From Bacteroidales bacterium (GTDB taxonomy: Bacteria > Bacteroidota > Bacteroidia > Bacteroidales > Marinilabiliaceae), in contig JAKSLD010000022.1 in the NCBI GenBank assembly GCA_024401395.1, forward strand, positions 1 through 57,516: a stretch of 57,516 bases of DNA, in the 5' to 3' direction. This document shows positions 1-57,516 of this stretch, one piece after another (position 1 is the first letter of the stretch; each line of letters starts with the position of its first letter). The position numbers and the translations under genes are program-made. Below the pieces are notes generated by a model. That model did no database searches and was not told where the DNA came from. It saw nothing but the letters and a program-made list of their open reading frames with translations.

Positions 1-40
1 AATCGTGCGCAATCGCGCCTAATCGCGCCAAATCGGGACA
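1..40 (+). repeat. Array of four 10-bp direct repeats upstream of ahcY promoter
   Basis: Four consecutive 10-bp units of the form NAATCGNGMC occupy the first 40 bases, in exact 10-bp register (one helical turn). The last unit ends about 19 bases before a TAnnTTTG promoter box. The same units recur at 54345-54404 ahead of another promoter. The array may extend left of the window. Placement suggests a regulator-binding array; that is inference. Confidence 0.75.
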
Positions 41-59
41 CCGCTCTTTTTTCGTTGTA

Positions 60-67
60 TATCTTTG
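60..67 (+). promoter_or_regulatory. Bacteroidota-type -7 box (TATCTTTG), distal to ahcY
   Basis: Exact match to TAnnTTTG. It lies about 190 bases before the ahcY start and immediately downstream of the 10-bp repeat array, which would occupy its -33 region and upstream DNA. The resulting long leader contains the inverted repeat ATTGAGC (166-172)/GCTCAAT (192-198). Confidence 0.5.
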
Positions 68-212
68 CAACATCAAAATCAATATGATATGTAATGAGAC
101 GGGGTACAGCTGCAGTCAGATTTAACGATAGTAAAACGTGTCGTTTCTTCTACTCCGTTTGTTAAATTGAGCACGAAATTTGCTGCGAAACGCTCAATCT
201 CATTATTTTTAT

Positions 213-220
213 TATTTTTG
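213..220 (+). promoter_or_regulatory. Possible second -7 box (TATTTTTG) for ahcY
   Basis: Matches TAnnTTTG and lies 40 bases before the ahcY ATG, a typical distance. No convincing -33 TTTG is present at 19-20 bases, so this is weaker than a full promoter call. It would give ahcY a short leader independent of the distal promoter. Confidence 0.35.
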
Positions 221-260
221 CGTTTTGTATATAGTCTTTGAAACATAGTAGTACAACAAT

Positions 261-1682
261 ATGATATCTTTTATTGATGAGAATCAGTACCCATATAAGG
301 TTGCTGATATTAACTTGGCGGCTTTCGGTCGCGAGGAGATTAGTATTTCTGAGCTTGAAATGCCAGGTCTTATGGAACTTCGTAAGCGTTATGCAGACAA
401 GAAGCCTCTCAAAGGCGCACGTATTACAGGTTCTCTTCACATGACTATCCAGACAGCTATTCTCATAGAGACACTTGTAGCTCTCGGTGCTGAGGTACGC
501 TGGTGTTCTTGTAATATATATTCTACTCAGGATCACGCCGCAGCTGCTATAGCAAAGGCAGGTGTCCCTGTTTTTGCTTGGAAGGGTGAGTCTCTTGCTG
601 AGTACTGGTGGTGTACAAAGATGGCACTTGACTTCGGTAATGGTCTCGGTCCTAACCTTATCGTTGATGATGGTGGTGATGCTACTCTTCTTATTCATAA
701 AGGTGTAGAGGCTCAGAAGGATCCTTCTATTCTTGAGAAGGATTACTCTGATTGTGGCGAGGATTTCCAAGAGTTGATCGAACTTCTTCGTATGATGCAG
801 GGACATATCAACTGGGAAAAGATAGCTGCAGATGTTAAGGGTGTATCTGAGGAGACAACAACTGGTGTTCATCGCCTCTATCAGATGATGGAGAAGGGCG
901 AACTTCTTTTTCCTGCAATCAACGTAAATGACTCTGTTACTAAGTCTAAGTTTGATAACCTCTACGGCTGTCGTGAATCTTTGGCAGACGGTATCAAGCG
1001 TGGTACTGATGTTATGGTTGCTGGAAAGGTGGCTGTAGTATGTGGTTATGGTGATGTAGGTAAGGGTTGCGCACAGTCTATGCGTGGCTTCGGTGCTCGT
1101 GTCATTGTAACAGAAATTGACCCAATATGTGCTCTTCAGGCTGCTATGGAGGGTTATGAAGTTAAGACAGTCGATGATGTAGTTGAATTCGGCGATATCT
1201 TTGTGACATGTACCGGTAACTGTGATATCATTACAGCTGAGCACATGGCTAAGATGAAGGATCAGGCTATCGTATGTAACATCGGTCACTTCGACAATGA
1301 GATTCAGGTTGCACGCCTTGAGCAATGGCCAGGTATAAAAGAGGTAAATGTCAAGCCTCAGGTAGATAAGTTTGTCTTCCCTGATGGACACTGTATCATA
1401 CTCCTCAGCCGCGGTCGTCTTGTAAATCTCGGTAATGCTACTGGTCACCCTTCTTTCGTAATGTCAAATTCTTTCACAAACCAGACTCTTGCTCAGCTTG
1501 AGTTGTGGCAGAACAAGTACGAGGTAGGTGTATATCGTTTGCCAAAGCATCTTGATGAGGAGGTAGCACGTTTGCATCTTGCAAAACTCGGTGTTCATCT
1601 CACTCAGTTGTCTCAAAAACAGGCAGATTACATCGGAGTAAAGGTGGAGGGTCCTTACAAGACCGATTTCTACCGTTACTAA
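261..1682 (+). CDS. ahcY: Adenosylhomocysteinase (S-adenosylhomocysteine hydrolase)
   Basis: A cytoplasmic NAD-dependent enzyme that splits S-adenosylhomocysteine into adenosine and homocysteine, removing the product inhibitor of SAM-dependent methyltransferases. The 473-residue length is normal for the family. The NAD-binding fold is marked by [11 protein letters not shown] at about residues 259-269, and the substrate-domain stretch [18 protein letters not shown] lies near residues 55-72. The C-terminus ends KTDFYRY, the conserved Lys/Tyr tail that reaches into the neighbouring subunit's NAD site. The ATG at 261 follows a short A-rich stretch. No neighbour belongs to the methyl cycle, so it appears to be transcribed alone or with the downstream chemoreceptor gene 43 bases away. 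No defect is visible. Confidence 0.97.
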
Positions 1683-1725
1683 GATTTTTTCATACCAATT
1701 TCGTTAACACACACACTCCAGTTTT

Positions 1726-3549
1726 ATGAGTTTCAATATTTTCAGGATAAGCCATATCAAGTATTCCATTGCAATACTTGTGGCATTAGTCACTGGGTTG
1801 ACTTGCTTGATACTGATCTTTACCTCAATAGAGGTTTCAAAGGGTGCTATCAAGGAAGAACTTGCAAAGGCTCTTCTGGTTGAGGCAAATATCATAGAAC
1901 AGGAGGTTACTTTATTTCAGGATATGCAGCAGTCGCAGATTGCGGCTGTTGCGAATTCTGCTTTTGCAAGTTTTGACAATCTTAACGACCTGCACACAAA
2001 GAAACTTCAGGATGTTTTGGTTACTCTCGATGCCGTAGCTAGTAAGAATGAACATATTTCTCATTATGTTGTCATTAACAAGCGCGGAGAGGGTATTTCA
2101 ACAAAAGGAAGTGAGGCAGACTATAACGATCGTAAGTATTTTCAAGATATTATGCAAAAGGGTAAGGCTGTACCTGAGAAGGTAATCAGTCGGTCTACAG
2201 GTCGCGCTTCTGTATTATATTCTGAGCCTATCCTTAATGCAAAAGGTGAAATGCTAGGTGTCCTTTGTTCTGGTATTGATAATCTGGTCTTTTCCAGAAT
2301 GATGAACACAATTAAAGTCGGCAATCTCTCTCCTTATCTTGTTAAGAATAATGGCGACCTTATTTCTCATTCTAATATGAAATTGGTTGAGGAGAATTTC
2401 AACCTCCTCGCAGATCCTAACCACTTGCCATTCTACGATAAAGTATGTAAATCGACTGAACCAGGTTGGGATATATATGAAGATGAGCAAGGTCATGTTA
2501 TAATGGCTGGCTATAACTCTATACCATATTCTCCTTGGTACGTTATCGTTCCTATGGACCAGACGGATGCTTCAAACATCTTGTATATGGTTCGTGTAGT
2601 TGGTTTCTCAGGCTTGGTACTCATTATCTTGGCAATTTTCATAGGTATATTCATAGGTAGCCGATTGAGTAAGCCTATCATAGCAGCTGCGACAATGTTG
2701 GGGAATATGGAGAAGGGTGTACTTTCTCTTAATGCACTGACAGACAAGCAGTGGAAGCATTTCCTTAATCGTCCAGATGAATTGGGTCAGCTCGGCCATA
2801 GTGTCCGCAGCCTTATAGTCAGGCTCCGTTCTATTCTTTCTGAGGTTCAGGCTTCTTCGCGACAGTTATCTAGCAACGCTTCACAGATCAGCAACTCTAG
2901 TCAGAGCGTTTCTGATGGTGTTAATCAACAAGCAAATATGACGGACAACATATCTTCTACGATGGAGGAGATCAGTGGTGTGATTCGTCTTAATGCGGAG
3001 AACTCGCGTCAGACTCTTGGCCTTGCTAAGAATTGTGTATCTCAAGGTCATGAAGGTCTTGATGCTGTTCTTAATACTCAGAACTTCATGCACCAGATTT
3101 CTGAAAAGATTGAAGTCATTAATTCTATTGCAGAGCAGACTAATATTCTTTCTCTCAACGCCAGTATCGAGGCTGCTCGTGCTGGTGAAGCTGGTAAGGG
3201 GTTTGCGGTAGTTGCAGCAGAAGTACGTAATCTAGCCCAACTTACTCAGGATGCTGCTAACGACATTATTTCTCTTGTCGAGAGTACAACAAAGGCATCT
3301 GATACCAGTGAGTCTAAAATTACGAATCTCCTTACTGAGATTGAAAAGACTGACGAACTAGTACAGACAATTAGTAACGCAAGCGTAGAGCAGGAGTCGG
3401 GTGTCCAGAACGTTACCACATCTATGGAAAGAATGAATATGGTGACGCAACAGAATGCTGCATCGGCAGAGGAACTCAGTTCTATGGCTCAGGAACTTGC
3501 ATCTTTGGCATCTCTGCTCCAATCAACTATTAAATTCTTTAAGATTTAG
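1726..3549 (+). CDS. Methyl-accepting chemotaxis protein with periplasmic Cache-type sensor
   Basis: 607 residues with classic chemoreceptor topology: TM1 at about residues 13-37, a periplasmic sensor of about 245 residues resembling a double Cache domain (with [19 protein letters not shown]), TM2 at about 288-312, HAMP, then a long coiled-coil signalling domain. The signalling hairpin is well conserved at about residues 460-505 ([20 protein letters not shown] followed by [17 protein letters not shown]). There is no C-terminal NWETF-like tether pentapeptide. The family signals to CheA/CheW; neither is in the window, and most gut Bacteroidales lack flagellar chemotaxis, so the output pathway is unclear. 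Ligands of such sensors are often amino acids or carboxylates, which is not deducible here. It follows ahcY by 43 bases. Confidence 0.93.
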
Positions 3550-3558
3550 TTGTTCTTG

Positions 3559-3589
3559 TTTGGAATTGTCAGAATTAGCTGTAACTTTG
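3559..3589 (+). promoter_or_regulatory. trp operon promoter (TTTG-N19-TAACTTTG)
   Basis: A -33 TTTG (3559-3562) and a -7 TAACTTTG (3582-3589) are separated by 19 bases, matching the Bacteroidota primary sigma consensus. Transcription would start near 3596, 25 bases before the leader peptide ATG. Confidence 0.75.
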
Positions 3590-3620
3590 TAACTACAAAT
3601 AAGTCAATAGAACATATTAT

Positions 3621-3680
3621 ATGCAAAATATTACTCTGATATGGTGGCGTTGGCAACTTTCTTCCAGTCTTCGGAGGTAA
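3621..3680 (+). CDS. trpL: trp operon leader peptide (19 aa, Trp-rich)
   Basis: A 19-codon ORF reading MQNITLIWWRWQLSSSLRR. Three Trp codons (3642-3647 in tandem, 3651-3653) fall in four positions, the mark of a Trp attenuator leader. The third Trp codon overlaps GGCAAC (3652-3657), which pairs with GTTGCC (3691-3696). A ribosome stalled for lack of Trp-tRNA would cover GGCAAC and free the partner for the antiterminator. It follows the trp promoter and precedes the attenuator hairpin and trpE. Matches the described Bacteroid-trp leader class in concept; assignment to that class would need a covariance-model search. Confidence 0.88.
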   Translation: MQNITLIWWRWQLSSSLRR

Positions 3681-3752
3681 GCGATAGCCTGTTGCCTATT
3701 GAGATAGCATACAACAAGCCTTGTCGATAACTCCGACGAGGCTTGTTTTTTG
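3652..3752 (+). promoter_or_regulatory. trp attenuator: mutually exclusive hairpins ending in an intrinsic terminator
   Basis: Three pairings are visible. Region 1:2 pairs GGCAAC (3652-3657) with GTTGCC (3691-3696). The antiterminator pairs GCCTGTTG (3687-3694) with CAACAAGC (3712-3719) with one mismatch, its loop containing an inner CTAT/ATAG stem. The terminator pairs AACAAGCCTTGTCG (3713-3726) with CGACGAGGCTTGTT (3734-3747), a 14-bp stem with one G-U, followed by a T tract. The antiterminator consumes the 5' arm of the terminator. Low Trp therefore gives read-through into trpE, and ample Trp gives termination. Confidence 0.87.
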
Positions 3753-3798
3753 TTAAAGCATACACACATAACACAGTAAATAATAATATCAAAGAAAT

Positions 3799-5208
3799 AT
3801 GACACAGATTCACGCACTTGTAACTCACGTTCCGGCTCAAATATCGGACGTTGTTACTCCCGTTTCTGTCTACTTGAAGCTTCGTGATGTCTATCCTAAC
3901 ACTGCGCTGCTTGAGAGTACTGATTATCACGCATACGCTTATGCTATGTCTTTCGTCTGCTTTGATCCGATTTCGGAGTTCATAGTGGAGAAGAATACAA
4001 TGAAGATCCTTACTGATAATGTGGTAACAACTACAAAGGAGATTACTGCAGTAGGTGAAGCAGTCAAGGAATTGGATAACTATATTTCTACTTTCGAGGT
4101 TAAGGGGGATTGCCCTGAAGCTCGTTTCAACGGCGTGTTCGGTTATACAGGTTACGATGCGGTTCAGCATTTCGATTCGCTGAAACTGCAGGATAAGTCA
4201 GATAAGCCTTATGCCGTACCTGATATTCGCTATACAGCATATCGTAAGATTTTGGCATTCTCTCATTTCTCACATCGTATGTTCCTTATCGAGAATCTTC
4301 GCGAGGGTGAGCAGTCGGAGGCTCAGAAACTTTTCGATTTCTTCCATAATCCAGTCCTCTCTCAGTTCACTTTTAAGCCATTGGATGATGAGAAGTCCAA
4401 TGTGACTGACGAGGAGTATAAGCAGATGGTTGCCAAGGGTAAGGAGCACTGCTTCCGTGGTGATGTATTCCAGATTGTCCTCAGCCGTCAGTTCTCTCGT
4501 GGTTTCGAGGGCGATGAGTTCAATGTCTATCGTGCTCTCCGTCACGTAAACCCTTCTCCATATATGTTCTTCTTCGATTATGGTACATATAAGATTTTCG
4601 GTTCTTCTCCAGAGACGGAACTCGTAATCAAGAAAGGTGTGGCTGAGATTAATCCTATCGCTGGTACTTTCAGACGTACTGGTAATGTCGAAAAGGATAA
4701 ACAGTTGGCAGAATTGCTCAAGGAGGACCCTAAAGAGTCTGCTGAGCACGTAATGCTTGTAGATTTGGCTCGTAACGACCTTAGCCGTCACTGCGATAAT
4801 GTCAAGGTTAATAATTTCAAGGAGATTCAATTCTATTCCCACGTCCTTCACATGGTATCTAATGTGAGCGGTCGTCTTGTAGATGGCGCGACTTCATCAG
4901 AACTCATGGCTGCTACTTTCCCTGCAGGTACATTGAGTGGCGCACCTAAGTATAAGGCTATGCAATTGATTGATACCATCGAGAATCAGCCTCGTGGCGT
5001 ATATGGCGGTTGCATCGGTATTATGCGTTTCGATCATGACTTCGACCAGGCTATCATGATACGTACTTTCCTCTCAAAGGGCAATAGACTCTATTATCAG
5101 GCAGGCGCAGGTGTCGTCGCTAAGAGTGTTGAGGAAAACGAATTGCAAGAGGTGAATAATAAATTGGGAGCACTCACTAAGGCTCTTGAGATCGCAAAGG
5201 ACTTTTAA
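3799..5208 (+). CDS. trpE: Anthranilate synthase component I
   Basis: Converts chorismate plus ammonia (from TrpG) to anthranilate, the first committed step of tryptophan synthesis. 469 residues. The N-terminal regulatory domain carries LLEST near residue 36, the usual site of feedback binding by tryptophan. The C-terminal chorismate-binding domain carries PIAGTFRRTG (about 286), DLARNDLSRH (about 325) and the conserved PAGTLSGAPK (about 375). First structural gene of trpEGDC, it starts 47 bases after the attenuator hairpin. The start ATG at 3799 is the first possible one after the terminator. Unlike the common Bacteroides layout, no trpB precedes it. Confidence 0.97.
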   Translation: MTQIHALVTHVPAQISDVVTPVSVYLKLRDVYPNTALLESTDYHAYAYAMSFVCFDPISEFIVEKNTMKILTDNVVTTTKEITAVGEAVKELDNYISTFEVKGDCPEARFNGVFGYTGYDAVQHFDSLKLQDKSDKPYAVPDIRYTAYRKILAFSHFSHRMFLIENLREGEQSEAQKLFDFFHNPVLSQFTFKPLDDEKSNVTDEEYKQMVAKGKEHCFRGDVFQIVLSRQFSRGFEGDEFNVYRALRHVNPSPYMFFFDYGTYKIFGSSPETELVIKKGVAEINPIAGTFRRTGNVEKDKQLAELLKEDPKESAEHVMLVDLARNDLSRHCDNVKVNNFKEIQFYSHVLHMVSNVSGRLVDGATSSELMAATFPAGTLSGAPKYKAMQLIDTIENQPRGVYGGCIGIMRFDHDFDQAIMIRTFLSKGNRLYYQAGAGVVAKSVEENELQEVNNKLGALTKALEIAKDF

Positions 5209-5219
5209 TCTAGACGACA

Positions 5220-5819
5220 ATGGCAAACGAAAATAAGAATCTCAGAGTCTTGGTGCTCGATAACTATGACTCTTTTGTATATAACCTTGTTCATTATCTC
5301 AAGGAGATTGTTGGCGACAATGGTACTGTAGATGTCTATCGTAATGATGAGATATCTATCGCTGACGTTGCAAAATACGACAAGATACTCCTCTCTCCTG
5401 GTCCAGGTGTCCCAGATGAGGCAGGCATTCTCAAGGAACTTATCAAGACTTATGGCGCTACCAAGAGTATCCTCGGTGTATGTCTCGGCTGTCAGGCTAT
5501 CGCGGAGGTTTATGGTGGTAAGATTATCAATATGAAAGAGGTTTACCACGGTGTAGCTCTCGATACTCTTACAACAGAGAAGGATGAGTACCTGTTCGCT
5601 AATCTTCCTTTTATCTTCAAGTCGGGCCGCTACCATTCGTGGGTAGTTGAAGCTAAGTCTTTGCCTGATTGCTTGACCATCATCTCTCGCGACCTCGATA
5701 CAGGTATGGTAATGGGTATCCGCCATAATGAGCATGACGTACGTGGTGTACAGTTTCACCCAGAGTCGGTTCTTACCGAGGGCGGTATGCAGATGATTAG
5801 AAACTGGATCGAAAAATAG
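5220..5819 (+). CDS. trpG: Anthranilate synthase component II (glutamine amidotransferase)
   Basis: Releases ammonia from glutamine and channels it to TrpE. 199 residues of class I glutamine amidotransferase: DNYDSFVYNLV near the N-terminus, oxyanion region SPGPGVP (about 60), nucleophile Cys88 in GVCLGCQAI, and the His/Glu pair in FHPESVLTEGG near residue 178. The residue two after the usual nucleophile Gly is Cys instead of the more common His (CLGCQ for CLGHQ); the catalytic triad itself is intact. It sits 11 bases after trpE and 23 before trpD and is not fused to either. Confidence 0.96.
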   Translation: MANENKNLRVLVLDNYDSFVYNLVHYLKEIVGDNGTVDVYRNDEISIADVAKYDKILLSPGPGVPDEAGILKELIKTYGATKSILGVCLGCQAIAEVYGGKIINMKEVYHGVALDTLTTEKDEYLFANLPFIFKSGRYHSWVVEAKSLPDCLTIISRDLDTGMVMGIRHNEHDVRGVQFHPESVLTEGGMQMIRNWIEK

Positions 5820-5842
5820 TCTCACATACACACACCTACACA

Positions 5843-6829
5843 ATGAAAGCAATACTTAATCATATAGCAGAATATAAGATGCTTACCCGTCAGCAAGCTC
5901 ACGATGTACTGATGGGTATCGCTCAAGGTAAATATAACAATAGTCAGGTCGCAGCATTTCTTGGTTGCTACACTATGCGCCCTGCAATGGTGGACGAGCT
6001 TATCGGGTTCCAGGATGCTCTTCTCGAGTGTTGTAATAGAATCGATTTGTCGGAATTCGACTGTATGGATCTCGTAGGTACAGGTGGCGACTGCAAGAAT
6101 ACTTTCAACATCTCTACGTTGTCTACTTTCGTCCTTGCGGGTGCTGGTATCAAGGTGTCGAAGCATGGTAACTATGGCGTATCTTCCGGCTGTGGCTCTA
6201 GTAACGTTCTCGAGTCTCTCGGCTATAAGTTCACAGCTGACCAGGATGAATTGAAGCGTCAGATTGATAAGGCTGGTATCTGCTTCCTCCATGCACCATT
6301 GTTTAACCCAGGTATGAAGGCTATCGCTCCTTTCCGTAAGGAACTTGGCGTGAAGACTTTCTTCAATATCCTCGGTCCGCTTGTTAACCCATCGTTCCCT
6401 AAGAATCAGATGTCGGGCGTGTTCAATCTCGAGACTTTGCGACTCTACAACTATATCTTCCAGAAGTCGGGCAAGAAGTTCTGCGTTCTCTATGCTCTTG
6501 ATGGCTACGATGAGATTTCTCTCACTGGCGGTTGTAAGCTTATTACAAATGAGGGCGAGCGCGTAGTCTATCCAGAGGATATGGGCTTCCGCACCGTGAA
6601 GCCAGAGGAGATTGCTGGCGGTAATACTGTAGATGAGGCTAAGGAAGTGTTCCTGAAAATTATCTCGGGGCAGGGTACAGAGGCTCAGCGTAGCGTAGTT
6701 CTCGCAAACTCTGCTTGGGGTATCAAGACATTCTATCCTGAGTTGTCTTTCGAGGAGGCTAAGGCAAAGGCTATAGAGTCGCTCGATGGTGGTAAGGCAT
6801 TTGAGGTATTGAAGAAACTTGTAGGATAA
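5843..6829 (+). CDS. trpD: Anthranilate phosphoribosyltransferase
   Basis: Transfers phosphoribose from PRPP to anthranilate. 328 residues, normal for the stand-alone enzyme. Diagnostic motifs are GTGGDCKNTFNIST (PRPP-binding glycine loop, about residues 75-88) and KHGNYGVSSGCGSSNVLE (about 107-124; the family usually has KHGNR/Q). The helical N-terminal domain is present. It lies third in the operon, 3 bases before trpC, so translation of the two is probably coupled. Confidence 0.96.
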   Translation: MKAILNHIAEYKMLTRQQAHDVLMGIAQGKYNNSQVAAFLGCYTMRPAMVDELIGFQDALLECCNRIDLSEFDCMDLVGTGGDCKNTFNISTLSTFVLAGAGIKVSKHGNYGVSSGCGSSNVLESLGYKFTADQDELKRQIDKAGICFLHAPLFNPGMKAIAPFRKELGVKTFFNILGPLVNPSFPKNQMSGVFNLETLRLYNYIFQKSGKKFCVLYALDGYDEISLTGGCKLITNEGERVVYPEDMGFRTVKPEEIAGGNTVDEAKEVFLKIISGQGTEAQRSVVLANSAWGIKTFYPELSFEEAKAKAIESLDGGKAFEVLKKLVG

Positions 6830-6832
6830 GCA

Positions 6833-7624
6833 ATGAACTATCTCGAGAAGATAATAGCTTCTAAGAAAGAGGAGTTGGTAGAAGAGAAACTTCATCGCTC
6901 TTTGGCTGATCTTAAGAGTATGGCTGCTGATGCCAGACCAACTCTCCCATTCGCAAAGTCTATCCGTGAACGTAACGGCATTATTGCGGAGTTCAAGCGC
7001 AAGAGTCCTTCTAAGGGGCTCATCCATCCGACAGAGATTTTCCCTCGTAATGTAGTTCCATACTATGAGGAGGCTGGTGTTTCGGCTGTTTCTGTGCTGA
7101 CTAATAAGCAGTGGTTCGGTGGTGATTTGTCCGATTTGCAGGAGGCTTCTTCTTGTCTCGGTATTCCAGCTCTGCGTAAAGAGTTTATAATAGATCCATA
7201 TCAGGTCTATGAGGCTCGCGCATTCGGCGCTTCCGCAATGCTTCTTATTGCAGCTGTATTGGATGTTCATCAGGCAGAGGACCTTGCGGGATTGGCTAAG
7301 GAACTGGGGCTTGAGGTCTTGATGGAACTTCATGGTGAAGATGAGTTCGGTTATATGGTGGATGGCGTGACTGTTGCCGGTATCAATAACCGTAACCTGA
7401 AGACTTTTGAGGTCGACCTTAACCATTCTATCAAAATGGCTAAGATGCTCCCTGCCGAACTTCCTAAGATTTCAGAAAGTGGTATCCGTACAATCGACGA
7501 TATGTTGAAACTTCGTCAAGAGGGTGGTTTCGACGGCTTCCTTATAGGAGAGAACTTTATGCGTGAAACTAATCCGGGTAAATCTTGTATAGATTTTTGT
7601 AAACGGTACAAAGACGCACTGTAA
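6833..7624 (+). CDS. trpC: Indole-3-glycerol phosphate synthase
   Basis: Closes the indole ring: CdRP to indole-3-glycerol phosphate. A 263-residue TIM barrel with IIAEFKRKSPSKGLI (catalytic Lys and phosphate region, about residues 47-61), VSVLTNKQWFGG (about 84), LRKEFIIDPYQ (about 113) and SESGIRTIDD near the C-terminus (phosphate-binding loop). The ATG lies 3 bases after the trpD stop. Last gene of this operon: a strong terminator follows 26 bases downstream, and trpF, trpB and trpA are not here, so the last steps must be encoded elsewhere or be absent. Confidence 0.96.
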   Translation: MNYLEKIIASKKEELVEEKLHRSLADLKSMAADARPTLPFAKSIRERNGIIAEFKRKSPSKGLIHPTEIFPRNVVPYYEEAGVSAVSVLTNKQWFGGDLSDLQEASSCLGIPALRKEFIIDPYQVYEARAFGASAMLLIAAVLDVHQAEDLAGLAKELGLEVLMELHGEDEFGYMVDGVTVAGINNRNLKTFEVDLNHSIKMAKMLPAELPKISESGIRTIDDMLKLRQEGGFDGFLIGENFMRETNPGKSCIDFCKRYKDAL

Positions 7625-7649
7625 AGTGTATGTATAAATAGAGGTGAAA

Positions 7650-7683
7650 GCGGTACAATGCAGCAGTATTGTGCCGCTTTTTG
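7650..7683 (+). terminator. Intrinsic terminator of the trp operon
   Basis: GCGGTACAAT (7650-7659) pairs with ATTGTGCCGC (7668-7677), ten pairs with one G-U, then five T. Its position 26 bases after trpC marks the end of the operon. Confidence 0.88.
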
Positions 7684-7687
7684 TTAT

Positions 7688-7695
7688 TATCTTTG
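7688..7695 (+). promoter_or_regulatory. -7 box (TATCTTTG) upstream of trmH-like gene
   Basis: Exact TAnnTTTG match between the trp terminator and the next gene, 20 bases before ATG 7715. It rules out the in-frame upstream ATG at 7658, which lies inside the terminator hairpin before the likely transcription start. Confidence 0.6.
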
Positions 7696-7714
7696 TGCCA
7701 TAATTATAATTCCG

Positions 7715-8233
7715 ATGAAAGAGAACGATAGCAGAGAGCTGTTTAGCGCAAAATACCAACTGGAGGATGCTCCTATAATCTTATGCGATAGCTTCAAGAC
7801 TCCTGAGAATATTGGTAGTATCATACGACTGGCTGCAAATGTCGGCTGCTCAAAGGTGATAAGCATAGGTGGTGGTACATATAAGTCATGGCGCGTAAAG
7901 CGTACTGCTTGTATGGCTATAGACTATGTGGAACTCGTAGAGCTTGAAACTGAGGATTTCATTGCTAATATCTCTGACTATATCCCATCAGATTATATCA
8001 TGACGGCTGTCGAGACAAGCCCTACAGCCACTAATATCTACAAGACTTCTCTGCCTCGTAAGGCTGTTTTGGTCTTGGGTAGCGAGATTAACGGTGTCTG
8101 TGATTCTGTCCTCAGCCTTTGCCCTGTGCAGGTATATATTCCGATGACAGGTCCTGCTACCTCGATGAACGTCGCCACTGCCGCATCTGTCGCAATATTT
8201 GAATGGCAACGTCAGGCTCTCTTCAATGATTAG
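7715..8233 (+). CDS. TrmH/SpoU-family RNA 2'-O-methyltransferase
   Basis: 172 residues from ATG 7715, chosen because a promoter box lies just upstream and the earlier in-frame ATG (7658) sits in the trp terminator. SPOUT-fold motifs are in order: motif 1 TPENIGSIIRLAANVGCSKV, motif 2 VLVLGSEINGV and motif 3 IPMTGPATSMNVATAASVAIFEW's core IPMTGPATSMNVA. These form the trefoil knot that binds SAM. The family methylates ribose 2'-OH in tRNA or rRNA. The short form without an N-terminal substrate-binding domain resembles TrmL/TrmH-like enzymes; the target nucleotide cannot be told from sequence. The next gene begins 5 bases after its stop, so the two are probably cotranscribed. Confidence 0.9.
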   Translation: MKENDSRELFSAKYQLEDAPIILCDSFKTPENIGSIIRLAANVGCSKVISIGGGTYKSWRVKRTACMAIDYVELVELETEDFIANISDYIPSDYIMTAVETSPTATNIYKTSLPRKAVLVLGSEINGVCDSVLSLCPVQVYIPMTGPATSMNVATAASVAIFEWQRQALFND

Positions 8234-8238
8234 TCGCC

Positions 8239-8907
8239 GTGAAGTATTTTTTTACTGAAACTAATGTCGCTCTGACTGTCGAGGGTGGGGTAGAGGCTCG
8301 TATGGCTCTCGCTAAAAAGGAGGGCTTTGATGTCTCAAGGCTGACTTGTGCCGAGCAGGTGCATAGTGCTGATGTCGTTGTCGTTGACAATTCTCTTGTC
8401 GGTAGTGGTTCTCTCGACCTGGAGTCGCGTATCCCTCATTGCGATGCTCTTATAACGAATATTCCGGGTGTCCCGCTTATGATGCTCACTGCGGATTGTG
8501 TTCCTGTACTACTCTATGATAGAGTTCATAATGTAGTGGCTGCTATTCATGCAGGTTGGAAGGGAACAGCAGCAAGGATAGTTTCTAAGACAATAGAGCG
8601 TATGTGTTCTGATTTTGGTACAGAATCCGCTGATGTCGAGGCTTTTATTGGACCTTGTATATGTGGTTCTTGCTTTGAGGTCGGACATGAAGTTGTCTCT
8701 GCTATTGGCCAGCGTTTTGTCAGTGGTACGTTTGACAACAATAAACCTCTCCTGGATCTGAAGCTTGCGAATACTGTCCAACTTACAGAATCTGGCGTGG
8801 ATATTCTCAATATCCATGTCTCGCCTTCTTGTACCTTTCACAATAATCTCCCATCTTGGCGCCGCAGTAAGACTCTAGAGCGTATTGGCTCGGGTATTAT
8901 GATATAG
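8239..8907 (+). CDS. YfiH/PgeF-family (polyphenol oxidase-like, laccase-domain) protein
   Basis: 222 residues with a GTG start 5 bases after the preceding stop. The Cu-oxidase_4 signature is clear: HSADVVVVD, LTADCVPVLLYD, AAIHAGWKGTAARIV and FIGPCICGSCFEVGHEV, supplying the His and Cys metal ligands. Family members have been described as purine nucleoside phosphorylase/adenosine deaminase enzymes and as peptidoglycan-editing factor PgeF. Which applies here is unknown. At 222 residues it is shorter than typical members (about 240-270), the shortfall being in the loop after the N-terminal FFTETN strand. Cotranscription with the TrmH-like gene is likely. Confidence 0.88.
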   Translation: MKYFFTETNVALTVEGGVEARMALAKKEGFDVSRLTCAEQVHSADVVVVDNSLVGSGSLDLESRIPHCDALITNIPGVPLMMLTADCVPVLLYDRVHNVVAAIHAGWKGTAARIVSKTIERMCSDFGTESADVEAFIGPCICGSCFEVGHEVVSAIGQRFVSGTFDNNKPLLDLKLANTVQLTESGVDILNIHVSPSCTFHNNLPSWRRSKTLERIGSGIMI

Positions 8908-8956
8908 GAATGGTACACATCTACTCTTCCTCTGTTTTTGTTTCTCTGAGATGTTT

Positions 8957-9004
8957 CAATATTGTAAAATTTACGATGAACAAGGGTGCTCTCTAGGACT
9001 AGCC
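8957..9004 (-). repeat. Dispersed intergenic motif, copy 1 (minus orientation)
   Basis: Read on the minus strand: CTAGTCCTAGAGAG, then CACCCTTGTTCATCGTAAAT and a T-rich tail. It is nearly the same as the copy at 48754-48797. It lies between the YfiH-type gene and the uvrB promoter, pointing away from uvrB. Confidence 0.7.
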
Positions 9005-9039
9005 ATAGGGTACACCGTATCTCTCGTATGATTTTTTAC

Positions 9040-9047
9040 TATATTTG
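9040..9047 (+). promoter_or_regulatory. -7 box (TATATTTG) of uvrB
   Basis: Exact TAnnTTTG match ending 22 bases before the uvrB ATG. No clear -33 TTTG is visible. No SOS-box-like palindrome was recognised around it. Confidence 0.6.
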
Positions 9048-9069
9048 CGTCTTAATGAATTGGCGATAG

Positions 9070-11091
9070 ATGAATAGTTTCAAAATAGAAAGTGCATACG
9101 AACCGACTGGAGACCAGCCTCAGGCTATTAAGGAGTTGACGGAGGGTATTCTTAATGGAACTAAGGACCAGATTCTTCTTGGTGTGACTGGTTCTGGTAA
9201 GACTTTTACTATCGCTAATGTAATCAAGAATATCAATCGTCCGACACTCATTCTTTCTCACAATAAGACTCTGGCAGCTCAGTTATATTCGGAATTCAAG
9301 GAGTTTTTCCCGAATAATCTGGTGGAGTATTTCGTGTCGTATTATGATTACTATCAGCCGGAGGCATACATCGCTAGTACAGATACCTATATAGAGAAGG
9401 ATTTGGCAATTAATATGGAACTTGACAAGCTCCGTATCCGGGCTACGTCTGCTCTTTTGTCTGGACGTAGGGATGTCGTTGTCATTTCTTCTGTTTCTTG
9501 TTTGTATGGTATTGGTAATCCTGAGGATTTCCATAATGGTCTGATACAGCTCTCGAAGGGTCAGGTTATCCCTCCTACGGTTCTTTTGCGTCAACTTACG
9601 GATGTCCTCTATACGCGAAATGATATCACTTTTGACAGAGGTAATATTCGAATCAAGGGTGACACGCTGGATGTATATCCTGCTTACGCCGATTTCGCTT
9701 ACCGCATAATGTTTTGGGGTGATGAGATAGATTCTATCCAGATGTTCGATCCTGTCAGTAATTCTATCCTTGAGAATCTCGAGGAGTGTATGATTTACCC
9801 TGCCAATATCTTTGTGACGTCTAAGGATAGAACAGAACAGGCTATCCGATTGATACAGGACGACTTGGTGAAGGAGTGTGCTGAATTTGAGCAGAATGGT
9901 CGTATGCTAGAGGCTAAGCGTTTGCAACAGCGCGTGGAGTATGATATCGAGATGATTCGTGAGTTGGGCTATTGCCCTGGCGTGGAGAATTACTCTAGAT
10001 ATTTCGATGGTCGTGACGTTGGTACCAAGCCGTTCTGTCTGTTGGATTATTTCCCTAAGGATTTTTTGATGGTAATTGACGAGAGCCATGTGACGGTCCC
10101 TCAAATCCGTGCTATGTATGGTGGGGATAGGTCGCGCAAGGATTCTTTGGTGGAATATGGATTCCGTCTTAAGGCAGCTAGAGATAACCGACCTCTGAAA
10201 TTTGAGGAGTTTGAGTCTATGGTTAATCAGACTATCTATGTCTCGGCAACTCCGGCTGATTATGAGATGGAGAAGTGTGGCGGTGTATATGTGGAGCAGG
10301 TGGTTCGCCCAACAGGTTTGCTTGATCCTATAATATATGTCAGACCTACTACATATCAGATAGATAACCTCTTGGAGGAAATAGTGATTCGCATAGAAAA
10401 ACATGAGCGTACTCTTGTCACGACTCTCACCAAGCGTATGGCTGAGGAGTTGACTGAATACCTCTTGAAGGCGAATATCAAGACTGCCTATATCCACTCT
10501 GATGTTGATACGTTGGAGCGTGTCGAGATTCTTGAGAATCTCCGCAAGGGGGAGTATGATGTACTGGTCGGTGTGAACCTTCTTCGTGAAGGATTGGATC
10601 TGCCTGAGGTGTCTCTCGTGGCTATCCTTGATGCTGATAAGGAGGGTTTCCTCCGCTCTGAACGTTCTATGACCCAGACTGCTGGTCGTGCTGCCCGTAA
10701 TATTAATGGTACGGTAATTATGTACGCCGACCGTATCACGGCTTCTATGCAGGCAACCATAGATTCTACGAATGAACGTCGTGCAAAGCAGATTCGCTAT
10801 AATACCGAGCACGGAATTACTCCTAAGGCTCTCAATAAGGCTCTTCCAACGGGTGACCTTATTGCTGCTAAGCCGAATAAATCAACTCCTAGTGATATCC
10901 TCGTGGCAGCGGAAGAGGCTGGTACCTACAATGCCTGGGGGGCAAAGCATTATGAAAAGGCTATAAAGGAGGCTGAACGTGATATGAAAAATGCTTCGAA
11001 GGAGATGGATTTTATCGCGGCTGCTCAGCATCGTGATAAGATGTTCGCCCTTCAGAAAGCGTATGAAAAATGGAAAACAGAAAATGCATAA
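9070..11091 (+). CDS. uvrB: Excinuclease ABC subunit B
   Basis: Damage-verification helicase-like subunit of nucleotide excision repair; it receives DNA from UvrA and recruits UvrC. 673 residues, the usual length. Walker A GVTGSGKT at residues 38-45, the beta-hairpin wedge YFVSYYDYYQPEAYI (about 91-105), Walker B-like IDESH at about 336-340, helicase motifs SATPADYE and QTAGRAARNINGTVI, and the C-terminal UVR (UvrC-binding) motif around residues 632-667. The stop is followed after one base by the lptC start, so the genes are likely cotranscribed although functionally unrelated. Confidence 0.98.
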   Translation: MNSFKIESAYEPTGDQPQAIKELTEGILNGTKDQILLGVTGSGKTFTIANVIKNINRPTLILSHNKTLAAQLYSEFKEFFPNNLVEYFVSYYDYYQPEAYIASTDTYIEKDLAINMELDKLRIRATSALLSGRRDVVVISSVSCLYGIGNPEDFHNGLIQLSKGQVIPPTVLLRQLTDVLYTRNDITFDRGNIRIKGDTLDVYPAYADFAYRIMFWGDEIDSIQMFDPVSNSILENLEECMIYPANIFVTSKDRTEQAIRLIQDDLVKECAEFEQNGRMLEAKRLQQRVEYDIEMIRELGYCPGVENYSRYFDGRDVGTKPFCLLDYFPKDFLMVIDESHVTVPQIRAMYGGDRSRKDSLVEYGFRLKAARDNRPLKFEEFESMVNQTIYVSATPADYEMEKCGGVYVEQVVRPTGLLDPIIYVRPTTYQIDNLLEEIVIRIEKHERTLVTTLTKRMAEELTEYLLKANIKTAYIHSDVDTLERVEILENLRKGEYDVLVGVNLLREGLDLPEVSLVAILDADKEGFLRSERSMTQTAGRAARNINGTVIMYADRITASMQATIDSTNERRAKQIRYNTEHGITPKALNKALPTGDLIAAKPNKSTPSDILVAAEEAGTYNAWGAKHYEKAIKEAERDMKNASKEMDFIAAAQHRDKMFALQKAYEKWKTENA

Positions 11092-11092
11092 T

Positions 11093-11644
11093 ATGAAATA
11101 TACATATATAATAGTTGTTCTTCTTGCTGTCTTAGCATCTTCTTGTATGCGTAATTCGGACAAGGAGCTTAAGGATATTGAGGAGATTCAGGAGAGTGCC
11201 TCTCTTGGTATGAAGGATGTGCACTCTTGTGTCACAGACTCTGGCTTCATAAAGTATGAATTTGAATCTCCTGAGATGAATCAGTACGATAATGTCGAGG
11301 AGCCGTACATCGATTTTCCTAATGGCTTGAAATTCAAGATGTATTCCGAAAAGGGTACAATCGTAAAGTCGCGTATCCGTTGTAATAAGGCAAGGTACTA
11401 CAAGACTACTAAAATCTGGGAGCTGAATAATGATGTAGAGGCTATGACCGCTAAAAATGAGGTACTTAATACGGAACAGCTCTTCTGGGATACTCAGAAG
11501 CATAGTATATATAGCGAGAAATTCGTTAAAATAACAACTCAGCATCAGGTGATTACTGGTATTGGCTTCGAGAGTGATGAAAAACTCTCAAAGTACGAAA
11601 TCAAGCGACCTGGTGGTGAATTTGAATTGGAGGATAAAGAATAA
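11093..11644 (+). CDS. lptC: LPS export system periplasmic protein LptC (lipoprotein)
   Basis: 183 residues from ATG 11093. The upstream in-frame ATGs were rejected because they lie inside uvrB and would precede the signal peptide. The N-terminus has a hydrophobic stretch and the lipobox LASSC (Cys about residue 20), so it is predicted to be a lipoprotein. The body fits the LptC beta-jellyroll: FIKYEFESPEMNQYD, YIDFPNGLKFKMYSEKG and the conserved LNTEQLFWDTQKHSIYSEKF, followed by TGIGFESDEKL. LptC bridges the LptBFG transporter and LptA in moving LPS to the outer membrane. Its Bacteroidota neighbour is commonly a CBS-domain membrane protein, as here. Confidence 0.88.
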   Translation: MKYTYIIVVLLAVLASSCMRNSDKELKDIEEIQESASLGMKDVHSCVTDSGFIKYEFESPEMNQYDNVEEPYIDFPNGLKFKMYSEKGTIVKSRIRCNKARYYKTTKIWELNNDVEAMTAKNEVLNTEQLFWDTQKHSIYSEKFVKITTQHQVITGIGFESDEKLSKYEIKRPGGEFELEDKE

Positions 11645-11647
11645 TAC

Positions 11648-12919
11648 ATGACATCATTAATTTGCATACTGCTGCTGATGCTTTTCCTATCTGCCTTTTT
11701 CTCAGGTAGTGAAATGGCTTATCTCTCAAGTAACCGATTGGAGCTAGAGATTTCACGTAAGAAACAGCCTCGTACGGGTAGGATAATTGATATGCTTATG
11801 GCTGATTCGGGAACGCTGATTGCAACTATCCTGGTGGGCAACAATGTGGCTCTCGTTATCTATGGTCTTGTCTTCGGACAGATAATGGAGCCTATATTAT
11901 ATGAGCATGTTACTACATCGGATAGCCTTGTTTTGCTTATTCAGACTATACTCTCTACTATTATAATAATAGTTACAGCAGAGTTTTTGCCTAAGACTAT
12001 TATACAAATCAATCCTTCTAGTATGCTGCATGTGCTTGCTATGCCGCTGATGTTTTTCTATATCATCTTCTTCCCGATCGCCAGGGGAATGCAAGCTTGT
12101 GCTCATTTTTTCATTACGAAGGTACTCCGCCACCCTGTAGGTGATGACGAGAATAATCTTCTCCCATCAAGAATTGATTTGGATAATCTTCTGACTAATC
12201 AGACTGAGGCTCCCAATGGCACTGTGGAGAGTGAAGTCGCTCAAGAGGCAAAACTGATGAAGAATGCCCTCGATTTTGGTAAGATAAAGGTGCGCGATTG
12301 CGCAATTCCTCGTACCGAGATTGAAGCTGTGGATGTTACTGATACATTGGAGGAGCTCAATAATACTTTCATCCGTACGGGTTATTCTAAAATATTGGTC
12401 TACGAAGAGACTATCGACAACATCATTGGTTATGTCCACGCTTCTTCTATGTTCAAGAACCCTAAGGATATTCGCTCTATAATGTACCCTATTGCTGTAG
12501 TCCCAGAAACAATGGAGGCTAAAATGCTCTTCAAACGCTTTACGGGCGAACATAAGAGTATAGCTCTCGTGGTAGATGAGTTTGGCGGTACAGCAGGTAT
12601 GGTGACTCTCGAGGATGTTCTCGAGGAGATTTTCGGAGAAATCAACGATGAGCATGATACCCCGGATTATATCGAAAAGGTTTGTGCCGAGGGCGAGTAT
12701 ATCTTCTCTGGTCGTCTCGAAATCGACTATTTGAATGACAAGTATAATTTCGGACTCCCTACATCTGATGACTATGATACTCTGGCAGGCCTGATTCTCA
12801 GTATCACTGAGAGTATACCCGAACAGGATGAGACGGTCGAAACTGAGGGTTTTGAATTCAAAATACTCGTGGCAACTCAGGCGCGTATTGAGACAATCAA
12901 GCTTACCGTCAAATCTTAA
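11648..12919 (+). CDS. CNNM/CorC-type membrane protein with CBS pair (GldE-like hemolysin family)
   Basis: 423 residues. The N-terminal DUF21/CNNM transmembrane domain (about residues 1-190) includes SAFFSGSEMAYLSSNRLELE and several hydrophobic helices. A CBS-domain pair follows (about 205-330; IPRTEIEAVDV and VVDEFGGTAGMVTLEDVLEE). The C-terminal CorC_HlyC domain spans about 345-423 (GRLEIDYLNDKYNFGLP). Such proteins act in Mg/Co transport or, as GldE in gliding Bacteroidota, with GldD; the role in a probably non-gliding gut species is not known. The start lies 3 bases after lptC, implying one operon uvrB-lptC-this gene. Confidence 0.88.
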   Translation: MTSLICILLLMLFLSAFFSGSEMAYLSSNRLELEISRKKQPRTGRIIDMLMADSGTLIATILVGNNVALVIYGLVFGQIMEPILYEHVTTSDSLVLLIQTILSTIIIIVTAEFLPKTIIQINPSSMLHVLAMPLMFFYIIFFPIARGMQACAHFFITKVLRHPVGDDENNLLPSRIDLDNLLTNQTEAPNGTVESEVAQEAKLMKNALDFGKIKVRDCAIPRTEIEAVDVTDTLEELNNTFIRTGYSKILVYEETIDNIIGYVHASSMFKNPKDIRSIMYPIAVVPETMEAKMLFKRFTGEHKSIALVVDEFGGTAGMVTLEDVLEEIFGEINDEHDTPDYIEKVCAEGEYIFSGRLEIDYLNDKYNFGLPTSDDYDTLAGLILSITESIPEQDETVETEGFEFKILVATQARIETIKLTVKS

Positions 12920-12941
12920 TGCTTCTTTCTATGGAGCTCCT

Positions 12942-12985
12942 ATAACACTCTTATAACGCTCTTATAACGCACCAATAACACAGAG
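12942..12985 (+). repeat. Four 11-bp direct repeats (ATAACRCNCNN)
   Basis: Units ATAACACTCTT, ATAACGCTCTT, ATAACGCACCA and ATAACACAGAG follow each other in exact 11-bp register, in the spacer between the CNNM gene and the shared terminator. Nothing indicates a coding role. Confidence 0.65.
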
Positions 12986-13030
12986 CCTGTTTTCGGAGGA
13001 TTGCAAATATTTATATTTCCCAAACTATAA

Positions 13031-13076
13031 ATAAAAAAGTAACCCCACGCAATATTTCTACTGCGTGGGGTTTTTC
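13031..13076. terminator. Bidirectional terminator between the CNNM gene and rpsJ
   Basis: AACCCCACGCA (13041-13051) and TGCGTGGGGTT (13062-13072) form an 11-bp perfect stem. T runs exist on both strands (TTTTT after it on plus; an A run at 13033-13038 on the other side), so it can end both convergent transcripts. It also ends the str cluster directly after rpsJ. Confidence 0.9.
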
Positions 13077-13092
13077 TTTGAGAACTTACAAC

Positions 13093-13398
13093 TTATGCCT
13101 TGATCTCAACCTCAACACCTGAAGGCAACTCGAGCTTCATCAAAGCCTCGATAGTCTTAGATGTAGAAGAGTAGATGTCGATAAGACGCTTGTAGCTAGA
13201 GAGCTCAAACTGCTCACGTGACTTCTTGTTTACGAATGTAGAACGAAGTACTGTGAAGATGCTCTTGTGTGTAGGAAGTGGAATTGGACCGCTAACTACT
13301 GCACCTGTAGCCTTAACTGTTTTAACAATCTTCTCTGCTGACTTGTCAACCAAGTTGTGGTCGAAAGACTTAAGCTTAATTCTTACTTTTTGACTCAT
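13093..13398 (-). CDS. rpsJ: 30S ribosomal protein S10
   Basis: A 101-residue 30S subunit protein, also NusE in antitermination complexes. Recognised from [39 protein letters not shown], the loop residues [15 protein letters not shown] [20 protein letters not shown] and the acidic end [11 protein letters not shown]. It is last in rpsL-rpsG-fusA-rpsJ, 88 bases after fusA, and is followed at once by a terminator. In many Bacteroidota S10 leads directly into rplC and the rest of the S10 operon; that continuity is broken here. Confidence 0.98.
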
Positions 13399-13427
13399 TT
13401 CTGTATTTGTTTATAATTATCAGAATA

Positions 13428-13463
13428 AGTGGAGAGTTAAGAGTCATTCGCTAACTCTCCACT
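13428..13463 (-). promoter_or_regulatory. Perfect 12-bp stem-loop between fusA and rpsJ
   Basis: AGTGGAGAGTTA (13428-13439) is the exact complement of TAACTCTCCACT (13452-13463), with a 12-base loop. On the transcribed minus strand no T run follows, so it is not a standard terminator. It could be an mRNA processing or stabilising hairpin, or a weak attenuator setting the ratio of S10 to EF-G. Confidence 0.65.
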
Positions 13464-13486
13464 AAAATTGTTTTATTGTCTAAGTA

Positions 13487-15592
<2,106 letters not shown>

Positions 15593-15614
15593 ATTGACTT
15601 TCGTTTATTAATTA

Positions 15615-16091
15615 TTAGAAACGGAAGTGTGCGAATGCACGGTTAGCCTCAGCCATCTTGTGCATATCCTCCTTACGCTTGTAAGCGGCACCTTCGTTGT
15701 TATAAGCTGCAACAATTTCAGCAGCGAGCTTCTCGGCCATTGAGTGACCTGAACGTTTGCGTGAGTAGAGAATCATGTTCTTGATAGCAAGAGAAGCCTT
15801 ACGGTCTGGACGAATCTCAGTAGGAACCTGGAATGTCGCACCACCTACACGGCGGCTCTTAACCTCTACAGCTGGTGTAATGTTCTCGAGAGCCTTCTTG
15901 AAATACTCCAATACTGGCTTCTGCTCCTTCTCTGCCTTGTCTGCTACGCGGTCAAGTGCGTCGTAAAGGATTGTAAATGCTGTAGACTTCTTGCCGTCAA
16001 CCATCAAATTGTTAACGAACTGTGTTACCATAACATCACCGAACTTTGGATCTGGTAACAATACTCTCTTCTTTGGCTTAGCCTTTCTCAT
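15615..16091 (-). CDS. rpsG: 30S ribosomal protein S7
   Basis: 158 residues; primary 16S rRNA-binding protein of the small-subunit head. Shows [58 protein letters not shown] and the C-terminal [18 protein letters not shown]. It lies 22 bases upstream of fusA on the minus strand and 126 bases after rpsL. Confidence 0.98.
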
Positions 16092-16217
16092 GTTTTTTTC
16101 TTGTTTTGCAGTTGATTTTTAGATCCAGCTGTCAAATGCTTGCTTCAACAGTCTCTCACGACTATTTACTCAACCGATTTGCACAACTGTAAACAAAAAC
16201 TCACTAACCGTTAATGA

Positions 16218-16625
16218 TTATTTTTTCTTTGCAGGTGCTGCTGCTCCCTTACCTGCCTTTGGACGCTTAGCACCGTACTTAGAACGACGCTGCATACGAC
16301 CTTCTACACCGCTTGCATCGAGTGTACCACGTACCAAGTGATAACGTACACCTGGAAGGTCCTTTACACGACCACCACGTACAAGCACGATTGAGTGCTC
16401 CTGGAGGTTGTGACCCTCTCCTGGGATGTATGCGTTAACTTCCTTGCCGTTTGTCAAACGAACACGAGCTACCTTACGCATAGCTGAGTTAGGCTTCTTA
16501 GGAGTTGTTGTGTAAACACGTACACAAACACCTCTACGTTGTGGGCATGAATCAAGTGCTGGTGACTTGCTCTTGTCCACGAGCTTGGCACGACCCTTGC
16601 GTACCAATTGCTGAATCGTAGGCAT
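16218..16625 (-). CDS. rpsL: 30S ribosomal protein S12
   Basis: 135 residues; decoding-centre protein. Shows [20 protein letters not shown], the loop [19 protein letters not shown] containing the lysine where streptomycin-resistance changes fall (wild-type-looking KKPNSA), and [14 protein letters not shown] with the second resistance-linked lysine region altered only as usual for the family. It has a short basic C-terminal tail rich in Ala and Lys. First gene of the str cluster, with its own promoter about 80 bases upstream. Confidence 0.98.
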
Positions 16626-16704
16626 TTTTTAAATATGTATTAAAACGTTATAAATGAAATTGTTGCATGCTACAAATGGGCATAGTTGTCCACAAATAGC
16701 GACG

Positions 16705-16712
16705 CAAAGGTA
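16705..16712 (-). promoter_or_regulatory. -7 box (TACCTTTG) of the str operon
   Basis: On the minus strand TACCTTTG matches the consensus, with a TTG at 16734-16732, 19 bases upstream. Transcription would begin about 70 bases before rpsL. Confidence 0.7.
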
Positions 16713-16883
16713 GTAACTTTTTGATTACAAACAAATAAGGAGTGGTTAAAAAGTCTTTTTCGGCAACATTTATTGATACCATAATATATATGTATAGTGC
16801 CGAAGTTGCTTTTTGCTGGAAATGTCTGTCCGGGAGGTGCTTTGGGCTTGGGGGGGATATGCCGGCATGGCAGATTGTTTTTT

Positions 16884-16916
16884 ACACTCGGGCTACACTC
16901 GGGCTAGACTCGGAGA
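16884..16916 (+). repeat. Three 11-bp direct repeats (ACACTCGGGCT)
   Basis: Two exact copies of ACACTCGGGCT (16884-16894, 16895-16905) and a diverged third unit (16906-16916). They run directly into the dispersed motif copy. Confidence 0.65.
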
Positions 16917-16951
16917 ACCCCCTTGTTCATCGTAATTTTTTTATATTGTGG
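16904..16951 (+). repeat. Dispersed intergenic motif, copy 2
   Basis: Begins CTAGACTCGGAGAAC and contains CCCTTGTTCATCGTAATTTT, then ends TATATTGTGG. It shares the 20-base core with the copy at 32169-32213. Confidence 0.75.
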
Positions 16952-17072
16952 TACTGCGCGGAACTATGAAACTGCAAGTTGGTGCAATATATTTCTAATA
17001 TTTTGTAACATTATGCATCCTTATGGCGTATCATTGAGAAAAACAACAATAAATAACTAAAAACGCATCACT

Positions 17073-17426
17073 ATGAAGAAGATTTTCTTTGCAGCTGCAC
17101 TTGCAGCACTTGTAATGGTAGGTTGCTCTAAGAAGCAAGAGGCTAAGACTGAGGCAGCTCCAGTAGTAGAGCAGGCAGCTCCAGTAGTTGAGAAGGTTCT
17201 CTCATTCGCAGAGAAGACAATCAACACACTTAAGGATATTCAGTCAGAGCTTGCATCGGCATCTACAAAGGACGCTGTTAAGGCAGTAGGTGAGAAGCTC
17301 AATGCTGTTGCTGCAGACGTTAAGGCTAATGCAGACAACCTCTCAGCAGAGGAGAAGACAGCTCTCAATACACTTTATCAGACAGTAGCTGCAGCATTCC
17401 AGGCAAAGGAAGCTGTTACAAAATAA
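17073..17426 (+). CDS. Small Ala/Glu/Lys-rich lipoprotein of unknown function
   Basis: 117 residues. A signal peptide ends in the lipobox VMVGC (Cys at about residue 18), predicting a membrane-anchored periplasmic or surface lipoprotein. A low-complexity linker follows with the duplicated unit APVVEQ/APVVEK, then an alpha-helical region rich in Ala, Lys and Glu (FAEKTINTLKDIQSELASAS onward). No known domain is recognised. Codons are highly biased, suggesting strong expression. The SH3-like gene starts 34 bases downstream and is probably cotranscribed. Confidence 0.75.
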   Translation: MKKIFFAAALAALVMVGCSKKQEAKTEAAPVVEQAAPVVEKVLSFAEKTINTLKDIQSELASASTKDAVKAVGEKLNAVAADVKANADNLSAEEKTALNTLYQTVAAAFQAKEAVTK

Positions 17427-17460
17427 ATTTCTGAGTACTAACTAATAATCCTTTAGGACT

Positions 17461-17685
17461 ATGGCAAAGTATAAGGTTATCACAAAGTCTTCTAACCTCA
17501 ATGTACGTCAGGAGCCAAATATCAATGCGCCAGTTATTGGCAAGCTTGCTAAGGGTTCTGAGGTAGTAGGTTTGGAAGAGATTAGCGGCTGGTGCAAGGT
17601 TGAACTTGAGGACGGCAAGGTAGGTTATTCTTCTTTGACATATTTGGAGAAGATATCTGAGCTTAACGTAACTAGCTTGTTCTAA
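17461..17685 (+). CDS. Small SH3-domain (bacterial SH3b-like) protein
   Basis: 74 residues, almost all of it one SH3b domain: SSNLNVRQEPNINAPVIGKL, then KGSEVVGLEEISGWCKVELE and GKVGYSSLTYLE. SH3b domains usually bind peptidoglycan or other cell-wall ligands, but no signal peptide is visible, so the location is unclear. It lies 34 bases after the lipoprotein gene and just before a terminator. Codon use is strongly biased, as in highly expressed genes. Confidence 0.82.
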   Translation: MAKYKVITKSSNLNVRQEPNINAPVIGKLAKGSEVVGLEEISGWCKVELEDGKVGYSSLTYLEKISELNVTSLF

Positions 17686-17711
17686 TCTGGAATCTCAGAT
17701 TTCTGGTATAT

Positions 17712-17743
17712 GAGGCATTTGAGGAATTCAGATGCCTCTTTTT
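17712..17743 (+). terminator. Terminator after the SH3-like gene
   Basis: GAGGCAT (17712-17718) pairs with ATGCCTC (17732-17738), followed by five T. An inner TGA/TCA pairing can lengthen the hairpin. Confidence 0.75.
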
Positions 17744-17841
17744 GTTTTCTTGGGGACGGGTGGATATGTTAAACTTTCTGAATGCCAATGGCTCGACTCA
17801 AAATAATAGTGTATGGCTTACGGAATTAAGAAGTTTTTTAC

Positions 17842-17874
17842 TACCTTTGACCCGCTGTTAGAATGTTAACAGCG
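17842..17874 (+). promoter_or_regulatory. fba promoter box (TACCTTTG) and initial-transcript hairpin
   Basis: TACCTTTG at 17842-17849 is the likely -7 box. Immediately after it, CGCTGTTA (17853-17860) and TAACAGCG (17867-17874) form a perfect 8-bp inverted repeat with a 6-base loop, at or just after the expected transcription start. It could be a repressor operator or a stabilising 5' hairpin for this highly expressed glycolytic gene. Confidence 0.65.
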
Positions 17875-17917
17875 TATAATGAATATAAACACAAAACATA
17901 ATTAATATTCCAAACAA

Positions 17918-18913
17918 ATGGCAACAAGTTACAAAGAGCTTGGTCTTGTAAACACCAAAGAGATGTTTGCAAAGGCAGTTAAGGGTGGCTACGCTATCCC
18001 AGCTTTCAACTTCAACACAATGGAGCAAATGCAGGCTATCGTTATGGCTGCAGTTGAGACTAAGTCACCAGTTATCATGCAGGTATCTAAGGGCGCACGC
18101 AACTACGCTAATGGTACTATCCTCCGTAACCTCGCTAAGGGTGCTGTAGAGTACGCTAAGGAGCTCGGTTGTGAGGCTCCAGAGATCGTTCTTCACCTCG
18201 ACCACGGTGATAGCTTCGAGCTCTGTAAGGATTGTATCGACAACGGTTTCTCTTCAGTAATGATCGACGGTTCACACCTCCCATACGAGGAGAACGTTGC
18301 TCTTGCAAAGAAGGTTGTTGAGTACGCTCATCAGTTCGACGTAACCGTTGAGGCTGAGCTCGGCGTTCTCGCTGGTGTTGAGGATGAGGTTTCTGCTGCA
18401 GAGTCTCACTACACCAAGCCAGAGGAGGTTATCGACTTCGCTACCCGCACTGGTTGCGACTCACTCGCTATCTCTATCGGTACTTCACACGGTGCTCACA
18501 AGTTCACTCCAGCACAGTGTACTCTCGTAAACGGTGTTCTCGTTCCACCACCACTCGCATTCGATATCCTCGCTGAGATCGAGCAGAAGCTCCCTGGCTT
18601 CCCAATCGTTCTCCACGGTTCTTCTTCAGTTCCTATGGACGAAGTTAACACAATCAACAAGTTCGGTGGTAAGCTCGAGGCTGCTATCGGTATCCCAGAG
18701 GAGCAGCTCCGTCAGGCTTCTAAGTCAGCTGTATGTAAGATCAACATCGACTCTGACTCACGTCTCGCTATGACTGCTGCTATCCGTCAGTACATGGCTG
18801 AGAACCCATCTCACTTCGACCCACGTCAGTACCTCAAGCCAGCACGTGAGAACATGAAGAAGATGTACATCCACAAGATTGTGAACGTACTCGGTTCTAA
18901 CGATAAGCTCTAA
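17918..18913 (+). CDS. fba: Fructose-bisphosphate aldolase, class II
   Basis: Zn-dependent cleavage of fructose 1,6-bisphosphate to DHAP and glyceraldehyde 3-phosphate in glycolysis/gluconeogenesis. 331 residues. Metal and substrate motifs: VLHLDHGDSFELCKDCIDNG (His ligands, about 91-110), FSSVMIDGSHLPYEENV, VEAELGVLAGVEDE (Glu ligand), ISIGTSHGAHKF and VLHGSSSVPM near residue 232. The C-terminus is rich in C-ending codons, giving the strongest codon bias in the window, as expected for an abundant enzyme. It stands alone between its own promoter and terminator. Confidence 0.97.
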   Translation: MATSYKELGLVNTKEMFAKAVKGGYAIPAFNFNTMEQMQAIVMAAVETKSPVIMQVSKGARNYANGTILRNLAKGAVEYAKELGCEAPEIVLHLDHGDSFELCKDCIDNGFSSVMIDGSHLPYEENVALAKKVVEYAHQFDVTVEAELGVLAGVEDEVSAAESHYTKPEEVIDFATRTGCDSLAISIGTSHGAHKFTPAQCTLVNGVLVPPPLAFDILAEIEQKLPGFPIVLHGSSSVPMDEVNTINKFGGKLEAAIGIPEEQLRQASKSAVCKINIDSDSRLAMTAAIRQYMAENPSHFDPRQYLKPARENMKKMYIHKIVNVLGSNDKL

Positions 18914-18951
18914 TCGAAAGATTAGACTTACGTCAGTACAAATCATACCAA

Positions 18952-18994
18952 GCATCACTAAGGCTACTTGTGTTCTTAGTGATGCTTTCTTTTT
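18952..18994 (+). terminator. Terminator of fba
   Basis: GCATCACTAAG (18952-18962) pairs perfectly with CTTAGTGATGC (18975-18985), followed by a T-rich tail. Confidence 0.9.
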
Positions 18995-19018
18995 ATCAAT
19001 CAGTCTTTACCTTTTTCT

Positions 19019-22000
19019 ATGCACTGCCTACGATTTAACTTAACAGTATTAATCGCTTCTATTTTCTGTCTATCGGCGCTCGCTGATTGGCATCCCGTAG
19101 TACGCGATATGCGCGGTAATTCGTGGTGGTCAGGAGGTCAGACCTGGCACATCGCGACGCAGATAGATGGCGATGTGTTGGTGGCCAATCGTAATGCACT
19201 CTATATTCTTAATGCACAGTATCCTCCGTTTTCAGATGGACTTCCGGACGGGGCCTGGTATTCAATCACACTCAATAACAATAATGAAGTCCGTTCGTGT
19301 CTGAGGGTAGGCAATCGTGTCTATGTCGGCGGTATTAACGAGTTCGGATATGTAGAGCCGAGGTTGGATGGCTCGTTATCATATAATTGTCTTAGTGATA
19401 CACTTCCTTCGGAAATCAAGTTTCTCGGCAATGTATGGAATATACATGAAGTCGATGACATTATATATTATCAGGGTGACGGGCGTATAGTCCGTCAGGT
19501 CAACAAGAAATACAACGAGGTAGAATGTGGCGGTAAGGTCGACTGCAGTGCCATTGTTCACGGGGTGCTATATGTGGCGACCGAAGAACAAGGAGTTCAG
19601 ATGCTTATCGGCAATACATTTTTCCCTTTGCAAGGTGTAGAGATGTTGAAGGGGAAGCGTATCAAGGGTATACATCAGTTGAATGATCAGTATACGCTTT
19701 TTGTGACAGCCTTTGATGGAATATTTATTTTTGACGGCACAGAGACTTCGCATTTTGATACAGAGATAGACTATCTGCTATCACAATCCGAAATATTCTG
19801 TAGTGCGGTATCTATTATAGAAAATCCGTCTGTGGGTCGTATTGCACTTGGTACCATTGGTAATGGAGTTTATGAGATAGACCTCCCATTCAATGAAGAA
19901 GAGCAGAAACGAGGTGTGCTGAGTATCGACGAACAGTCGGGCTTGGCCAATAATACAGTATTGTCGCTCGGGTATGACAAGGCAGGCAATCTATGGGCGG
20001 GGTTGGATAATGGTCTCGACTACATCTGTGTAGGCGGTCCGATCAAGAGACTGCAGCAGAAAAGCGGTACTATAGGTACAGGTTATGCAGTGTCGGATTA
20101 CCAAGAACACTATTATATAGGTACTAACCGAGGATTGTACCGATGTGCAACAGATGGCTCAAATCAGACGATACTGCCTGGCTCCAGCGGACAAGTATGG
20201 GATCTTGTTTGTCCAGAGGGGACAGAGCAACTGTTGTGCTGTCATGACAGAGGACTATATCTAGTAGACGGATTATATCTGCAGAGAGTAGACAAGATAG
20301 ATGGAGTCTGGACATGTGCGGAGATACCCGATGATGGGGAAAACCTGATATGTGGAGTATACGATGGCATATATGTGCTTTCTCATGGAAGCGGTACGCA
20401 TCCGCAGTGGAAATTGAAAGGGCGTATAGAGGGGATGAATGATTCCTGCAGGAGACTTGCAGTGCAACGTCTTCGTAATGGACAAGTAGTAGTGTGGACA
20501 ATAAATAATGATGCCGTGACGTCATTGGTTCTCAGTGAAAGTCTGCTGGAAACAACAAAGCGTCAGGATTATTCGTTGGGCGACAAGAATTTTAAGCTGA
20601 AAGATGTAGCAATTATTGATGGGGTAGTACATGTTGCCACAAGTCAAGGTATATATATGTATGACCCTAATAAAAACAGTTTTGTACCAAATGAGTCGCT
20701 TAACTCGGCACTCAATGGGAGGCGGCAGTACAGCAGGTTGACATTGCAAAACGGTAAGTTGCTCGCAATATCCGAGGCAGAACTATGCATAATAAGAGAT
20801 AATAATGGCAAAGCATCAATAATATCGTTGCCACAATCATTAGTTCCGCTGGTACATGATTACGAAGATATTCACCTGTTGCCAGATTTGTCCACAGCAA
20901 TCCTGCCATATCAAGATGGTTTTGCCCTGATAGATCTAACCCACAAAATATCAGAGGATAATTTCAATATCCTGACAGAACAACGTGCGTCGTTAGTAGC
21001 TAATATCAGTCAGATATCATTAGCCAACAGCGATTCAGAAGTCTTGTCATTTTCATTTCCTAACCTAAGTCAGGGAAAACAGATGAAAGTGGTGTTGCCT
21101 TATAATGATCAGACAGTACGTATAACATACAATACCACGTCGTCAAATACGGGGCTAGATATAAGATTATTCTCTTCGGCTATTGTACCAAAGGGGGCTA
21201 CAGAATCAGAGATACAATCAGCATTGTCGGCATACGAGCCAGTGCAGTATAAAGAGTTTACGAATCTGCATGAGGGGTCGTATAGTTTCAATTTGAAAAT
21301 GAAGACAATGGACGGTCGTACCTTCTGGGACAGTGTGCCCATTACCATTCTTCCGCCTTGGTACCGTACGACAGCTGCGTATATCGGGTATTCATTAGGA
21401 GCATTGTTGATATTCTTCATACTTATTTTCTACGACAAGCGCCGTATAGCACTCCGCCAGAGTCAGGCTGTCCTGGAGAGCGAGGCAAAATTTGAGAAAG
21501 TAAAGGAAGGCTATGAGGTTCGTCATACAGAGACACTACAGAAGATCGACGAACTGCAAAGAGAAGCGCTTGAGCAAGAGTTGCGCCATAAAAGTCAGGA
21601 ATTGACCAATGCGATGATAAATTTTGCTCGCAAGAATGAGGTGCTGACAACGATCAAAGATGATATTTCGCGAGTAATGCGTATGTTGGATAAGCCATCT
21701 ACGGCACCTATTCGCAGAGAACTACAGTTGATAAGTAATTCAATAGAAGGCAACATCAATTCAGACGAGGTGCTGAAGAAAGTAGAAGAGCAATTTGACT
21801 TAGTCAATAATAACTTTCTCAATAAACTCTCTAAGCGCTATCCAAATCTTTCGCAGAACGAGAAGATGATGTGCTCCTATCTTCGAATGGGGCTTACCAC
21901 GAAAGAAATTGCACCACTGCTTAATCTGTCGGTACGAGGAGTTGAGACTATACGTTATCGTTTGAGAAAAAAACTTGGCATAGAAGAACAAGGTCTAGTG

Positions 22001-22036
22001 GAGTGGCTCAATACGGTAGCCGATCAAGACAACTAG
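19019..22036 (+). CDS. Transmembrane beta-propeller/Y_Y_Y regulator with LuxR-type HTH
   Basis: 1005 residues. Signal peptide 1-22, then about 650 residues of propeller-like repeats typical of Reg_prop sensors (repeated GNLWAGLDNGL-like blades), a Y_Y_Y-like beta-sandwich (about 680-780), one TM helix (about 784-806), a cytoplasmic coiled coil (about 815-900) and a C-terminal LuxR-type HTH (LSQNEKMMCSYLRMGLTTKE, then IAPLLNLSVRGVETIRYRLR). Hybrid two-component systems share this sensor, but histidine kinase and receiver domains are missing. It is probably a one-component membrane regulator that reads a periplasmic ligand and binds DNA directly. It sits alone ahead of dnaK, with no polysaccharide-use genes nearby. 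Confidence 0.85.
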   Translation: MHCLRFNLTVLIASIFCLSALADWHPVVRDMRGNSWWSGGQTWHIATQIDGDVLVANRNALYILNAQYPPFSDGLPDGAWYSITLNNNNEVRSCLRVGNRVYVGGINEFGYVEPRLDGSLSYNCLSDTLPSEIKFLGNVWNIHEVDDIIYYQGDGRIVRQVNKKYNEVECGGKVDCSAIVHGVLYVATEEQGVQMLIGNTFFPLQGVEMLKGKRIKGIHQLNDQYTLFVTAFDGIFIFDGTETSHFDTEIDYLLSQSEIFCSAVSIIENPSVGRIALGTIGNGVYEIDLPFNEEEQKRGVLSIDEQSGLANNTVLSLGYDKAGNLWAGLDNGLDYICVGGPIKRLQQKSGTIGTGYAVSDYQEHYYIGTNRGLYRCATDGSNQTILPGSSGQVWDLVCPEGTEQLLCCHDRGLYLVDGLYLQRVDKIDGVWTCAEIPDDGENLICGVYDGIYVLSHGSGTHPQWKLKGRIEGMNDSCRRLAVQRLRNGQVVVWTINNDAVTSLVLSESLLETTKRQDYSLGDKNFKLKDVAIIDGVVHVATSQGIYMYDPNKNSFVPNESLNSALNGRRQYSRLTLQNGKLLAISEAELCIIRDNNGKASIISLPQSLVPLVHDYEDIHLLPDLSTAILPYQDGFALIDLTHKISEDNFNILTEQRASLVANISQISLANSDSEVLSFSFPNLSQGKQMKVVLPYNDQTVRITYNTTSSNTGLDIRLFSSAIVPKGATESEIQSALSAYEPVQYKEFTNLHEGSYSFNLKMKTMDGRTFWDSVPITILPPWYRTTAAYIGYSLGALLIFFILIFYDKRRIALRQSQAVLESEAKFEKVKEGYEVRHTETLQKIDELQREALEQELRHKSQELTNAMINFARKNEVLTTIKDDISRVMRMLDKPSTAPIRRELQLISNSIEGNINSDEVLKKVEEQFDLVNNNFLNKLSKRYPNLSQNEKMMCSYLRMGLTTKEIAPLLNLSVRGVETIRYRLRKKLGIEEQGLVEWLNTVADQDN

Positions 22037-22040
22037 TTTC

Positions 22041-22118
22041 TGCCACTATGGCAATATATCTGCCATAATTCAAGAAACATGATTTAGGTTGAGAATAAAA
22101 CTCTGCCACTTTGGCAGA
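22041..22118. promoter_or_regulatory. Two TGCCA-N3-TGGCA palindromes upstream of dnaK
   Basis: TGCCA-CTA-TGGCA at 22041-22053, and TCTGCCA-CTT-TGGCAGA at 22102-22118. A third half site TGCCA is at 22061-22065. They are unlike the CIRCE (HrcA) element. They are candidate operator or enhancer sites for dnaK; the binding protein is unknown. Confidence 0.65.
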
Positions 22119-22137
22119 AAATATCCCATTTTTGTTT

Positions 22138-22153
22138 TTGGCACGCCTATTGA
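22138..22153 (+). promoter_or_regulatory. Sigma-54-like promoter upstream of dnaK
   Basis: TTGGCACG (22138-22145), four bases, then TTGA (22150-22153). The -24 GG and -12 G are at the required 12-base spacing; the -12 dinucleotide is GA instead of the preferred GC. No TAnnTTTG box occurs before dnaK. Followed by a hairpin CGTCGGA (22166-22172)/TCCGACG (22184-22190) in the leader. Confidence 0.5.
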
Positions 22154-22165
22154 TATAATGATAAG

Positions 22166-22190
22166 CGTCGGACGACAAGAAAATCCGACG
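22166..22190 (+). promoter_or_regulatory. 5' leader hairpin of dnaK mRNA
   Basis: CGTCGGA and TCCGACG form a perfect 7-bp stem with an 11-base loop, 38 bases before the dnaK ATG. It does not cover the start codon, so mRNA stabilisation is likelier than a thermosensor. Confidence 0.5.
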
Positions 22191-22227
22191 GAACATTAAT
22201 CAGTAAAAAATAAAAAGACATAATACA

Positions 22228-24135
22228 ATGGGAAAAATTATCGGTATCGACCTTGGCACCACAAATTCATGTGTTGCCGTAATGGAGGGCAATGAGCCTG
22301 TAGTTATCGCTAACAGCGAGGGTAAGCGCACAACACCTTCTATCGTAGCATTCGTAGATGGTGGCGAGCGTAAGGTTGGTGATCCTGCAAAGCGTCAGGC
22401 AGTAACTAACCCACACAAGACAGTTTATTCTATCAAGCGTTTCATGGGCGAGTCATACGATCGTCTTGCTCAAGAAATCTCACGAGTACCATATAAGGTA
22501 GCTAAGGGTGACAACAACACACCACGTGTTGACATCGACGGCCGTCTTTACACCCCACAAGAGATCTCGGCTATGGTTCTTCAAAAGATGAAGAAGACAG
22601 CAGAGGAGTATCTCGGTCAGGAGGTAACAGAGGCAGTTATCACAGTACCAGCATACTTCAACGACTCACAGCGTCAGGCAACTAAGGAGGCAGGTGAGAT
22701 TGCAGGTTTGAAAGTTCGTCGTATTGTAAACGAGCCAACAGCTGCTGCTCTTGCATACGGTCTCGACAAGAAGTCGCAGGACATGAAGATCGTAGTATTC
22801 GACTGCGGTGGTGGTACACACGATGTATCTGTACTTGAGCTTGGTGATGGTGTGTTTGAGGTTAAGTCTACAGATGGTGATACACACCTTGGTGGTGATG
22901 ACTTCGACCACAGAATCATCGATTTCTTGGCAGACGAGTTCCAGAAGGAGCATGGTGTTGACCTCCGTAAGGACCCTATGGCACTTCAGCGTTTGAAGGA
23001 TGCAGCAGAGAAGGCAAAGATTGAGCTCTCTAGCTCAACATCTACAGAGATCAATCTTCCATATATCATGCCAGTAAACGGTATACCACAACACTTGGTA
23101 ACTACCCTTACACGTGCTAAGTTCGAGCAGCTCGTTGACGATTTGATTCAGCGTACAATCGCTCCATGTCGTTCGGCCCTCGAGAGCGCAGGTCTTTCAG
23201 TAAACGATATCAACGAGGTTATCCTTGTAGGTGGTTCTACACGTATTCCAGCTATCCAGGCTGCAGTAGAGAAGTTCTTCGGCAAGGCTCCATCTAAGGG
23301 TGTTAACCCAGATGAGGTTGTAGCTATCGGTGCTTCAATCCAGGGTGCAGTCCTCACAGGTGAGGTTAAGGACGTACTTCTTCTTGATGTAACTCCACTT
23401 TCACTTGGTATTGAGACAATGGGTGGTGTGATGACAAAACTCATCGACGCTAACACAACTATCCCAACAAAGAAGAGTCAGGTATTCTCGACAGCTGCTG
23501 ACAACCAGCCATCTGTAGAGATCAACGTACTTCAGGGCGAGCGTCCAATGGCAGCACAGAACAAGAGCCTCGGTCGTTTCCACCTCGATTCAATTCCACC
23601 AGCACCACGCGGTGTGCCACAAATTGAGGTAACATTCGACATCGACGCTAACGGTATCCTCAATGTATCGGCTAAGGATAAGGCAACAGGTAAGGAGCAG
23701 AACATCCGTATCGAGGCTTCATCTGGTCTTTCAGAGGACGAGATCAAGAGAATGAAGGCTGAGGCTGAGGCAAATGCTGATGCTGACAAGGCACAGAAGG
23801 AGCGCATAGAGAAGATCAACGCTGCCGACAGCATGATATTCCAGACAGAGAAGCAGCTCAAGGAGTTTGGTGACAAGATCCCAGCTGACAAGAAGGCTCC
23901 TATCGAGAGCGCTCTTACAAAGCTCAAGGATGCACACCAGAAGCAAGACATCGCTGCTATTGATGCAGCAATGAACGAGCTCCAGACAGCATTCCAGACA
24001 GCTAGTCAGGATATGTACAACGCTGCAGGTGGTGCTCAAGGCCCACAAGGCGGTGCACAAGGTCCACAGGGCGGCGCTCAGGGTGGCAACAACCAAGGTG
24101 ACGTTACTGACGTTGACTTCGAGGAGGTTAAGTAG
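22228..24135 (+). CDS. dnaK: Molecular chaperone DnaK (Hsp70)
   Basis: 635 residues. ATP-dependent chaperone working with DnaJ and GrpE (not in this window). The nucleotide-binding domain has [10 protein letters not shown] (6-15), [17 protein letters not shown] (about 139) and [11 protein letters not shown] (about 334). The substrate domain begins near residue 390, with the linker [17 protein letters not shown]-terminal lid and a Gly/Gln-rich tail with tandem GAQGPQG units follow, ending DVDFEEVK. Phosphate loop 2 reads [11 protein letters not shown] (about 191-201), where DnaK usually has FDLGGGTFDIS; the essential Thr remains. It stands alone with its own leader and terminator. Confidence 0.97.
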
Positions 24136-24167
24136 TTTTTAGTAAACGAAAATAGCCTAATATAATT

Positions 24168-24204
24168 AAGCGAGTGTTGCTCAAGGAGTTGCACTCGCTT
24201 TTTT
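24168..24204 (+). terminator. Terminator of dnaK
   Basis: AAGCGAGTG (24168-24176) pairs with CACTCGCTT (24192-24200), followed by a T run. Confidence 0.85.
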
Positions 24205-24316
24205 GTTGAATATTGTTCGGCAGAATACCCAATTGATATTCCTCAAAACATTGTATAAGTTACTCAGCGGAAACTATTATGTTGATATATCCACGCGAGT
24301 GCACGAACTGCGATTC

Positions 24317-24652
24317 TCATTCATCTATTATTTCCCAATGGCCATTTCGTTTGCCGTTCACTCTCCGTAGAAGTTCCTTCTCTTGTAGATTGATGGTGAT
24401 TGTCTTAACGGTTATTTCCGATTTACCTATTTCTACAGCAATTTCCTTCTGGGTTGCAGTCGGATTATTTTGAACAAAACGGAGTAATGCCACCTCTTCC
24501 AAAGTGCAATTTTTGCACTTTAGAGGCAGTTCTTTGCTTGTAATTGCACTTTGGAGTTCAGATTTTGCACTTTGAACGGCACTTCCTTCAACCTTTCCCC
24601 AATCAACATGCATGATTCTGTTTCTCAAATCATGTTGCTCTACCAATAACAT
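24317..24652 (-). pseudogene. Fragment of an AlbA_2/RecG-like transcriptional regulator (winged-helix end)
   Basis: 111 codons on the minus strand. The last 45 residues (ATQKEIAVEIGKSEITVKTI, LLRRVNGKRNGHWEIID) match the C-terminal winged helix of ATP-binding, AlbA_2-containing putative regulators that are usually 400-500 residues long. The AlbA_2 and ATP-binding parts are absent, and the first 50 residues resemble nothing known. It is therefore read as a 3' remnant, although a short stand-alone DNA-binding protein cannot be excluded. It lies 160 bases downstream of recQ on the same strand, in a region with other gene debris. Confidence 0.5.
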
Positions 24653-24811
24653 ACTTCGGAAGTCCCAATGTCATGAACCCTCTTATCCTTCATGCCCACA
24701 CCTTGCAATAGCATATTTGAAAGTACCGCGAGACACCCTCTTATTGGCAGAGTCCAAAACACTGCTGCCTATAGATTCTATGATTTACTCCAGATGGACA
24801 TGATTCACTTC

Positions 24812-26896
24812 TTAAATTAATCCGTTTTTTCTTAACCTTGAACGGATTGAACCATCATTACGCTGTAGTATGAGCGCTAACTCTTTTATTGACTTGCCTT
24901 GGCGATATAGGAACCGAAGAGTACTATCCTCTTCATCCGTCCATGGAGCGTATGCATTTGCATGAAGCAGCTTCTGCTTATCCATGTATGATAGTTCTTT
25001 TTTTGTGCTGTTTTTTTCTATTGGCGGCTCAATAGCATCGGGGAATGGTAGTTCCACCGTTGATTCAAATGGCTCTGGCGTATGTTCGATCCCAAGATGA
25101 TTGCAAATCATATCAACAAATCGTTCACCAAACTGATTTTTTTTATGTTCTCCAATGCCGAAGCAATTGCCAAATAGGAACAAGTTTGTTGGTTTTACCA
25201 TAGTCAATGACTGCAAGGACTTATCAGAGAGTACGATGTAGGCAGGCTTCTTGATCTCATTGGCAATGGTTCGACGCAACTCTCGGAGTTTCTCGAACAG
25301 CTGCTGATCTGCCGTCTGCATTTGAGCGGAAGAATCAGACATTTGCTCCTGACGCTTTCGTTTCGTAACGCGGAGGTCTTCTCTTGCTATGACAGCCAAT
25401 TCTGCTTGCTTACGTCCAAAAAGTACATCTTCTCCGAGAGAAGTCACTTTGATGTGACTATCCTCATTATAAGCAATCTCAATGTAGCCTCTCTGCAACA
25501 TCTGCAGGAGATACGCATGCCAATCGCCGGCCGTAATATCACGGCCGGCCCCAAATGTTTTCAGTTTGTTGAACCCCTTAGCCACAACTACAGGAGACAT
25601 ACTGCCTTTTAGGATATCCGTTACAAGGGTAAAGCCTGCTTGTTCTTCTGCTCGCTTTATTGCCGATAACGCCTTCTGTACGATAATGGTACCATCAAAG
25701 TGCAGTGGAGGATTCTTGCAGACATCACAATTCCCACAACTGCAGTCGCTTGTCTCTCCGAAATAATTTAATAGAATGCGCCTGCGGCAAACTTGCGATT
25801 CGGCATACTCCTGCATACGGCTCAACTTTTCTATGTTAATGTCGCGTTGTCCGCTCTCCTCTGCGAACTTGCGTAGAGTTATCAAGTCCTGAAGATTATA
25901 GAATAGGATAGTTTCTGTTGGCAGACCATCTCTTCCGCCACGTCCAATTTCCTGATAAAAACTTTCTATACTCTTGGGAAGATTGTTATGGATAATGAAA
26001 CGAATGTTGCTCTTATCGATACCCATACCGAAAGCAATCGTGGCGCATATGACATTGATCCGATCGTTTATGAAGTCATCCTGTACCTGAGTTCGTTCTT
26101 GAGGTGACAGTCCTGCATGATAAATACCAACCGATATGCCGTACTTCTTTAGTTCAGCAGCCATTTCCTCCGACCCTTTTCTTGAAAGGCAATAGATTAT
26201 GCCACTCTCATTTTTGTGGCGAGCAATCACTTCAAGAATAGTGCGAATTCTTTCCCGCTTGCGATAGGCCTTGCGGACATCAAGACCAAGGTTTTGTCGG
26301 TCAAAACTGCTGATGAACACGCGAGGTTTTGACAATCGTAACTGCTCGAGAATGTCTGCTTTTGTAATCTTATCGGCAGTTGCCGTCAAAGCTAAAATAG
26401 GAATATGAGGAAACAAATCTTTCAGTGTCCCTAACTGCGTATATTCTGGTCGAAAGTCGTGGCCCCATTGCGACACACAATGAGCTTCGTCAATGGCAAA
26501 CATCGAAACAAGAACATATTGCTGCAACCATGAAATTTCGCCCATCAGACGCTCTGGAGAAATATAAAGTATCTTGATTTCTCCACGCAGACAACGTTCT
26601 CGGATAACCCTATTGGTATATTCGTCATTATTGCTGTTCATGGCCTCAGCAGCGATTCCGTTTGCCTGTAAAGCGTCCACTTGATCTTTCATCAAAGAAA
26701 TGAGGGGTGAGACAACGATGGCAATACCCTCAAGCATCAAAGCAGGAATTTGATAACAGATAGACTTCCCTCCACCTGTAGGCATCAGTACAAGGGCATC
26801 ACGACCAGAAACAACATGATCTATGATGTCTTTCTGCAGTAGTCGGAATGATTCATAACCATAAACCGACTTCAGTATCTGTTGAGCTTTGTCCAT
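24812..26896 (-). CDS. recQ: ATP-dependent DNA helicase RecQ
   Basis: 694 residues. 3'-5' helicase of recombination and fork repair. Walker A MPTGGGKS (38-45), DEAH box at 136-139 followed by the aromatic-rich loop CVSQWGHDFRPEY, motifs VI QEIGRGGRDG. An RQC zinc site is formed by CRRRILLNYFGE, CSCGNCDVC (about 376-402), then winged helix and an HRDC domain (about 535-605). The end has an extra HTH-like segment (PWTDEEDSTLRFLYRQGKSI), common in Bacteroidota RecQ. No promoter box was seen upstream. It is flanked on both sides by remnants of small regulator genes, so this copy may be accessory rather than the only RecQ of the genome. Confidence 0.95.
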   Translation of the reverse strand: MDKAQQILKSVYGYESFRLLQKDIIDHVVSGRDALVLMPTGGGKSICYQIPALMLEGIAIVVSPLISLMKDQVDALQANGIAAEAMNSNNDEYTNRVIRERCLRGEIKILYISPERLMGEISWLQQYVLVSMFAIDEAHCVSQWGHDFRPEYTQLGTLKDLFPHIPILALTATADKITKADILEQLRLSKPRVFISSFDRQNLGLDVRKAYRKRERIRTILEVIARHKNESGIIYCLSRKGSEEMAAELKKYGISVGIYHAGLSPQERTQVQDDFINDRINVICATIAFGMGIDKSNIRFIIHNNLPKSIESFYQEIGRGGRDGLPTETILFYNLQDLITLRKFAEESGQRDINIEKLSRMQEYAESQVCRRRILLNYFGETSDCSCGNCDVCKNPPLHFDGTIIVQKALSAIKRAEEQAGFTLVTDILKGSMSPVVVAKGFNKLKTFGAGRDITAGDWHAYLLQMLQRGYIEIAYNEDSHIKVTSLGEDVLFGRKQAELAVIAREDLRVTKRKRQEQMSDSSAQMQTADQQLFEKLRELRRTIANEIKKPAYIVLSDKSLQSLTMVKPTNLFLFGNCFGIGEHKKNQFGERFVDMICNHLGIEHTPEPFESTVELPFPDAIEPPIEKNSTKKELSYMDKQKLLHANAYAPWTDEEDSTLRFLYRQGKSIKELALILQRNDGSIRSRLRKNGLI

Positions 26897-27516
26897 GTTT
26901 CTGTTATAGCGTTAATAATAAATCTTTTTATCGAATCTATCAATGTCCAGTCTTGTTACTGCCTGCATACTTAATGAGATTCAAATCTCGGAGGACGTAG
27001 AGATCACGTTTGATTGTTATGACACTTTCTCCCAATACATCAGACATTGTTTGTGCATTTATCGTAATATCATCTTTTGTGATATGATATGAATGCCTGA
27101 CATCTAGAGCCTGCGATATGTTTCACCCGCAGTCGGACCAAGACGTCGTGAGAGATTGCCAGTGCAGTATGTTACGAAATCTATGTTGTTATAGTCCATA
27201 TTCTTATAATCATAGACAGAGGAAAAACATAGCTATGTAGCTTCTTCTAGCAATGTAATCTTTGGCAATTCTTAAAATCTCGCAAATTATCTACCTAAGT
27301 TGCGAGCCTTTCAGCTGTATGTGTCAAAGACTCGCAGACTTTGGGCTAAAGGTACTAAAATTTAGTAAAAACGCTGTTGTTAGCTTCAAGAGTTTTTGAT
27401 ATACCGTAAAAAATTAAACATTTGACTATAGAGAAGGTAAAAACTTTCTGCAAAATTGACCTTCCATACAGTACTGCGCGGTCTTTCACATAGTCTGATT
27501 CCTATTCGTTTGATAT
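26897..27516. other. Gene-poor region between recQ and the DUF4143 ATPase
   Basis: About 620 bases. The left half holds the decayed small gene at 26940-27199. The right half has no ORF of note but has CTCGCAA (27279-27285), TTGCGAG (27300-27306) and CTCGCAG (27331-27337), where the middle segment can pair with either neighbour, and the near-palindrome TACTAAAATTTAGTA (27353-27367). Confidence 0.55.
26940..27199 (-). pseudogene. Decayed gene: DUF3791-like start joined to a winged-helix end
   Basis: On the minus strand a 31-codon ORF from ATG 27199 to TAG 27104 begins MDYNNIDFVTYCTGNLSRRL, resembling the start of DUF3791 proteins, which occur beside DUF3990 toxin-like genes. After the stop, another frame reads QTMSDVLGESVITIKRDLYV then LRDLNLIKYAGSNKTGH and a TGA, resembling the winged-helix end of AlbA_2-type regulators. 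No single frame is open, so this appears to be a fused remnant of two small accessory genes. Confidence 0.5.
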
Positions 27517-28869
27517 TTATAATAACCCGCTCATATACAGTGGCAGATAGATAGTACCATCCTCAACTTTCACGTCACTCGTATGCAGCACGATAGGTTC
27601 TGCTACATAGCTGTCAAACTTCTTTGCGAAGCGTCCTATCGAGGTTAGTGTATAGCGTGGGCTTGACTTTACTTCTATCGGATGGATATTGTGTCGGTTG
27701 CTGATTACGGCTTTCGGTACAAGAAAATCAATCTCCATTCGTTCTTCAGATTCGGTTTTGCTGTACGATGAGAAGAAATACAACTTATGTCCGGCAGTCC
27801 TAAGCATCTGAGCCACCAGATTTTCCACCAGCATGCCTTTGTTTACCTCCAGCTTGTCGTGTATCAACTTCCTGTACAATTCTTCGGCCTTGATTGCCGC
27901 CTCGGTAAATGCGTGACTGATCAGCAAACCAGTGTCAGCCATATACAATTTACGTGAAGCATCATCCACTTTCATTTCCAAGCCTACACTTGGTTCCGAA
28001 GCAGCGAAACACGTATTCACCACCCTTGATTCCTCCAGCCAGAAAAATGCTGTTTCCACATTCCTTCCTCGTGTACCCTTGCCCAATGCAGACAACTTGA
28101 ACTTCTTTTCATGTCGTTGCAGTTGTGATGGAACTGTGTCAAATATCTTAGTCACCCTCGCTTCCTGTCCTTTGGCATACTTGCTGATGTCGCTACGGTA
28201 GAGTGCCAGAATGTTACGCTTCGTTCTGTCCACCTCGTCAAAGTCCTTTGACTCCACCCATTCTGCTACAGCCTGAGGCATACCGCCCACAATCATGTAT
28301 AGTCTCAGGTAATCCATCATCTTCCTGTGAAGAGACTGTCCCAATGGCTTTCTTTTGGCAAAACACTCCCTCACGTAATCCATAATCATGTCGTCACCCA
28401 ATGCCCAGAGGAACTCCTCCAGATCCATCGGATGCATATCTATTCTATGTTCCTCGCTTGGAATGTTGATATTCTTAACATTAGCATTGATGCTCATCAG
28501 TGAACCCGTCTCGATGTAGGCATACCGTCCGTCCTGCACAAGATACTTAATAATCTCTCGAGCCACAGGGAATTTCTGAATCTCATCGAACACGATAAGC
28601 GACTCGCCTGGATAAAGTTTCTTCCCTGCCTCTAGTTGAAGGTGCATAAAAAAATCATCCCACTTGCCCCTATATGTGCGGAATACATCGAGCATGGTGT
28701 CTGAAGCCTCCGAAAAGTCAATAAGAATATACGACTTGAACTCCTTCCTCGCGAACTCCTCCACAATCCAACTCTTACCTACACGTCTTGCGCCATCAAT
28801 CAGCAAAGCCTCCTTACGGCTTCGCTTCTCTTTCCATTCCAGCAGTTGATTATATATCTTACGTCTCAT
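27517..28869 (-). CDS. AAA ATPase with DUF4143 (archaeal-type ATP-binding protein)
   Basis: 450 residues. N-terminal AAA_14-type P-loop: GARRVGKSWIVEEF (26-39), Walker B IVFDEIQKFP (about 92-101). The C-terminal DUF4143 region (about 205-410) contains a nuclease-like end with EERMEIDFLVPKAV and HPIEVKSS, similar to PD-(D/E)XK folds. These proteins are abundant, often multicopy, in Bacteroidota and are of unknown physiological role; links to mobile or defence functions are speculative. It is monocistronic, on the minus strand, with no recognisable promoter box in the 120 bases upstream. Confidence 0.9.
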   Translation of the reverse strand: MRRKIYNQLLEWKEKRSRKEALLIDGARRVGKSWIVEEFARKEFKSYILIDFSEASDTMLDVFRTYRGKWDDFFMHLQLEAGKKLYPGESLIVFDEIQKFPVAREIIKYLVQDGRYAYIETGSLMSINANVKNINIPSEEHRIDMHPMDLEEFLWALGDDMIMDYVRECFAKRKPLGQSLHRKMMDYLRLYMIVGGMPQAVAEWVESKDFDEVDRTKRNILALYRSDISKYAKGQEARVTKIFDTVPSQLQRHEKKFKLSALGKGTRGRNVETAFFWLEESRVVNTCFAASEPSVGLEMKVDDASRKLYMADTGLLISHAFTEAAIKAEELYRKLIHDKLEVNKGMLVENLVAQMLRTAGHKLYFFSSYSKTESEERMEIDFLVPKAVISNRHNIHPIEVKSSPRYTLTSIGRFAKKFDSYVAEPIVLHTSDVKVEDGTIYLPLYMSGLL

Positions 28870-29176
28870 AAGTCGGTAATTTTAAAGTGTTTATGTATCT
28901 ACATAACGTAGAATAATCATATAGTTATACACTAAACCAAGATATATCATTTGCTATAATATACACCATTCCAAGGCTTAGAGATGCTGCAATATTACAC
29001 ATTTCCGATTGAACAAACGAAGATTCGGCGCTAAAAATTCATTTTGGACTCTGATTATCGTAGCTTGGGCGTATGATAGTGTATAATTCTTTTTTTCTTC
29101 TATTGTAAAGAAACAGGGATAATGAAGCCATCTGGCACAGTGGCGACATTGTGGCTGGACTATGGGTAGGCAGTTG

Positions 29177-29222
29177 CTAGTATAAGAGAAGGCTATGTTT
29201 GCTCGCAATTTTTTTAATGTGA
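29177..29222 (+). repeat. Dispersed intergenic motif, copy 3 (diverged)
   Basis: Begins CTAGTATAAGAGAAGG and contains TTTGCTCGCAATTTTTTTA. It pairs closely with the copy at 48688-48734 and, less closely, with 32169-32213. Confidence 0.65.
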
Positions 29223-29248
29223 ATGGTAGGAATTAGGGTTGGGTGTAT

Positions 29249-29256
29249 TATATTTG
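29249..29256 (+). promoter_or_regulatory. -7 box (TATATTTG) of the orphan 174-aa gene
   Basis: Exact TAnnTTTG match 36 bases before the GTG start at 29292. No clear -33 box. Confidence 0.5.
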
Positions 29257-29291
29257 CAGTCGGATTTTTATCAATATAACTTTTAAGAGAA

Positions 29292-29816
29292 GTGGCAAGA
29301 GTCAGCATAGTACATAAGTGCATTACGATAGCGAGGAAGGCGGCCAGGAAAGATAGCAAAGCCAGGCTGACGGGGAAGAGCGTGTATATAAAGCGCTGTC
29401 CCAGTGGGTATTTCTTGATAGGAGTAGAGGTGACGAAGAAGCAAAGAAACTGTAGGGATATGTTTGCTGATGCGCAGAAACTAGCCTCATACGAACTAAA
29501 GCAGTGGAACAAGAAGAGACATTGGGAGCGAGAAGCCAGGAGACACAAGATAAAAGGAGGGCACAGAGCAGCGGTCTCATACTTCTATGGCTTGCTGAAA
29601 GAGTATGGAATAGAGCTTGAGGAAGCGTTGAGGAGAATGAGGTTAGGGCGTTTGGGGAAGAAAAAAGAAGAGACGAGAGAGACGAACGTATTGGGAGAGA
29701 GTAAGTTGTGCAATACGAAAGAATGGGAAGAGATGGATAAGGCTTCGCCATTCTATTACAGGAAGTTCGGGGACGAAGAAGAATATTTTGCGGCGATTGA
29801 GAAGATAGCGGCGTGA
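29292..29816 (+). CDS. Basic protein of unknown function
   Basis: 174 residues with a GTG start, chosen because it is the first start after the TATATTTG box. The N-terminal two thirds are strongly basic (RKAARKDSKARLTGK, KQWNKKRHWEREARRHKIKG), which suggests nucleic-acid contact. The C-terminal third is acidic (EEMDKASPFYYRKFGDEEEY). No family is recognised and no signal peptide or TM helix is visible. Arg is mostly AGA/AGG and Lys AAG, unlike the trp or fba genes nearby. It lies at the edge of the accessory segment 24.3-29.8 kb and has no operon partner. Whether it is expressed cannot be judged. Confidence 0.55.
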   Translation: MARVSIVHKCITIARKAARKDSKARLTGKSVYIKRCPSGYFLIGVEVTKKQRNCRDMFADAQKLASYELKQWNKKRHWEREARRHKIKGGHRAAVSYFYGLLKEYGIELEEALRRMRLGRLGKKKEETRETNVLGESKLCNTKEWEEMDKASPFYYRKFGDEEEYFAAIEKIAA

Positions 29817-29970
29817 GGGGAGTATTCTCCTACCGAGTGTATGCCTAATTTCTTTCAAGGGACATTAGGTTCTATGCTCTTAATTCTTATTACCATTATT
29901 ATTGAGATTCCAACAATTTTGATAGTCAATAAATATTTGCCTTGGACAATCGGTAAATAAAGGAAAACAT

Positions 29971-31485
29971 ATGAGAAAGTATAAAAATATATTGCAGCAT
30001 TTAATCTTTGTTGTCATTGTGTCGCTTGTCACGACGCTCGTATATGTCACCCCATGTTTCATGGACAATCCAATTGATAATGCCATTACATTTCTGACGA
30101 TAGTGGCTTATTGGCTGGTGGTCTTTGTTGCTAATACTATTATTATTGGCTTCATGTCGTCACATAAGTATGTTTATGCTGTTTTATTTCCAATATATGT
30201 CCTTATAGGATCTACCCAAGCATATTTCCGTCTTTTTTCAGGAGCTACTATTACTCCTATGATTATAGACGTGGCTTTCCACAACGATTTTCAAACATCT
30301 ATGGAACTGATTACCATGCCGTTGTGTCTATTTGTAACATTCAATATGCTTCTTTCTTTACTATCTATATGGGTTAGAATAAAATATATTGATTCTCACA
30401 TACATATGTTATGGTTGTGCCCGATATTGCTGATAGGGTATTTTAATATTAACGGTCGCATTTATGGAGGGTGTGCAGAAAGATACCCTATCAATGTATT
30501 CCATAGTATGCAGTTGTATCTCAAGTCTAAGAAAACTATTGAAGAACGAGTGTCAATTGACAAAATTCAGTCGGCAACGCCATCAGACTCTCTTGATGTA
30601 ATACTCGTTCTAGGAGAATCGTTACGCTCAGACCATATGGCATTGAATGGCTATTCTAGAGAGACCACACCAGGACTACAGAGGTTGTCAAATATCATAT
30701 CTCTTCCAAATATTCATACAAATTACACATATACTAATGTTAGTTTGCCTCACATCCTGACACGAGCAGACAGTACAGACGAGGATATAGCGTATCGCGA
30801 GCGATCCTTTATTGACATATTCAATCAGGCCGGCTTCCACACGACATGGATTGGGAATCAAGACGCTGGGGAGACATATGTTGACTTTATGAAAGAAGCC
30901 AAGGAACTACTATATGTTCACCCTGAAAAATCTGTATTTGTGTATGATGAATGGTATGACAAAGACATCGTTCCATTATTTTCGCAAACAATAAAGGAGT
31001 TGAACGAGGATAACAGGCTTATGGTTATTCACACAATAGGGAACCATTGGTTTTATAATATACATGTGCCAGATGATTGCATAAAGTATAGGCCTATAGT
31101 TAGAAACCGAGAAGTAAAACAAAATACCCCGGAAGAGGTAATAAATTCATACGACAATTGTGTTGTTGCAACAGATCAATTTCTGTGCTCCCTTATAGAC
31201 AAACTTAAAGAGAGAAAATCAATATTGATATTCCTTTCTGACCACGGAGAATGTCTTGGCGAGAATAACGAATGGCTACATGCAAATGAAAACCAAGCAA
31301 TTTGTAATCCAGCTTGCTTTGTTTGGTATTCTGACAAGTATTATGATAAATACCGAGAACGGATTGACACCTTGCGTGAGAGATGTAGAAATACCTATTA
31401 TACGGATTTCCTATACCATAGCATACTTTCTGCGGCAGGCATACGTACGCAGCTATACAAGTCAGATATGGATATCTTCGAATAA
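29971..31485 (+). CDS. Phosphoethanolamine transferase-like membrane sulfatase-fold enzyme (EptA family)
   Basis: 504 residues. About five TM helices in the first 175 residues, then a periplasmic alkaline-phosphatase-fold domain. Metal and active-site features: LVLGESLRSDHMALNGYSR (Glu216), the nucleophile region YTYTNVSLPHILTR with Thr255, and LSDHGECLGENNEWLH (Asp/His ligands). EptA enzymes move phosphoethanolamine from phosphatidylethanolamine to lipid A or other surface glycans and often reduce sensitivity to cationic peptides. The acceptor here is unknown. Monocistronic, AT-rich, with no LPS gene adjacent. An imperfect -7 box (AATATTTG) lies upstream. Confidence 0.87.
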   Translation: MRKYKNILQHLIFVVIVSLVTTLVYVTPCFMDNPIDNAITFLTIVAYWLVVFVANTIIIGFMSSHKYVYAVLFPIYVLIGSTQAYFRLFSGATITPMIIDVAFHNDFQTSMELITMPLCLFVTFNMLLSLLSIWVRIKYIDSHIHMLWLCPILLIGYFNINGRIYGGCAERYPINVFHSMQLYLKSKKTIEERVSIDKIQSATPSDSLDVILVLGESLRSDHMALNGYSRETTPGLQRLSNIISLPNIHTNYTYTNVSLPHILTRADSTDEDIAYRERSFIDIFNQAGFHTTWIGNQDAGETYVDFMKEAKELLYVHPEKSVFVYDEWYDKDIVPLFSQTIKELNEDNRLMVIHTIGNHWFYNIHVPDDCIKYRPIVRNREVKQNTPEEVINSYDNCVVATDQFLCSLIDKLKERKSILIFLSDHGECLGENNEWLHANENQAICNPACFVWYSDKYYDKYRERIDTLRERCRNTYYTDFLYHSILSAAGIRTQLYKSDMDIFE

Positions 31486-31509
31486 TACTCTTATTGGGGG
31501 GGGAGAGAT

Positions 31510-31540
31510 AAAAAAAACGGACAGCTTTTGGGGCTATCCG
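31510..31540 (-). terminator. Terminator of the flavin reductase gene
   Basis: On the minus strand CGGATAGC (31540-31533) pairs with GCTGTCCG (31525-31518), one G-U, then a run of seven T. It lies just after the minus-strand flavin reductase stop and converges on the EptA-like gene. Confidence 0.8.
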
Positions 31541-31560
31541 TATTCTGTATGTTGAGAGTA

Positions 31561-32118
31561 TTACTTCAATTTCAGGCCATCCTTGAAGGCGTTGCCGACT
31601 TTGGTTGAGACTTCGAGGTAGCTGTGGCTTACTGGGTCGAAGGAGATTGGGCGGAGTTTAGATACGTCAATCTTGCCATCGGTCAGGATAGACTCGTCAG
31701 CAGAGATATTGACTATACGACCTACAAGGTGGCACTCCTTCTCGTCGTAGCTCACCAATTCGCACTCCATTGTCATAGGGAGCTCCTTGATAACTGGGGC
31801 ATTGACAAATTCGCTTTTTTCGGCATGCCAGCCAGTCTTCTGCCATTTATCGGCAGCTTTCAAGCCAGACTCCACGCCTACGTAATCACACGCTACAAGT
31901 TGGTCTACTGTGCCCATGCTAACAGTGAACGCCTTGCTAGCCTTGAGGTTCAGGGTAGTCTTATGGTCGGCACCCATACAGATATTGACGCGGTCGTCAT
32001 AATCAATGCCACCCCAAGCAGCGTTCATTGCATTTGGGTTGCCATTCTCATCATATGTGCCAACAATAAATACTGGCATTGGGTAGCACCAAGGCTTACT
32101 TCCGAAATTCTTTCTCAT
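31561..32118 (-). CDS. Flavin reductase / flavoredoxin family protein
   Basis: 185 residues with an FMN-binding split barrel: SKPWCYPMPVFIVGTYDENG, NAAWGGIDYDDRVNICMGAD, LKASKAFTVSMGTV and ECELVSYDEKECHLVGRIV. Family members bind FMN and pass electrons in small redox systems (flavoredoxin, or flavin reductases supplying monooxygenases). No partner oxidoreductase is adjacent, so the substrate is unknown. It has its own promoter box (32136-32143) and terminator. Confidence 0.9.
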   Translation of the reverse strand: MRKNFGSKPWCYPMPVFIVGTYDENGNPNAMNAAWGGIDYDDRVNICMGADHKTTLNLKASKAFTVSMGTVDQLVACDYVGVESGLKAADKWQKTGWHAEKSEFVNAPVIKELPMTMECELVSYDEKECHLVGRIVNISADESILTDGKIDVSKLRPISFDPVSHSYLEVSTKVGNAFKDGLKLK

Positions 32119-32135
32119 AGGGATATTGTTTTCTT

Positions 32136-32143
32136 CAAAGGTA
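32136..32143 (-). promoter_or_regulatory. -7 box (TACCTTTG) of the flavin reductase gene
   Basis: Exact consensus on the minus strand, 17 bases before the ATG. Confidence 0.6.
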
Positions 32144-32168
32144 AGAATAATTCCTTTCTAGTCATACG

Positions 32169-32213
32169 CTAGTACAAGGGAAGACCCTTGTTCATCGTAA
32201 TTTTTTATTTTGC
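32169..32213 (+). repeat. Dispersed intergenic motif, copy 4 (hairpin intact)
   Basis: CTAGTACAAGGGAAGACCCT followed by TGTTCATCGTAATTTTTTAT. Here ACAAGGG (32174-32180) and CCCTTGT (32185-32191) form a 7-bp stem with a 4-base loop, the clearest hairpin of the family. Confidence 0.75.
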
Positions 32214-32219
32214 GAATTG

Positions 32220-33392
32220 CTATTCCACCTCAAGAGAGGCGAGGATGAAAGGACCGATACCCTTAGGGTCATTATCGCGGACAGGCTCGGACAAGTAGTA
32301 AGAATAAGAGCCATCGCGGCGCTGTTTACCACCAAGACCAGCTACGGCGCAACAAGAAGAGAGAGATACGGAGCCGTCAGGATTATGCTTTAAGAACTGC
32401 GAGACGAACTGAGAATAGGCCTCTTTCCCTATAGCGTGGAATTTCTCGGGGAGGAAACCCAGTCGGGCACCCTTAAGGAAAGAGTATATGAACATTGCAG
32501 AGCAAGTAGATTCTAGATAATTGCCATCGCGATATGGGGCATCGAGGACCTGGTACCACATACCAGAGACAGAATCACGGTATGAGAGCAAAGACTCGGC
32601 GAGGTTCTGGTATATAGACAAGACTTCGGTGCGACCAGCCGTGGAGTCGGGAATAAACTCCAGGATATCCGTCATTGCCATCATATACCAGCCATTCGCG
32701 CGTCCCCAAGCGTGCTGCGATTGTCCAGTTATAGAGTCGCACCAGAACTGAGAGCGAGATTCATTCCAAGCGTGGCGGTAGAGGTGGGTAGAAGAGTCGT
32801 AAGTATGAGAGCCAACGATAGTGAACTGGCGCATCATATCCCAAGCTACATTCTCATTATTACGAGAAGCCCATTGAGCGACAAAAGGGGCGCCCATGTA
32901 CAGGCCATCGAGCCACATCTGGTGAGGATAAGTTTTCTTGTGCCAGAAACCACCCTCAGAAGTGCGGGGATGGGATAGCATCTGAGCGCGAAGAGAATCA
33001 GCAGCGATGCGGAAACGCTCCTCGTGAGTAATATCGTAGAGGTCGAACAGCAATTTACCAGCATTGACATTGTCGATATTGTACTCATCCTGGCGGTAAC
33101 CGAAGATAATGCCATCAGGAGAGATGAGCGAATCGGGGTAAGAGTAGACATATTGGAAAACAGCGTCATTATTGTAACGCTGAGACACCTTGAGCATAGC
33201 ATAGAGTTCGACGCCAGTGCTATAGTTCCACCGAGGAGTAGTGCGGAAGTCGAGGTTTACGCTATTAGGAGTGCGTTGCATTTCGCTAAGGCACATCTGA
33301 ATGCTAAGAGGAGTTGGAGATTGAGAAGAATTAAGACAGCCAGTCAGGATTAAAAAGACCATGGCTGAGAGAGAAAGGAATTTGCTATGCAT
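32220..33392 (-). CDS. GH105-family unsaturated glycosyl hydrolase, lipoprotein
   Basis: 390 residues. The N-terminal signal ends with lipobox LILTGC (Cys about residue 19), so it is likely anchored in the outer or inner membrane. The (alpha/alpha)6 barrel of GH88/GH105 is indicated by RWNYSTGVELYAML, NIDNVNAGKLLFDLY, the signature KTYPHQMWLDGLYMGAPFVA, QHAWGRANGWYMMAMTDILE and the C-terminal AVAGLGGKQRRDGSYSYYLS. GH105 enzymes remove the unsaturated uronic acid left by polysaccharide lyases on rhamnogalacturonan or similar glycans. No lyase, SusC/D pair or other PUL gene is nearby, so its oligosaccharide supplier lies elsewhere. Confidence 0.9.
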   Translation of the reverse strand: MHSKFLSLSAMVFLILTGCLNSSQSPTPLSIQMCLSEMQRTPNSVNLDFRTTPRWNYSTGVELYAMLKVSQRYNNDAVFQYVYSYPDSLISPDGIIFGYRQDEYNIDNVNAGKLLFDLYDITHEERFRIAADSLRAQMLSHPRTSEGGFWHKKTYPHQMWLDGLYMGAPFVAQWASRNNENVAWDMMRQFTIVGSHTYDSSTHLYRHAWNESRSQFWCDSITGQSQHAWGRANGWYMMAMTDILEFIPDSTAGRTEVLSIYQNLAESLLSYRDSVSGMWYQVLDAPYRDGNYLESTCSAMFIYSFLKGARLGFLPEKFHAIGKEAYSQFVSQFLKHNPDGSVSLSSCCAVAGLGGKQRRDGSYSYYLSEPVRDNDPKGIGPFILASLEVE

Positions 33393-33418
33393 AGATTAAA
33401 AAATTATTTTCGCGATAG

Positions 33419-33426
33419 CAAAAGTA
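33419..33426 (-). promoter_or_regulatory. -7 box (TACTTTTG) of the GH105 gene
   Basis: Matches TAnnTTTG on the minus strand, 26 bases before the ATG. Confidence 0.55.
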
Positions 33427-33520
33427 GGTATAATAACAGATGCTGCGGGGGTATGAATTGACACAAAAGGATAGTCAGATAATTATAGAAAGGAGAGAAT
33501 ATGCTATGAGGGGAGGAGTA

Positions 33521-33952
33521 TTATTTACGAGAACACTCAGCGCATATACCCTTGATGACGTAATTTACGGAAGTCGCCTTATAGCCATTGGGAAGGGCAA
33601 GGTCATTGATTGATGGAGTCTGGATGTCGTGGAGGCAGAAAGAGCGGTGGCATTGCTCGCAGTAGAAATGGACGTGACGGTCGTCCTCCTCCTCATGGTC
33701 GGGGCAATGGCATAGTTCGTAGCGCGGGCAGGCAGACCCATCGTCTATTACGTGGACAATATTATGTTCGCGGAAAAGAGTCAGAGTACGGAAGACAGTT
33801 GACTTGTCGAGAGTATCAGACAAATCCTCCAATTCGGTCAAAGAGAGAGGTCGGTTAGAGTCAGACAAAAGTTGAGCTACAACTATACGATTAGCAGTAG
33901 GCCGGATTTCACCGTGCATCAAGATATCTATAATATGCTGGTTGTCGGACAT
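33521..33952 (-). CDS. Fur-family transcriptional regulator
   Basis: 143 residues. N-terminal winged helix (RPTANRIVVAQLLSDSNRPL, LDKSTVFRTLTLFREHNIVH) and a C-terminal metal-sensing domain with the His/Asp-rich CHCPDHEEEDDRHVHFYCEQ and the two CxxC pairs CEQC and CAEC of the structural zinc site. Metal specificity (Fe, Zn, Mn) or peroxide sensing cannot be set from sequence. It begins one base after the stop of the PNPOx-family gene, so the pair is probably cotranscribed from 34499. No Fur-box palindrome was recognised near the pair. Confidence 0.92.
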   Translation of the reverse strand: MSDNQHIIDILMHGEIRPTANRIVVAQLLSDSNRPLSLTELEDLSDTLDKSTVFRTLTLFREHNIVHVIDDGSACPRYELCHCPDHEEEDDRHVHFYCEQCHRSFCLHDIQTPSINDLALPNGYKATSVNYVIKGICAECSRK

Positions 33953-33953
33953 A

Positions 33954-34469
33954 CTATTCCATGCGTTGGTATTTCATCTCCTCGCCATTAGAATCATATT
34001 GTTTTCTCTTTCCGACAGGTTTTTCGGACAATACGATTTTAAATACGGCAGTAATTTTCAGGCTTCTGCTTATGGCCTCGTTGAACATATCCATGTGATT
34101 AGGAAGATACTTCTCGCATATAGCCCTCAAAGCCTCCACCTTTTCGGACTCATCCTCCACCAGAGAAGCCACGCCGAAAGCGATAGCCGACTTAAACTCC
34201 AGAGTAAAGCTACCATCTTTAGGTCCGACCAGAGGTCTGCTTTTAGTAACTGCGGAGAGACAAACCTTAGGGTTCTGCTTCAAGATATCCAATTTCTTAC
34301 CCTCCTTAGCTCCGTGGAAATAGAAAGTATCATCATTAACGCGAGCCAGAGACAAAGGGACAGCATACGGCATACCGTCAGAGTCGGTCATACTTACAGT
34401 TATGTATGGAGCCTTGTCCAAAACTTCTAGAGCCCATTCTGCGCTCATTTCTCTACTAGCTTTTCTCAT
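33954..34469 (-). CDS. Pyridoxamine 5'-phosphate oxidase-family (FMN split-barrel) protein
   Basis: 171 residues from ATG 34469. A longer in-frame start at 34502 is rejected because the TATCTTTG promoter box (34499-34492) lies within that extension. MSAEWALEVLDKAPYITVSM, GMPYAVPLSLARVNDDTFYF, HGAKEGKKLDILKQNPKVCL and the end VGKRKQY fit the NimA-like/PNPOx group of flavin-binding proteins. Some members (Nim) reduce nitroimidazoles; most have no assigned substrate. It is first gene of a two-gene operon with the Fur-family regulator. Confidence 0.87.
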   Translation of the reverse strand: MRKASREMSAEWALEVLDKAPYITVSMTDSDGMPYAVPLSLARVNDDTFYFHGAKEGKKLDILKQNPKVCLSAVTKSRPLVGPKDGSFTLEFKSAIAFGVASLVEDESEKVEALRAICEKYLPNHMDMFNEAISRSLKITAVFKIVLSEKPVGKRKQYDSNGEEMKYQRME

Positions 34470-34491
34470 GGAGGTAAAGATTAATATGACA

Positions 34492-34499
34492 CAAAGATA
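34492..34499 (-). promoter_or_regulatory. -7 box (TATCTTTG) of the PNPOx/Fur operon
   Basis: Exact consensus on the minus strand, 22 bases before ATG 34469. It decides the start codon of the PNPOx-family gene. Confidence 0.65.
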
Positions 34500-34633
34500 C
34501 AAAATAGATGATAGTGGGGTTTCGTTGCAACATTTTTATTTGCAGTTCAGTATAACATACGATGGATGACATACACGCATAGTCGTGTTCACATAGCAGT
34601 AGTTATTTCTGTGATTAAAGACGATTTTGGATT

Positions 34634-35227
34634 ATGATTACCGTTAATTATTCAAACGGCAAGCTGAGTGAGGCCCATGAGATAGGCCCAGAAGTATTTG
34701 CGGAGTCAGGTCATGAAGATCTGGTGAGTATAATATGCAAAGAGACATACACGGGAACGGTGGACTGTATGAAAGATATGGTCTGCGACTTCTTGAATTC
34801 CAGAATGAAAGGCTGGGGTACCTTTACGGCGCATGACAATGCATTTCTGGGCAGTAAAGAGCCAGATCATGATGAGCGTTACGTATGTATGCTCACATTC
34901 AGTGTGGACAAGAAGATGGATTTGCAGCGTACCATATACAGCAGTAGTGTACTAGCAGATTTGGTATACTGCAGGTATCCGTGGCTAGATGTAGATTCAG
35001 AAAACAAGAGATACGCAGATGCTATAGATGCGGTGAAATGGCTGAGAGAAGCGCACGGCATAGATATAGTTTTTTCGAAGCACGACAATGGAGAGATGCA
35101 GTGGGAGACCACCTGTCTAGATGAAAAACAGCAAGAATACAAGACATACGGCAAGAGCAAGGCAGAATGTGCGGTAGAAGAAGCTATTGCAAGCGTTGCG
35201 GCGAAATTCAAGCAACTAGATGTCTGA
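34634..35227 (+). CDS. Cytoplasmic protein of unknown function paired with a barrel gene
   Basis: 197 residues, acidic, no signal peptide or TM helix, no recognised family. It begins MITVNYSNGKLSEAHEIGPE and shows CKETYTGTVDCMKDMVCDFL and the Trp-rich region YCRYPWLDVDSENKRYADAI. The start follows a TTTATTTG sequence (one mismatch to the -7 consensus) at about 34540. The large outer-membrane barrel gene starts 23 bases after its stop on the same strand, so the two are likely one transcript. That pairing is the only functional hint. Confidence 0.65.
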   Translation: MITVNYSNGKLSEAHEIGPEVFAESGHEDLVSIICKETYTGTVDCMKDMVCDFLNSRMKGWGTFTAHDNAFLGSKEPDHDERYVCMLTFSVDKKMDLQRTIYSSSVLADLVYCRYPWLDVDSENKRYADAIDAVKWLREAHGIDIVFSKHDNGEMQWETTCLDEKQQEYKTYGKSKAECAVEEAIASVAAKFKQLDV

Positions 35228-35250
35228 CAGACACTTCGGGAGAGAGAAGC

Positions 35251-37680
35251 ATGTTTTGTGAGAGGGTGACCGGTAGCGTAGTGCGATTGTTTGTGGCAGC
35301 AGGGCTATTGCTCTGCTGGGGGAGTGAGATTACAGCGCAGACGATAGATACGATATACGCATCCTACAATCGTAAGTATATGCACTATGGCGATCTGGTA
35401 CGTCATTTAGAGCAAGAGAATATATACACTATATATCAAGGAGTATATCAAGGGCAGTGGGCAGATGGAGACCCACTGATTTTTTCAGTTCAAGGGAGCA
35501 GCTACAGGAACAACAAATACTATATCAGAGGGATGAGAGTAGATGACCGCTACAATGCGGGGTCGTCACTATACAGACCAGATATAGAGAATAACAATCT
35601 GCTTATAAACTACAGAAATTCAAGACTATATTTTGAGACAGACAGTTCGGCGAGAGATTATATACAGATTTCAGGCAATTTTGGCGGCTTAGATGAAGTA
35701 GACAGTTCGACCGAAGGAATAGTACATTGGTTTCACGGTACCGGAACAGAAGGGGCATACGACAAAGAGCTGATACAGAGCAGACAACATACAAAAGCAG
35801 CTGGGAAAGTAGATGCGATGTTCACCTTGGAAGAGAAAGACGGGAAGCGATTAAGGCAACATCTGTATGCAACATACGGGGCGAGAATGCTGCCAAATAT
35901 AGGAGATGAAGGGCTAGTTCGCAATAAGCCATTGTATAAAGCAAAATATTATGCTCTACAAGCAGACGGACAAATAACTGGCGGACAAGTATTTGACGAA
36001 AGAGGGTATATGCTGCACATCGGGAAGAACGGCAGTTATGGCAGTGCTCATTACTACAATAGAGACGAAGTGTCAAATTTAGCCACTGTAAGCGGTACAT
36101 ATTACGTTAGGGACAAAATATTGACAGCAGGATTAACCTATACTGTTAACCGACAAAAGCCTCACAATCAAGAATTTGAAAAGAATATAGTAGACCAAGA
36201 CGGAGAAGGACTATATCCTTGGTCGGCAGACGCGGCTACACATGAAGTGACGTGGTATGCAGACTATAGAAAACCGCTATCAGATTTATTGAAGTTGCAT
36301 TTTGAGAATTATAATAGTTATATTGGGTATAAGGCGAAGACAGAAAAGTGGAGAAACAGGGTATATGCCAAATATATGCAGTCGGAAACGAGAGAAGAAC
36401 TATATGATATAGAGTGGCAGAGTAAATCATTCGGGGCAGGACTACTAGAGAATAGTTTTGGGGTAGAGATGTATAAGCCATTGTGTTCCAAGCTAGATTT
36501 CAGAGCTACAGCAGATTTGACGATAGACGGTTTTTTGCTAAAAGAGAAAAGTCATGTCGTGCCACATTGGCAAGTTTCGGCTTCGGCAGATTGTCATCCT
36601 AAAGGATGGCTAAAAGTAGGAGTGAATGTTGCGTATGACAGGATACCATATAATATAGAACATATAAGATATTTCAGTAATGACTATCTCAATGGGAAGG
36701 CCTATTTTGAAGGGACCAAGCAAATAGCGTATACTACAGGAGGAGCATATCATAAGATAGAGAACAGAAGGTTGTTACAGCCAAGTGTGTTTGCACTGAA
36801 TATTCCGATAGTCATTATGCGCAATGGGCACGAATTGACCAATTATGTAGTAATGAAGAAATTCATCCACCCCTGGATGACAAAATATGCTGGAGGAGCT
36901 GCGGCAAACGGCAGAGAAGAAGACGGTATTTTTTATCAAAACCCAGGAGAGAGCAAATATGACGTTGGGTATCAGCCATTAGGGTTGATGGGAGAAGGAT
37001 TCAAGGGAGTGCCTTATTTTATTGGTCATACTATAAAATATACACATACAGGAGAAAAAGTGAGAGTAGGGTTATCGTGGCAATCCATGATGGGAGCCGG
37101 GCCAAGTGCTTTAGGAGTTGGTCCGTATGCGAACGATTTTGGAGTGTTAGACGAGTCGACGGCCAATCCCAATACACATATTGTTATAATGAATAAAGAA
37201 GGGAAGTATCCGGCAGTCGGGCGAGTAGACCAAGACAAGGCGTATACAGGAAGAATTTTTGTGGGGTATAATGTTTGTGATTGGTTTGCAGTCAATGGTT
37301 CATTCAAGTGGACAGACGGGCAACCTTTCTCTCCCTATCAAATATACACATCAGAAGTAGAGACTGCAGAAGGGAGACATCAGCAACAAGGGTATGTTCA
37401 AGTTCGCAGTCGAGGAATAAATCCTACAGATGGTAATTTCGGGTGCAGAGAGAGTGCGATATTCAACTTTGACTTATCGGTGTATTTCAGTTGGAAGATA
37501 GGAGACAGAGAAGCGAGAGCCAGTGTGTATTATTATAATTCGTGGGATTATGGTAACGTATTAAACGAGTATATGTTTCCGCAGTGGATGGAAGGCGTAG
37601 AAATTGGCGACAGGGGTGCAAATATGTGTCTGACAGTACCTGGAGGAATAGTGACGACGTTCAAGATAGATTTGAGATAA
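35251..37680 (+). CDS. Large outer-membrane beta-barrel protein, TonB-dependent-receptor-like
   Basis: 809 residues from ATG 35251; earlier in-frame ATGs overlap the previous gene and would put 28 polar residues before the signal peptide (RLFVAAGLLLCWGSEITAQT). A plug-like region follows (about 25-150), with KYYIRGMRVDDRYNAGSSLY and YIQISGNFGGLDEV, then about 600 residues of alternating aromatic strands ending in GGIVTTFKIDLR, a C-terminal beta-signal pattern. No N-terminal CarboxypepD_reg domain or clear TonB box was seen. SusC-type receptors are longer and are followed by SusD, which is absent. It is probably a substrate transporter or surface barrel of unknown ligand. Confidence 0.72.
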   Translation: MFCERVTGSVVRLFVAAGLLLCWGSEITAQTIDTIYASYNRKYMHYGDLVRHLEQENIYTIYQGVYQGQWADGDPLIFSVQGSSYRNNKYYIRGMRVDDRYNAGSSLYRPDIENNNLLINYRNSRLYFETDSSARDYIQISGNFGGLDEVDSSTEGIVHWFHGTGTEGAYDKELIQSRQHTKAAGKVDAMFTLEEKDGKRLRQHLYATYGARMLPNIGDEGLVRNKPLYKAKYYALQADGQITGGQVFDERGYMLHIGKNGSYGSAHYYNRDEVSNLATVSGTYYVRDKILTAGLTYTVNRQKPHNQEFEKNIVDQDGEGLYPWSADAATHEVTWYADYRKPLSDLLKLHFENYNSYIGYKAKTEKWRNRVYAKYMQSETREELYDIEWQSKSFGAGLLENSFGVEMYKPLCSKLDFRATADLTIDGFLLKEKSHVVPHWQVSASADCHPKGWLKVGVNVAYDRIPYNIEHIRYFSNDYLNGKAYFEGTKQIAYTTGGAYHKIENRRLLQPSVFALNIPIVIMRNGHELTNYVVMKKFIHPWMTKYAGGAAANGREEDGIFYQNPGESKYDVGYQPLGLMGEGFKGVPYFIGHTIKYTHTGEKVRVGLSWQSMMGAGPSALGVGPYANDFGVLDESTANPNTHIVIMNKEGKYPAVGRVDQDKAYTGRIFVGYNVCDWFAVNGSFKWTDGQPFSPYQIYTSEVETAEGRHQQQGYVQVRSRGINPTDGNFGCRESAIFNFDLSVYFSWKIGDREARASVYYYNSWDYGNVLNEYMFPQWMEGVEIGDRGANMCLTVPGGIVTTFKIDLR

Positions 37681-37711
37681 GGACGATTAAAGCACTATAG
37701 AGATTCGATGA

Positions 37712-37761
37712 GCTACCTATGAGAGTCCTTGGAGTGTCCTTGTTCATCGCAATTTTTTTAA
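37712..37761 (+). repeat. Dispersed intergenic motif, copy 5
   Basis: Contains TCCTTGTTCATCGCAATTTT after a duplicated GTCCTTG (37725-37731 and 37735-37741). It lies 32 bases after the barrel gene and next to the cysK terminator. Confidence 0.65.
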
Positions 37762-37763
37762 AA

Positions 37764-37812
37764 GTAAAAAAAGAAGAAGCCCTACAGAGACAAACTCCGT
37801 AGGGCTTCTTTC
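37764..37812. terminator. Terminator of the metY-cysK operon (possibly bidirectional)
   Basis: AAGAAGCCCTAC (37774-37785) pairs with GTAGGGCTTCTT (37799-37810). On the minus strand a T run (complement of the A run at 37766-37772) follows, ending the cysK transcript; it may also stop the barrel gene on plus. Confidence 0.85.
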
Positions 37813-37815
37813 GTG

Positions 37816-38745
37816 TCATTCCCCATATAACACTGTAGATAAATATCGTTCTCCTGTATCAGGCAAGAGTGCGACTATAGTTTTGCCTTTATTCTCGGGG
37901 CGTTTAGCCACCTCGATAGCGGCGAAAAGAGCTGCACCAGAAGAGAAGCCAGTCAGGAATCCATTATGAGCGAGTCGGCGTGCTGTTGCTGTAGCATCCT
38001 CGCTGCTTACAGGCAAGATTTCGTCAACTACATCGCGGTTGAAATTCTTAGGAACGAAACCAGCGCCGATGCCTTGAATCTTGTGAGGGCCAGGAGCGTT
38101 ACCAGAAAGTACGGCGCTAGTAGAAGGTTCCACTGCAACAGCCTTTACGTTAGGATTATGCTTTTTGAGGCCAGAAGCGACACCGCTGATAGTACCACCT
38201 GTGCCCACACCACCGATGAAGATATCGACCTGGCCATCAGTATCAGTCCAGATTTCCTCAGCTGTTGTCTTAGCGTGGATAGCAGGGTTAGCGTCATTGT
38301 CGAATTGGAAAGGAATGAAAGAATTTTCGTACTGAGCTGCAAGTTCCTGAGCCTTAGCGATAGCACCCTTCATACCATTAGCGCCAGGAGTAGTAACTAT
38401 TTCTGCTCCGTAAGCAGCTGCGAGTTTGCGGCGCTCGATAGACATAGTTTCAGGGATAGTCAAGATTACCTTGTAGCCCTTTACTGCGCCGACCCAAGCG
38501 AGACCTACGCCAGTGTTGCCGCTAGTAGGTTCGATGATTACGCTGCCAGGTTTAAGGATGCCATCCTTCTCAGCCTGTTCGATCATAGCCAAAGCGATAC
38601 GATCCTTGACGCTACCACCAGGGTTGAAAGCCTCCAGTTTAACGAGGAGTTTAGCTTCGAGATTCTCCTCAGACTCTATTTTTTGAAGACGTACTATTGG
38701 AGTTTTACCAATAAGGTCTGTGAAATTACTATATATATTAGCCAT
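37816..38745 (-). CDS. cysK: Cysteine synthase A (O-acetylserine sulfhydrylase)
   Basis: 309 residues. PLP enzyme making cysteine from O-acetylserine and sulfide. PLP lysine in [17 protein letters not shown] (about 37-53), substrate loop [20 protein letters not shown] (about 68-87), [16 protein letters not shown] (phosphate loop, about 176) and the C-terminal [15 protein letters not shown]. It follows the metY-type gene by 38 bases, forming a sulfide-assimilating operon. Confidence 0.96.
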
Positions 38746-38783
38746 AAGTATTGTGTATTAAAGATTAGACAATTAAAAGTAGA

Positions 38784-40073
38784 TTAGATATTATTGAAAG
38801 CCTGCTCGAGATCGTCGATTATATCATCAATATGCTCTGTACCGATAGAGAGGCGGATAGTAGAAGGAGTAATGTGCTGAGCCTCTGCCTCCTCAGGAGA
38901 AAGCTGCGAGTGTGTGGTGCTATAAGGATGGATAACAAGACTCTTTACATCGGCAACATTAGCGAGGAGCGAGAAGATCTTGAGATTATCGATAAAGCGC
39001 CAAGCCTCATCCTGTCCGCCCTTGATTTCGAAAGTAAAGATAGAAGCGGCGCCATTAGGATACAACTTATTATAGAGAGCATGATCCTTGTGAGAAGCGA
39101 GAGAAGGGTGATTGACCTTAGCAACCTTAGGGTGGTTAGCCAAGTATTTAACAACCTTGAGAGCGTTCTCAACGTGACGCTCCACTCTAAGAGAGAGAGT
39201 CTCGAGACCCTGGAGGAGAATGAAAGCGTTAAAAGGAGAGAGAGTTGCTCCAGTATCGCGAAGAATTACGGCGCGGATGCGAGTTACGAAAGCTGCAGCG
39301 CCAGCCACGTCAGCGAAGATAGCGCCGTGGTAAGAAGGCTCAGGTTTAGCGAGAGTAGGGAATTTGTCGGCATTAGCCTTCCAGTCGAACTTGCCGCCAT
39401 CCACGATAACACCGCCGAGAGAAGAGCCGTGGCCGCCGATGAATTTAGTTGCGGAGTGGACAACTATATCGGCGCCATGCTCGAGAGGTCGGATTAGAAA
39501 TGGTGTGCCGAATGTATTATCAACGATCAGAGGTATATTATGACGATGAGCTATTTCTGCAACGCGGTCGATATCAAGCACATCGCTATTTGGGTTGCCG
39601 AAAGTCTCGGCGTATATTACCTTAGTATTAGGCTTTATGGCAGCTTCGATGGCATTGAAATCAGAGAAATCTACGATAGTATTCTCGATACCCTGATTTG
39701 CGAGGGTATGAGTGATGAGGTTGTAAGAACCGCCATAGATATTGTCAGCTGCTACGATATGGTCGCCATTGAGAACTATATTCTGGAGAGCATAAGTGAT
39801 AGCCGCTGCGCCAGAAGCCACTGCAAGTCCAGCTACGCCACCTTCGAGAGCGGCTACGCGATCCTCGAATACGCCCTGAGTTGAATTAGTGAGGCGACCG
39901 TAGATGTTACCTGCGTCGCGAAGGCCAAAACGATCTGCTGCGTGCTGAGAATTATGGAATACATAAGATGTTGTCTGGTAGATAGGTACTGCGCGAGCAT
40001 CAGTTGCGCTATCTGGGTTTTCCTGACCAACGTGAAGTTGGAGTGTCTCGAAGTGAAGTTTCTTTGTACTCAT
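38784..40073 (-). CDS. O-acetylhomoserine sulfhydrylase (aminocarboxypropyltransferase)
   Basis: 429 residues. Cys/Met metabolism PLP enzyme: QLHVGQENPDSATDARAVPI, NIYGRLTNSTQGVFEDRVAA, the PLP-lysine motif VHSATKFIGGHGSSLGGVIV and the end LSIGTEHIDDIIDDLEQAF. The length (about 430) and GHGSS motif favour the MetY type, which uses sulfide to make homocysteine from O-acetylhomoserine, over cystathionine gamma-synthase or gamma-lyase. It is first in the operon with cysK, so both sulfide-fixing routes are co-expressed. The promoter box is at 40120-40127. Confidence 0.93.
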   Translation of the reverse strand: MSTKKLHFETLQLHVGQENPDSATDARAVPIYQTTSYVFHNSQHAADRFGLRDAGNIYGRLTNSTQGVFEDRVAALEGGVAGLAVASGAAAITYALQNIVLNGDHIVAADNIYGGSYNLITHTLANQGIENTIVDFSDFNAIEAAIKPNTKVIYAETFGNPNSDVLDIDRVAEIAHRHNIPLIVDNTFGTPFLIRPLEHGADIVVHSATKFIGGHGSSLGGVIVDGGKFDWKANADKFPTLAKPEPSYHGAIFADVAGAAAFVTRIRAVILRDTGATLSPFNAFILLQGLETLSLRVERHVENALKVVKYLANHPKVAKVNHPSLASHKDHALYNKLYPNGAASIFTFEIKGGQDEAWRFIDNLKIFSLLANVADVKSLVIHPYSTTHSQLSPEEAEAQHITPSTIRLSIGTEHIDDIIDDLEQAFNNI

Positions 40074-40119
40074 AATCTGTAATGTTTAATGGGGTTTGAC
40101 TTGTTTTATTTTGATATTG

Positions 40120-40127
40120 CAAAGTTA
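40120..40127 (-). promoter_or_regulatory. -7 box (TAACTTTG) of the metY-cysK operon
   Basis: Exact consensus on the minus strand, 46 bases before the first ATG. Confidence 0.6.
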
Positions 40128-40245
40128 GAGTGAGTAGTGACGTTGTCTATGAGAAAAAGAAATTAAAGAATATTTAGACTAAAATGCGTACGTTGGTAGA
40201 ATAATGTTCTGCGAAGAGCGGTTTTATAGGCTTTGAGGAGAATGA

Positions 40246-40680
40246 CTATAAATTCTTCTCCATGTGGAGGCAAGTGAAGGTTCCAGTATTGTGGAGAGGA
40301 GTTCCGTCAGAAATATAGCCTAATTTGGTGTAGAAGTCGACAGCCACATCACGACTCTCGATAGAAATTGTTTTGTAGCCCAATTCCCGGATCCACTTCT
40401 CAGCAGAAGAGACGGTTAGTCGGCCTAGCCCTTTATTACGGTATTCATCCAAGACTACAACACGTCCGATTTCGGCAACAGAGTCCGATTTGTGTAAGAT
40501 ACGGCAAGTAGCGACAGGGAATTCGTTGTCAGTTATAACTATATATTTAGTATTGGGAGTATCATATTCGTCGAACTCCTCGCGCAGAGCGATGTTATGT
40601 TGGCGAGCCATGCCCTGGATCCGGACATAATATGCTCCTGCCTGTTGAAAAAGTTCGGTAGCGCGAATAACCTGATACAT
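40246..40680 (-). CDS. GNAT-family N-acetyltransferase
   Basis: 144 residues with the acetyl-CoA fold: YIVITDNEFPVATCRILHKS, the core AEIGRVVVLDEYRNKGLGRL (R/Q-x-x-G-x-G/A motif) and GYKTISIESRDVAVDFYTKLGY. The pattern resembles the ElaA-like subgroup, whose acceptor is unknown. It starts 10 bases after the bioF stop, making it last gene of the CoA-transferase-bioF-GNAT operon. Acetylation of a small molecule linked to that operon is possible but unproven. Confidence 0.88.
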   Translation of the reverse strand: MYQVIRATELFQQAGAYYVRIQGMARQHNIALREEFDEYDTPNTKYIVITDNEFPVATCRILHKSDSVAEIGRVVVLDEYRNKGLGRLTVSSAEKWIRELGYKTISIESRDVAVDFYTKLGYISDGTPLHNTGTFTCLHMEKNL

Positions 40681-40690
40681 GGGTGACAGA

Positions 40691-41824
40691 CTATTTGAGA
40701 ATGTCTATTATTTTATCGACCTGATTTTCGGTAATGTTAGCCTTCAAGGAGAGTCGGATGCGTTCCGTCCCTTTAGCTACGGTAGGGTAGCGGATAGGGA
40801 GGGCGTAGAAGCCATGTTCGCGGAGCCTGTTGCATTTTTCGATAGCGAGGTTGACATCACCAGTGATATATGGGATGATTTGGCTCTCACCAGGAGTATT
40901 ATTGAGGGCAGACGACAGTTTGGAGGCCATTCGTTGAAGGTTAGCGCGTGCATTATTCATAGAAGCATCGCCGAGATGTTCGATTACGTGGCGAGTCCAT
41001 GCGCAATTTACAGGGGGGAGTGCGGTTGTAAATATAATAGTACGGCACTTGTTGACGAGATAATTGCGGATTACTGGAGCCGTAGAGACAAAAGCGCCAT
41101 TAGAGCCGATAGCCTTACCGAGAGTACACATCAGTACGTCTACGCTCGAGGTAATTCCCAGTTCATCGCAAATTCCTCTTCCATCTCGGCCACGGACACC
41201 GAAAGAGTGAGCCTCGTCGACATATAATAAAGTATTATACTTATGTTTCAGCTCTGCGATTTGCTGCAGAGGTGCGATATCACCATCCATAGAAAAAATA
41301 CCCTCGGTCACTATCATACACTGCTGGTATTTAGAGCGATTTTCGGAGAGGATATGCTCCAAGTGAGAGACGTCGTTATGTCGGAAGCGCAATACGGTAG
41401 CTTCGGTGAGACGCAGGCCATCAATTATAGAAGCATGAGACAACTTATCAGCCACGATGAGGTCATTTTTCCCCATCAAAGCCTGCATGATACCCTGGTT
41501 AGCATGGAAGCCACCTGTAAAAACCAAAGAGCACCTACCTGGAAGGAAATCATCCAGGCAGTGCTCTAGGAGTTGGTATTCTTTATGATTGCCAGTCAGC
41601 AGACGAGACGAAGCGCTAGACATTGAGTTAGCTTCCCACTGATATTCATTGAGAAACGAATTCAAAAGATCCTTATTCTCATTTATGGCCAAGTAGTCAT
41701 TTGTAGCGAGGTTGACTAGATTGCCATCATTTTCAATGACAGGCAAGTGGCGGAGATTGTTGCTTGCCTGGAGTTCGGAAAGTTCCTTTTCGTATCGGTC
41801 GTAGATGCTGCTGGAATTATTCAT
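40691..41824 (-). CDS. bioF: 8-amino-7-oxononanoate synthase-type alpha-oxoamine synthase
   Basis: 377 residues. A PLP enzyme of the AOS family joining an amino acid to an acyl-CoA/ACP. NLATNDYLAINENKDL, SMSSASSRLLTGNHKEYQLL, TGGFHANQGIMQAL, VDEAHSFGVRGRDGRG (PLP Asp) and LMCTLGKAIGSNGAF (PLP Lys). The NLATNDYL and SRLLTGNH motifs are nearest BioF (biotin synthesis) rather than KBL or serine palmitoyltransferase, but the start is short compared with typical BioF. No other bio gene is nearby. It begins one base after the CoA-transferase stop. Confidence 0.82.
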   Translation of the reverse strand: MNNSSSIYDRYEKELSELQASNNLRHLPVIENDGNLVNLATNDYLAINENKDLLNSFLNEYQWEANSMSSASSRLLTGNHKEYQLLEHCLDDFLPGRCSLVFTGGFHANQGIMQALMGKNDLIVADKLSHASIIDGLRLTEATVLRFRHNDVSHLEHILSENRSKYQQCMIVTEGIFSMDGDIAPLQQIAELKHKYNTLLYVDEAHSFGVRGRDGRGICDELGITSSVDVLMCTLGKAIGSNGAFVSTAPVIRNYLVNKCRTIIFTTALPPVNCAWTRHVIEHLGDASMNNARANLQRMASKLSSALNNTPGESQIIPYITGDVNLAIEKCNRLREHGFYALPIRYPTVAKGTERIRLSLKANITENQVDKIIDILK

Positions 41825-41825
41825 G

Positions 41826-43310
41826 TTAGAATTTAGCGTTACGCATATCGCCAGTCTCTTCGAAAGCGATGTGCATTTGGAGCGCCTTAGTGAGAGTCAT
41901 AGGAGTATGGCACTTGCCAGTCTGCATCTTGACATAATCCCACAGGAGTTCCTTGTATTCAGGGTGAACACAGTTCTCGATGATAGTCTGAGCCTTCTGT
42001 AGAGGAGACTTGCCACGTAGATCGGCAACGCCCTGCTCGGTAACGATAACCTTGACAGAGTGCTCTGAAGAGTCGACGTGAGAAACCATAGGCACGATAG
42101 CCGAGATAACGCCCTTCTTAGCAACTGATGGGCAAGTGAAGATAGAGAGGAATGCGTTACGAGCGAAGTCGGCCGAACCGCCTAGACCATTCATCATCTT
42201 CTGTCCGAGGACATTTGTTGAATTGACGTTACCAAAGATATCAGCCTCGAGAGCTGTATTTATAGCGATGACGCCGAGACGGCGTGAAAGCTCAGGGTGA
42301 TTTGTAATCTCCTGTGGACGGAGCATAAGTTTAGGACCGAAGAAAGAGTAGTCCTTATAAACCTCCTGGAGTACATCGTCAGACAAAGTGAGCGAAGAAC
42401 CAGAAGCGAAAGAGATACGGCCCTGTTTCATGAGACCGATTACTGAGTTTTGGATAACCTCGGTAAACATTGTGAAGGTAGGGATATCCTGACATTCGCC
42501 GAGAGAGCCGAGAACGGCATTAGCGATATTACCTACACCACTCTGGAGAGGCAAGAACTCCTTAGGTATGATGCCGCGGTGGAGCTCTGCGAGGAGGAAG
42601 TTGGCTACATTCTCGCCGATTTTAGCTGTTACTGCATCAACAGGAGTAAAAGGAGCGATGCCATCAGGCATATCAGTCATGACTACACCGAGGACCTTCT
42701 TAGGGTCGACTTTGAGAGTAGCCTCACCGATACGGTCGGCAGAAGTATAGATAGGAATTTCCTTACGATAAGGAGGGTTAGCAGGCTCGTAGAGGTCGTG
42801 CATACCGATGATGCTAGCAGGGTGGTGAGCGTTAAGTTCGATAAGGATCTTGCTAGCAGACTTAACGAGAGTAGGAGTAATACCTACAGACGTTGTAAGA
42901 ACGATTTCGCCATTAGGAGTAATATCGGCAGCCTCGATGATAGCGACATCCATCTTGCCGAGGAATCCATAGCGGAGATCCTGAGCGACATGAGAGAGGT
43001 GCATATCGAAATATTGAACCTCGCCACAGTTGATAGCTGCGCGCATATCCTTATGAGACTGGAATGGTGTACGGAAAGAGACAGCCTTAGCGCGAGAGAG
43101 GGCACCATCTATCTGGTCGCCTGTTGACCCACCAGTGATAAGACCTACTCGAAACTCCTCGCCCTTAGCGTGAAGTTCCTCAGCGCGTGCTGCAAGAGCT
43201 GCTGGAATTGCTTTTGCTGTTCCTACAGAAGAGAAACCGCCGATGCCTACTACATCGCCGTTGTTGATAAGCGCTGCTGCTTCAGCAGCTGTCAAGGTAT
43301 TGTACATCAT
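41826..43310 (-). CDS. Acetyl-CoA hydrolase/transferase (succinate/propionyl CoA-transferase)
   Basis: 494 residues. Two-domain class I CoA-transferase: LTAAEAAALINNGDVVGIGG, GLITGGSTGDQIDGAL, GVGNIANAVLGSL and the catalytic-Glu region TMFTEVIQNSVIGLM, with the nucleotide/CoA region GLGGSADFARNAFLSIF near residue 380. Related enzymes move CoA between succinate, acetate and propionate, fitting the propionate- and succinate-forming metabolism usual for Bacteroidales. The C-terminal part MQTGKCHTPMTLTKALQMHI is intact. First gene of the operon with bioF and the GNAT gene; promoter box at 43352-43359. Confidence 0.92.
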   Translation of the reverse strand: MMYNTLTAAEAAALINNGDVVGIGGFSSVGTAKAIPAALAARAEELHAKGEEFRVGLITGGSTGDQIDGALSRAKAVSFRTPFQSHKDMRAAINCGEVQYFDMHLSHVAQDLRYGFLGKMDVAIIEAADITPNGEIVLTTSVGITPTLVKSASKILIELNAHHPASIIGMHDLYEPANPPYRKEIPIYTSADRIGEATLKVDPKKVLGVVMTDMPDGIAPFTPVDAVTAKIGENVANFLLAELHRGIIPKEFLPLQSGVGNIANAVLGSLGECQDIPTFTMFTEVIQNSVIGLMKQGRISFASGSSLTLSDDVLQEVYKDYSFFGPKLMLRPQEITNHPELSRRLGVIAINTALEADIFGNVNSTNVLGQKMMNGLGGSADFARNAFLSIFTCPSVAKKGVISAIVPMVSHVDSSEHSVKVIVTEQGVADLRGKSPLQKAQTIIENCVHPEYKELLWDYVKMQTGKCHTPMTLTKALQMHIAFEETGDMRNAKF

Positions 43311-43351
43311 TGTCGTATGCTGTATTGTCTAATAATTATTCATTATCGATG

Positions 43352-43359
43352 CAAAAATA
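43352..43359 (-). promoter_or_regulatory. -7 box (TATTTTTG) of the CoA-transferase operon
   Basis: Matches TAnnTTTG on the minus strand, 41 bases before the ATG. No -33 box was evident. Confidence 0.5.
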
Positions 43360-43403
43360 TACAATATTTAGATATGTCGATAATAAATATGCATTAAAAT
43401 ACG

Positions 43404-44045
43404 CTAAAATCCGAGCAAAGAAGTCAATTTGCGTGTTTTACTTACTGGGTCCTCTGCGTTAAGGATTTCGCCAGATAAAGCGATTCCATTCGGTCCCGAG
43501 TTCAAAATATCAGTAATATCGCTTTCGGTGATGCCTCCGATGGCCACGATAGGAGTATTTATGCCATTAGAGCGGCAATTCCATATAATATTTTGGTATC
43601 CTTCAAGTCCAAGAACCGGTGCGAGGTTCTTTTTTGTTGTTGTGTAACGGAAAGGACCGCAACCGATATAATCTACGAAACTGTGAATTTTCTGGATGTC
43701 TTCGTACGTGTTACACGTACCTCCGATAATAAACTGGTCGCCCAATATTTTACGAGCTTCAGCGGGAGGCATATCATTCTTGCCGATGTGGACGCCATTT
43801 ACGTTAAGTTGCTTACATAACTCGACGTGGTCGTCCAAAATAAATACGGCATCGTAGTCCTTGACTACAGGTTTCAGACGTTCAGCGACGTGAGCGATCT
43901 CCTCCTCGGGAGCGTCTTTCATTCGGAGCTGTATCCAACGGCAGCCGCCCTCGAGAGCTTTAAGGCATCCCTCCTCGTAGGAGAAGCGTTCATTCTGGTG
44001 AGAAATGAACTGCAGCGAGAAAGCTTCAAGATATTTCTTATCCAT
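43404..44045 (-). CDS. thiE: Thiamine-phosphate synthase
   Basis: 213 residues from ATG 44045 (MDKKYLEAFSLQ); an in-frame ATG at 44057 is possible and would add four residues. The enzyme joins HMP-PP and thiazole phosphate. TIM-barrel motifs: CRWIQLRMKDAPEEEI, FILDDHVELCKQLNVNGVHI, GKNDMPPAEARKIL (conserved GQxD variant), GGTCNTYEDI, DYIGCGPFRYTTTKK and VAIGGITESDI. Last of a four-gene operon after thiS (7-20 bases, depending on start). thiG, thiH, thiF and thiC are not in the window. Confidence 0.93.
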   Translation of the reverse strand: MDKKYLEAFSLQFISHQNERFSYEEGCLKALEGGCRWIQLRMKDAPEEEIAHVAERLKPVVKDYDAVFILDDHVELCKQLNVNGVHIGKNDMPPAEARKILGDQFIIGGTCNTYEDIQKIHSFVDYIGCGPFRYTTTKKNLAPVLGLEGYQNIIWNCRSNGINTPIVAIGGITESDITDILNSGPNGIALSGEILNAEDPVSKTRKLTSLLGF

Positions 44046-44064
44046 CCTACTAAGCAAAAAGTGA

Positions 44065-44262
44065 TTATCCGCCGCAAGCTGCGCGGATTATGATGAAAGA
44101 GTCGTTTTCGTTGATTGTTGTACTATCCCACTCGTTACGAGGTATCATGCTCATACCTCGAGCTATGGCGACGCCATTAGAAGGAAGTTGGAGTTGGGCT
44201 GCCAGGTCCGCAACGGTAGAACCTGCGAAAGAAGTAGGCTCGTTATTGACCAATATATTCAT
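44065..44262 (-). CDS. thiS: Sulfur carrier protein ThiS
   Basis: 65 residues with a ubiquitin-like fold ending in the required C-terminal Gly-Gly (ACGG). It starts MNILVNNEPTSFAGSTVADL and has NGVAIARGMSMIPRNEWDST. The C-terminal glycine is adenylylated and thiocarboxylated to supply sulfur for the thiamine thiazole. The gene lies 13 bases after the lipoprotein gene and just before thiE. The first of the thi pair; no TPP riboswitch was recognised upstream. Confidence 0.93.
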   Translation of the reverse strand: MNILVNNEPTSFAGSTVADLAAQLQLPSNGVAIARGMSMIPRNEWDSTTINENDSFIIIRAACGG

Positions 44263-44275
44263 CTGTCGAAAATGG

Positions 44276-44971
44276 TTATAGGCGGTTCATACTGATGATC
44301 TCGCCAGTGAGGTCGCGCACGATAATCGTGTCGCTCTGCATTGTAAAGGGATGAGGTGCGACGAAGCGAACCTCGTGGGAGCTAGGGAAGTCTATTTCGC
44401 GGAAATGGTTGAATCGGCCCTGCTTGCCAAGGTTAGTATATTTCCAGTCGAAGCTACCCGAGTTGAGTTTCATTTTTCCGATGAATCCTACAGTGCCAAT
44501 GTATGCGAAACCTCCGCGGATGAGAGGTTTAGAGAACGAGAAGCCCTCCACCTCGGTCTGCCAAACCTTTTTGCCAGTTTCCAAGTTGATTCGGCTTACG
44601 ATAGAACCTGTACCACTTTGGTTGACATCGGTATAGAAAATGAACAAATCCTGTTGTCTCTGAAGGAAATACAATTGTTCGATAGGGTATTCATTACCGA
44701 GAGAGAATCTGTATTCGCCATTAGTGTTGTAGACCTTACCGTCAGCCGACACTCGGAAGCGAGTGCCATCGAGGTAGATGATAAGAGTATCAGGGTCTGG
44801 CCACTTAGAATAGCGAGCCTCCATAGCGTATGCCCCCTTGTCGTTATCGGCAATAGGTATAATGCCGCGGAGGTCAGACTTTCCCTTGTCTGCCTTTTTG
44901 TAAAATAAATTACAGCTCGCCATCATCAGCGAGGTTGCAATTAATAATATGTATGTGCAAAGATGCTTCAT
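44276..44971 (-). CDS. Lipoprotein of PQQ-like propeller appearance, unknown function
   Basis: 231 residues. Signal peptide with lipobox LMMASC (Cys about 20). The body resembles outer-surface beta-propeller lipoproteins: RYSKWPDPDTLIIYLDGTRF, YTDVNQSGTGSIVSRINLET, GKKVWQTEVEGFSFSKPLI and GGFAYIGTVGFIGKMKLNSG, the last two resembling PQQ-like repeat blades. No named domain is certain. It is second gene of the DJ-1-lipoprotein-thiS-thiE operon, 14 bases after the DJ-1 gene, but a link to thiamine is not obvious. Confidence 0.72.
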   Translation of the reverse strand: MKHLCTYILLIATSLMMASCNLFYKKADKGKSDLRGIIPIADNDKGAYAMEARYSKWPDPDTLIIYLDGTRFRVSADGKVYNTNGEYRFSLGNEYPIEQLYFLQRQQDLFIFYTDVNQSGTGSIVSRINLETGKKVWQTEVEGFSFSKPLIRGGFAYIGTVGFIGKMKLNSGSFDWKYTNLGKQGRFNHFREIDFPSSHEVRFVAPHPFTMQSDTIIVRDLTGEIISMNRL

Positions 44972-44985
44972 CTTTGTCAGGATAG

Positions 44986-45543
44986 TTATATTATAAACTG
45001 AATAGTTTCGGCCAGTTTATTGGCGGTCTCCTCATCGTGAAGGAATTCCACCATAGCCAAGCCCAGTTCGAAAGCTGCGCCAGCGCCCTTGCCAGTAATT
45101 ATGTTGCCATCGGCTACGGCGTGTTGCTTCAATACGGTAGCGCCCTTGAGGTCCTGTTCAAATCCAGGGAAGCAAGTTGCGTTACGCCCGTTGAGCAATC
45201 CCTTTTTGCCGAGAATCATTGGCGCGGCACAGATAGCAGAGATAAGTTTACCCTCAGCGTTCAGTCGGTCTATTATATTGTGGACTGCAGGGCAAGCATC
45301 GAGATTCTTTGTGCCAGGCATACCACCTGGGAGGAATACGCCATCCAGCTGTTCTATATTGACGTTGGAGATTAAGTCGTCAGCGATGATGCGGACATTG
45401 TGAGAGCTAGTGACCTCCAGGTCGTTATCTTTGATGCTTATCAACAACACATTGTCGCCTACGCGGCGAAGAAGGTCTACAGGAACGAGGGCCTCTGATT
45501 CCTCGAAACCGTCTGCGAGTAAAGCTATTACATTATGTGCCAT
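44986..45543 (-). CDS. DJ-1/PfpI (ThiJ)-family protein
   Basis: 185 residues. DJ-1 fold: VIALLADGFEESEALVPVDL (Glu in EESEA), DGVFLPGGMPGTKNLDACP, KLISAICAAPMILGKKGLLN with the nucleophile Cys in AICAAP, and ITGKGAGAAFELGLAMVEFL. Members act as glyoxalase III/chaperone-type or thiol enzymes. In the DJ-1 to thiE operon it is first, with the promoter box at 45567-45574. The historical name ThiJ came from similar thiamine-linked contexts, but a role in thiamine synthesis is unproven. Confidence 0.93.
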   Translation of the reverse strand: MAHNVIALLADGFEESEALVPVDLLRRVGDNVLLISIKDNDLEVTSSHNVRIIADDLISNVNIEQLDGVFLPGGMPGTKNLDACPAVHNIIDRLNAEGKLISAICAAPMILGKKGLLNGRNATCFPGFEQDLKGATVLKQHAVADGNIITGKGAGAAFELGLAMVEFLHDEETANKLAETIQFII

Positions 45544-45566
45544 GATACCATATGATTTTTATCGTG

Positions 45567-45574
45567 CAAATATA
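45567..45574 (-). promoter_or_regulatory. -7 box (TATATTTG) of the DJ-1/thiS/thiE operon
   Basis: Exact TAnnTTTG match on the minus strand, 23 bases before the ATG. Confidence 0.6.
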
Positions 45575-45645
45575 ACATTATTTTTAAGGCTTTTTAACTG
45601 TTTGGGAAGATTTTTTTTGCTCTTTATGATGGAATGCGTGTGCGG

Positions 45646-46299
45646 CTATTTTACATATTCGAAGACTATGCTGATTACGTACTCAGAATCTATCTTTTTG
45701 CCGTTTTCCACAGCAGGAACCCATCTCCAGTCCTCAGGGATTTTTTTCATTGCGTTGATGACAGACTGATTAAAATCCTCTTTAGAAAAGCGTGTTATAT
45801 GGTAGCCTGTGTATTCCCCCTTAGAATTAATGTGCAAAGCCACATCTACCTGACAATTCTTAAATTCGCCACGTTCACGCAACGGGTATGTAGTTCTGGA
45901 GCATATATAATGGCGGATATGGAGCGGGCTGCCCAGAAAGATTGCGGGATAATTGTCCTCTGAGTATTTATGTCCGATATGAGGAAGGATTTTCAGCGGT
46001 TTTTCCGTATCGTAGTTATATTCAAGTTCCAATTCGTTGTCGGAAGTATAGAATTGCCATATGCCAGTTCGTTTACCGTCGGTGTATTGTCCTTGTTCAA
46101 TGGCATCCTTTTTCAGGAACAAAGCATATTTGCCGTGTTTGATGCGGGTATCAGATGCAAGTACGTGAAACTTAGCCTTGTAGCATAAAGTATCTATGCT
46201 GCAAGCAATGACCCTCTTGTTCTTAGGGGGGGCGGCATTAGCCCATGCCAGAGACAGTAGGGTCGTTAATAATATCAAGAGCAGGTATCTGCTTGTCAT
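45646..46299 (-). CDS. Secreted protein with C-terminal TonB-like domain
   Basis: 217 residues. Signal peptide (YLLLILLTTLLSLAWANAAP). The middle has MORN/YwqK-like repeats (KHGKYALFLKKDAIEQGQYT, DGKRTGIWQFYTSDNELELE). The C-terminal third matches the TonB C-terminal fold (FKNCQVDVALHINSKGEYTG, FNQSVINAMKKIPEDWRWVP). Unlike an energising TonB it has a cleavable-looking signal rather than a long TM anchor plus Pro-rich linker, so it may be a periplasmic accessory rather than a TonB of the ExbBD system. Its own promoter box lies at 46329-46336. Confidence 0.75.
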   Translation of the reverse strand: MTSRYLLLILLTTLLSLAWANAAPPKNKRVIACSIDTLCYKAKFHVLASDTRIKHGKYALFLKKDAIEQGQYTDGKRTGIWQFYTSDNELELEYNYDTEKPLKILPHIGHKYSEDNYPAIFLGSPLHIRHYICSRTTYPLRERGEFKNCQVDVALHINSKGEYTGYHITRFSKEDFNQSVINAMKKIPEDWRWVPAVENGKKIDSEYVISIVFEYVK

Positions 46300-46328
46300 C
46301 TATTATTGTTGTTCTGTTGTTGATACAA

Positions 46329-46336
46329 CAAAGATA
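46329..46336 (-). promoter_or_regulatory. -7 box (TATCTTTG) of the TonB-domain gene
   Basis: Exact TAnnTTTG match on the minus strand, 29 bases before the ATG. Confidence 0.6.
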
Positions 46337-46370
46337 GCAGATTAGAGTGAGCTTTGCAATAGGGTAAAAA

Positions 46371-46419
46371 ATAAAAAAAAACACATCCAGTCAACCCCTA
46401 GCGGGCTGTCTGGGCGTGT
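46371..46419 (-). terminator. Terminator of the DUF3244-like gene
   Basis: Long imperfect hairpin: arms 46381-46397 and 46403-46419 (17 bases each, three mismatches and one G-U). On the minus strand it is followed by a run of T (complement of the A run ending at 46380). Confidence 0.7.
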
Positions 46420-46505
46420 CACACATGTTGTTATCTATAAGCGTATGAAAAAGGATTCTTTTCTATGCTTTTTGGGGTGTAGCTGCTAGACAGCAGGTGT
46501 CGCTA

Positions 46506-46874
46506 TTAGCGAACAACCTTGCCGTCTACTACTACGAAAGTCTTGCTGACATCCTGACCCTTGCGGAGCTTGAAGTTTACAGTGTAAGCACCATCCTCAA
46601 GATTAGCGATGTCGAGGAGATACTGAGCAGCCTTAAGTTTAGCAACTCGCTTAGAGACGAAAACCAAGTTACCGTCCTCGCTAGTGATCTCCATGTTAGT
46701 AATTACGTTATCTGTCTTCTTTGCGTCTACAGAAACAACTGCGATATTCTCGAAACGGTAGTTGTTGATGAAGACCTTAGCCTCAGCCTTAGCGTCAGAC
46801 TTTGCAGAAGCTGCGACTGTTGTGAAAGCGCAAGCTGCGAGAGCAGCGAACTTGATAACATTGAATGTTTTCAT
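46506..46874 (-). CDS. Small secreted DUF3244-like protein
   Basis: 122 residues. Signal peptide (MKTFNVIKFAALAACAFTTV then AASA). The mature part is one beta-sandwich-like domain: NMEITSEDGNLVFVSKRVAK, AAQYLLDIANLEDGAYTVNF and SKTFVVVDGKVVR. The ending LEDGAYTVNF ... DGKVVR resembles the last strands of T9SS-type sorting or DUF3244 domains found in Bacteroidetes secreted proteins. Codon use is strongly biased toward GCA/GCT and AAG, implying good expression. Monocistronic with its own terminator; promoter box at 46972-46979. Confidence 0.72.
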   Translation of the reverse strand: MKTFNVIKFAALAACAFTTVAASAKSDAKAEAKVFINNYRFENIAVVSVDAKKTDNVITNMEITSEDGNLVFVSKRVAKLKAAQYLLDIANLEDGAYTVNFKLRKGQDVSKTFVVVDGKVVR

Positions 46875-46971
46875 AACTCTTAAAGTTGTAAGTTGTTTGT
46901 AATTCTTTTAACTAACTGTTGTCTATGTCTTGTCTTGATGACTTGGAATTATTTCCTTCATCTTGACACTG

Positions 46972-46979
46972 CAAAGTTA
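46972..46979 (-). promoter_or_regulatory. -7 box (TAACTTTG) of the DUF3244-like gene
   Basis: Exact consensus on the minus strand. The leader of about 95 bases is longer than for neighbouring genes. Confidence 0.5.
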
Positions 46980-47182
46980 TAGGGAAATATGGCGAAATGG
47001 TGTTAATCTGTAAGGTGTGTAAGGTTAATACTTGTTACTCTGTTAATGGATGTTTATTTTGAGGGGAGACGGAGGGTGTTAGAGGGTTGTCGGGGCTCTA
47101 TTTGTGCGCTAATGTTAACGAGATTGAGATTTCTTTTGCGTAGTTTAATTATAGTCAGGTGTTGTCAGGCGATATAAAATAA

Positions 47183-47211
47183 CAAAAGCCACCTATATAA
47201 GGAGGCTTTTG
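47183..47211. terminator. Terminator after the nucleotidyltransferase gene
   Basis: CAAAAGCC (47183-47190) and GGCTTTTG (47204-47211) pair, with an inner CCT/AGG stem. Symmetric, so it can act on either strand. It lies about 70 bases past the minus-strand nucleotidyltransferase stop. Confidence 0.7.
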
Positions 47212-47279
47212 TATGATGAAATGTTAAAATCGGCTTTTCGGCTTACGTTTTGTAAGAGAAAAGGTGCGTGTTTCTTAGA

Positions 47280-48185
47280 TTAGAAAAGCTTGCTAGGGTA
47301 TTCGCCGGCAGCGATGAGAGCGTTGATTTTATCGACTACGCCCTGGCGGTCGGCAGCGTAAGTTACGCCGAACCACTTAGAAGTAGTATCGAGAACCTCT
47401 ACGGTAGCTGTACCCTCAGTAATGAGCTTATTGACCATCAAAGGAATATAATACTCGCTCTTGAGCTGAGAGCCATTCTCCTTGAGCCACTCTACGAAAT
47501 AAGAAGTAGAATATTCGAAGTAATCAGGAGTGAAGCCCCACATATTCATAGATACAGGAGTGTTATCGTCGATAGCGACCCACTTACCCTCCTCGTCCTT
47601 GTAGCATACAGGGCCATCGACGCGCATAATCTCGGTGCGCTCGACTACAGTCTGCAAGTGATTGTTGGCATCAGTAGAGCAGATACCGCGAGCTACAGTA
47701 CCACTCTCAGAAAGAGTATTACCTACGCGGAAGCCCACCATACAATATTTATTCTTGATACCGTCGGCCAAATCAGAAAGATACTTGCCCAAAACAGCGA
47801 AAGAGTCGCGACCATAGAAATCGTCGGCATTGATAACAGCGAAAGGCTCCTTGATAGCATCCTTACCCATAAGGACAGCGTGGTTAGTACCCCAAGGCTT
47901 AGTGCGCTCCTCTGGGCACTTGAAGCCAGCAGGGAGGTCGTTGATATCCTGGAATACCACCTCGACAGGGATATGATTCTGGTACTTAGATAGAACTTTA
48001 GCGCGGAAGTCATCCTCGAAAGACTTACGGATAACGAACACAATTTTTCCGAAGCCGGCGCGCATAGCATCGAAAACGGAATAATCCATAATTGTCTCGC
48101 CGTTAGGGCCGAGGCCATCGAGCTGCTTGAGACCGCCATAACGGCTACCCATACCAGCAGCGAGTACGAAAAGTGTAGGTTTCAT
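47280..48185 (-). CDS. Sugar-phosphate nucleotidyltransferase family protein
   Basis: 301 residues. The nucleotide-binding signature LAAGMGSRYGGLKQLDGLGP at residues 8-27 and MDYSVFDAMRAGFGKIVFVI match NTP_transferase enzymes that build NDP-sugars or activate small polar groups. Further features are NHAVLMGKDAIKEPFAVINA, DDFYGRDSFAVLGKYL and WFGVTYAADRQGVVDKINAL. This subgroup (GLKQxxxxGPNGE) is common in Bacteroidales, often near phosphotransferases, but no such neighbour exists here; the sugar is unknown. Promoter box at 48229-48236. Confidence 0.88.
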   Translation of the reverse strand: MKPTLFVLAAGMGSRYGGLKQLDGLGPNGETIMDYSVFDAMRAGFGKIVFVIRKSFEDDFRAKVLSKYQNHIPVEVVFQDINDLPAGFKCPEERTKPWGTNHAVLMGKDAIKEPFAVINADDFYGRDSFAVLGKYLSDLADGIKNKYCMVGFRVGNTLSESGTVARGICSTDANNHLQTVVERTEIMRVDGPVCYKDEEGKWVAIDDNTPVSMNMWGFTPDYFEYSTSYFVEWLKENGSQLKSEYYIPLMVNKLITEGTATVEVLDTTSKWFGVTYAADRQGVVDKINALIAAGEYPSKLF

Positions 48186-48228
48186 TCTTATGATGTTGTT
48201 TGATATATTTAAGTTGAATAATTGAATA

Positions 48229-48236
48229 CAAAGGTA
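48229..48236 (-). promoter_or_regulatory. -7 box (TACCTTTG) of the nucleotidyltransferase gene
   Basis: Exact consensus on the minus strand, 43 bases before the ATG. Confidence 0.6.
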
Positions 48237-48341
48237 TTGCTTTTTAGGGAATATGGGAGAAGGAGCGAATAAAAAGTCGAAAACGTAGCCTTTTTAGCAC
48301 GGTTGCGTATATAATATAGTAATCATAAATACAGCAACATT

Positions 48342-48584
48342 ATGAATATACTTATTACTTGCCTTATTGGCTTTTTGGTAGGTAGCTTAGCTGCCTTTAT
48401 TATGAAGATCAAGGGAATTCCTTGGTACATTGACATACTAGTAGGTATTGGCGGCAGTTGGGTCGGCAATTGGGCGGCAGGACAACTAGGAATCGGAGTA
48501 GAAGGTAGTATACCATCATTCATTTGTGCTACTGTCGGTGCTGCTGCGATTCTTTGGGTAGTATCTTTGTTCAAGAAGAAGTAA
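48342..48584 (+). CDS. GlsB/YeaQ/YmgE-family small membrane protein
   Basis: 80 residues with three hydrophobic segments and the transglycosylase-associated-protein signature: LIGFLVGSLAAFIMKIKG, WYIDILVGIGGSWVGNWA and CATVGAAAILWVVSLFKKK. The family is often stress-induced; the biochemical role is unknown. An antisense ORF of similar size exists, but this frame matches the family. It is monocistronic and followed by a good terminator. Confidence 0.9.
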   Translation: MNILITCLIGFLVGSLAAFIMKIKGIPWYIDILVGIGGSWVGNWAAGQLGIGVEGSIPSFICATVGAAAILWVVSLFKKK

Positions 48585-48615
48585 ATAAAGTATACCTATA
48601 TATAATATAGGAGAG

Positions 48616-48650
48616 GGAGCATACCTTATATATAGGTATGCTCCTTCTTT
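48616..48650 (+). terminator. Terminator of the GlsB-like gene
   Basis: GGAGCATACC (48616-48625) pairs perfectly with GGTATGCTCC (48635-48644), followed by a T-rich stretch. Confidence 0.85.
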
Positions 48651-48687
48651 GTTGTTGGTAGGGTCGAGGTCAGCGTCTGCATACGGT

Positions 48688-48734
48688 CTGGTATAAGAGA
48701 AGTATAAGTTTGCTCGCAATTTTTTTATTGTGGA
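48688..48734 (+). repeat. Dispersed intergenic motif, copy 6 (diverged)
   Basis: Begins CTGGTATAAGAGAAG and contains TTTGCTCGCAATTTTTTTA, nearly matching the copy at 29177. Copy 7 follows 20 bases downstream. Confidence 0.65.
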
Positions 48735-48753
48735 GTCATAGGAAAGGGATAGT

Positions 48754-48797
48754 CTAGTCCTAGGGAAGTCCCTTGTTCATCGTAAATTTTTAATTTG
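48754..48797 (+). repeat. Dispersed intergenic motif, copy 7
   Basis: CTAGTCCTAGGGAAGTCCCT then TGTTCATCGTAAATTTTTAA. It is the closest relative of copy 1 (8957-9004, opposite strand). Confidence 0.75.
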
Positions 48798-48858
48798 AGG
48801 AGTACAAAAGGGAGACGAGAGACAAAGTATGAGAGAAGAAAATTTATTACTGATATTA

Positions 48859-48890
48859 TTTGGAAATGTGAGAAAAAGGTCCTAAATTTG
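48859..48890 (+). promoter_or_regulatory. Promoter of the TonB-dependent receptor gene
   Basis: TTTG (48859-48862), 20 bases, then TAAATTTG (48883-48890): a full match to the Bacteroidota consensus, giving a leader of about 55 bases. No Fur-box was recognised. Confidence 0.75.
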
Positions 48891-48952
48891 AAATAAGAAT
48901 AACGGAAGTGTATATTTCCGGCAGACTACAACCTACTAAATGATAATTTTTT

Positions 48953-51664
48953 ATGAAACGACTACTATTTTTGCTATGCGCGATTTTCTTGAGTGCGTCA
49001 TTGATGGCACAGAATTCAGGGCTTACAAAAGAGAAGATTATGGAGATGGACACAGAGCAGTTGTCCGACTTGTCATTGGAAGAACTTATGGAGGCGGTGG
49101 AGATACTTGGAGTATCGAGTGTAGACGAGTTCTTTGCGATGATTATGAATAAGAGTGTTACTTCAGCATCCAAGAAAGAAGAAGATTCGTTTGTGTCGCC
49201 ATTGTCATCTACGGTTTTGACAAAAGAAGAGATACGTATGTATGGTGCCACGACCATTGAAGAGGCGTTCAAGTTGATACCTGGCGTTATAGTTCAGCAA
49301 AAGACCAATGGTGTATATGACATTCAGTTGAGAGGCCTTTCAAATATTCCGGACAACAATATGCTACTCTATGCACAGAGCAACAACGTATTGTTGATGG
49401 TAGACGGCAGGGCAGCCTTCAACTATACGACAGGGACCATGAATATAGACCATCTGCCTATTTCCATAGAAGATATAGACAGGATAGAGGTAGTGAGAGG
49501 AGCGTCGTCTGCGCTATATGGCTCGAATGCAGTACAAGGAGTAATCAACATTATTACAGAGAAGCCAAATGTAGACTCAAATGCAGTTGGAGGTTCCTGG
49601 CAGATAGGTTCGCAGAATACCAATATAGTAGACCTAGCCTTCAGGACAGCAGTTTCGGGTAAGCTTTCACTGGGAGCTACATTCAACCTACAGCAGAGGA
49701 ACAGAGTTACAGACAAGCTATATATACACAACAATAACGGCATTATCGGTCTACCAAATGAGGTTGGGTCGTATGTAGATTTCGGTATGGCGCCAGACAA
49801 AGGCAGTATGCCTACTATTTCGATAGCCAATCCAGTTGCCCCTGGTTACTATTCAGTAGCAGAGATAAACAAGATGAAATATGTAGACACCTCATTCGGT
49901 ACGGTTACAGACATTATGGATCCAGAGCGAGGAGAGAGTTTTGAGGACAGATTCCCAGACCCTGATGTAGCGAGGAAGACCGTAGGAGCAAACGGTTATG
50001 TATCCATAGCACTTGCGCCAGAGATGAATATTGACATTACAGGAGGATATGGACAGCAGAGAGTTGCAGATGCTACATTGATAGACAATATATATACTAT
50101 TTCATATCAGCAATTAAAAAATTCCTATATAAACGTAGCGGCTAAATTAAAGAGACTCGATATCAGAGGAAGCTATTATGACAGTTCCAATGAATTTCAG
50201 GTAGGAACACCAGAGCTAAAGCTCAAGGAGAAGCAGTTGCAGGCAATGGTGGCATATGATCATCTTTTTATGATAGGTGATGCGACACTATCATTCCGTC
50301 CCGGTGTTGATTTTCATTGGAATAATTTCTCCGATTATGACAATGAGTTTATCAGGAAGTTCGGCGGCTTTTTGAATTCAGAAGCTACGATGAAATGTAT
50401 AACGCCAAGTGCGAAGCTAGATTTCGGCTATGAAAATTTACGAGGCATCTTTGCAATAAGAGGCGACAAGACCAATATGCCAGACAAGTGGAATATTTCC
50501 AATATGGTATCCGTCAGCTACAAGTTCAATCACAAGAACTTCTTCAGACTGTCGGCGTCGAGAGGTATGCGTTCGGCAGTTTTGATGAATACATCCACAT
50601 CATACGCATGGGACAGGCCATCGATACCAAACAGGATATCATTCACCGGCAATCCCGATGCAGAGATAATGCACATTGACAATTTTGAGATAGGCTATCG
50701 TGCGAGACCAACAAACTCGATGATTATAGATTTAGAGTTCTTCACGTCAAAATCGAAGAATTATGGAGAGTTGATGAGTACATCATCGCAGATGGAGATG
50801 AGTTCCAATCAGTTAATTGAAGGTATAGGTTTTTATGGCAATGCTGCAGAGGGGGTATCCATACCAATTACATCTATTTTGCAAGCGTTAGAGATATCCT
50901 CGTACGTAAAATATACAGAGATACCATCAGAAGCAATACAAAGAGGAGTTTCGTTCGGTATGGACTGGAATATGTCGAAAATGCTGATGGCTAAGGTTAA
51001 TCTGAACTGGCAGTCGACAAAGATAGACAACTATTTCGTGTACAATCAGGCAGCGAACATATCAGAACAGATAAATGCGGCGCCGACATCACCAGAGAAT
51101 GCAGTCAGCATGCCAGGCGACACGCAGCTACAATTTGACAAAAACAGCTGTATGGGCAGACTATTCACATTCAGTCATGAATTAGTGTCTGTCATGAAAG
51201 AAGTTGGTTCAGATCTAAGTAATCCAACAGTTCAGTCTGCGATACAAGGAGTTATGAAAAAGCTAGTAGATAGTGGGGTATTCTATCTAAAAGAGAAATC
51301 GGCGCAAGAATTTATTCTTGGATTAAAGAGTGATGCCTATACATATCCTGCATTTGAAAATGGGCATAAGCATAAAGCTACACCATCATTCTACGGCTCG
51401 GTAGGACTATATTTTCACCCAGACCAGACATGGAATGTAGCTACGACACTGAATTTCATGTCAGAGAGAGAATATCAGACCGTGTATGGAGTAGAGAAGC
51501 TAGCTCCTAGATGCACGGTAGACATGAAAGTCGGCTATAAGCCAAACAACAGAGTAGAAGTATTTTTCAATGCGAGAAATTTACTGAACAACCAGAAGCG
51601 AGAGTTCAGCTATGCCGATAAGATAGGCGGTATTTATATGGCTGGAGTCACATTTGGTTTATAA
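48953..51664 (+). CDS. TonB-dependent outer-membrane receptor
   Basis: 903 residues. Signal peptide (LLFLLCAIFLSASLMAQ), then an acidic region of about 55 residues (KIMEMDTEQLSDLSLEELME) and a plug domain: SPLSSTVLTKEEIRMYGATT, EEAFKLIPGVIVQQ, VDGRAAFNYTTG and RIEVVRGASSALYGSNAVQG. The barrel ends RVEVFFNARNLLNNQKREFS and the aromatic C-terminus VTFGL. No N-terminal CarboxypepD_reg domain and no SusD partner, so an iron/heme/cobalamin-type importer is likelier than a glycan one; the ligand is unproven. Monocistronic, with promoter and terminator. Confidence 0.93.
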   Translation: MKRLLFLLCAIFLSASLMAQNSGLTKEKIMEMDTEQLSDLSLEELMEAVEILGVSSVDEFFAMIMNKSVTSASKKEEDSFVSPLSSTVLTKEEIRMYGATTIEEAFKLIPGVIVQQKTNGVYDIQLRGLSNIPDNNMLLYAQSNNVLLMVDGRAAFNYTTGTMNIDHLPISIEDIDRIEVVRGASSALYGSNAVQGVINIITEKPNVDSNAVGGSWQIGSQNTNIVDLAFRTAVSGKLSLGATFNLQQRNRVTDKLYIHNNNGIIGLPNEVGSYVDFGMAPDKGSMPTISIANPVAPGYYSVAEINKMKYVDTSFGTVTDIMDPERGESFEDRFPDPDVARKTVGANGYVSIALAPEMNIDITGGYGQQRVADATLIDNIYTISYQQLKNSYINVAAKLKRLDIRGSYYDSSNEFQVGTPELKLKEKQLQAMVAYDHLFMIGDATLSFRPGVDFHWNNFSDYDNEFIRKFGGFLNSEATMKCITPSAKLDFGYENLRGIFAIRGDKTNMPDKWNISNMVSVSYKFNHKNFFRLSASRGMRSAVLMNTSTSYAWDRPSIPNRISFTGNPDAEIMHIDNFEIGYRARPTNSMIIDLEFFTSKSKNYGELMSTSSQMEMSSNQLIEGIGFYGNAAEGVSIPITSILQALEISSYVKYTEIPSEAIQRGVSFGMDWNMSKMLMAKVNLNWQSTKIDNYFVYNQAANISEQINAAPTSPENAVSMPGDTQLQFDKNSCMGRLFTFSHELVSVMKEVGSDLSNPTVQSAIQGVMKKLVDSGVFYLKEKSAQEFILGLKSDAYTYPAFENGHKHKATPSFYGSVGLYFHPDQTWNVATTLNFMSEREYQTVYGVEKLAPRCTVDMKVGYKPNNRVEVFFNARNLLNNQKREFSYADKIGGIYMAGVTFGL

Positions 51665-51754
51665 AGAATTAACTAAGAAGATAGTATAGTTAAGGTTGGT
51701 TACCGGGAATAAGAGTGTGATAAAAAAATTCCCAATTTAATGAGTAGAAGAAAA

Positions 51755-51798
51755 GCGGTTAGTAACTTGTGAAAGTCACTAACCGCATTTTCTTTTTT
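51755..51798 (+). terminator. Terminator between the TonB-dependent receptor and bglX-like gene
   Basis: GCGGTTAGT (51755-51763) pairs with ACTAACCGC (51778-51786), followed by a T-rich run. It may serve both convergent genes. Confidence 0.85.
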
Positions 51799-51838
51799 GT
51801 ACTATATATATAGGTATGTGCGTTATACCCTTCTGATA

Positions 51839-54163
51839 TTACTCAGCGAAATAAGCAGAGCGCAAAGGCATAGTAGTTTCGCTACCAGTCAGATTAAGTT
51901 CCTTTTCTGCGCGGATATCAGCAGAAGAGGCGCCAATCTTGATCATGAAACGACCTGGGTCGATGTTCCACTCATTATTCATATAATATCCCAGCTGTTG
52001 AGGAGAGACCTTGAAAGATACGGTCTTAGACTCACCAGCCTTAAGGGCGATGCGCTTAAAGCCCTGGAGTTGGATAGGCTTATGCTTCATAGAGCGGTCG
52101 AGAGGAGATACGTAGAGTTGTACGATTTCCTCAGCATCCACATTACCTGTATTCTTGATATCTACAGAGACATTGAAACGATCGGCCTTAGTATCAGCTG
52201 ATTCATCCATCTGCATATTAGAATATTCGAAAGAGGTATAGCTGAGGCCATAACCGAATGGGTAAGCTATTCTAGCATCGTCGGCGATACCATAATTATA
52301 GCATACAGGCTCATTCATTTCGACAGCAGGGTAGCTTACGCTAAGTTTGCCAGAAGGGGCGATATTACCATATAGGATGTCAGCGATAGCGTTACCGCCC
52401 TCCTCGCCTGGGTACCAAGCTTGGATTACGGCTGCGCACTTATCCACTACATTACTGATAACCTGAGCGCGGCCGCCGAAGATGACCAGAACCACAGGCT
52501 TGCCAGTTGCAGCGAGTTTATTGATAAACTCCTCCTGTTTGCCAGGGAGGCGGAGATGCTTACGGTCGCGGTTTTCGCCACAGAGGATAGCATTTTCGCC
52601 CACGGCAGCTACGATGACGTCAGATTTCTTAGCCATAGCCAGAGCCTCATTGAGGTTAGCCTCCTCGCCGCTATCGATCATACGGTTCTGTATATTAACC
52701 AGATAAGCGACACGAGGGTCGCCACTACTTTCAACTACAGTTTCCACCTCCTCAGTCCAGTCACAGCCGCGGCTATAAGAGAGAGAAGAGCCCTCAGGGA
52801 GACGGTTAGTCATACCATCGCGGAGGTTAACGATACGAGGGTGCATATCACTCTCGATAGAAGACTTCCAGAAGAAACGCATAGACTGGTAGGTATAATC
52901 GCCCAGCATTGCCCACATATTACCAGCATTAGGGCCAGTGAGAGCGATTTTTGCAGGCTTCTTCAAAGGAAGGACACCATTATTCTTGAGGAGAACGACA
53001 GATTGGCTAGCCAACTTATAAGCAGTTTCGCGCTCTGCAGGAGTATCCCATTCGATGTGGCCATTCTCGTAGAGTTTAGCGTTCTCATCCATGAGGCCCA
53101 CCATAAATTTAAGTTTTAGGACACGTTTAACGGCAGTTTCCAGATTCTCCTGAGAAGTAAGACCCTTGTCGATAGCCTCCTGGAGGTTCTTATAGCTTTT
53201 ACCCTCTGGGAAATCCACGTCATTGCCAGCGTTGAGAGCAGCGGCAGCGCGTTGAACATCATCCATATTATCATCAATCTGCTCGATAGCCCCGTAGTCG
53301 CTGACTACTATACCATCGAATTTGAGGTAGTCGCGAAGAATACCCTGAAGGAGGCTGCGGTTAGCAACACATTTAGTACCGTCAATAGCGTGATAGCCAG
53401 GCATAAGGACGTGACTACCTACAGTACGGATTATGGTTTCGTGAGGGAGAAGAATCTCCTCCATGAGTTCCTTCTGGTTAGCATCGCCACCTCCGCCATA
53501 ACCCAGGAAGTGCTTAGTACAAGCTGCCACGCCCTCCTTGAGATTGTCATGCTGGAGGCCGCGAACGAAAGCAGAGCCCAGAGCAGCAGAGAGGTAGCTA
53601 TCCTCGCCATAAGACTCCTCCAGGCGGTTGAAAGAAGGGTTACGGACCACGTCGACCATTGGAGAAAGAGCCATGAAGCCACCTATCTGGCGGAGGTCGG
53701 CTGCTGTCTCGAATGTTTTCTGCTCAGCCAGTTCCGTATTAAAAGAACAAGCCAGGCCGATCTGCTGAGGGTAGACCGTAGCGTCCATACCATTTACGCC
53801 GCTGAGAACCTCCTCGTGGAGGAGGGCAGGGATGCCATTAGGAGTATTTTTGATGAGCCAAGCCTGCATTTGAGCCACCATATCGCGGAGTTGGTCAGGA
53901 TTACGCTGAACATTGAGAGCGAACTGCGAGAAATGACCGATGCCATTAGAGAGTTTCTCCTTGCAGAGGTCCTCATTCAACTTATCGTTCTCATCGAAAA
54001 ACTGAGTCATGTACAGACCATGAAGTTGGGCTATACGTTCCTGCTGCGACATCTTGTTGTACAGAGCGTCGACCTGCTGGTCTATAGACCGCGGTGTATT
54101 AGCGCAAGAAGTCAGTATTGCTGCCATACCCATTGCCATTGTGCTTTTAGAGATTATTTTCAT
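51839..54163 (-). CDS. Glycoside hydrolase family 3 beta-glucosidase, lipoprotein (BglX-like)
   Basis: 774 residues from ATG 54163. The in-frame ATG at 54193 is rejected because the promoter box TACCTTTG (54198-54191) overlaps it. Signal peptide and lipobox AILTSC (Cys about 20). GH3 N-terminal barrel with KHFLGYGGGGDANQKE and the nucleophile Asp289 in GIVVSDYGAIEQ; then the C-terminal alpha/beta sandwich (AVGENAILCGENRDRKHLRL, GEEGGNAIADILYGN) and a fibronectin type III-like end (VDIKNTGNVDAEEIVQLYVS). Releases glucose or other sugars from beta-linked oligosaccharides at the cell surface or in the periplasm. No other PUL gene is nearby. Confidence 0.95.
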   Translation of the reverse strand: MKIISKSTMAMGMAAILTSCANTPRSIDQQVDALYNKMSQQERIAQLHGLYMTQFFDENDKLNEDLCKEKLSNGIGHFSQFALNVQRNPDQLRDMVAQMQAWLIKNTPNGIPALLHEEVLSGVNGMDATVYPQQIGLACSFNTELAEQKTFETAADLRQIGGFMALSPMVDVVRNPSFNRLEESYGEDSYLSAALGSAFVRGLQHDNLKEGVAACTKHFLGYGGGGDANQKELMEEILLPHETIIRTVGSHVLMPGYHAIDGTKCVANRSLLQGILRDYLKFDGIVVSDYGAIEQIDDNMDDVQRAAAALNAGNDVDFPEGKSYKNLQEAIDKGLTSQENLETAVKRVLKLKFMVGLMDENAKLYENGHIEWDTPAERETAYKLASQSVVLLKNNGVLPLKKPAKIALTGPNAGNMWAMLGDYTYQSMRFFWKSSIESDMHPRIVNLRDGMTNRLPEGSSLSYSRGCDWTEEVETVVESSGDPRVAYLVNIQNRMIDSGEEANLNEALAMAKKSDVIVAAVGENAILCGENRDRKHLRLPGKQEEFINKLAATGKPVVLVIFGGRAQVISNVVDKCAAVIQAWYPGEEGGNAIADILYGNIAPSGKLSVSYPAVEMNEPVCYNYGIADDARIAYPFGYGLSYTSFEYSNMQMDESADTKADRFNVSVDIKNTGNVDAEEIVQLYVSPLDRSMKHKPIQLQGFKRIALKAGESKTVSFKVSPQQLGYYMNNEWNIDPGRFMIKIGASSADIRAEKELNLTGSETTMPLRSAYFAE

Positions 54164-54190
54164 TTTATAGGTTGTGTTGTATTCTATAGG

Positions 54191-54198
54191 CAAAGGTA
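54191..54198 (-). promoter_or_regulatory. -7 box (TACCTTTG) of the bglX-like gene
   Basis: Exact consensus on the minus strand, 27 bases before ATG 54163. It settles the start codon. Confidence 0.6.
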
Positions 54199-54344
54199 AG
54201 ATAAATATTATGCGTTACAAATAATGCGTATCAATTCAGTAGAAAGATGGTAAGAGAAGGAAGTTTTGTTTATTGTTTTTGCGGTGTGGTGTTTGGGGGG
54301 AGTATTTCACTGAAATAAGTTGACTTGAGCGTCAGAAAAGTGAC

Positions 54345-54404
54345 AAATCGCGCCAAATCGCGCCAAATCGTGCCTAATCGGGACAAATCGAGACAAAAAG
54401 AGAC
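54345..54404 (+). repeat. Array of six 10-bp direct repeats upstream of the Rpn gene
   Basis: AAATCGCGCC twice, AAATCGTGCC, TAATCGGGAC, AAATCGAGAC and AAAAAGAGAC follow each other in exact 10-bp register. Units are the same family as at positions 1-40. The array ends 21 bases before a TATATTTG box. Confidence 0.75.
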
Positions 54405-54425
54405 AATGGGGATTTTGGGGGGTAT

Positions 54426-54465
54426 TATATTTGCATCGTCAAATGATTGTTATTTATTATATTTG
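54426..54465 (+). promoter_or_regulatory. Two -7 boxes (TATATTTG) upstream of the Rpn gene
   Basis: Exact boxes at 54426-54433 and 54458-54465, 32 bases apart. The 10-bp array lies directly upstream of the first. The second is 54 bases before the ATG at 54519. Confidence 0.6.
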
Positions 54466-54518
54466 CAACGAAGAATAAAGACAGTTGATATATAATTAAT
54501 CCCAAAATAGTTGAAAAT

Positions 54519-55469
54519 ATGGACAGATATCTAGATCCCAAAGCCGACCTTACGTTCAAGAAGGTCTTTGGTGAGCATCCCGATTTGCTCATCAGTTTTC
54601 TCAATGCCATGCTGCCGCTAGAAGAAGGCGAGAGTGTGGTTGAGGTGGAATATCTGCCTACGGAACTTGTTCCAGAGAATCCACTCAAGAAGAACAGCAT
54701 AGTGGACGTACGCTGCAAGGACCAGAACGGCAGGCATTTCATAGTAGAGATGCAGATGATATGGACAGATGAGTTCAAGCAGAGGGTTCTCTTCAATGCA
54801 TCGAAGGCTTATGTGAAACAGCTAGACTCGTCGGAGAACTACAAGCTACTTCAGCCTGTGTATTCCATAAATCTTGTCAATGAAATATTTGAGGCCACGA
54901 TGCCCCATACGTTCTACCACCACTACAAGTTGGTTCACTCAGAAAGTTCCGACAAGGTGATAGACGGTCTTCAGCTTATCTTCATAGAGTTGCCCAAGTT
55001 TTTTCCCAAGACTATCAGTGAGAAGAAGATGCGAGTGTTGTGGCTCCGCTTTCTCACAGAGATAGACGAGAAGACCAGGAGAGTCTCTCCAGAGCTGACA
55101 GAAGACCAGCATATAAGCAAGGCGTTGACATTGGTGAAGGAGTCGGCCTTTGATGATGCACAGCTATTGGGCTATGAGAAGTTCTGGGATGTGGTACGTA
55201 CGGAGCGCACGCTAATAGAAGCGGCAGAGTTGAAGGGATTGAAGCAGGGAATGGAGAAAGGGATGGAGAAAGGAATGGAGCAGGGGATGAAGCAGGGGAT
55301 GAAGCAGGGGATGAAGCAGGGTATGGAGCAGGGACTAGCAGAGGGCCGAGCAGAAGGACGAGCAGAAGCAAATGTTGATACAGCAAGAAACCTTAAGTCG
55401 CTAGGTGTAGCGGTGGAGACGATATCGCAAGCTACGGGGCTTTCAGTAGGGGAGATTAATAAGTTGTGA
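54519..55469 (+). CDS. Rpn-family recombination-promoting nuclease / putative transposase (PD-(D/E)XK)
   Basis: 316 residues. Starts MDRYLDPKADLTFKKVFGEH, the Rpn/PDDEXK_2 opening, with the catalytic region NSIVDVRCKDQNGRHFIVEM (Asp ... Glu-x-Gln) at about residues 62-82. Family members cut DNA and raise RecA-independent recombination; they are often multicopy and associated with genome plasticity. The last 80 residues contain a coiled-coil run of GMEKG/GMKQG/AEGRA units encoded by near-identical 12-bp DNA repeats (about 55248-55365), then an HTH-like tail (LKSLGVAVETISQATGLS). Repeat number may vary. Two promoter boxes and a 10-bp repeat array precede it. Confidence 0.9.
   Translation: MDRYLDPKADLTFKKVFGEHPDLLISFLNAMLPLEEGESVVEVEYLPTELVPENPLKKNSIVDVRCKDQNGRHFIVEMQMIWTDEFKQRVLFNASKAYVKQLDSSENYKLLQPVYSINLVNEIFEATMPHTFYHHYKLVHSESSDKVIDGLQLIFIELPKFFPKTISEKKMRVLWLRFLTEIDEKTRRVSPELTEDQHISKALTLVKESAFDDAQLLGYEKFWDVVRTERTLIEAAELKGLKQGMEKGMEKGMEQGMKQGMKQGMKQGMEQGLAEGRAEGRAEANVDTARNLKSLGVAVETISQATGLSVGEINKL
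55248..55365 (+). repeat. 12-bp coding repeats in the Rpn gene
   Basis: Units such as GGGATGAAGCAG occur about ten times in succession, encoding the G-M-(K/E)-(Q/K) repeat and ending in AEGRA units. The number of units is likely to change by slippage without shifting the frame. Confidence 0.75.
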
Positions 55470-55642
55470 TTTGTTTTTTATTGTTCTACTGCATATTCTT
55501 GCAATGTAGAATCCATTTTAGATGAGGAGTTATTTTATATAAGCCATAAATGGCACTGTGATATACTGAACGCTAGTGATTTAGGAGATGCAGTCTTGAT
55601 AATAATAAATTCACATAATATACATGATTAATAAATAATCTT

Positions 55643-56155
55643 ATGAAACATCGTTTCTTAAGTATGCTGGCTATGCTTGCAATGAGTGTAGCGGCGATGG
55701 CTGATGAAGTACCGGGGGTGACCGTAGAGTATGTAGATGCGGGCACAGCCTCGTATGTTCAGGCCATAAGCGCCATAGGGCGCATAGAGTTCAATGAAGG
55801 GAATGCTGTCATTGTGTTCAAGGACGAAGCAGCCGGGACGGAGAACCTTGGAGCTATTTCTGCTATCAAGAAGATTTCTTTTGGTGGTGTGAGTGAAGAG
55901 GATATTAACAAGGGGGAAACACCTACAGGCATTGTGGAGACAGAACAAAGGGTGAGTGTGACGGCATATCCTAATCCTGTGGCAGACCATGTGCATATCA
56001 GTGGGCTTGCAGAGGGACAACAGGTGCGCCTGTTCACGACAGACGGCCGTCTGATGTTCGTCGGACAGCAGTCTGATATAGATATGTCGGGCATGGCTAA
56101 TGGTATATACCTTTTGCAGGTAGGTAAAGAGGTAATCAAGGTAGTCAAAAAATAA
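55643..56155 (+). CDS. Secreted protein with C-terminal T9SS type A sorting domain
   Basis: 170 residues. Signal peptide (FLSMLAMLAMSVAAMA). N-terminal region EYVDAGTASYVQAISAIGRI then KDEAAGTENLGAISAIKKIS, a repeated ISAI(G/K)-(R/K)I pattern common in Prevotella-type secreted proteins. After a short linker comes a typical Por/T9SS type A sorting domain: AYPNPVADHVHISGLAEGQQ, VRLFTTDGRLMFVGQQSDID and ANGIYLLQVGKEVIKVVKK. The domain directs export by the type IX secretion system and is usually removed at the surface. The protein has no other recognised domain. The gene is next to the FISUMP gene on the same strand, separated by two palindromic repeats. Confidence 0.82.
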   Translation: MKHRFLSMLAMLAMSVAAMADEVPGVTVEYVDAGTASYVQAISAIGRIEFNEGNAVIVFKDEAAGTENLGAISAIKKISFGGVSEEDINKGETPTGIVETEQRVSVTAYPNPVADHVHISGLAEGQQVRLFTTDGRLMFVGQQSDIDMSGMANGIYLLQVGKEVIKVVKK

Positions 56156-56171
56156 AAGACCAATCGGTGTA

Positions 56172-56245
56172 GAGACGGTGTGCACACCGTCTCATGCAAA
56201 ATGTGGTTGATACCAATGATTTACAAGACGGTGTGCACACCGTCT
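56172..56245 (+). repeat. Palindromic 55-bp repeat, two left copies
   Basis: Perfect palindromes at 56172-56193 (22 bases) and 56226-56245 (AGACGGTGTGCACACCGTCT), 54 bases apart, with the shared linker ATGTGGTTGATACCAATGAT. They lie in the spacer just upstream of the FISUMP gene. Confidence 0.9.
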
Positions 56246-56284
56246 CTACGGAAGAATGTAAAAATAATAAAACACGAAAATAAC

Positions 56285-57175
56285 ATGACGAGATTTTTTA
56301 TTTCGGCGCTAGCGCTCTTGGGTATGGGCGTTATGGCAACAGAGGCGAGCGCGCAGTTCAGTGTATATAAGGATGGCAAAGTGGTATTTACCATGCCAGA
56401 AACGCCAGACTATGTAGATTTTACATATAATAAGCCAACTACAGGAACTGAGAATGGTCATGATTGGGTTGATCTTGGACTGACAAGTCGTACACGTTGG
56501 GCAACATGCAACGTGGGTGCAGACGCTCCACAATCTGCTGGTGACTATTATCAGTGGGGCGAGACTGAGACGCACTACTCAGCAGGCGGCAATACAGATA
56601 CCCCAACATGGAAAGAAGGCTATTCGGCTGGCTACAACTGGAGTACATATAAGTGGTGCAATGGTTCGTATTATAGGCAGACCAAATACTGTACAGATGG
56701 TTCATATGGTACTGTTGACAACAAGAAAGAGCTTGAGGATGCTGATGATGTAGCTGTTCAGACGTGGGGAGGAGCGTGGAAGATGCCGACATACGAGCAA
56801 CAGACAGAGCTTCGCAATGAATGTTACTGGGTATGGACCAGTACCTATAATGGAGAAAACGTTAACGGGTATATAGTCTATAAGGCGAAGAAAGATGGTG
56901 ATAAGGGAGTAAAGGTATATTCAGGAAATACACCTTCATCTGATTATGATGTTGCTACGGATGTGCATATTTTTCTCCCTGCTGCGGGCCTCCGCTGGGA
57001 TGCGGTTCTCCGCAGCGTGGGCCACCTCGGCTACTACTGGTCGCGTTCGCTTAGCACGAGCAACTCCAGCTACGCGTACTACTTGTACTTCTACTCGGAC
57101 CTCGTGGATTGGTACTCCGGCGACCGCTACTTCGGGTTCTCGGTTCGCCCTGTCTGCCCTGGGGTTCAGGAATAA
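56285..57175 (+). CDS. FISUMP-domain secreted protein, candidate DGR target
   Basis: 296 residues from ATG 56285; earlier in-frame ATGs lie in the palindromic repeats and would put about 35 residues before the signal peptide (FFISALALLGMGVMATEASA). The body is a Fibrobacter succinogenes major paralogous (FISUMP) domain: VDLGLTSRTRWATCNVGADA, YYQWGETE, WKMPTYEQQTEL and a C-terminal FLPAAGLRWD ... YWSRS ... FGFSVRPVCP. This C-type-lectin-like fold is a known target of diversity-generating retroelements. From residue 231 (nucleotide 56975) GC rises sharply and most variable codons have the form NNC while fixed ones do not, the pattern left by A-specific mutagenesis of AAC codons. Surface recognition role is inferred. 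Confidence 0.85.
   Translation: MTRFFISALALLGMGVMATEASAQFSVYKDGKVVFTMPETPDYVDFTYNKPTTGTENGHDWVDLGLTSRTRWATCNVGADAPQSAGDYYQWGETETHYSAGGNTDTPTWKEGYSAGYNWSTYKWCNGSYYRQTKYCTDGSYGTVDNKKELEDADDVAVQTWGGAWKMPTYEQQTELRNECYWVWTSTYNGENVNGYIVYKAKKDGDKGVKVYSGNTPSSDYDVATDVHIFLPAAGLRWDAVLRSVGHLGYYWSRSLSTSNSSYAYYLYFYSDLVDWYSGDRYFGFSVRPVCPGVQE
56975..57160 (+). other. Candidate DGR variable region in the FISUMP gene
   Basis: Codons here fall in two classes. Ones expected at variable sites are TAC, TCC, GGC, GAC, CTC, CAC, TTC and AGC (all NNC), as AAC would become when only its A positions change. Ones between them are GCG, GTG, TGG, TCG, CTT, TTG, ACG and GGG, which lack mutable A or end in G/T. GC in 57001-57060 is about 65%, against about 40% in 56701-56760. 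The end is the conserved FGFSVRPV. No template repeat matching it is in the window. Confidence 0.65.
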
Positions 57176-57516
57176 CCATGTCACCCGTAGAGACGGTGTG
57201 TACACCGTCTTTTGTGAAATTTGGTTGATACCAATTGTTATAAGACGGTGTACACACCGTCTCTACGGGAGAATGTGGTTGATACCAATTGTTTACTAGA
57301 CGGTGTGCACACCGTCTCTACGGGAGAATGTGGTTGATGCCAATTGTTTATAAGACGGTGTACACACCGTCTCTACGGGAGAATGTGGTTGATACCAATG
57401 ATTTACAAGACGGTGTGCACACCGTCTCTACACGGGATTTTGGTTGATACCAATGGTTTATAAGACGGTGTGCACACCGTCTCTACGGGATGCTTGGATA
57501 ATTTTTGATTCGTCAA
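57176..57516 (+). repeat. Tandem array of six palindromic 55-bp repeats
   Basis: Palindrome cores start at 57191, 57243, 57298, 57353, 57408 and 57463, with spacing of 52 then 55 bases four times. Each core is AGACGGTGTGCACACCGTCT or a central G/A variant, followed by CTACGGGAGAATGTGGTTGA and a linker with the small inverted repeat TGGT-TGAT-ACCA. The same unit occurs twice on the other side of the FISUMP gene. The array may run past the window end. No gene lies in it. Confidence 0.9.

Follow-up and report, generated by a model that had tools for sequence, protein, structure and literature searches.

The 3' end of a gene close to the right end of the window is almost certainly a target, or variable region (VR), of a group of diversity-generating retroelements (DGRs) that is represented in the same genome by a cassette on contig C27. 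By sequence comparison, membership of this VR in a DGR is secure, and it is ordinary in itself. The window is the whole of contig C15 (57,516 bp) and comes from a genome assembly of 3.30 Mb in 47 contigs that is 97.9% complete. The target gene (56285..57175, + strand) encodes 296 aa from an ATG at 56285, in a frame that is open from a GTG at 56180, and the VR (56969..57169, + strand, 201 nt) forms its C-terminal end. Searched with 56975-57175, the genome gave, apart from the query itself, two strong matches, both on C27, and weaker matches on C46 and C10. The template repeat (TR) lies at C27 1568-1768 and has the same length of 201 nt as the VR. The two differ at 31 positions, and all 31 fall on the 54 TR adenines (binomial 2e-18, Fisher 4e-22); therefore, the pattern is not due to chance. 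The earlier note had read this gene end as a DGR target, had suggested a search for an AAC-bearing near-copy beside a DGR reverse transcriptase (RT), and had seen no RT in the window. The near-copy is present on C27, 28 nt before the RT gene, and RVT_1 matches over the cut-off occur in this genome only on C10 and C27, which are also the only contigs with the exact TR core motif.

The changes in the window VR are to T (14), G (11), and C (6); 19 lie at codon position 1 and 12 at position 2, with none at position 3. Of the 22 TR codons that read AAC, 21 are changed in the VR, against none of the 35 that contain no A, and no TR codon can turn into a stop through a change of its A. The VR contains 37 NNC codons, of which 22 stand at a TR AAC (21 changed and one still AAC). 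The proposal that the NNC codons are altered AAC codons was thus right in kind and too wide, as the other 15 are fixed, reading the same in the TR; two further changed codons (ACG>GCG and AAT>GTT) do not belong to the NNC class. Likewise, a VR had been placed at 56975-57160, where one is indeed present with limits at 56969-57169, and the GC-rich 3' end described from the sequence was borne out (GC 0.61 in 56969-57169, compared to 0.45 in the preceding part of the gene and 0.44 in the window).

Contig C27 starts inside a target paralogue, and carries in order the 3' part of this paralogue with its own VR, an accessory gene (C27 833-1390, 185 aa), the TR, the RT gene (C27 1797-2996, an open frame of 399 aa), and a GH95 gene. 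The best solved match of the RT is 8ub7 (2.7e-36, with the next at 1.7e-7), which we take to be the Bordetella phage BPP-1 DGR enzyme. Its motifs are YVDD and IGNLTSQ, the latter fitting the (I/V/L)GxxxSQ definition of DGR RTs (PMC3521204). Motifs and structural ranking together place the C27 RT in the DGR clade. Relatives of this RT in 103 phage records were all below 60% identity (37% for the first listed), and four viral contigs carry a relative at 51-52% identity.

A second genome of the same genus, a Bacteroidales MAG from horse faeces (G010), contains a complete cassette on its contig C33 (locus L041), with tail gene, target, accessory, TR, and RT. Its TR is identical to that of C27 (0/201 differences), and so is the TR-RT gap (0/28), while its VR differs from the C27 VR at 28 of 201 positions, 27 of which are TR adenines. 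The surrounding DNA shows 3 differences in the 250 bp before the VR, 1/163 between the VR and the accessory gene, 4/555 in the accessory gene, and 1/177 in the leader. The contrast between 28/201 in the VR and less than 1% in the other neighbouring DNA implies that the VR changes while the rest stays. Variation confined to A-sites, which had been proposed as a check between related genomes, was found in the window VR as well: 30 of 30 differences from the sister VR and 33 of 34 from the C27 VR lie at TR adenines. The C27 VR itself departs from the TR at 24 adenines and by one T>A, and a further VR of the C27 TR on G010:C11 has 22/22 mismatches at A over 188 nt. Over the four VRs of this TR in the two genomes, 101 of 102 mismatches are at A (31/31, 24/25, 24/24, and 22/22).

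The RT genes of C27 and the sister cassette show 9 differences in their first 960 nt and 84 in their last 237 nt, and the edge of the conserved block therefore lies inside the RT gene. The two loci (L013 on C27 and L041) come from two species of one genus and have different genes 3' of the cassette; the cassette is about 99% identical, against 79% for the GH3 genes, which suggests that it was transferred recently, with its edge in the RT gene. A search for an empty site in the sister genome by way of GH3 found the gene at 79% identity with other neighbours that differ, and no clean site.

On this evidence the bacterium can probably renew, over and over, the tip of an apparently exported protein. 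In the proposed mechanism, the TR with its leader would be transcribed, the RT would copy the TR with errors opposite adenines, and the cDNA would replace the VR through homology at the 3' end of the VR. Each of the 21 altered AAC codons would then place a new residue on the tip of the exported protein, and a stop codon would be impossible at these codons, because AAC can only become NNC.

It is possible, though short of probable, that C15 runs into C27 through an unassembled tandem copy, so that the window VR and the RT would be in cis, separated by a few kb. The first 55 bases of C27 are by eye identical to window 56541-56595, C46 has tandem units of tail gene plus target, and C15 ends right after a repeat array. 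Against a join, no read or contig connects C15 and C27, and the sister genome holds a VR of the same TR more than 17 kb inside a 44-kb contig with no RT match. Both contigs end in repeats, and a tandem join of C15 and C27 is as possible as a remote site. The sister VR in question, on G010:C11, lies some 17 kb in from the closer end of its contig, and RT matches in G010 at E <= 1e-20 are confined to C33. Its position deep in an RT-less contig makes it likely that this VR was written in trans. It sits inside an 817-aa frame (L099 2380-4833, minus strand) rather than at a C-terminus; after the VR come repeated CSVCGE-type units, and the frame runs on for hundreds of residues. A VR fragment on G010:C7 (L100 3923-4117) has no long open frame listed around it and looks like a decayed target.

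We consider it unlikely that the window VR is a fossil of past DGR writing, left by an element that no longer reaches the gene or no longer works. Orphans do exist, since VR-like stretches for which no template was found occur on C46 and in another genome, G001, and RTs with an internal stop occur in other genera (G029 and G034). The G001 stretch mismatches the C27 TR at 39 positions, 34 of which are TR adenines, and a search of that genome, which is 74% complete, gave no RT match. However, the C27 RT is open over 399 aa with its motifs present, and the 201-nt window VR has 0 non-A mismatches to the TR, where time would have added some. Moreover, apart from the VR and the RT tail, the cassette is less than 1% diverged between the two genomes, and the VRs differ throughout.

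Ordinary gene conversion among paralogues, in which mutagenic reverse transcription plays no part, is highly improbable. The paralogues are near-identical before the VR (4 to 7 differences in 250 bp between the window gene and those of C27 and the sister genome), and the edge of the sister cassette falls within the RT gene, so recombination acts here; conversion, however, offers no way to restrict changes to adenines of a copy that is non-coding, as seen in all four VRs. A plain GC-rich, codon-biased, lectin-like tail with no link to a DGR has next to no probability, as it is refuted by the C27 TR and kept no support once the TR was found.

For the DGR group to which the C27 cassette belongs, we judge a broader reading somewhat more probable than not. 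A large DGR group of gut Bacteroidales and viral contigs would have a three-helix RNA 5' of the TR in place of a long 3' spacer, and a MutS-like accessory in place of Avd. The RNA would be a built-in stop or docking site for the RT, usable to find the templates of remote targets. The stretch from the accessory stop codon to the TR was aligned for eight DGRs (C27, three other genomes, and four viral contigs) and has a common fold built from a 7-pair closing helix, a short and a long hairpin, and an A-rich joint. Changes on both sides occur in 18 of 22 pairs, and 87.5% of cells pair, compared to 68.9% after shuffling and no more than 46% in slid versions. The covariation score was 0.602 against 0.276, with 0 of 500 shuffles as high; the number of pair types was reached by 15 of 500 shuffles.

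A covariance model of this fold (R1) was run on 393 genomes of the order, drawn from a larger group, and gave four matches at E <= 0.001, namely the C27 leader itself, G397, G381, and G373. The G397 score equals that of L042, a member of the model, and G381 and G373 are new; in both, the leader lies between a MutS-like gene and an AAC-rich stretch 5' of a DGR RT. As a search probe, the leader thus yielded two new bacterial DGRs in 393 genomes with no use of protein sequence. On viral contigs, a short motif pattern gave at least 120 stretches, of which 80 loci were examined with R1 and 25 matched; as the pattern itself selects for the motif, these 25 loci are a biased sample. A related RT is present in 23 of the 25, and in the other two (L151 and L166) the sequence ends just after the match; among the 55 loci with no R1 match, one has a related RT, at 28% identity.

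Leaving out repeats of equal score, there were 30 distinct R1 matches, 8 of which had built the model. All 30 leaders are followed 3' by an AAC/AAT-rich stretch (raw counts of 13-25 codons per 260 nt; 7 in 115 nt in L166), and 29 have an RT 209-372 nt downstream; TR-VR pairs were verified for some of these loci. In the 30-row alignment, which is fitted to R1 and so leans towards the model, 86.5% of cells pair (98.6% in the closing helix and 55% in one inner helix), and 142 cells show two-sided change, compared to 50 in shuffles. A motif AGCA[CA][TC] at the TR 3' end is found for 23 of the 29 leaders in the range searched, against a shuffled rate of 12%, and the L143 copy lies inside the RT gene. 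R1 missed some related DGRs: at E <= 1, it has no match in C10, L043, L047, or L048; it matches L045 weakly in the right place (E 0.061), and L051 and L044 at chance level.

The leaders scanned against Rfam 15, among them those of C27, L048, and L143, gave no match above the gathering score. The C27-type leader matched no family at E <= 1, RT-7 (RF03028) included; scanned alone, the C27 leader gave only Zeta-pan (E 6.4), and its viral relative L143 gave nothing at E <= 10. RT-7, the nearest of the Rfam RT-n RNAs, is likewise a structured RNA beside an RT gene, and has a sub-threshold match in the L048 leader, which R1 misses (26.4 bits against a cut-off of 116.8, E 0.024). We found no earlier description of the leader in the literature searched, whose scope lay outside Wu 2018 and Weinberg 2017, or in Rfam where it was scanned, and the covarying RNA leader appears to be new here. 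This RNA would mark the 5' limit of the cDNA, hold the complex of RT and accessory, or both. We read it as a stop and/or dock because the TR-RT gap is only 28 nt and the structured part lies 5', where synthesis must end. To our knowledge, how the cDNA end of a DGR is set is known mainly from one phage, and the 5' RNA is a candidate for how this group sets it.

The accessory family resembles MutS domain I: four of five members match Pfam MutS_I (best 4e-4), and the C27 accessory itself scores 0.053. In a structural model of the sister accessory (pLDDT 81.7), the top Foldseek match is MutS over 51 residues at E 0.04, with none below 0.001. One of the five members matches bAvd, probably the 240-aa protein of L047 (L047 2461-3183), in which MutS-like and Avd-like parts look fused and whose second half by eye resembles the Avd-like protein of C10. 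No Avd ORF was seen in C27:1-6000, and PF05635 has no match on C27. Elsewhere in this genome, PF05635 matches exceed the cut-off on its contigs C11 and C30 and are weak on C7 and C10; an Avd partner acting in trans is therefore possible. A 2018 survey of DGRs by Wu and colleagues reportedly includes a class with a MutS-like (MSL) accessory, with which the present accessory shares its likeness to MutS domain I; here, by comparison, a covarying RNA leader was tested.

The C27 element is like the DGR of Bordetella phage BPP-1 in its TR/VR pair with A-only changes, a VR at the target C-terminus, and an RT with the SQ motif that is strongly alike 8ub7. In the BPP-1 prototype, as described in PMC12875486 and PMC8867640, Avd is present and a structured RNA lies 3' of the TR; the 3' spacer serves both to recruit the RT and to prime, and synthesis of the cDNA terminates at a motif 5' of the TR (PMC12875486). 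In contrast to BPP-1, the accessory here is MutS-like, the gap between TR and RT measures 28 nt, the structured RNA lies 5' of the TR, and there are several targets, also on other contigs. The less ordinary features would be the MutS-like accessory with no Avd gene seen nearby and the covarying RNA between accessory and TR. In Treponema denticola, as reported in PMC4891356, one template likewise serves several VRs that are scattered among paralogous genes, and targets remain in strains that have no core. That DGR differs from the present one in its HRDC accessory, where a MutS-like protein is found here, and in its phylum. According to PMC8144416, surveys of assembled contigs miss targets away from the RT. 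Taken by itself, the window VR is a further DGR target, and the genome is a clean case in which the template is identified by sequence.

The N-terminus of the window target is signal-peptide-like as judged by eye, its ATG start is common to the sister target (81% identity), and the protein seems to be exported. The FISUMP name given to it earlier found weak support. Among eight aligned proteins, the window's included, six match Lcl_C (best 2e-8) and three Fib_succ_major (best 6e-4), and the C27 paralogue matches Lcl_C at 7e-4, under the cut-off; the window protein, however, has no Pfam or NCBIfam match at E <= 1, PF09603 and PF07603 included. An AlphaFold model from the eight rows (mean pLDDT 48.8) was too poor to show a fold, and the target profile gave nothing in the PDB at E <= 1. 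Upstream lies a companion gene with a Por_Secre_tail domain (55643..56155, + strand, 170 aa), near copies of which precede both C46 genes and the sister target. A PDDEXK_2 family transposase-like gene (54519-55469) adjoins the target cassette, and its 95% match in the sister genome is on a different contig.

VR and TR part at 57170..57179 (+ strand), where the window reads GAATAACCAT against CACTTACCAT and holds the stop codon; their likeness past 57169 adds three non-A mismatches, giving 34 in 211 nt, 31 at A. This flank is a candidate IMH/IMH*-like difference; the IMH and hairpin criteria are those in PMC3240598. An inverted repeat at 57191..57210, 21 nt after the VR, is a candidate target hairpin with an 8-bp stem and a 4-nt loop; the loop is TGTA, not GRNA, and the hairpin is one copy among many of a repeat family. 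Stems of at least 8 bp occurred in 23 of 2000 random 50-nt window pieces. Other VRs are followed by stems of 6 bp (C27, with a 12-nt loop, and the sister genome) or 3 bp (C10 and one C46 gene), and with stems of 3-8 bp a post-VR hairpin as a feature common to these VRs was dropped after the background check. The repeats form a palindromic array at 57187..57512 with a spacing of about 55 nt up to the contig end, and two further copies precede the target gene (56166..56275). The palindrome AGACGGTGTGNACACCGTCT occurs at 8 places in window 56173-57482 (16 strand matches, none in shuffles), and also on C46, C25, C31, C24, C12, and C3.

The genome contains a second DGR on C10, with MutS-like (177 aa) and Avd-like (119 aa) proteins, a 264-aa target, a TR, and an RT; 25 of the 26 mismatches between its VR and TR are at A. 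In L043 (5682-9140), a target with a VR-like end lies directly 5' of an RT, with no separate template seen, and this locus may be a collapsed DGR. On C46, two tandem genes (L015 1267-2688 and 3736-5187) have two VR-like stretches each. No template for these four stretches was found in the same genome or among the matches listed in 15 genomes of the genus; since the assembly is 97.9% complete, the template may be missing from it rather than lost. Similar gene pairs occur in G005, G008, and G001, and several VRs per target frame are known, in 31 of 271 multi-VR DGRs as reported in PMC6642488.
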